Positions 1 through 28,470 of a DNA stretch of 28,470 nucleotides are shown here, piece by piece (positions within the stretch are counted from its first letter, which is position 1; each line of letters starts with the position of its first letter). The position numbers were made by a program, and so were the translations under genes. The notes under the pieces were generated by a model. The model saw nothing but the letters and a program-made list of their open reading frames with translations, made no database searches and had not been told where the DNA came from. This stretch comes from a virus. Location: IMG/VR virus record IMGVR_UViG_3300050821_003174, positions 1-28,470 of that record; one strand, given 5' to 3'.

Positions 1-2115
1 TTGAGTTGTTGGTTGTTCTGGATTAACTTTTGGTTTTCTTGTTCTTGATGGGGTTGGCTTAGATACCGGTGCCGGAGAAACCAATCCTGCAGCTCCTGGA
101 TCTTCAATTGCAGCCTCTTGTGCCTTAATCATATGCGACATCGATATCAGCTCTTTAATATGGTTGATATCCATCGTATCAATTTCTTTCAATGCCTTAA
201 TGAGATCCAAGAACCCTTGATCCCTATCTTTCTCAGCAGCTGCTCTACGCTCAACAGCCAATGCTTCATTCTCTTGTACCCTTGATGCACGCTCGATACC
301 AAGGCCTTCATTAGCCACAGCTTGTGCTTCAAGAGACTTGATCTTAGCTTGGTATTCTTGCATCTGTATTTGCTGTACCATCTGTTGCTGCTGCATTGCT
401 TGCTGCTTTTGCTGCTGCATTCTCTCAATAACTTGCTTCTTGCCTTGCATAGTAGCTGCTTCAAGAACATCTTCATCAGTGATTGGCACTCCAGCCTCAC
501 GCAACTGCAGTCTCTGGGCGAATTCCATCTGTTTTTGGGTAGAAGTGTTGAAACCTTCCTCGACTGCAGCGTGATATTTACCGAATGCCTTATTATAAAA
601 GAGTCCAGCTGGCTCTTCTCCCTCAAGGATAGATTTGATCTTACCGGGGGTGAAGTTTGACTGTATGAGTTTCATCATAAGCCTACCAAGCTGCTTCTGG
701 GCAGAGTCTAAGTTATCAAAAAGCGATTGTAATGTTACTAATCCAGCAGCATTACGCATCATAGCTAGGAATCCAGCAACATCCTCTGAAGCTGTTCCCA
801 ATTGTTCATCTGATATGCCAGAAATGTCATTAATCTCTTGCGACAGTATTTTAGAAAGCTCAAGAGTCGTTGGCGCAATAGGCGCAGGCTGAATCTGTTG
901 AATAACTTCTGCAATTCCACGAGGATCATCTCCTTTAAGCGCAATACCTTTACCTTGTCCTGCTTGGTTATACACATCTGCAGGATTTACTAATGCATCT
1001 TCTTTATATATCCAACCAGAATTTGTTTGAGACTCCATTGTATCGAGCTCAATGACCTTGCGCCTGTTGTAAAGGTATTGTGGGTCGCGTAGTTGGCGGA
1101 CCATTCCCTGAATTCTCCACTGAAAGTAAGGGAGTTCTGGGCGATAGTAGGCCAATGTTGCCACAAAGGGATAATCATCAAGGCCAGTAGGTTGAGGACC
1201 ATGATATAAAACTCTATCTTCAACAACAATTGCAAGGTTGATAGTAGGTATTTGTGATTCTATTACCGTTAAAGTTGGCTCAGAATCAAGAAAGTCCCGC
1301 ATGGCCTTATCATCTTTACCAAGCCATTCTGTTGTCTCACCCGTTTGGGTATCAACAATCAATTTCTGCGTACGAAAGTCTCGGTAGTAATACTCATCAT
1401 AGACTAGGAGTGTTTCTACGTTCCAGGCGAGTGTTTCTGCAGTGAACTGAAATTTTGCATCTCTGGCTGTGCCCGACTGTCTGCCTTGAAGACCCATAAT
1501 AATATCTGTTTGGTCTGGCAGGAATGAGAGTATCTCTTTCTTGGTCAGGTATCTTCGCTTCCATATCCATTGGCAATCAGAGAGATCATGCTTCTTAAAG
1601 AATGGATCGATGAGAAACTGATTGTAAGCCGTGTTGTCTACTTTGAGGTTGCCATTGATGGGATCTTCTCGGTAATCCATCCAGATCTCAAGAAGGTTCA
1701 TGCCACAAATAAGGGCGCCTTCAAATGATTGTGATATTGTTTCTGAAATGCTTGCAGTTCTATCACACCACATGAGTACTTTGGTGAACTGATCCGCCGT
1801 CTCTTGATCACCATTCTCAATGGGAACAACAATGGTAGATTTGCGGTGCAGACGTTGATGTCCGCCCACTCGTTGAATAACTCTACGGATTCTATTGAAT
1901 GAAAACTGCCTTCGTTGACTGATGGGCATGCCAGGATAGTATTCATTGAGCACTGTCTGGTCACCTGCCTCAAAGCGATGGTCAATATCAGCTTCATTCC
2001 AGAATACTTGGTTGATAGTATTACCAGCAGTCCAGCTTGATTCCATCCTGTTAAGAATTGCCTGATCTGCTTGCTGGTAATAATTTGATCTTAATGCTGG
2101 ACTGGGAAAAATCAT
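1..2115 (-). CDS. Portal protein, P22-like family (C-terminus runs off window)
   Basis: The frame is open from an ATG at 2115 to base 1 with no stop, giving at least 705 residues; the 3' end lies outside the window. The start has a good ribosome site (AAAGGG, about 8 nt upstream). The protein forms the dodecameric ring at the capsid vertex through which TerL packages DNA. Recognisable stretches include FSFNRIRRVIQRVGGHQR near residue 75 and later STIVVPIENGDQETADQFTK, MNLLEIWMDYREDPINGN and YLTKKEILSFLPDQTD, all typical of this portal family. Residues from about 520 to 650 are rich in Gln, Ala, Glu and Lys and should form the long helical barrel seen in P22-type portals. The position downstream of TerL fits. 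The family call is from remembered sequence character, not a search. Confidence 0.9.
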   Translation of the reverse strand, partial: MIFPSPALRSNYYQQADQAILNRMESSWTAGNTINQVFWNEADIDHRFEAGDQTVLNEYYPGMPISQRRQFSFNRIRRVIQRVGGHQRLHRKSTIVVPIENGDQETADQFTKVLMWCDRTASISETISQSFEGALICGMNLLEIWMDYREDPINGNLKVDNTAYNQFLIDPFFKKHDLSDCQWIWKRRYLTKKEILSFLPDQTDIIMGLQGRQSGTARDAKFQFTAETLAWNVETLLVYDEYYYRDFRTQKLIVDTQTGETTEWLGKDDKAMRDFLDSEPTLTVIESQIPTINLAIVVEDRVLYHGPQPTGLDDYPFVATLAYYRPELPYFQWRIQGMVRQLRDPQYLYNRRKVIELDTMESQTNSGWIYKEDALVNPADVYNQAGQGKGIALKGDDPRGIAEVIQQIQPAPIAPTTLELSKILSQEINDISGISDEQLGTASEDVAGFLAMMRNAAGLVTLQSLFDNLDSAQKQLGRLMMKLIQSNFTPGKIKSILEGEEPAGLFYNKAFGKYHAAVEEGFNTSTQKQMEFAQRLQLREAGVPITDEDVLEAATMQGKKQVIERMQQQKQQAMQQQQMVQQIQMQEYQAKIKSLEAQAVANEGLGIERASRVQENEALAVERRAAAEKDRDQGFLDLIKALKEIDTMDINHIKELISMSHMIKAQEAAIEDPGAAGLVSPAPVSKPTPSRTRKPKVNPEQPTTQ

Positions 2116-2168
2116 TCTACACACCCTTTTTGCTTTAAGCAAAATCTTCAGTAATGGTAACTGAGGGC

Positions 2169-2197
2169 ATAGTAGAATTTGTGTGTGTTCCCGGCAA
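2169..2197 (-). promoter_or_regulatory. Candidate sigma70 promoter upstream of the portal gene
   Basis: On the minus strand, TTGCCG (2192-2197) and TACTAT (2169-2174) are separated by exactly 17 nt. Each box matches 4 of 6 consensus bases. It lies in the 181-nt non-coding gap before the portal, one of the longest gaps in this block, in which I see no other gene. The match is modest and could be chance. Confidence 0.3.
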
Positions 2198-2296
2198 GAA
2201 AAATCTATGGTATATATTCTAATTGTGAGTAGTAGTATAAGAAAATACGCTGCACAAGGCTTCAGTGATGTCGTGGTGAAATCCCAGGCCTACTCA

Positions 2297-2632
2297 TTAA
2301 TCAACTTTAATATCTGGTTGTTGTGGTGGGGTCACTCCTGAATTACCTAATGGCACCATAACATCCCTGAATTTAGCGTTCTTGATAGCGCGACAAATCT
2401 CTTTAGTTTCATGCGGCAGTTCATAGATATCCTTCTCTTGCCACTTATCATGTATCTCTTTAAGCATCTTCTCTGTTTCAGCAACTATATATTTCTGTAT
2501 GCGCATCTCCAGAATGGCATCTTGATCGCTGAAATCATTATCCCACTTTGGATACATGGGCGTTTCTTTCATTGTCTCTTGTGCCTTTAATAAGTGAATT
2601 AACGCATCCTTTGTCATATTTTCATAATTCAT
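2297..2632 (-). CDS. Hypothetical protein between TerL and portal
   Basis: This 111-residue protein is not recognised. It is hydrophilic and largely helical. The central part (IQKYIVAETEKMLKEIHDKW) looks amphipathic, and the C-terminus ends in a flexible tail with a PPQQP stretch. There is no signal peptide, membrane segment or cysteine. The ATG is preceded by AAAGGA at 6-8 nt. It sits between the terminase/zinc-ribbon pair and the portal in the same orientation, so a packaging or head-assembly accessory role is possible, but this is inference from position only. Confidence 0.7.
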   Translation of the reverse strand: MNYENMTKDALIHLLKAQETMKETPMYPKWDNDFSDQDAILEMRIQKYIVAETEKMLKEIHDKWQEKDIYELPHETKEICRAIKNAKFRDVMVPLGNSGVTPPQQPDIKVD

Positions 2633-2670
2633 TATTTTTCCTTTCTTCCAACAGAAGAACTATAAATTCT

Positions 2671-2835
2671 CTATGCTTCGTAATTCCATTGAATAAGCTC
2701 ATCGTTGAACCAAGGGAAAGTCATACGAAGAAGATCATCACACGTACTACATTTATATCTAAGACCTATAACACCTTCAGCTGGCTCAACTCTTGCTTCA
2801 TTTGATGTATTACATTTACTACAAAATAAAACCAT
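2671..2835 (-). CDS. Zinc-ribbon microprotein downstream of TerL
   Basis: This 54-residue ORF starts MVLFCSKCN and ends FNDELIQWNYEA with a TAG. It carries two CxxC pairs (CSKC near residue 5 and CSTC near residue 31), the layout of a compact zinc ribbon. A weak GAG ribosome site lies just upstream. It starts 63 nt after the TerL stop and fills an otherwise empty stretch. The function is unknown; a nucleic-acid or protein-interaction role is the usual inference for such ribbons. Confidence 0.7.
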   Translation of the reverse strand: MVLFCSKCNTSNEARVEPAEGVIGLRYKCSTCDDLLRMTFPWFNDELIQWNYEA

Positions 2836-2898
2836 TATTATTCTCAATATGGGTAATCATGATTTTGTGGTAGATAGAATATCACGTAATCACATTCA

Positions 2899-5082
2899 TC
2901 ATCGATAATATTTCCTGCTGAAGTCATCATTGAAGATCGATGGGAGATTCCCTTTCTGACCATAACGCGCCTCCAAGAATCTTTGATCGAGCTCTTCCGC
3001 AGTAGTGCCCTGCCGAGTCTTGGATATTGATAGGCACATATACCTAAAAGAATCAGAGTTATGCACGATAGCCCCATTAGCCAACGAAAAATGACCGATT
3101 TCCGGTACGGTAATGTCATATACATCTTCCCTTTCATTGAGATGCTTTACGCTTTCTATAATCAAGGGCTTTGCAATTATTGTGGCAGTACTTCTGTTCA
3201 AACCCATTATTTCTAATAATGCAGTCAAATTCTTGCTGACAATAGAGACAATTCCGTTTCTCTCGTTTCCATTTAGTCCATCCTTGGGCACGCTCAGCTT
3301 GCCGTTTGTGCCACAATATTCCTTCTTCTGATTTATGCCACGCATTTGCTGCATCTTGGCACTTATTTCTGAATTCTGGACTGGATCTTTGCTTGGATAA
3401 GTGATCAGAGGGAGATATGCATTCAAGGTTCCATAGCTTATTGTTCTTGGTGTTTCCATCTCGATGATGAATATGACAATCTTTTGGTATATCTCCGAAA
3501 GCATCTTTCCACACATCCCGATGCAACCTTGTGGTTCCTTTTGCAAAGTATCTTTCTGAAGGCCAAACTCTGTAGAGATATCCATTGAAGTAGCAAGTGA
3601 TTTCATCAAGCCTGATTGGATCGCAGAATCCTTCTCGAGGCTTTCTGCTGATTTCCAGCCGCTCTCCGTCAAGAACATATGATCCGGCGTACATTTCACT
3701 ATCGTACCGTCTTTGAACTTCACTTCCACAAGACTCGCATCTTTTATTGTCATGAACGCTTTGCTGCATTTCTTCCACCCAGATAATGTTAGAACTTCAT
3801 CATTTTCTTCTATACCCATTATCGGTTTTATTCCTGAACTCGTCAAGACCTGAGTATTTCCAGCGAAGCATCCGTGACTCGACCAATCGTGTAATGGTTT
3901 CGTACCGTACATCCGGGTCTTTTCATCTAATACTCTCCTATAGTTCTCAAGACATTTGATGAGTTGCGCACAGTTCTTCTCGTCTATCCAGATGTTATTG
4001 AAACTTGCACGGACATGTTCTATCCCATCCTCAAGGCCAACATTAGCAACAAGGGAGCAATCTTTCAATCCAAGTTCTCGTGCTTTATCTAATCGAGTAA
4101 TACGTGGGCCACCCCATTCAGTCACAGACATATCATGGGGGAAGAAGTGCTTGCCATACATGTAAGGCTTGTCTTTAAGAACTGCCACAAACCAAGCAAG
4201 ATTCTTGTTCGTCTTTTCGTAATAATCAATTACACGCACAACTTGGCCAATTGTTTGGAAGAATACGATAGAAGTCATGTCGTTACCGATATCCCATGCA
4301 GTATGTACTAACGCGGATGATTCCCATGGTACGCAGCCAATCTGGCCTTTAAGTTTGAGCTTATCGATATACTTGCCGTATACAGTTCCCTCAATACCCA
4401 ATTCAAAGCTGCAATAGTATTCTTGCTGAATGAAATCTTCAGAGTTTCCTCTCTTCTCAGACTCCCATGCCTCATCAGAAAGGTGATTGGTATCCTCAAT
4501 GGTCAATTTATAAACAAACCATTCAGGTGATTGTTTGGCTATTTGGTACAGTTCCCACATATGATTCTTACCGCGAGGTGTGGATATAAAGAGAGCTACC
4601 CCACCATTGGCTGCAAGAATTGGGCGTGCAAATTGGTAGGCCATTGGATCTTGTAAGGCATATTCGCTGAACACAATCATCTTGGGATTAGTTCCCACAA
4701 GAGTAGAGTTATAATTATCTGACCCTATAAATTGTATGACTGATCCATTACGTAACTTGATGCGCATCTGCTGTTCGTTTTTGGATTCTATGATCTCTTC
4801 GGGGATAAAGTCCAAAATGCGCTTACCATCAATAGTCAGGTTATCCCACATTACTTTGCGCGCTAATGCGAATGTAGGGAAGCAGTAATAGATAACACAG
4901 ATATGCTCAAGGGCAAATCGGATAACGATGTCCCATGCACATATATCTTTACCACATCTTCTCGGTGCAATTAGTAATACTTTCTTATATCCCTTGTTTT
5001 CTATTGCGTCATAGAGAGGTAATTGATAGCGTCTCGGCGAAAATTGATTGAGTAATATTTGCGATTCGATTGACTGATTCAC
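2899..5082 (-). CDS. terL: Terminase large subunit (TerL), interrupted by an intein
   Basis: The 727-residue precursor becomes a TerL of about 456 residues after removal of residues 405-675. The ATPase half shows a Walker A-type loop APRRCGKD (39-46), a Walker B strand MIVFSE (135-140) and the coupling motif FISTPRGK (165-172). The nuclease half shows TAWDIG (D264), FPHD (H316, D317) and, rejoined across the intein, the WSSHG plus SDSFRY motif, whose Asp677 is the third metal ligand. TerL translocates DNA into the procapsid and cuts it. The start is GTG with an AGAGGA site upstream, overlapping the stop of the preceding endonuclease gene by four bases. TerL is active only after splicing if the nuclease centre needs motif III. 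Residue assignments are by eye. Confidence 0.95.
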   Translation of the reverse strand: MNQSIESQILLNQFSPRRYQLPLYDAIENKGYKKVLLIAPRRCGKDICAWDIVIRFALEHICVIYYCFPTFALARKVMWDNLTIDGKRILDFIPEEIIESKNEQQMRIKLRNGSVIQFIGSDNYNSTLVGTNPKMIVFSEYALQDPMAYQFARPILAANGGVALFISTPRGKNHMWELYQIAKQSPEWFVYKLTIEDTNHLSDEAWESEKRGNSEDFIQQEYYCSFELGIEGTVYGKYIDKLKLKGQIGCVPWESSALVHTAWDIGNDMTSIVFFQTIGQVVRVIDYYEKTNKNLAWFVAVLKDKPYMYGKHFFPHDMSVTEWGGPRITRLDKARELGLKDCSLVANVGLEDGIEHVRASFNNIWIDEKNCAQLIKCLENYRRVLDEKTRMYGTKPLHDWSSHGCFAGNTQVLTSSGIKPIMGIEENDEVLTLSGWKKCSKAFMTIKDASLVEVKFKDGTIVKCTPDHMFLTESGWKSAESLEKDSAIQSGLMKSLATSMDISTEFGLQKDTLQKEPQGCIGMCGKMLSEIYQKIVIFIIEMETPRTISYGTLNAYLPLITYPSKDPVQNSEISAKMQQMRGINQKKEYCGTNGKLSVPKDGLNGNERNGIVSIVSKNLTALLEIMGLNRSTATIIAKPLIIESVKHLNEREDVYDITVPEIGHFSLANGAIVHNSDSFRYMCLSISKTRQGTTAEELDQRFLEARYGQKGNLPSIFNDDFSRKYYR
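3058..3870 (-). other. Intein in TerL (protein-splicing element with a frame-shifted endonuclease in its linker)
   Basis: The intein spans TerL residues 405-675 (271 residues). It begins with Cys1 (CFAGNTQVLTSSG, block A) and has block B (CTPDHMF, with the Thr-x-x-His pair T465/H468). Block F is VYDITVPEIGHFSL, and it ends with VHN followed by Ser as the first C-extein residue (block G). All splicing residues needed for a class 1 intein are present: Cys1, block B His, penultimate His674, terminal Asn675 and Ser+1. The N-terminal splicing domain covers about 90 residues and the C-terminal one about 30. The roughly 150-residue linker between them has no endonuclease motif in the splicing frame; the same DNA encodes an HNH enzyme in another frame (3134-3778). 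Confidence 0.93.
3134..3778 (-). CDS. HNH homing endonuclease nested out of frame inside the TerL intein
   Basis: An open frame of 214 codons on the same strand as TerL but in a different frame. Residues 60-126 match phage HNH enzymes: FNGYLYRVWPSERYF, then LHRDVWKDAFG, then HIHHRDGNTKNNKLWNLE and PSDH. The putative catalytic residues are H104, H105, N113 and H126. The C-terminus carries CLYC (177-180) and YCHNNC (197-202), a likely zinc finger. The stop falls immediately before intein block F. The frame opens with GTG at 3778, but residues 1-52 overlap the conserved intein block B and are probably only a by-product, so the true start is uncertain; ATG at 3694 is one alternative, and no ATG, GTG or TTG lies between codons 50 and 60. 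Role (inferred): cutting intein-less terL alleles to spread the intein. Confidence 0.82.
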   Translation of the reverse strand: MEEMQQSVHDNKRCESCGSEVQRRYDSEMYAGSYVLDGERLEISRKPREGFCDPIRLDEITCYFNGYLYRVWPSERYFAKGTTRLHRDVWKDAFGDIPKDCHIHHRDGNTKNNKLWNLECISPSDHLSKQRSSPEFRNKCQDAANAWHKSEEGILWHKRQAERAQGWTKWKREKRNCLYCQQEFDCIIRNNGFEQKYCHNNCKALDYRKRKASQ

Positions 5083-5591
5083 GCATTCCTCTTGCTATTG
5101 CGCCTATTATTATTATTTTCTTTACAGGTAGTCCAGCGACAATTGTCCTTTGAATAAGGGCCATTATTATCTATACGATCTATCTGTAATCCAGCTGGAC
5201 GGTCGCCCATATCCTCATAAAATAATTCAAACTTATGCCATCTATCGCAAAGAGTAATACCACGGCCCCCATAATTCTTATATGCCTTATTATTGGGATT
5301 GAGACAACGAGCCTTGATCCCCATCCAGATGATCCATATTGAAGTCAGCTTCATGCCATGAGTGGAAGTTAGCCTTGCCTTGCATTCACCACAACGGAAA
5401 ATCTTACTCCTACGCAAAGCAGAACCATTACATACACGTCTATTACCGCATTCACAAATGCATTCATAATGTAGATTAGACCTATCGGTGTGACTATAGC
5501 CAATAACGGTTAATTGACCGAACTTCTTACCAAGCATATCCTGAATTCTTGGCGCATTGAGTCGCTGATATACTTCTTCGGAATGTCTCAT
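5079..5591 (-). CDS. HNH/AP2-type endonuclease-like protein upstream of TerL
   Basis: With the ATG at 5591 the protein has 170 residues. This start is preferred because GAGGAG lies just upstream and overlaps the preceding stop; a longer version from 5654 would overlap that gene by 56 nt. The protein shows LGKKFGQLTVIGYS, then CICECGN with a second Cys pair (CGEC) forming a probable zinc site. It continues with WMGIKARCLNPNNKAYKNYG, GRGITLCDRW, FYEDMGDRP and DRIDNNGPYSKDNCRW. This order is typical of the phage HNH endonucleases that carry an AP2-like DNA-binding region. They are usually free-standing homing endonucleases. It overlaps the TerL start by four bases (GTGA), so its translation is coupled to TerL. 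Confidence 0.85.
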   Translation of the reverse strand: MRHSEEVYQRLNAPRIQDMLGKKFGQLTVIGYSHTDRSNLHYECICECGNRRVCNGSALRRSKIFRCGECKARLTSTHGMKLTSIWIIWMGIKARCLNPNNKAYKNYGGRGITLCDRWHKFELFYEDMGDRPAGLQIDRIDNNGPYSKDNCRWTTCKENNNNRRNSKRNA

Positions 5592-5598
5592 CGTCTCC

Positions 5599-5889
5599 TC
5601 ATATCTTACTCGCCACATATTCTTCAATGAGATGCACGCCTTCTCTTTCAACAAACTGGATTGTCTTTGTTTCAGCTTGCTTAATAAGCTTATCTTTCTC
5701 TGTAATGAGCGATGCCTCTATCTCTTGAGCAGTCTTTGATTGGGCTATCGCTTGTATTAATTCTGTAAGACCAATAATATGGTGAACATGTTGAATTGGT
5801 GTCTCGACTACTGGTTGTGGTTTTTTCCTTATTCTCCAGCAACACCCAGCAAAAGTGATTGGTAATAGTAACAACAATAACTTATTCAT
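5599..5889 (-). CDS. Small lipoprotein
   Basis: A 96-residue protein with an N-terminal Lys-flanked hydrophobic segment (MNKLLLLLLPITFAG) ending in FAGCC, an acceptable lipobox with Cys16 as the lipidated residue. The mature part is helical and charged (QSKTAQEIEASLITEKDKL). It would sit on the outer face of the inner membrane or on the outer membrane. Its ribosome site (AAAGGA) lies within the end of the upstream gene. Small phage lipoproteins act as outer spanins or superinfection-exclusion factors; neither role can be chosen from sequence. It resembles the product of 7816-8082 in layout. Confidence 0.7.
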   Translation of the reverse strand: MNKLLLLLLPITFAGCCWRIRKKPQPVVETPIQHVHHIIGLTELIQAIAQSKTAQEIEASLITEKDKLIKQAETKTIQFVEREGVHLIEEYVASKI

Positions 5890-5892
5890 TTG

Positions 5893-6213
5893 CTATTCCT
5901 TTGGTTTATATTCCCAACGATTACGTTCATCATATCCAATAGAATCTAAATCTTTCTTGCGTCTCGCATATAACTCATCTGGACAATGACATCCGTGATC
6001 ATATGGATCTCCACTATCATCCTGACAACAATAACCGCAATTACAGTCTAGAGAAACATCGCGCTTTTTATATGCCTCTTGTTGCCGCTCATAATATTCG
6101 ACGGAATCCTTAGGGGAACAATGCCAGCTCCATCCGCCGCCGGTACGAACATATTCTAAGTCTTGGTATTGATGGGCCTCTTTGCACATCCTACAAACTA
6201 TAATCTCAGCCAT
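5893..6213 (-). CDS. Cys-rich hypothetical protein
   Basis: A 106-residue protein starting MAEIIVCRMCKEAH at the ATG at 6213. I chose this over an upstream ATG at 6240 because it begins four bases after the preceding stop, with GAGGAG further upstream. Cysteines occur as CRMC, a single WHC, CNCGYCC and CHC, with several His and Asp residues, suggesting two zinc sites. The C-terminus is charged (RRKKDLDSIGYDERNRW). No family recognised. Confidence 0.65.
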   Translation of the reverse strand: MAEIIVCRMCKEAHQYQDLEYVRTGGGWSWHCSPKDSVEYYERQQEAYKKRDVSLDCNCGYCCQDDSGDPYDHGCHCPDELYARRKKDLDSIGYDERNRWEYKPKE

Positions 6214-6217
6214 GTCT

Positions 6218-6445
6218 TCATATACTCCACTCCTCATCATACTTACGGCCTTCTAACATAAACCTCACTTGTCTCTCGTCACACTCATCGAAATCTATTG
6301 CAAAAGCAGATGCCCGCAACTTCTGTGGATGTTCAGCATGCCAAGCGCTCAGCCTAACAAGCCCCACAGGAGCTCCTTTTCCCCAGTCAACTCTGACTAT
6401 CTTGAACCCTGGGAGTTGTTGCTCAAGCCATTCGCGTTTAGTCAT
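6218..6445 (-). CDS. Hypothetical protein, 75 residues
   Basis: The protein begins MTKREWLEQQLPGFKIVRVDWG and ends GRKYDEEWSI. It is small, acidic and mixed alpha/beta, with no recognised domain. A purine-rich AAGAAGG lies just before the ATG. The start overlaps the stop of the upstream microgene (ATGA), the coupling arrangement used throughout this block. Its opening resembles that of the product of 7465-7659 (MTRYEFLKQECP) in length and style, but I cannot show homology. Confidence 0.6.
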   Translation of the reverse strand: MTKREWLEQQLPGFKIVRVDWGKGAPVGLVRLSAWHAEHPQKLRASAFAIDFDECDERQVRFMLEGRKYDEEWSI

Positions 6446-6609
6446 AACCTTCTTTCTAGGTGTGGATATTCATGCCAATTTACACGCGGTTCTTGCTTAC
6501 TTTCAATCCATTCTCTTTCGTGCCGCTCACAACACCAATCGGTATGGTCACCATTTGGATGAAATTTAAAGTAGTGAGATAAACCCTCACAAATCATAGT
6601 CCGAACCAC
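6442..6609 (-). CDS. His/Cys-containing microprotein
   Basis: A 55-residue ORF that starts at GTG 6609, with TGAGGA 7 nt upstream; an ATG at 6597 is the alternative but lacks a good ribosome site. The protein contains MICEGLSHYFKFHPNGDHTD, a WCCERH motif, and ends EYPHLERRL. The Cys and His spacing could bind one zinc ion. The stop overlaps the next gene (ATGA). A stop codon (TGA at 6613-6615) just upstream is in the same frame as a 16-codon ORF beginning MVSLDIDLYG, so this gene may be the 3' part of a longer, interrupted one. Confidence 0.5.
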   Translation of the reverse strand: MVRTMICEGLSHYFKFHPNGDHTDWCCERHEREWIESKQEPRVNWHEYPHLERRL

Positions 6610-6669
6610 TGCTCAATCCTCACCATATACGACGCCATACAAGTCTATATCGAGACTCACCATTAATAA

Positions 6670-6963
6670 CTACCAATTTAAGTTTCTTCTGAGCCATGAT
6701 TTTATATTTTGCCATCTCGTTAACTTAATCTCTCTCGCTGGAACTGGGAGCATATGAGCCCATTGTATCACACTTGATAAAGGTACATCTGCACGCTTGC
6801 CATCGAGCGTCCACAAAGGGATAATAACTGGCTTGCCATCGTATCCTTGCCCACAAAAGAATGCCTCTTGAGTATAATGAAAGTGCCCCATTGCTGGACC
6901 ATTACTCACCATGACAGTTGTGTCTTCTGGTGGGAGGTGCTTATCAAATCTAATCCAATTCAT
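6670..6963 (-). CDS. DUF551-like protein
   Basis: A 97-residue protein beginning MNWIRFDKHLPPEDTTVMVSNG at ATG 6963, chosen because AAGGGG sits 7 nt upstream. The family layout is W-I-x-x-x-x-x-LPP near the start and a terminal WAHMLPVP, as in DUF551 proteins (usually W...LP....V.....THW.PLP). This family is common in phages and prophages and has no established function. A second copy lies at 11563-11766. The C-terminus (TRWQNIKSWLRRNLNW) is an additional basic tail. Confidence 0.7.
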   Translation of the reverse strand: MNWIRFDKHLPPEDTTVMVSNGPAMGHFHYTQEAFFCGQGYDGKPVIIPLWTLDGKRADVPLSSVIQWAHMLPVPAREIKLTRWQNIKSWLRRNLNW

Positions 6964-7105
6964 TGTTGGTCCCCTTAATGATACTTTCAATCATTGTATC
7001 ACAGACCCAACATCCCATAGCAGCTCCCGATATACTAACTATGCCATCTTTAAATTCTATATTCTGCCATTCTCGGCATTCGCACCCTTCATTAGTCCAT
7101 TTCAT
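6950..7105 (-). CDS. CxC/CxxC microprotein
   Basis: A 51-residue ORF, start ATG 7105 (ATGA overlap with the upstream stop), stop TAG at 6950. It reads MKWTNEGCECREWQNIEFKD and later MGCWVCDTMIES. The CEC and CWVC pairs could form one zinc site. It overlaps the next gene start by 14 nt, filling a gap between two genes. No family recognised. Confidence 0.6.
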   Translation of the reverse strand: MKWTNEGCECREWQNIEFKDGIVSISGAAMGCWVCDTMIESIIKGTNNELD

Positions 7106-7455
7106 CGCTCATCTTTCTTGGTCTTGTCATAGCATTCAAGGCAGACATAATCTCTAATATCTATAATCACTCCCTTTCCAGCGTCATATTTCTTTTTTAT
7201 AGCTCTTTGGAATCCTATAAATCCATCAATCTTATTATTACATTTAAAGCATACTAGATTTGGATTAAAGGTCGTGCCCTTCGCTGCCATTAACTTTCCC
7301 ATACTCACAGAACATAATCCTTGTGATATAACTTCAGGATCTTTGCTGCATTTCTCATGCAACTTCTTTGTATCTCCAGTAGGATCATAAAGGTTATCGC
7401 AATGCTCATTAAGGCATCGCATCTCTTCAGGCCACATGCATCTAAAACATTTCAT
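7102..7455 (-). CDS. Zinc-finger-like hypothetical protein
   Basis: A 117-residue protein starting MKCFRCMWPEEMRC at ATG 7455, preceded by AAGG six bases upstream; a GTG two codons earlier is possible. It has three Cys clusters: CFRC/RC at the N-terminus, CFKC in the middle (NLVCFKCNNKIDGFIG) and CLEC near the C-terminus, suggesting two zinc ribbons. The basic end KTKKDER and ribbon layout suggest nucleic-acid binding, unproven. Confidence 0.65.
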   Translation of the reverse strand: MKCFRCMWPEEMRCLNEHCDNLYDPTGDTKKLHEKCSKDPEVISQGLCSVSMGKLMAAKGTTFNPNLVCFKCNNKIDGFIGFQRAIKKKYDAGKGVIIDIRDYVCLECYDKTKKDER

Positions 7456-7464
7456 CTTCACCCT

Positions 7465-7659
7465 TCATAGTTCATCTTCGTAGTCTGCAGAGCTCTTTAC
7501 CCATTTAAGCCTTTTGGAATCTGTTTCGTGTAGCTCCATACCAAATATCGCCACCCTATTCTTTCCGCAATCTATTCTGTAGCATTGCTTATCGTCCCAC
7601 TGGACTGGATCAATGATGCATTGAGGGCATTCTTGCTTTAAGAACTCATATCTTGTCAT
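7465..7659 (-). CDS. Hypothetical protein, 64 residues
   Basis: The protein starts MTRYEFLKQECPQCIIDP and ends SSADYEDEL. The ribosome site GCAGGA lies 5 nt before the ATG. It has one CPQC pair and two further cysteines (CYRIDC). It resembles other small acidic proteins in this block but no family is recognised. Confidence 0.6.
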   Translation of the reverse strand: MTRYEFLKQECPQCIIDPVQWDDKQCYRIDCGKNRVAIFGMELHETDSKRLKWVKSSADYEDEL

Positions 7660-7819
7660 TGATGTCCTGCTTATACTTCACAATGATATCCAACAACCTT
7701 GATACTTCATGCTTTAGCCCCGCAACTCTATTATCCCTCAAATGACAGCCCTTACACTTGTCTTCTCGTTCTTTCTGTATATCATGCGCCATTGCATTGA
7801 GTAGTGATCGTTCATTCAT
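7646..7819 (-). CDS. Coiled-coil microprotein with CxxC
   Basis: A 57-residue ORF beginning MNERSLLNAMAHDIQKERED with an internal CKGCH and a heptad-like C-terminal half (GLKHEVSRLLDIIVKYK). GAGGG lies 6 nt upstream. The start overlaps the stop of the lipoprotein-like gene (ATGA) and the end overlaps the following gene by 14 nt. Likely a real coupled gene; function unknown. Confidence 0.6.
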   Translation of the reverse strand: MNERSLLNAMAHDIQKEREDKCKGCHLRDNRVAGLKHEVSRLLDIIVKYKQDINDKI

Positions 7820-8082
7820 TTCTTACCCTCGATATATTTCTCTGAAAGAACATCAACATATAAACCACTTGAACTTGGCGTTCTTGGCCTTGGCGTAACC
7901 CATGCATCTAATGTGTCCCTCTTAAGCTCTTCTGCTTCATTGAGTATAAATGCTACGCGTCTCTGTAGATGTTGCGTCTGAGTTGATTTATCGACTGTAG
8001 TTATTTGCTTGATGCGCTTTTTGCAACACCAAAAAGAGAACCCCGTGGTGGTTATCAATAGCAGGATAAATATCTTTTTCAT
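7816..8082 (-). CDS. Membrane-anchored or lipoprotein-like small protein
   Basis: An 88-residue protein with a basic start and hydrophobic segment (MKKIFILLLITTTGFSFW) followed by CCKKRIKQ. The Cys pair suggests lipidation, but the residues before it (SFW) do not fit the normal lipobox, so a simple N-terminal membrane anchor is equally likely. The remainder is polar, with a Pro/Arg/Ser patch (TPRPRTPSSSG). AAGGA lies just upstream. It shares with 5599-5889 the hydrophobic lead, Cys-Cys and basic run. Confidence 0.6.
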   Translation of the reverse strand: MKKIFILLLITTTGFSFWCCKKRIKQITTVDKSTQTQHLQRRVAFILNEAEELKRDTLDAWVTPRPRTPSSSGLYVDVLSEKYIEGKK

Positions 8083-8294
8083 TGCATCCTTAAGTGTTCA
8101 CTTATTATAGGCTCCAATAATCTACGGACAAGCTCAGCACAATATGAACTATATCTTTTACCGCAAGACCTGAATCCCTTTCGAGCCCCTGATAACTTCC
8201 CGCATTCGTTCAGCATCTTATGTATCTTCCATGCGCTGATATTTATAGACCGCTTCTTAATTCGTTTCCATAAGATACGACTAAGCTTTATCAT
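8079..8294 (-). CDS. Basic hypothetical protein, 71 residues
   Basis: The protein is strongly basic (MIKLSRILWKRIKKRSINIS), with an Arg/Lys-rich middle (GARKGFRSCGKRYSSYC) and a helical end. The charge suggests nucleic-acid binding, though no domain is recognised. It overlaps its upstream neighbour by 14 nt and its downstream one by four (ATGA). Confidence 0.55.
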   Translation of the reverse strand: MIKLSRILWKRIKKRSINISAWKIHKMLNECGKLSGARKGFRSCGKRYSSYCAELVRRLLEPIISEHLRMQ

Positions 8295-8466
8295 CGAGAT
8301 TATCCGTATGCAACTTCCACAATCTCATGCGAACGTCCAAATCAGCTGTAAATCGTTCTTCCATTTCTGCCGAGGCTATAGCTAACTGCCTCATGGCATC
8401 TTCGGGATACTTAGCCTTATAGTAATCCATAATTTCGTACGCCCTATCAAAAGTAGCCTTATTCAT
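8281..8466 (-). CDS. Hypothetical helical protein, 61 residues
   Basis: Start at ATG 8466 (MNKATFDRAYEIMDYYKAKY) is favoured: GGTGAG lies 6 nt upstream and the ATG overlaps the stop of the upstream membrane microgene (ATGA). An earlier ATG at 8502 has a poor ribosome site. The protein is predicted all-helical and acidic, ending in LWKLHTDNLDDKA. No family recognised. Confidence 0.6.
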   Translation of the reverse strand: MNKATFDRAYEIMDYYKAKYPEDAMRQLAIASAEMEERFTADLDVRMRLWKLHTDNLDDKA

Positions 8467-8579
8467 ATCGTACTCACCATCATCCACAAAAGAATAAACC
8501 ATCCCGACAACTCTGGATCGCAATAGGTAGCCAAGTAATAAAATATGGCAATGCAGCCAACGTACTTCAACAACTTCAC
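8463..8579 (-). CDS. Single-pass membrane microprotein, 38 residues
   Basis: GTG start at 8579 overlapping the upstream stop (GTGA) and TGA stop overlapping the next ATG. The peptide is almost entirely hydrophobic: MKLLKYVGCIAIFYYLATY, a short CDPE turn, then GWFILLWMMVSTI. This predicts one or two short membrane segments. AAGG lies 4 nt before the GTG. Candidate roles are holin-like, antiholin or exclusion peptide; none is demonstrated. Confidence 0.55.
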   Translation of the reverse strand: MKLLKYVGCIAIFYYLATYCDPELSGWFILLWMMVSTI

Positions 8580-8845
8580 GGGGCCTTATCCTTGATACCC
8601 TGCATATCTATAATAAAATCATAGAGCTTCTTAGCATCATACTTATCTGTTATGAAATATATCTGGGCAACCCCATCTATCAAAGCGCATATAGGCATGT
8701 GATATGTATCTGCAGGTCTTGTTGCCTTGTATTCTTTAATCTCTCGAGCAGCCTGTTTGTAGATATTGACCCATTCAGGCCTATTTGCCACATCGGCAAC
8801 TATATCTTCCAGCTTTCTATAGTTACCGTTACTATCTTTTAACAT
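8576..8845 (-). CDS. Hypothetical protein, 89 residues
   Basis: ATG at 8845 with GGAG 7 nt upstream; a GTG one codon earlier is also possible. The protein begins MLKDSNGNYRKLEDIVADVA and ends with IIDMQGIKDKAP. It appears mixed alpha/beta, with a central hydrophobic patch (MPICALIDGVAQIYFIT). No family recognised. It overlaps the upstream stop and the downstream GTG. Confidence 0.6.
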   Translation of the reverse strand: MLKDSNGNYRKLEDIVADVANRPEWVNIYKQAAREIKEYKATRPADTYHMPICALIDGVAQIYFITDKYDAKKLYDFIIDMQGIKDKAP

Positions 8846-9102
8846 CACTCTTCTCCTTCAAGCGGAACCCTTACTAATACGCCATCACAAGCATGGTCAG
8901 CAACTTTACATCCAGTACAATTGACCATCTTATATGGGACAATATATCTCTTCGGCTGATCAAAGCATCTCGGAATCAATTCACAAGTTATGGGAATACG
9001 GACATAAGTAGACAGTTTCTCTTTACGCCCAGACAAGCTCAAATTCTGTAGGTCGTCCACACAATTACGACATACTTTAAACATCTTAAACATTCGAGTC
9101 AT
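8845..9102 (-). CDS. Cys-rich hypothetical protein, 85 residues
   Basis: Start ATG 9102 (MTRMFKMFKVCRNCVDDL) with AAGGA 5 nt upstream, inside the end of the upstream gene. Cysteines occur as CRNC, ITCELIPRC and CTGC/HAC, so one or two zinc sites or an iron-sulphur site are possible. A longer reading from 9246 would mostly shadow the neighbouring gene and is rejected. Function unknown. Confidence 0.65.
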   Translation of the reverse strand: MTRMFKMFKVCRNCVDDLQNLSLSGRKEKLSTYVRIPITCELIPRCFDQPKRYIVPYKMVNCTGCKVADHACDGVLVRVPLEGEE

Positions 9103-9661
9103 CGTTATCCTTATGTGGTAATCGATCAGGAACAACCGAAGTTGGCGCATATCTCTGGATTGTGATATTAACATTACCCTTATTTGCTGCTGTATCTTGA
9201 GCAAGTCTTGCCTTCCACTCAGCATGCGCTTTATGTTCAGGGTCATACATAGCCATAGTGGTATGTATCATCCCTGCATTGAGCTCATTTCTAAGGCCGC
9301 CCCTCTCGCGTCTATTGCCAATCATATACTTTGAGTGCTTGTAGGCTGCCGCTAACTGTGGATACTTATCACATAAATGCATTGCTTGTGAATACTCAAT
9401 TCCATTATCGATAAACCAGTCAGTTGCCTTGAGGACGTCTGGCCTCTTTGCAAAGGCTACTAATTCCTTTGCCCATCTATCTGCAGTAGTACTCGTAAAC
9501 AGCTTTAATAAATTATCATTGAAATCGTAATATTCTTCGTAGGAAATGTTGGCATTCGTCGCTACTAGTGTAATATCGCTTATTGGAACTAGGGCTGCAG
9601 CTCTCTTCTTGGCCATTGTTCTCTTGAATTTATCTGATTTTGATTTGGCAGCATCTGTCAT
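9086..9661 (-). CDS. Putative small terminase subunit
   Basis: A 191-residue, Lys-rich protein. The N-terminus (MTDAAKSKSDKFKRTMAKKR) is basic and disordered. The centre resembles TerS-type phage proteins as I remember them: SQAMHLCDKYPQLAAAYKHS, then IGNRRERGGLRNELNAGMI and TTMAMYDPEHKAHAEWKARL. Such proteins recognise the packaging site and load TerL. It lies about 4 kb upstream of TerL in the same orientation, with microgenes in between, and next to rusA. The family call is tentative. Confidence 0.45.
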   Translation of the reverse strand: MTDAAKSKSDKFKRTMAKKRAAALVPISDITLVATNANISYEEYYDFNDNLLKLFTSTTADRWAKELVAFAKRPDVLKATDWFIDNGIEYSQAMHLCDKYPQLAAAYKHSKYMIGNRRERGGLRNELNAGMIHTTMAMYDPEHKAHAEWKARLAQDTAANKGNVNITIQRYAPTSVVPDRLPHKDNDDSNV

Positions 9662-10116
9662 TTACCGCAACCCCCACACTTCTTCTCATCAATGTATGGC
9701 GTTCCATCCAAGAAGATTGTCATTTCAGTTAATGTAAATTCTGTCCTTGGGTTCTTGTCCCATAACTTGAGTGCAGTGATCTTTGCAATAATACAATCAT
9801 CATGAAACAGAATGTCTTTTGACATAGAATCAATTAAGAATTTACATAAATTATCAAGATCGGGAATTCTAATGTGTGCTTGTTGATCTCGCTCCCCACG
9901 GTAAGTACGACGACCATCGACCATAGGCAAATAGAAAATCACATTAAGATGTAATGGGCCGGTCCATAGCGGATCGTTGCCTAGCGTTGTTTTTATGGCC
10001 CATCCGTAAGATTCCTTCTCTTCCTTCTGAGTGTCAAAGCATCTCCCGCCATGCCTGCCCGGCCTTGCCCATGCTACTGGCTTGCCATGAATTACATATT
10101 TCTCTGATCTCAACAT
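9658..10116 (-). CDS. rusA: RusA-family Holliday junction resolvase
   Basis: A 152-residue homodimeric endonuclease that cuts four-way junctions. It shows the opening HGKPVAWARPGR and the key motif IPDLDNLCKFLIDSM, with D86, D88 and K92 matching the Asp-x-Asp-Asn...Lys pattern of RusA. A second acidic pair in FHDDCIIAKI (D106, D107) follows at the expected distance. The protein ends in CGGCGK, an unusual Cys tail. The ATG at 10116 has AAGGTGA about 4 nt upstream. It resolves recombination or replication intermediates before packaging, which fits with the ERF annealing proteins in the divergent operon. Confidence 0.9.
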   Translation of the reverse strand: MLRSEKYVIHGKPVAWARPGRHGGRCFDTQKEEKESYGWAIKTTLGNDPLWTGPLHLNVIFYLPMVDGRRTYRGERDQQAHIRIPDLDNLCKFLIDSMSKDILFHDDCIIAKITALKLWDKNPRTEFTLTEMTIFLDGTPYIDEKKCGGCGK

Positions 10117-10157
10117 AAGTTCACCTTATGTTGTTTGAGTGTAGCGAATCGAAGCAT
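10110..10157 (-). CDS. Possible 15-residue leader ORF before rusA
   Basis: MLRFATLKQHKVNLC is preceded by AAAGGAG at ideal spacing (ATAGT), one of the strongest ribosome sites here. Its stop lies seven bases inside rusA in another frame. It may couple or meter rusA translation; it may not make a stable product. It lies in the 85-nt gap between the replication gene and rusA. Confidence 0.35.
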   Translation of the reverse strand: MLRFATLKQHKVNLC

Positions 10158-10201
10158 ACTATCTCCTTTATACTATTATCAGAACCCCATTAAGCCTGCT
10201 G

Positions 10202-11350
10202 TTAATGAGAGACCTCATGGGCTACTGCCCCTTCGGTATTATTTTCCGTTACTCTAGTATTTTGCAAGGAGTTTGTATACTCGTATTCGGCAATCATCCA
10301 TTCAATGTCCTCTATGTCAGCCTTGGGGTTCCATTGATTAAGCTCTCGTATCTCTTTGATGAAATCCCCAATAGCAATTCCGTCATTGGTTAACCGAATC
10401 ACTTCCTCTTCAGCAGCTTTCTTATCGGCCTGTATTGCCAGCATCCTTTTGACGTTATAATCCAGCAATTCACTTCCTGAAGTTGAGTTGGCTATGTACT
10501 CTCTGCCCATCAAGAAGGCCATCTGCTCTTTCTCCATACGCTCTTCTTCCAGGTCAATGACATGTGAATCCAGAGTCACCGGATCATTCTCAAATCGGTA
10601 CTTGGCTGGCTTGGACTTGGTAAAGTCATTCGTCTTCCCTGAGGTTTTCCCGGCCACATGGCGGCATATCCCAGAAAGATAAGCGAATGTTCTTGGGTTC
10701 TTCTCTTTGGCACGCATCACTCTCAATGCAGTGGCAACTATTCTCTGGCTCCATTGGGACAATTGATATTTATCTCCAAATGAAAGTGGGATATCTGTAA
10801 TTTCATGCACATAGGGTGCAATGTAACTCTCAACAACGCTCATACTCTCTCCAATATGTTCCATTTGTGGGTTTACTTTACTCTTTGCTCCTTGAGCAAC
10901 CGTCGCGTAGGGATAATATCCCGTAGCCACGCGAAGCGTCTCTCTCTTTGTATCTCTACTAATATTAGTGTAACCGAATCTTGTTTGAAACAATTTAAAC
11001 ATTGGGAAGAATTTTAATTGCGGTATGACATGTTTTAATCGTTCTCGGTACTTAATATCAGTAAGTAGCTGTCCGGGACTGTAAAGACTGGTATCGAAGA
11101 ATCTCCCCGCGACATCCAGAACTCCATCTTCGCGCAATATCTTTATTTGTTCGTTGGCTGTTTTTCGGCAAGTTCCCATGTGTCTTGCTATAACACGCTG
11201 AGATGCCGAGCAATTACCATACCAATTGTATATTTGAGCTATATATTCAAGGCCTTTTAAGCAAAAAGGCTTGTATCTAAGGACTTTATTGACATGAACA
11301 TCATCTAATGTATAATTAATATCACTAATGAAATGACCTGCGTTTTTCAA
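10202..11350 (-). CDS. Winged-HTH replication initiator-like protein
   Basis: A 382-residue protein. Residues 30-95 form a likely winged helix (GLEYIAQIYNWYG, SASQRVIARHMGTCRKTANEQIKIL, REDGVLD), as in the DNA-binding ends of lambda O/DnaD-like phage replication proteins. The middle is basic (NPRTFAYLSGICRHVAGKTSG) and the C-terminus is acidic and helical with an ADKKAAEEEVIRL coil. It probably binds the phage origin and recruits the host helicase loader, but no helicase or loader is seen here. The start is TTG at 11350 with GAAGGG 8 nt upstream; an in-frame stop upstream excludes an earlier start. Confidence 0.7.
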   Translation of the reverse strand: MKNAGHFISDINYTLDDVHVNKVLRYKPFCLKGLEYIAQIYNWYGNCSASQRVIARHMGTCRKTANEQIKILREDGVLDVAGRFFDTSLYSPGQLLTDIKYRERLKHVIPQLKFFPMFKLFQTRFGYTNISRDTKRETLRVATGYYPYATVAQGAKSKVNPQMEHIGESMSVVESYIAPYVHEITDIPLSFGDKYQLSQWSQRIVATALRVMRAKEKNPRTFAYLSGICRHVAGKTSGKTNDFTKSKPAKYRFENDPVTLDSHVIDLEEERMEKEQMAFLMGREYIANSTSGSELLDYNVKRMLAIQADKKAAEEEVIRLTNDGIAIGDFIKEIRELNQWNPKADIEDIEWMIAEYEYTNSLQNTRVTENNTEGAVAHEVSH

Positions 11351-11385
11351 CTTTGATTCCCTTCGTCTTGCGGACTTAGCATCAT
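11347..11385 (-). CDS. Possible 12-residue leader ORF before the replication gene
   Basis: MMLSPQDEGNQS follows a strong AAGGAG with 7-nt spacing. Its TGA overlaps the TTG start of the replication gene (TTGA). The arrangement suggests that translation of the weak TTG start depends on ribosomes ending here. No peptide function is implied. Confidence 0.4.
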   Translation of the reverse strand: MMLSPQDEGNQS

Positions 11386-11455
11386 GTTAAAACTCCTTGT
11401 AGGTTGTCAGATCCTTGTGAAATCTGTTGAGTTGGTTCCAGTTAAATTACAAATA

Positions 11456-11480
11456 CCTCAGGAGAAATCCTGGGGTTTTT
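11456..11480 (+). terminator. Rho-independent terminator-like hairpin (plus orientation)
   Basis: An eight-pair stem (CCTCAGGA with TCCTGGGG, one G-T pair) closes a GAAA tetraloop and is followed by five T. It lies in the 177-nt gap between the replication gene leader and a DUF551 gene; nothing else is seen in that gap. The orientation is opposite to the flanking genes, so it would stop antisense transcripts. As a minus-strand hairpin it has only a broken U-rich tail. Confidence 0.5.
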
Positions 11481-11562
11481 GTTTGATGTGTTACATTCCA
11501 GCTTCAGTACGTAAGCCAGTAAGTGCCTATCATCCCAATGATGATACGACTCACGAATATTA

Positions 11563-11766
11563 CTATTTTTCTTCATTTGGAGCAAGTGGGAGCAGCATCC
11601 AGTGAGTTACATACAGATTATCTCCACAACAAACATTGTTACGCCAATAATCATCATCAATAAAATATGATGCAGATATAATCGGGCTTCCACATCCTTC
11701 ACGTGAAAATACTAATACTGGGTCACTATTCTTAGGCAGTTGTTCGCTACACTTAATCCACTTCAT
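11563..11766 (-). CDS. DUF551-like protein, second copy
   Basis: A 67-residue protein starting MKWIKCSEQLPKNSDPVLVF and ending YVTHWMLLPLAPNEEK. The W-I...LP...VLVF opening and THWMLLP ending are the DUF551 signature, more typical than in the copy at 6670-6963. AGAGAAG precedes the ATG, which overlaps the upstream stop (ATGA). Function of the family is unknown; it is frequent in phage accessory regions. Confidence 0.78.
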   Translation of the reverse strand: MKWIKCSEQLPKNSDPVLVFSREGCGSPIISASYFIDDDYWRNNVCCGDNLYVTHWMLLPLAPNEEK

Positions 11767-11936
11767 TGCTTCTCTTTTCTACGGGCTACTATTTCCATCA
11801 ACATATCCCCCATGTTCTTAATATCTGTGCACTCTTTACAGAAATAGAAATCACCTAAAGTAGCTACTCCCCTAAAACAATAATCATTTGATGGCTTGTT
11901 GCAATATGAACAAGTTTCAATTGGCCTGGTTTCCAT
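11763..11936 (-). CDS. Zinc-ribbon microprotein downstream of the regulator
   Basis: A 57-residue ORF with two CxxC pairs, TCSYCNK (C9, C12) and FCKEC (C33, C36), and a basic C-terminus (IVARRKEKQ). Start ATG 11936 overlaps the upstream TAA by one base; the stop overlaps the next ATG. This is a good zinc ribbon, likely binding DNA or RNA or a host protein, but not identified further. Confidence 0.7.
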   Translation of the reverse strand: METRPIETCSYCNKPSNDYCFRGVATLGDFYFCKECTDIKNMGDMLMEIVARRKEKQ

Positions 11937-12157
11937 TATTCACCTTCATTTACATAACTTTCAATAATACTCAATGTCCTAAAATCAACATCCCTTACCT
12001 GCCTCCAGAATCTATTGATAGTCATTGGATTCAGTTGTAACTTCTTAGCCACATCCAACTGGCTCAACTTTAATGCTTTCGCTTTATCAATCAGCTTATC
12101 TCTTAATATTTGCTGGTTCTCTGGGCTCTCAAATTGTTTCATACTCATTCTAGTCAT
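11936..12157 (-). CDS. Cro/CI-like HTH transcriptional regulator
   Basis: A 73-residue protein. Residues 20-60 contain a helix-turn-helix of the lambda repressor type (ALKLSQLDVAKKLQLNPMTI followed by NRFWRQ). It is too short for an oligomerisation or cleavage domain, so it is Cro-sized. GGAG lies 5 nt before the ATG. It is the first gene of the leftward operon and faces the rightward early operon, so it most likely controls the divergent promoters in 12158-12260. Confidence 0.8.
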   Translation of the reverse strand: MTRMSMKQFESPENQQILRDKLIDKAKALKLSQLDVAKKLQLNPMTINRFWRQVRDVDFRTLSIIESYVNEGE

Positions 12158-12260
12158 AGCTGCTCCATGTATAATCGATATAATAAGTATATTATAGTTG
12201 ATCTTATATTATATGTATAGTAAGATGTTTGTATATGAATAACATCTACTGAAGGACAAA
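12158..12260 (+). promoter_or_regulatory. Divergent promoter/operator region
   Basis: A 103-nt, very AT-rich gap between the HTH gene and the rightward operon. It contains a perfect inverted repeat TATAATA-AGTA-TATTATA (12179-12196) and a second imperfect one with ATCTTA/TAAGAT arms just to its right. A rightward promoter can be read as TTGATC, 17 nt, TAAGAT; a leftward TATAAT box lies inside the first palindrome. These are plausible operators for the adjacent HTH protein. Rightward translation begins after GAAGGA. Confidence 0.6.
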
Positions 12261-12497
12261 ATGATTACACAAATGGTAGCTCACATAAACCAGGTGAATG
12301 AAAACTACAACAAGATTAGATCTGCACAACAAGCTGTCATTGTAGAATTATCTACTGATGCTTCCCCAGAAGCCAAGGTAGCCATCGCTGCATTTGAAGC
12401 AATGCAAAAGGATCAGGAGAAAGTTTCTGAAAGCTGGCAGAAGTTATCAGATGACCTGACAAGAATGAGCGCAACTCCAAATAAAGTTCTTAAATGA
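12261..12497 (+). CDS. First gene of the rightward operon, hypothetical
   Basis: A 78-residue helical protein (MITQMVAHINQVNENYNKIR) with a Lys/Glu-rich C-terminal half (AMQKDQEKVSESWQKLSDDL). AAGGACAAA precedes the ATG. It resembles the product of 12607-12786 in its small size, helical nature and AMQK motif, so the two could be distant relatives. No family recognised. Confidence 0.65.
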   Translation: MITQMVAHINQVNENYNKIRSAQQAVIVELSTDASPEAKVAIAAFEAMQKDQEKVSESWQKLSDDLTRMSATPNKVLK

Positions 12498-12607
12498 AAT
12501 ATATTTCAGAGTACGATATCTGCGACGAGACGTGCCAAGGAAGGGTTTGCTATTCTTGCGAAGTAGACGACGATTGTGATTGTGAATTAGAAAAGGTCAT
12601 TAAATAA
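12494..12607 (+). CDS. Acidic Cys-rich microprotein, 37 residues
   Basis: It reads MKYISEYDICDETCQG then RVCYSCEVDDDCDCELEK. Six cysteines in 37 residues suggest one metal site. It overlaps the previous gene by ATGA and the next by TAATG, good evidence that it is translated. Function unknown. Confidence 0.6.
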   Translation: MKYISEYDICDETCQGRVCYSCEVDDDCDCELEKVIK

Positions 12608-12786
12608 TGTTAACAGCAATATGGCAACAGATGTGCCAAGAATCAACCAAGATTCATGTAGCTCAACAGGCAATAGATAAGCATGGGCCAACAGATGTTC
12701 TGAGGGCTGAAGTGATTGCTGCAATGCAAAAGAATAAAGAGCTCATGAAGGATTGGAACACAATTAAAAGGTTAAAGAATGACTAA
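12607..12786 (+). CDS. Helical hypothetical protein, 59 residues
   Basis: Starts MLTAIWQQMCQESTKIHVAQ and ends NTIKRLKND. Wholly helical and polar. Start overlaps the preceding TAA by one base and the end overlaps the ERF gene by eight bases. Possibly a partner of the ERF protein downstream, inferred only from coupling. Confidence 0.55.
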   Translation: MLTAIWQQMCQESTKIHVAQQAIDKHGPTDVLRAEVIAAMQKNKELMKDWNTIKRLKND

Positions 12787-13399
12787 TAAATCACTTATGT
12801 CTGCCCTTATGGCAATGCATGCTGAGTTTGGCGTGATCCTTGAGAAGGATAAGAAGGGGAACCGGGGGACTTACACTTCCCTTCCAGGTGTATTGAGCCA
12901 AATACATCATATGACAAAGAAACATGGATTGGTGCTTTTACAAGCACCAATTTTCCGGGACGGCATGCAATTACTCTATACAAAACTATTTCATCCAGAA
13001 AGTTCAATGGATATTGAATGCGTATCAATACTAACTCCAACTCCTAATGCACCAAGTGCAGACCAAGCATATGGATCATCAATGACCTATCATAGGCGAT
13101 ATGATGCTATGGCTTTATGTGGGTTGTTCTGTGATGAAGATCCATCAGACCATGACGGCTGGGATGATCATAAGCGATCATCTCCTCAGCATGAAGGCTT
13201 GCGGAAGGATCATGAAGTCCCACAACAAGCACCAGGATCAAGCATGATCAACGAAAAGCAAGTTGGACTATTAGCGTATAAACTCAAAGGTAAAGATGAA
13301 CTAAGATCGCAATTGATTGGTGCATATGGGTCCCTTGAGAAGATCCCATCAAATAAAATGAATGCTGTCCTTGAGCGCATAGAAAGTGATGGAAAATGA
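12779..13399 (+). CDS. erf: ERF-family single-strand annealing protein
   Basis: A 206-residue protein. The ERF core covers residues 5-130: MSALMAMHAEFGVILEKDKK, then YTSLPGVLSQIHHMTKKHGL and the diagnostic YGSSMTYHRRYDAMALCGLF followed by an acidic CDEDPSDHDG. The middle is a His/Ser/Pro linker. The C-terminal 60 residues (INEKQVGLLAYKLKG...) form a small helical domain. ERF (P22-type) anneals complementary single strands for recombination and genome circularisation or concatemer formation. A second ERF-like protein is encoded 70 bases downstream. Confidence 0.88.
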   Translation: MTNKSLMSALMAMHAEFGVILEKDKKGNRGTYTSLPGVLSQIHHMTKKHGLVLLQAPIFRDGMQLLYTKLFHPESSMDIECVSILTPTPNAPSADQAYGSSMTYHRRYDAMALCGLFCDEDPSDHDGWDDHKRSSPQHEGLRKDHEVPQQAPGSSMINEKQVGLLAYKLKGKDELRSQLIGAYGSLEKIPSNKMNAVLERIESDGK

Positions 13400-13470
13400 T
13401 TGCAGTATGCCTCTGTTTTTCAGTAGTAACATTTGTATTAGGATACTTTATGTCAAGATCGAGTAAATAA
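13396..13470 (+). CDS. Single-pass membrane peptide, 24 residues
   Basis: MIAVCLCFSVVTFVLGYF followed by a polar MSRSSK tail: one transmembrane helix with a positive end. It is tucked exactly between the two ERF genes, overlapping both (ATGA and TAATG). The overlap argues for translation; its role is unknown. Confidence 0.5.
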   Translation: MIAVCLCFSVVTFVLGYFMSRSSK

Positions 13471-21216: not shown

Positions 21217-21271
21217 CCCTACGAAGCTGTTTGCGAAGTAGGGACTAATATATTATTCGTATACTAGTCCC
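21217..21271 (-). repeat. Two mutually exclusive inverted repeats in a leader
   Basis: On the minus strand, GGGACTA pairs with TAGTCCC (21265-21271 and 21241-21247), and CCCTAC pairs with GTAGGG (21238-21243 and 21217-21222). The two hairpins share three bases (21241-21243), so both cannot form fully at once. Neither is followed by a T run. They lie between two structural genes, 27 nt upstream of the ATG at 21190. Confidence 0.45.
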
Positions 21272-21292
21272 ACTCAATGAGTTAATCAATAC

Positions 21293-22084
21293 TTATGCAG
21301 CTGTCGTCAACGAAGTCCAAGTTGTTCCAGAATCTGTATTGATAAAGGCTCGGTCAGTTGTTCCAGATCCGGCTGTATTTAAATAGAATGATCCCTTGGG
21401 TGCTGTTACTGTCCCGCTTGGAGAACCAGAACCAAATAAAATCTCTGGACCAATAGAACCCAACTGGACTGTACCGATAAGATTTATCTTCCCGGTTGTA
21501 TTACCAATTGCGGTAGAACCAGTTCCTGCAGTACCAATAAAGGTAGCATTCGCGCCAGAACCATTAGCGATTGCAACAGTTACTGCTCCAGTAGAATTAC
21601 CAAGACTTACAGTTCCTGATGCAGCACTACCACCAATAGTCAGTGTTCCAGTAGTTTGCGATGCTCCTAAACTAATAGCACCAGTAGTTATACCAGTACC
21701 TATGGTCACAGCAGATCCAGCTACACCGGCTAGAGTAAATCCACCTGTACCAACAGAAATACCAACTGATGTAGCACCGGTTGTATTACCGAATGTATTT
21801 ACTGAGGCTCCAGTAGTGGCTAGCGTTGTAGCTCCTGTTGACGTAAGGGTAGTGAACGCTCCTGTTCCTCCTGAAGTTTCAAGTAAAACCCAAGTAGCTA
21901 CATTGGCCACAACAGAGGCAAGGATATAAATGGCATTATTAGATGCAAAGTCCCAGATCGTTGTAAGAGGATAATTTATATCTTTGGTAGTCGGTGCGCG
22001 CTTTGCAATTATTGCAACTGGCGCTGCCCTATTAAGCGGTTGATTGAAACCATAATTTACATTTCTGTATGAACCGTTTGCCAT
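21293..22084 (-). CDS. Repeat-rich phage structural/fibre protein
   Basis: A 263-residue protein rich in Thr, Gly, Ala and Ser with beta repeats (FGNTTGATSVGISVG, IGTGITTGAISLGASQTTG, VSLGNSTGAVTVAIANGSG). The end (LFGSGSPSGTVTAPKGSFYL followed by RAFINTDSGTTWTSLTTAA) is a motif commonly found at the ends of phage fibre or head-fibre proteins. The N-terminus (MANGSYRNVNYGFNQPLNRA) may attach to the virion. AGGAG lies upstream of the ATG. A shared beta-helical fold with the two larger fibres is likely. Confidence 0.75.
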   Translation of the reverse strand: MANGSYRNVNYGFNQPLNRAAPVAIIAKRAPTTKDINYPLTTIWDFASNNAIYILASVVANVATWVLLETSGGTGAFTTLTSTGATTLATTGASVNTFGNTTGATSVGISVGTGGFTLAGVAGSAVTIGTGITTGAISLGASQTTGTLTIGGSAASGTVSLGNSTGAVTVAIANGSGANATFIGTAGTGSTAIGNTTGKINLIGTVQLGSIGPEILFGSGSPSGTVTAPKGSFYLNTAGSGTTDRAFINTDSGTTWTSLTTAA

Positions 22085-22156
22085 CTTTCTCTCCTATAAG
22101 GGATATATATTTTCACTTAGAGAGCCAGACTTTTAACAATCGTTACAAGTAATGTA

Positions 22157-22191
22157 TTGACATAATTATTTAATTACTGTATGATAGTAAT
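22157..22191 (+). promoter_or_regulatory. Strong sigma70 promoter with overlapping operator
   Basis: TTGACA (22157-22162), 17 nt, TATGAT (22180-22185) is the best promoter seen in the window. An inverted repeat ATTACT/AGTAAT (22173-22178 and 22186-22191) straddles the -10 box. The first gene downstream encodes an Arc-like protein, so autorepression is likely. Confidence 0.8.
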
Positions 22192-22207
22192 AACTAAGGA
22201 GATTTAT

Positions 22208-22372
22208 ATGCAAAGACCAGGATTGAAGACAGTATTCTTTTATTTACCACATGAATTACACAAACAATTGAAAGAATCGGCACTTAAGAACAATACGAGC
22301 ATCACTCAATTGGTGCAGGATATGATTAAACAACATCTATTTATGGAGAATCAACATGATGATACGCAATAA
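22208..22372 (+). CDS. Arc/MetJ-type ribbon-helix-helix regulator
   Basis: A 54-residue protein: GLKTVFFYLPHELHKQLKES forms the beta strand and first helix, and NNTSITQLVQDMIKQHL the second helix. The start at ATG 22208 is chosen because AAGGAG lies 6 nt upstream; an earlier ATG at 22181 falls inside the promoter. Such dimers bind operators through the N-terminal strand. It sits alone in opposite orientation inside the structural block and probably represses its own promoter. It could also be the antidote of a toxin-antitoxin pair, but the downstream ORFs do not look like a known toxin. Confidence 0.8.
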   Translation: MQRPGLKTVFFYLPHELHKQLKESALKNNTSITQLVQDMIKQHLFMENQHDDTQ

Positions 22373-22481
22373 AGATAAATGGGAATTCGTCACAAAGGCT
22401 GGCGATACATTAACAGAAGACTGCATTGATAACAATGATAGCTGGTGCTCAACCTGTCATTTCTTTAACGTAAACTGCTAA
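22356..22481 (+). CDS. Cys-containing microprotein, 41 residues
   Basis: Starts MMIRNKDKWEFVTKAGDTLT and ends WCSTCHFFNVNC. GGAG lies 7 nt upstream and the start overlaps the regulator by 17 nt. Four cysteines towards the C-terminus suggest a metal site. Co-transcribed with the regulator. Function unknown. Confidence 0.55.
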   Translation: MMIRNKDKWEFVTKAGDTLTEDCIDNNDSWCSTCHFFNVNC

Positions 22482-22494
22482 TACAGGAACCATC

Positions 22495-22605
22495 ATGAAT
22501 AAACAACAATGCGATGAATGCCATACTAAGGCATGCCAGGCAGCTTGCGAATTCTGCAAGGAATGGCCAACTGCTGGTGATTGGCATGAGTGTTGCCAAT
22601 GCTAG
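22495..22605 (+). CDS. Cys-rich microprotein, 36 residues
   Basis: Starts MNKQQCDECHTKACQAACEF and ends WHECCQC. Eight cysteines in 36 residues (CDEC, CQAACEFC, CCQC) suggest two zinc sites or a metal-binding peptide. AGGA lies 6 nt upstream. The next ORF overlaps its end. Function unknown. Confidence 0.55.
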   Translation: MNKQQCDECHTKACQAACEFCKEWPTAGDWHECCQC

Positions 22606-22709
22606 CGCACTTAATCCTTTTCTGGGGAGCTTTACTTTACCTTTGGTATTGGGGAAACAAAAAGGCAGATGAACTTAAAGAAGAACGTCTGCCTTTTGAT
22701 AAATATTAA
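22599..22709 (+). CDS. Single-pass membrane microprotein, 36 residues
   Basis: MLAHLILFWGALLYLWYW forms one aromatic-rich membrane helix, followed by a charged tail (GNKKADELKEERLPFDKY). The ATG overlaps the preceding TAG. The stop overlaps the stop of the convergent ejection-like protein by four bases. The terminator hairpin lies within its last codons, making the island very compact. Confidence 0.5.
   Translation: MLAHLILFWGALLYLWYWGNKKADELKEERLPFDKY
22660..22697 (+). terminator. Hairpin terminator within the last microgene of the island
   Basis: AAAAGGCAGA (22660-22669) pairs perfectly with TCTGCCTTTT (22688-22697) around an 18-nt loop, ending in four T. The symmetrical A and T runs allow action in both directions, though the leftward gene ends at 22706, before the hairpin, in leftward transcription. 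Confidence 0.6.
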
Positions 22710-25030
22710 CTTCTTGATTCTCGCATCTCTTTATCCAGCATGGCCAGATCACGCATGAATCCTGCCTTGTTTTCTTTTGCTGCGTTCTCTATTGCGCGCA
22801 AATAAACTTCTCTGGCCTTAGGACTCTTGTATAGCAAATGCATAAGTTCGAGACCCATCTTGCCAGCAAATGCCCCAGGAACTCCAACAGCCACTACTCC
22901 AGGGTGATTAACTGCCCATTGGAGCGCACCTAAACTAGCTCCTGTCTTGGCAAGATTTGGCAGCGTTGCAACTTTGTCTGTAATATACTCAGAAGCTTTA
23001 TCAAAAGTATTCATGCCTTTAAACAATTCTTCAGCAAGTGCGTATGGTTTCCCAAATTCTGGATTCTTGAGTCCATATTCCGTTATCTCTTTGTTCAGCA
23101 ATCTATTAAGGCTTTCTACTTCAGGACGGGCACTCTGTGGCAGATATTTCTCGCCAGGAACTCGTGGAGAATATCCAAGCCCAACCCATTCATTGAGTTT
23201 CTTCTTCATATCAACTGCTTGATTGATATTCAATGATGGGGTCTTGTATATACCATGAGTTTCTGTTGCTCCCTTAAGTGACTCTTCAAGATCAGTGATA
23301 ATGCCATTGATCATCTCTTTATCCGGACCCACTTGCGTTCCAATTCCTCTTTTAAGTTTATCGACACCACTCAACAAAGGATCGGCTTTTATAGATGTAG
23401 ATCCAGGATGAGATGCATCTTGAATTATAGTACCGCCAGCTTTCTTAGCAGCATCGTATTCAGCGGTCATCGTATCTTTAAGAGCCTGTCTTGTTCCAGA
23501 AATACCATAAGCTGTCATAAGGCCAACTTTGCCTAATGATTGCGCTATAGGGCCTCCGCCTAAAGCTGCCGCGGCTTGAGCCCCAACTTCTCCGGCAGCT
23601 CCTAATTTCAATGCTTTTCTCCAGTCATTAGTACCAGAAAGAGGGAATGCCACTTTGGCGGCTGTGTTTATTGCTCCTGCCGCTTTTGGCGCCTTGGCTG
23701 CCAGATTCCCGACCAATGCTTTTGCTTTCCCAGGGCCGAATAAAGATGCTGCTGTAGATATAACGTTATCTAGAACATCCTCAAATCCACCCTGAGGATC
23801 GGTATAACCATTCGTTATCTGGCTCAATTTCTCTTTAATTTGACTTGAAGTAGGTGCAGACATAGGTAGATAACTCTGAATTTCTTCATAAGTTGGAGTC
23901 TTACCACCAGTTGCCCAGCTCGTTAATCCCAATGCAGCTGATGCTATATCTCCCACACCACCAGCTACAGCTTCACCTGCTCTTGCTGCTGTTCTTACGG
24001 CCCCTCTGATTCCTTGGCCCACAATGCCTTCATCTTGCAGTTCTCGTGGTTGCCTTCCTTGGCGGGCCTGCATCATATCTTCACGGCTACGCATGCCTTC
24101 AGGATTCTTGCGATGTTGGTTATATATCTGATTGACTCGTGTCTCTAGATTAGAGGGTTGTTGGTATCCATTATCCGATATCAATTGCTCTCTGATCTCA
24201 TTCATCATCAATGGACGCTGAGTTTCTTCTCGCAGTCTTCTGATGAGTTCCCTCTGAGTCCCAGCTTTCTGGCCAATGTTGGGCTTTTGCGATTGAGAGA
24301 ACTTAATCTTCATTCCTGTGGGCACACCATACTGTTGAGCCAGCAATCCAGCGAGTGTATTGGAGTATTTATCAAACAATTGAGTTTCTTCGCTCTGCAT
24401 CCATTCTGGTGCGTATCTACCACTTACCCCCGATGCAACCTTACCTGTATTGAGTAACTCTTCCATCTGATTGAGAATCTCTTCAGATTGTTGGGCTACT
24501 TCATAGGCTTTCGTGGCCCCCTTAAGATATGGAGTATTTTGACGATCAATCAGTGCCTGATTTCTCGTTTTTTGAGGGGAAGAACCACCTTGTAATCTTT
24601 GCGCAAATGATGGTTGTTGCTGCTGGGGTTGCTGTTGTTGAGTTCCACCCAATCTCTGTTGTTGTTGAGGCTGCATGGGAACTTGTTGCCGAGACATACC
24701 TTGCATCATCTGATTTCCTTGAACATCTTGTCCAAAGCTCTGCAATCCAGACATTTGTGTTGGAACGCCATTATTAGCCATCTGATCTGGGGTAGCTCCA
24801 CGCTCTTGAGCTAATGCTTGATATGCTTCCCACCTATTCTTCTCAGGAAGGGATTGTATAAATGCTGCGGTTTGTTCATCAAATGCACCAGTATCAGTAG
24901 CCTTTTTGATATTATGCCGATCTTCTATTTGTTTATATTTTCTTTCAGCGAGACGCTCAAGGGATTTTCCAAGACCTGCACCTAGACTTCTACTTAAAGA
25001 ACCTATTGATGGATCATTAATTACATTCAT
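22706..25030 (-). CDS. Internal virion / DNA ejection-like protein
   Basis: A 774-residue protein. The N-terminal part is polar with a long Gln/Met-rich stretch (MQPQQQQRLGGTQQQQPQQQ, residues 118-140). Residues 335-520 are Ala/Gly-rich with hydrophobic amphipathic segments (GAVRTAARAGEAVAGGVGDI, KALVGNLAAKAPKAAGAINT), of the type found in membrane-active ejection proteins. The C-terminal third is helical with a hydrophobic patch (VNHPGVVAVGVPGAFAGKMG). AGGAG lies 5 nt before the ATG. Such proteins leave the virion with the DNA and form the transenvelope channel. The function is inferred from composition, size and its place next to the tail genes. Confidence 0.6.
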   Translation of the reverse strand: MNVINDPSIGSLSRSLGAGLGKSLERLAERKYKQIEDRHNIKKATDTGAFDEQTAAFIQSLPEKNRWEAYQALAQERGATPDQMANNGVPTQMSGLQSFGQDVQGNQMMQGMSRQQVPMQPQQQQRLGGTQQQQPQQQQPSFAQRLQGGSSPQKTRNQALIDRQNTPYLKGATKAYEVAQQSEEILNQMEELLNTGKVASGVSGRYAPEWMQSEETQLFDKYSNTLAGLLAQQYGVPTGMKIKFSQSQKPNIGQKAGTQRELIRRLREETQRPLMMNEIREQLISDNGYQQPSNLETRVNQIYNQHRKNPEGMRSREDMMQARQGRQPRELQDEGIVGQGIRGAVRTAARAGEAVAGGVGDIASAALGLTSWATGGKTPTYEEIQSYLPMSAPTSSQIKEKLSQITNGYTDPQGGFEDVLDNVISTAASLFGPGKAKALVGNLAAKAPKAAGAINTAAKVAFPLSGTNDWRKALKLGAAGEVGAQAAAALGGGPIAQSLGKVGLMTAYGISGTRQALKDTMTAEYDAAKKAGGTIIQDASHPGSTSIKADPLLSGVDKLKRGIGTQVGPDKEMINGIITDLEESLKGATETHGIYKTPSLNINQAVDMKKKLNEWVGLGYSPRVPGEKYLPQSARPEVESLNRLLNKEITEYGLKNPEFGKPYALAEELFKGMNTFDKASEYITDKVATLPNLAKTGASLGALQWAVNHPGVVAVGVPGAFAGKMGLELMHLLYKSPKAREVYLRAIENAAKENKAGFMRDLAMLDKEMRESRS

Positions 25031-25041
25031 GACTTCTCCTA

Positions 25042-25746
25042 TTAATAGTAACCACGCGGTTTATTTAAGACATTTGTCTGGCCAGGATTAAAGCTTGGCA
25101 TGCTATTGAATCCTTCCCTTGGATTTAATTCTCCTGTAATTCCCGTCATCAATGGCGTTGTTCGGTAGGGAATGTTGGTGCCAGCGTAGTTGCCCTTAAC
25201 TGCTGCGCTTGCTGCCTGAGGATTTGGCTTTCTAGAACCACCACCAAGGTTAGATCCACCTCCACCACCGCCGCCAGACATACCACCAGTAGCGTATGCT
25301 AATCCAGCATCAACTGCCTTTCCTGCTGTTTGCTGCAAGAAACCTTCACTACCTGGGACATAGTTAAGATGCTCCCTGCCGCCATACTGCAGTTGTTGCT
25401 GCCCATATTGTGAACGCAAGTTAGCAAGTTGGCTCTCAAGGTCAGAACCTGCACTTCCCAAAGCACTTTGGAATGCACTCGATCGTTGATTGTTACCAAA
25501 TGCAGTGAATCGTTCCGCTATACCGGGGATCGTGTTAGTAGCGAAACTTCTTCGCGCTGCTTGTTCTTGGGCATCAAAGTTTGCGTTCTGCCTACCTTGT
25601 TGTAATTGCTCAAATTGAGCCTCTTGTTGCTCTGGGGTAAGGCTTGAAATGTTCTGCCCCGAAGTACCAACAAGGAAGTCAGTAAATCCATTACCACCCT
25701 GCGGGGTATTCTGCACAGCCTGAAACTGTTGTGGGTTATATGCCAT
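25042..25746 (-). CDS. Virion structural protein, Gln/Gly-rich
   Basis: A 234-residue protein with FTDFLVGTSGQNISSLTPEQ, a Gln-rich helical section (LESQLANLRSQYGQQQLQYG) and a Gly run (MSGGGGGGGSNLGGG). The C-terminal 70 residues are Pro/Asn-rich and probably disordered. GAGAG lies before the ATG. It lies immediately upstream of the ejection-like gene and likely belongs to the same virion complex. I do not recognise the family with certainty. Confidence 0.6.
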   Translation of the reverse strand: MAYNPQQFQAVQNTPQGGNGFTDFLVGTSGQNISSLTPEQQEAQFEQLQQGRQNANFDAQEQAARRSFATNTIPGIAERFTAFGNNQRSSAFQSALGSAGSDLESQLANLRSQYGQQQLQYGGREHLNYVPGSEGFLQQTAGKAVDAGLAYATGGMSGGGGGGGSNLGGGSRKPNPQAASAAVKGNYAGTNIPYRTTPLMTGITGELNPREGFNSMPSFNPGQTNVLNKPRGYY

Positions 25747-25758
25747 TCTCTCTCCTCT

Positions 25759-26295
25759 TTAATTTTGAACATATTCTAAGACAACCAGACATATATTGAA
25801 TGCACTTCTGTTGCTTCCTGTAGTTATAGTAACAGTAGTTGCGTTAACACTTAACTCAACAGCATTAGCAACCGTTGGGCTCGCATATGGGATCGGTATA
25901 TAGTTAAAGCCAGTAGTGTCAGATGCAGTAGCGTATATTCTGGTGAAAACAGTAGCCGGTGTGCAAGTAATATTGTGAGCAATAGATGTTGAGCCAGCGT
26001 TAGGGAGTGGGCCAAAATTAATAACCTTCCTAAATATTTGTCTCGGCGCCGGGAAGGCAGCCGTCGAAGAATTATTATTGGGATTGGGAAATAATTGTTG
26101 TCCATTCACAAACTCAGATAGTTGATATTGGCCTTTATCGGATACATTTAATGCCAATGATATCTGGTTAATGTTCTGATACAACCTGATCAATAATTCC
26201 CGCAATCCTGGATCAATATCTACTGACTGTAACTGCTGTATGTCCCACACATAATTTGTTGGGACATAAATTCCATATTGGTTCGAAGTGGCCAT
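25759..26295 (-). CDS. Virion/tail structural protein
   Basis: A 178-residue protein. The N-terminus is mixed (YVWDIQQLQSVDIDPGLREL); the second half is a beta domain with KVINFGPLPNAGSTSIAHNI, TRIYATASDTTGFNYIPIPY and TTGSNRSAFNICLVVLEY, similar in feel to small phage tail proteins found beside P22-type tail genes. It begins two bases after the tail gene stop, so the two are coupled. The precise role is unknown. Confidence 0.65.
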   Translation of the reverse strand: MATSNQYGIYVPTNYVWDIQQLQSVDIDPGLRELLIRLYQNINQISLALNVSDKGQYQLSEFVNGQQLFPNPNNNSSTAAFPAPRQIFRKVINFGPLPNAGSTSIAHNITCTPATVFTRIYATASDTTGFNYIPIPYASPTVANAVELSVNATTVTITTGSNRSAFNICLVVLEYVQN

Positions 26296-26296
26296 A

Positions 26297-28470
26297 TTAC
26301 ATCATCCTATCTGAAGTTGGCTGTGCATGCAGTATCATTGCTTCAAGTTCAAAGTCAGCAAGAGCTATCTCGGGAGTTGTCATCTGCACTGGATTCATAT
26401 ACATGAACAATTGAATACAATCTCCAGAGCATTGGAAGTATATTGGATGCCATAATCGCGTTTGTTTTTCCTCAAGAGGATATAATGCAGGATCGTAAGG
26501 CCCCGTTTCTAATATAGAACTACCCATAATAGATCCACTCGCTGTCGCATCGCCTATGATTCGTATATCTGCAGATGATGGCGCATAATCTACCGTGATC
26601 TGTGGGCTTGGTTTTGCTGGATCAAACTCATCAATAGTTCTCTGTACACAGAAGTTAATCTTTTGGATATATACATTTCTGTCTTTACTATCATATGGAT
26701 TGAACTGCTTACTGGTTAACTGAGGATTAGATACTCGAGCACAAGTCCCACCGCCTAAATACATGCCAATTAACTGTGGCCCAGAAGGTTGATCAGTAAG
26801 ATTTATAGTTATGGTATTAGCGTCAATAACAGAACTGACCTGATAGATTCTTCCGTTAAGCGCAGTCGTAGCTACATCACCACCAATGTTTTCAAAAAGA
26901 ACGTAGTCTTGATCAAACTCTTGATTGTCGGGCATTGCAGTAAGATTATGACTGTATATCGTAAGAGTTATGACTCCTGTCGTCCCCGACATATTCGTAA
27001 TCTGCATTGATGGGGCATTTCTCGATTCATCATCATTAATCCTCAAGACAAAGCCTTCGGGGGTACCAGCTATGATTTGCCTTTGGTTTGCAGCCTGAAC
27101 CCCGCTAATCCATGTACCATTCATATTCTCCCATGTTTGAGGAAATGATGATGCCCATGTAGTATCAGTTTGCTGCTCGAAATATCCATATGCAGTGAAA
27201 CAATCATCGAAAATCGCAAACGATTTGTTCTGATAGTTATATAATAGGATCTTGTTGGGGAATACTGATGTTGGTTCTATCTGAACATCAACATACGACC
27301 AATAGACAAGCTCATTAAAATAGTCCCGGATACCACAAGTCCTTAATGTGGAATTGTTCTTTGTAGCGAAGTTAAATATCTGTTGTGGAATGTTCGAATC
27401 GATCCTCTGTACGTTACTACCATTACAAGCATGCACGCCCGTTTGTCCGATTGTTAGTATCTCTTTATCGAACGGTACCGTGGAGAATGTAGCCTGTGAT
27501 CCAAGCTCGGTATTGAGCTTCTGCCACGTAAATGGAAGATTCTCATTTCCAGTATAGGCCAATTCATAGCAACTTCTCTCAAAATAAACTATCAATCTGT
27601 CCTTAATTTTTTCACAGGAGATGATCTGCTCCTCAGTATCAGCATCGATGAATCCAGCGCCTGCCCCAACATTGTTATTGGCAATAACTCCACCAGAAGA
27701 GTCAGTTTGATTTGGCTCATACCATGCGTTACGAGCGAATGGTGATCCATTGAATGAGTATCTACATCTATTTACATAGGCAGTATTCGTTCCGAGTCCC
27801 CCGCCATTATCATTCTCAACAGTATTAAGAAGAACGAGCCTATTCTTAAACGGAACTATAATTCTTGCTGTGGCAACAAATGGTCCAGTATGAATTGTGC
27901 CGCCTGCTGGCAAGAAGTAAAATCCATTAGCACCAGATCTTGCGGTCCATGTTGTCCCATCGAAAGTCCATATAGGATCATCGGTTGCTGCGGCTGCCGG
28001 AACTGTAGCGTTAAAATTAGTTACAAAAAGAACAGGAGTGCCTGCCAGGCCTTGCCAATTAGTAGACCAGAAATAGTTTAAGTTAGTTCCATGCCATATA
28101 GCTGTTCCCGACCTATCCCATCCAGTAACTGGGGTAAATAAATACGCGAATCTTTGATCAAATGCATACGACGGATGATTATTTATTGCCCCTGACTCAT
28201 ATTGAGTCAATCCCATAACAGGTTGGGCCGGATACCAATAGACAGCAGTTCCCATGGGAATATATGCTGGAGTAGTATCCATAACGCCGGCAAAATTAAA
28301 TACTCCGGTTGCTAAATTGAATGTTGCTGCCGTTGCACTACCGCCCGTAATCGCAGTTATTGTACCAGTTGCTTGTATAGTAAATAATACTCCTGCTATA
28401 GAGAACATTTGGCCAGCTGCTCCATTTGATGAAGGAGTGGTTCCGGTTGCATCTCCAGTTCCATCGCTAA
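26297..28470 (-). CDS. Tail stabilisation/hub-like protein (P22 gp10-like), 5' end outside the window
   Basis: The frame is open up to base 28470, so the N-terminus is missing; the first ATG inside is at 28408 but coding continues upstream (DGTGDATGTTPSSNGAAGQ). At least 720 residues are visible. The protein is beta-rich with recognisable blocks: VPFKNRLVLLNTVENDNGG, YVNRCRYSFNGSPFARNAWY, DRLIVYFERSCYELAYTGNE, PFTWQKLNTELGSQATFSTV and IRDYFNELVYWSY. These are typical of the large tail proteins that plug the portal in P22-like podoviruses. Its position at the head of the virion block fits. Confidence 0.75.
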   Translation of the reverse strand, partial: SDGTGDATGTTPSSNGAAGQMFSIAGVLFTIQATGTITAITGGSATAATFNLATGVFNFAGVMDTTPAYIPMGTAVYWYPAQPVMGLTQYESGAINNHPSYAFDQRFAYLFTPVTGWDRSGTAIWHGTNLNYFWSTNWQGLAGTPVLFVTNFNATVPAAAATDDPIWTFDGTTWTARSGANGFYFLPAGGTIHTGPFVATARIIVPFKNRLVLLNTVENDNGGGLGTNTAYVNRCRYSFNGSPFARNAWYEPNQTDSSGGVIANNNVGAGAGFIDADTEEQIISCEKIKDRLIVYFERSCYELAYTGNENLPFTWQKLNTELGSQATFSTVPFDKEILTIGQTGVHACNGSNVQRIDSNIPQQIFNFATKNNSTLRTCGIRDYFNELVYWSYVDVQIEPTSVFPNKILLYNYQNKSFAIFDDCFTAYGYFEQQTDTTWASSFPQTWENMNGTWISGVQAANQRQIIAGTPEGFVLRINDDESRNAPSMQITNMSGTTGVITLTIYSHNLTAMPDNQEFDQDYVLFENIGGDVATTALNGRIYQVSSVIDANTITINLTDQPSGPQLIGMYLGGGTCARVSNPQLTSKQFNPYDSKDRNVYIQKINFCVQRTIDEFDPAKPSPQITVDYAPSSADIRIIGDATASGSIMGSSILETGPYDPALYPLEEKQTRLWHPIYFQCSGDCIQLFMYMNPVQMTTPEIALADFELEAMILHAQPTSDRMM

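Follow-up and report, generated by a model that had tools for sequence, protein, structure and literature searches.

The intein in the terminase large subunit gene (terL) of the window, which is the whole 28,470-nucleotide stretch of viral DNA analyzed here, and the HNH endonuclease gene lying out of frame inside this intein very likely constitute one composite homing element, from which the HNH protein would be expressed separately. The nesting of the two genes, its spread, selection on both reading frames, and promoter- and SD-like signals beyond the requirements of the encoded protein were all observed. We infer how the HNH gene is transcribed and translated, and likewise splicing, cleavage specificity and homing, as follows. 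Translation of terL would read through the entire insert, the two Hint halves (residues 1-90 and 233-271) would splice out, and the HNH DNA, as read in the terL frame, would yield an expendable and disordered linker. The HNH protein would be made apart, from an internal start codon, with transcription starting in most members from a promoter within the N-terminal codons of the intein. It would then cut intein-less terL near HDWSSHxxDxxRY, and repair would copy intein and endonuclease together.

We also lean, less firmly, towards a wider reading: a large class of phage inteins that can be mistaken for endonuclease-less mini-inteins would carry a shifted-frame homing-endonuclease transcription unit, which would have arisen more than once (once in the opposite register), with block B of the intein doubling as part of the zinc-binding end of the nuclease. 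The customary division of inteins is between those that contain an in-frame endonuclease and 'mini' inteins that lack one. The terL class breaks this rule, since its mobile enzyme is present yet invisible to in-frame annotation. On this reading the same bases of an essential gene can encode two proteins and also hold a promoter.

The terL intein and the nested HNH gene

The terL ORF matches the Pfam families Terminase_6N and Intein_splicing (5.8e-13), and an in-frame endonuclease was not found in it by Pfam. The insertion point in the window is the TerL motif HDWSSHG^SDSFRY. Among 43 relatives the splicing residues C1, T61, H64 and N271 are invariant and H270 is conserved in at least 90%; all of them are intact in the window, where the +1 residue is Ser. 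Foldseek matched the intein model to the gp41-1 intein (E 1.4e-7) and to DnaB and RecA inteins. With these residues, a predicted Hint fold and a position in frame with intein-less alleles, the insert is an intein, which would be self-splicing.

The nested gene lies in the +2 frame relative to terL, and its product matches HNH_3 (Pfam, E=1.5e-11) and phrog_15471 (6e-20). Since alignment places the intein at 3058-3870, the HNH gene is located entirely inside intein DNA. Its start codon is either GTG 3778 or ATG 3769, with a weak SD, and its stop codon coincides with intein residues 245-246, where block F begins. In the splicing frame the linker contains KIVIFIIEMETPRT, which is the shadow of DCHIHHRDGNTKNN in the HNH frame. 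The sequence-only reading had described precisely this arrangement, namely a TerL intein lacking an in-frame endonuclease, an HNH ORF out of frame within it that ends right before block F, and a linker reading KIVIFIIEMETPRT, and each of these points was confirmed, down to the exact ORF on the minus strand. The FIIxMxTxxT flavour that it ascribed to other phage intein linkers was also recovered in relatives (IAIFIIEMEI... in L022, IMFTIKMKT... in L032); it arises because such linkers are the frame shadow of HxHHxDxN.

The HNH protein alignment contains 25 invariant columns across 43 relatives, and the catalytic and zinc residues are intact in the window. The HNH-frame product was modelled by AlphaFold2 with a pLDDT of 86; the top Foldseek match of this model, I-HmuI, is weak (E 0.07). 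The nested ORF has the HNH (beta-beta-alpha metal) motif together with zinc sites, and its product would cleave intein-less terL. Full-text literature searches turned up no description of terL inteins that carry an out-of-frame endonuclease; a preprint on actinobacteriophage inteins (10.1101/2025.01.02.630785), which mentions a 'non-canonical architecture', may describe related cases.

Table 1. Positions in the window of the terL ORF, its intein, the nested HNH gene and the associated signals.
Feature	Position	Strand	Details
terL ORF, terminase large subunit, intein-interrupted	2899..5082	(-)	727 aa, about 456 aa once spliced; ORF list, Pfam Terminase_6N
Intein, 271 aa	3058..3870	(-)	Cys1 ... 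His270-Asn271, +1 Ser; bounds by alignment to relatives; Pfam Intein_splicing
N-terminal splicing (Hint) domain, intein residues 1-90	3601..3870	(-)	AlphaFold2 pLDDT about 95
Intein linker, splicing frame, residues 91-232	3175..3600	(-)	pLDDT <50, predicted disordered
C-terminal splicing domain, blocks F and G, residues 233-271	3058..3174	(-)	pLDDT >90
Dual-coded stretch: intein block B (T61-P-D-H64) and HNH E28-M-Y-A-G32 in the same bases	3679..3697	(-)	Frozen wobble bases
Nested HNH endonuclease gene, +2 frame relative to terL	3134..3778	(-)	214 aa; stop 3134-3136; Pfam HNH_3, PHROG HNH
HNH catalytic core, HNH_3 match, residues 85-126, CHIHHRDGNTKNNKLWNLEC	3401..3526	(-)	H104, H105, N113, N117 and H126 invariant (43 relatives)
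C-terminal zinc finger of the HNH protein: C177, C180, C198, C202	3173..3250	(-)	Invariant columns
-35-like hexamer TTGACG	3841..3846	(-)	Best promoter-like match in 2800-5200 (10/12); highest PWM score within the terL ORF
-10-like hexamer GATAAT, 17-nt spacer to -35	3818..3823	(-)	PWM scan and codon tests in relatives

Selection on the two reading frames

Stop codons were analyzed in 66 representatives sharing <80% identity, using synonymous codon shuffling with one of the two proteins held fixed. With the TerL protein fixed, the HNH frame of the window would hold 7.4 stops and none of 1000 shuffles was open; over all 66 representatives 398 stops were expected in the HNH frame and 0 observed. 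Conversely, with the HNH protein fixed, 126 stops were expected in the terL-frame linker and again 0 were observed. The third, unused frame, also with the HNH protein fixed, contained 1043 stops compared to 1035 expected, showing that the shuffling test is calibrated. The preference for one frame can be explained by the number of stops to be avoided, because the unused register would carry about 16 per gene and the used one about 2. In L157, the single locus with the rare register, 0 stops were found where 7 were expected.

Substitution rates were compared in 33 disjoint pairs. In the linker, the HNH frame has a dN/dS of 0.15 compared to about 1.2 for the terL frame; the value for the N-intein ahead of the overlap is 0.24 in the same pairs. 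The HNH frame is thus under strong purifying selection across the linker. The value of about 1.2 together with the lack of any stop in the terL frame shows that the linker peptide is free in sequence while its frame must stay open. The AlphaFold2 model agrees with the dN/dS values, since both intein halves fold and the linker (91-232) does not. These comparisons bear out what had been proposed from the single sequence: the two open frames exceed chance, and the intein tolerates the shifted translation as a linker, the dN/dS comparison in both frames that had been suggested as a check giving clearly different values for the two. The terL inteins also provide long natural linkers that vary freely.

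Homing endonuclease genes often decay after fixation, and the HNH reading could on these general grounds be a dead relic, or else a chance shadow of the intein linker. This is extremely unlikely given the dN/dS of 0.15 over the disjoint pairs, the 25 columns invariant among the 43 relatives, the intact catalytic and zinc residues of the window and the 398 expected stops of which none was observed.

Beyond what the sequence-only reading had described, the overlap is not confined to the linker: the zinc-finger end of the HNH protein also overlaps block B, and constraint acts there on the two frames alike. Among 44 type-1 representatives the block-B codons have frozen wobble bases (Val GTG 43/43, Thr ACG 44/44, Pro CCG 41/41, Asp GAT 34/34), a bias with P values between 4e-14 and 1e-23 when compared to the codon usage of the same genes, and the frozen bases preserve E-M-[YH]-A-G in the HNH frame. 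Directly before the block-B stretch an N-terminal CxxC is encoded, which co-occurs with two cysteines of the HNH core: all are present in 35 of 39 type-1 members and all are absent in 14 of 20 type-2 members. This co-occurrence suggests a zinc site that is made partly from the block-B overlap.

Promoter-like and SD-like signals ahead of the HNH start

Frozen wobble bases also occur ahead of the HNH start, in DNA on which the HNH frame makes no demand, where the type-1 relatives share TTGACR-17-GATAAT. This element has the top sigma70 score of the entire terL ORF in most type-1 representatives and is located 39-45 nt before the HNH start. Rare codons are used at both hexamers, with Leu encoded by TTG in 36 of 41 cases (8.1 expected) and Ile by ATA in 36 of 41 (8.8 expected). 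Resampling with the TerL protein kept resulted in a combined P of 6e-23, which, like the other combined promoter and SD values reported below, overstates independence because the loci share ancestry; controls farther upstream gave 0.29-0.92, and the window alone is not significant (p 0.157). In the low-GC type 2b the signal is weaker and Bacteroidota-like (TAnnTTTG, P 6e-4). A third group, type 2a, has a promoter P of 2.5e-7 and includes L226, in which TTGACA-17-TATAAT precedes AAGGAG and an ATG. Enrichment of SD-like sites is seen at the HNH start (P 3e-6 and 1.5e-5), while shifted control positions are flat; the low-GC members of type 2b show no SD. The codon-level contrasts and the flat controls are safer evidence for a promoter than the combined P values. 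In type-1 relatives the -35 and -10 hexamers at sigma70 spacing exceed the needs of the TerL protein, and transcription would start from them.

The 17-nt spacer is itself conserved (CGTnnCGGAAnGyGTC), both in the window (3818-3846) and in type-1 relatives. When inspected by eye, it often lies within an inverted repeat, TGACRCGTT..AACGYGTCA, which is present at many type-1 loci and absent from the window.

Conservation of the spacer goes beyond what a promoter alone needs, so that the element might have another role, for instance as an RNA or DNA binding site, with the HNH protein translated from the terL transcript alone. We regard this as unlikely, since the constraint reaches no farther than the -35 and -10 hexamers, the spacing is fixed at 17 nt, and other lineages have different promoter motifs at a similar distance.

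A third way of producing the enzyme would be a fusion to the N-domain of the intein by -1 ribosomal frameshifting, to which the +2 relation of the frames, equal to a -1 shift, and the overlap of the HNH frame with the N-domain would correspond. Canonical slippery heptamers, however, occur in only 8 of 44 type-1 and 9 of 23 type-2 representatives and at no fixed place; instead, the enriched signals are those of a start codon, an SD and a promoter, and at several loci the HNH frame opens just a few codons ahead of the start. Programmed frameshifting was rejected because the slippery site is not conserved, and a fusion of this kind is very improbable. Separate expression of the HNH protein from its own start is the reading that we retain.

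The Tetrasphaera phage TJE1 locus (L030) has a -10-like TACATT 12 nt ahead of its HNH ATG (about 2458-2473), which would fit a leaderless transcript.

Distribution, mobility and related systems

Loci were collected by HNH sequence similarity alone and not by nesting. A comparison of the HNH protein of the window to IMG/VR revealed five more nested cases, in low- and high-G+C contigs. The nesting is also present in annotated phages (Rhodobacteraceae phage LS06-2018-MD07, Tetrasphaera phage TJE1, Acinetobacter phage Highwayman and one gut phage contig); among the matches listed from INPHARED, TJE1 is the only actinobacterial phage carrier. In the records of the three named phages terL alone is annotated at the locus. 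In a profile scan all of at least 80 viral loci (80/80) had a +2-frame HNH inside an intein-bearing terL ORF. With a second HNH profile at least 61 of 80 loci were nested, 60 in the +2 frame and one (L157) in +1, and 19 were free-standing; these loci partly repeat contigs found earlier. Locus totals are lower bounds. Nested genes were furthermore detected in 14 bacterial or archaeal contigs (Bacteroides, Parabacteroides, Frankia, Selenomonadaceae, Thermoplasmatales and others). In all, at least about 150 contigs from unrelated phages carry the nesting, and among the matches listed the host gene is terL in every nested case. The suspicion that the arrangement is a widespread class was therefore justified, and its homologues have both frames open in all of at least 80 loci (80/80) that were not chosen for openness. 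A sequencing frameshift joining two frames, which had been named as a possible artefact, is ruled out by the about 150 contigs, annotated phage genomes included.

In L157 (2480-3136) the HNH gene within the terL intein occupies the other shifted register (+1) and seems to have originated independently. Type-1 inteins occupy several adjacent insertion points in one TerL motif (HDW^S^SH^x^xDAxRY), with Ser, Cys or Thr always at +1, which is unusual for a homing element.

Eighteen intein-less TerL relatives are continuous across the site HDWSSHG^(A/S)DxxRY, the closest (L001) being 76% identical. An HNH of this type was found at none of these 18 loci within the fetched flanks. The distance between HNH proteins correlates with that between splicing domains (r 0.56) and hardly with that between TerL proteins (r 0.19). 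L035 and L083 have 79% of TerL in common, yet only about half of intein and HNH, and intein and HNH are patchy among similar TerLs. By these sequence comparisons the distribution of the element is uncoupled from the TerL phylogeny.

Free-standing relatives of the HNH gene adjoin terL, many between terL and the portal gene (PAE1, SN1, L126, L129, L132-L135 and the 19 second-profile loci). This location would suit a protein that serves DNA packaging, as a terminase-associated enzyme of the HK97 gp74 type, and is merely stored in the intein. But the lack of a nearby HNH at 18/18 intein-less TerL loci argues against an essential packaging role, and the HNH follows the intein, with its patchy distribution among similar TerLs, and not TerL itself. 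We consider such a role improbable and homing the better explanation. In a tree with many weakly supported forks type 1 forms one clade and the free-standing relatives interleave with nested type-2 genes, which suggests repeated moves. It is plausible that the HNH gene invaded a pre-existing mini-intein. These loci offer a testable route by which endonuclease genes may enter and leave inteins: free-standing beside terL, nested, then split.

The nearest precedent found is the ShiLan domain, or Pacc40 gp60 insertion, in phage DNA methylases, where an HNH with zinc fingers is encoded out of frame and is patchily distributed, suggesting homing (PMC11855218). Both are stop-free insertions with an out-of-frame HNH, and ShiLan, with its GTG start at bp 18, shares the +2 offset (PMC11855218). 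Its authors find no splicing domain, and the shifted peptide is thought to remain in the methylase (PMC11855218). The terL element, in contrast, has a complete intein, and is thus not classed as a ShiLan-type insertion; moreover, its nuclease overlaps block B and is preceded by a promoter-like element. The promoter and the dual coding at block B are the unexpected parts of the terL element. The problem of expression that was raised for the ShiLan element becomes testable in named phages.

Canonical large inteins likewise combine splicing domains with a homing-type nuclease, as in the CL131 dCTP deaminase, which has HintN and an in-frame HNH_3 (PMC6293099); there the nuclease is within the intein polypeptide, whereas that of the terL element is a separate protein of another frame. 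L146 and L147, from the bacterial and archaeal contig set, are HNH inteins with the enzyme in frame. The endonucleases I-TevI, I-TevII and I-TevIII of the T4 group I introns have their own internal promoter and RBS (PMC2988022). They are similarly nested in a splicing element, but in an RNA intron that does not code for the host protein, while the terL element is coding in both frames. A homing-site-like operator as for I-TevI was not found in the terL element when the promoter element was compared to terL. The spacer as a homing-site mimic (I-TevI-style autorepression) was rejected, since the similarity of the element to the terL target does not exceed that to other stretches of terL (mean rank p 0.51-0.60).

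In split inteins ('fractured genes') a free nuclease gene lies between the intein halves, and the terL element resembles them in having a separate nuclease gene between its halves; however, the terL frame is unbroken in the window and the nested loci. A split intein with an intervening nuclease gene was rejected for the window, in which the terL frame is open through the insert. A related arrangement is present in Vibrio phages 1.238 and 1.245 (L228 and L229), where the terL/intein frame is broken by stops and the annotation lists terL and a separate 'hedgehog/hint domain protein'; here the intein is probably split, and the HNH gene lies between its halves and overlaps them. In L021 (2208-3002) and L020 the halves of ribonucleotide reductase inteins are separated by stops, and in L021 a GIY-YIG-like ORF is located between them in another frame.

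Directly upstream of terL in the window, and overlapping it, is an ORF at 5079-5654 (-) with no Pfam match and a C-terminal GLQIDRIDNNGPYSKDNCRWTT motif, which we take to resemble AP2/HNH-type nucleases. Relatives of this ORF are also present near other terL genes (L005, L013, L014). The terL of L019 (2968-5574) has a different intein elsewhere, after FISC in the ATPase half, with an in-frame LAGLIDADG-like endonuclease.
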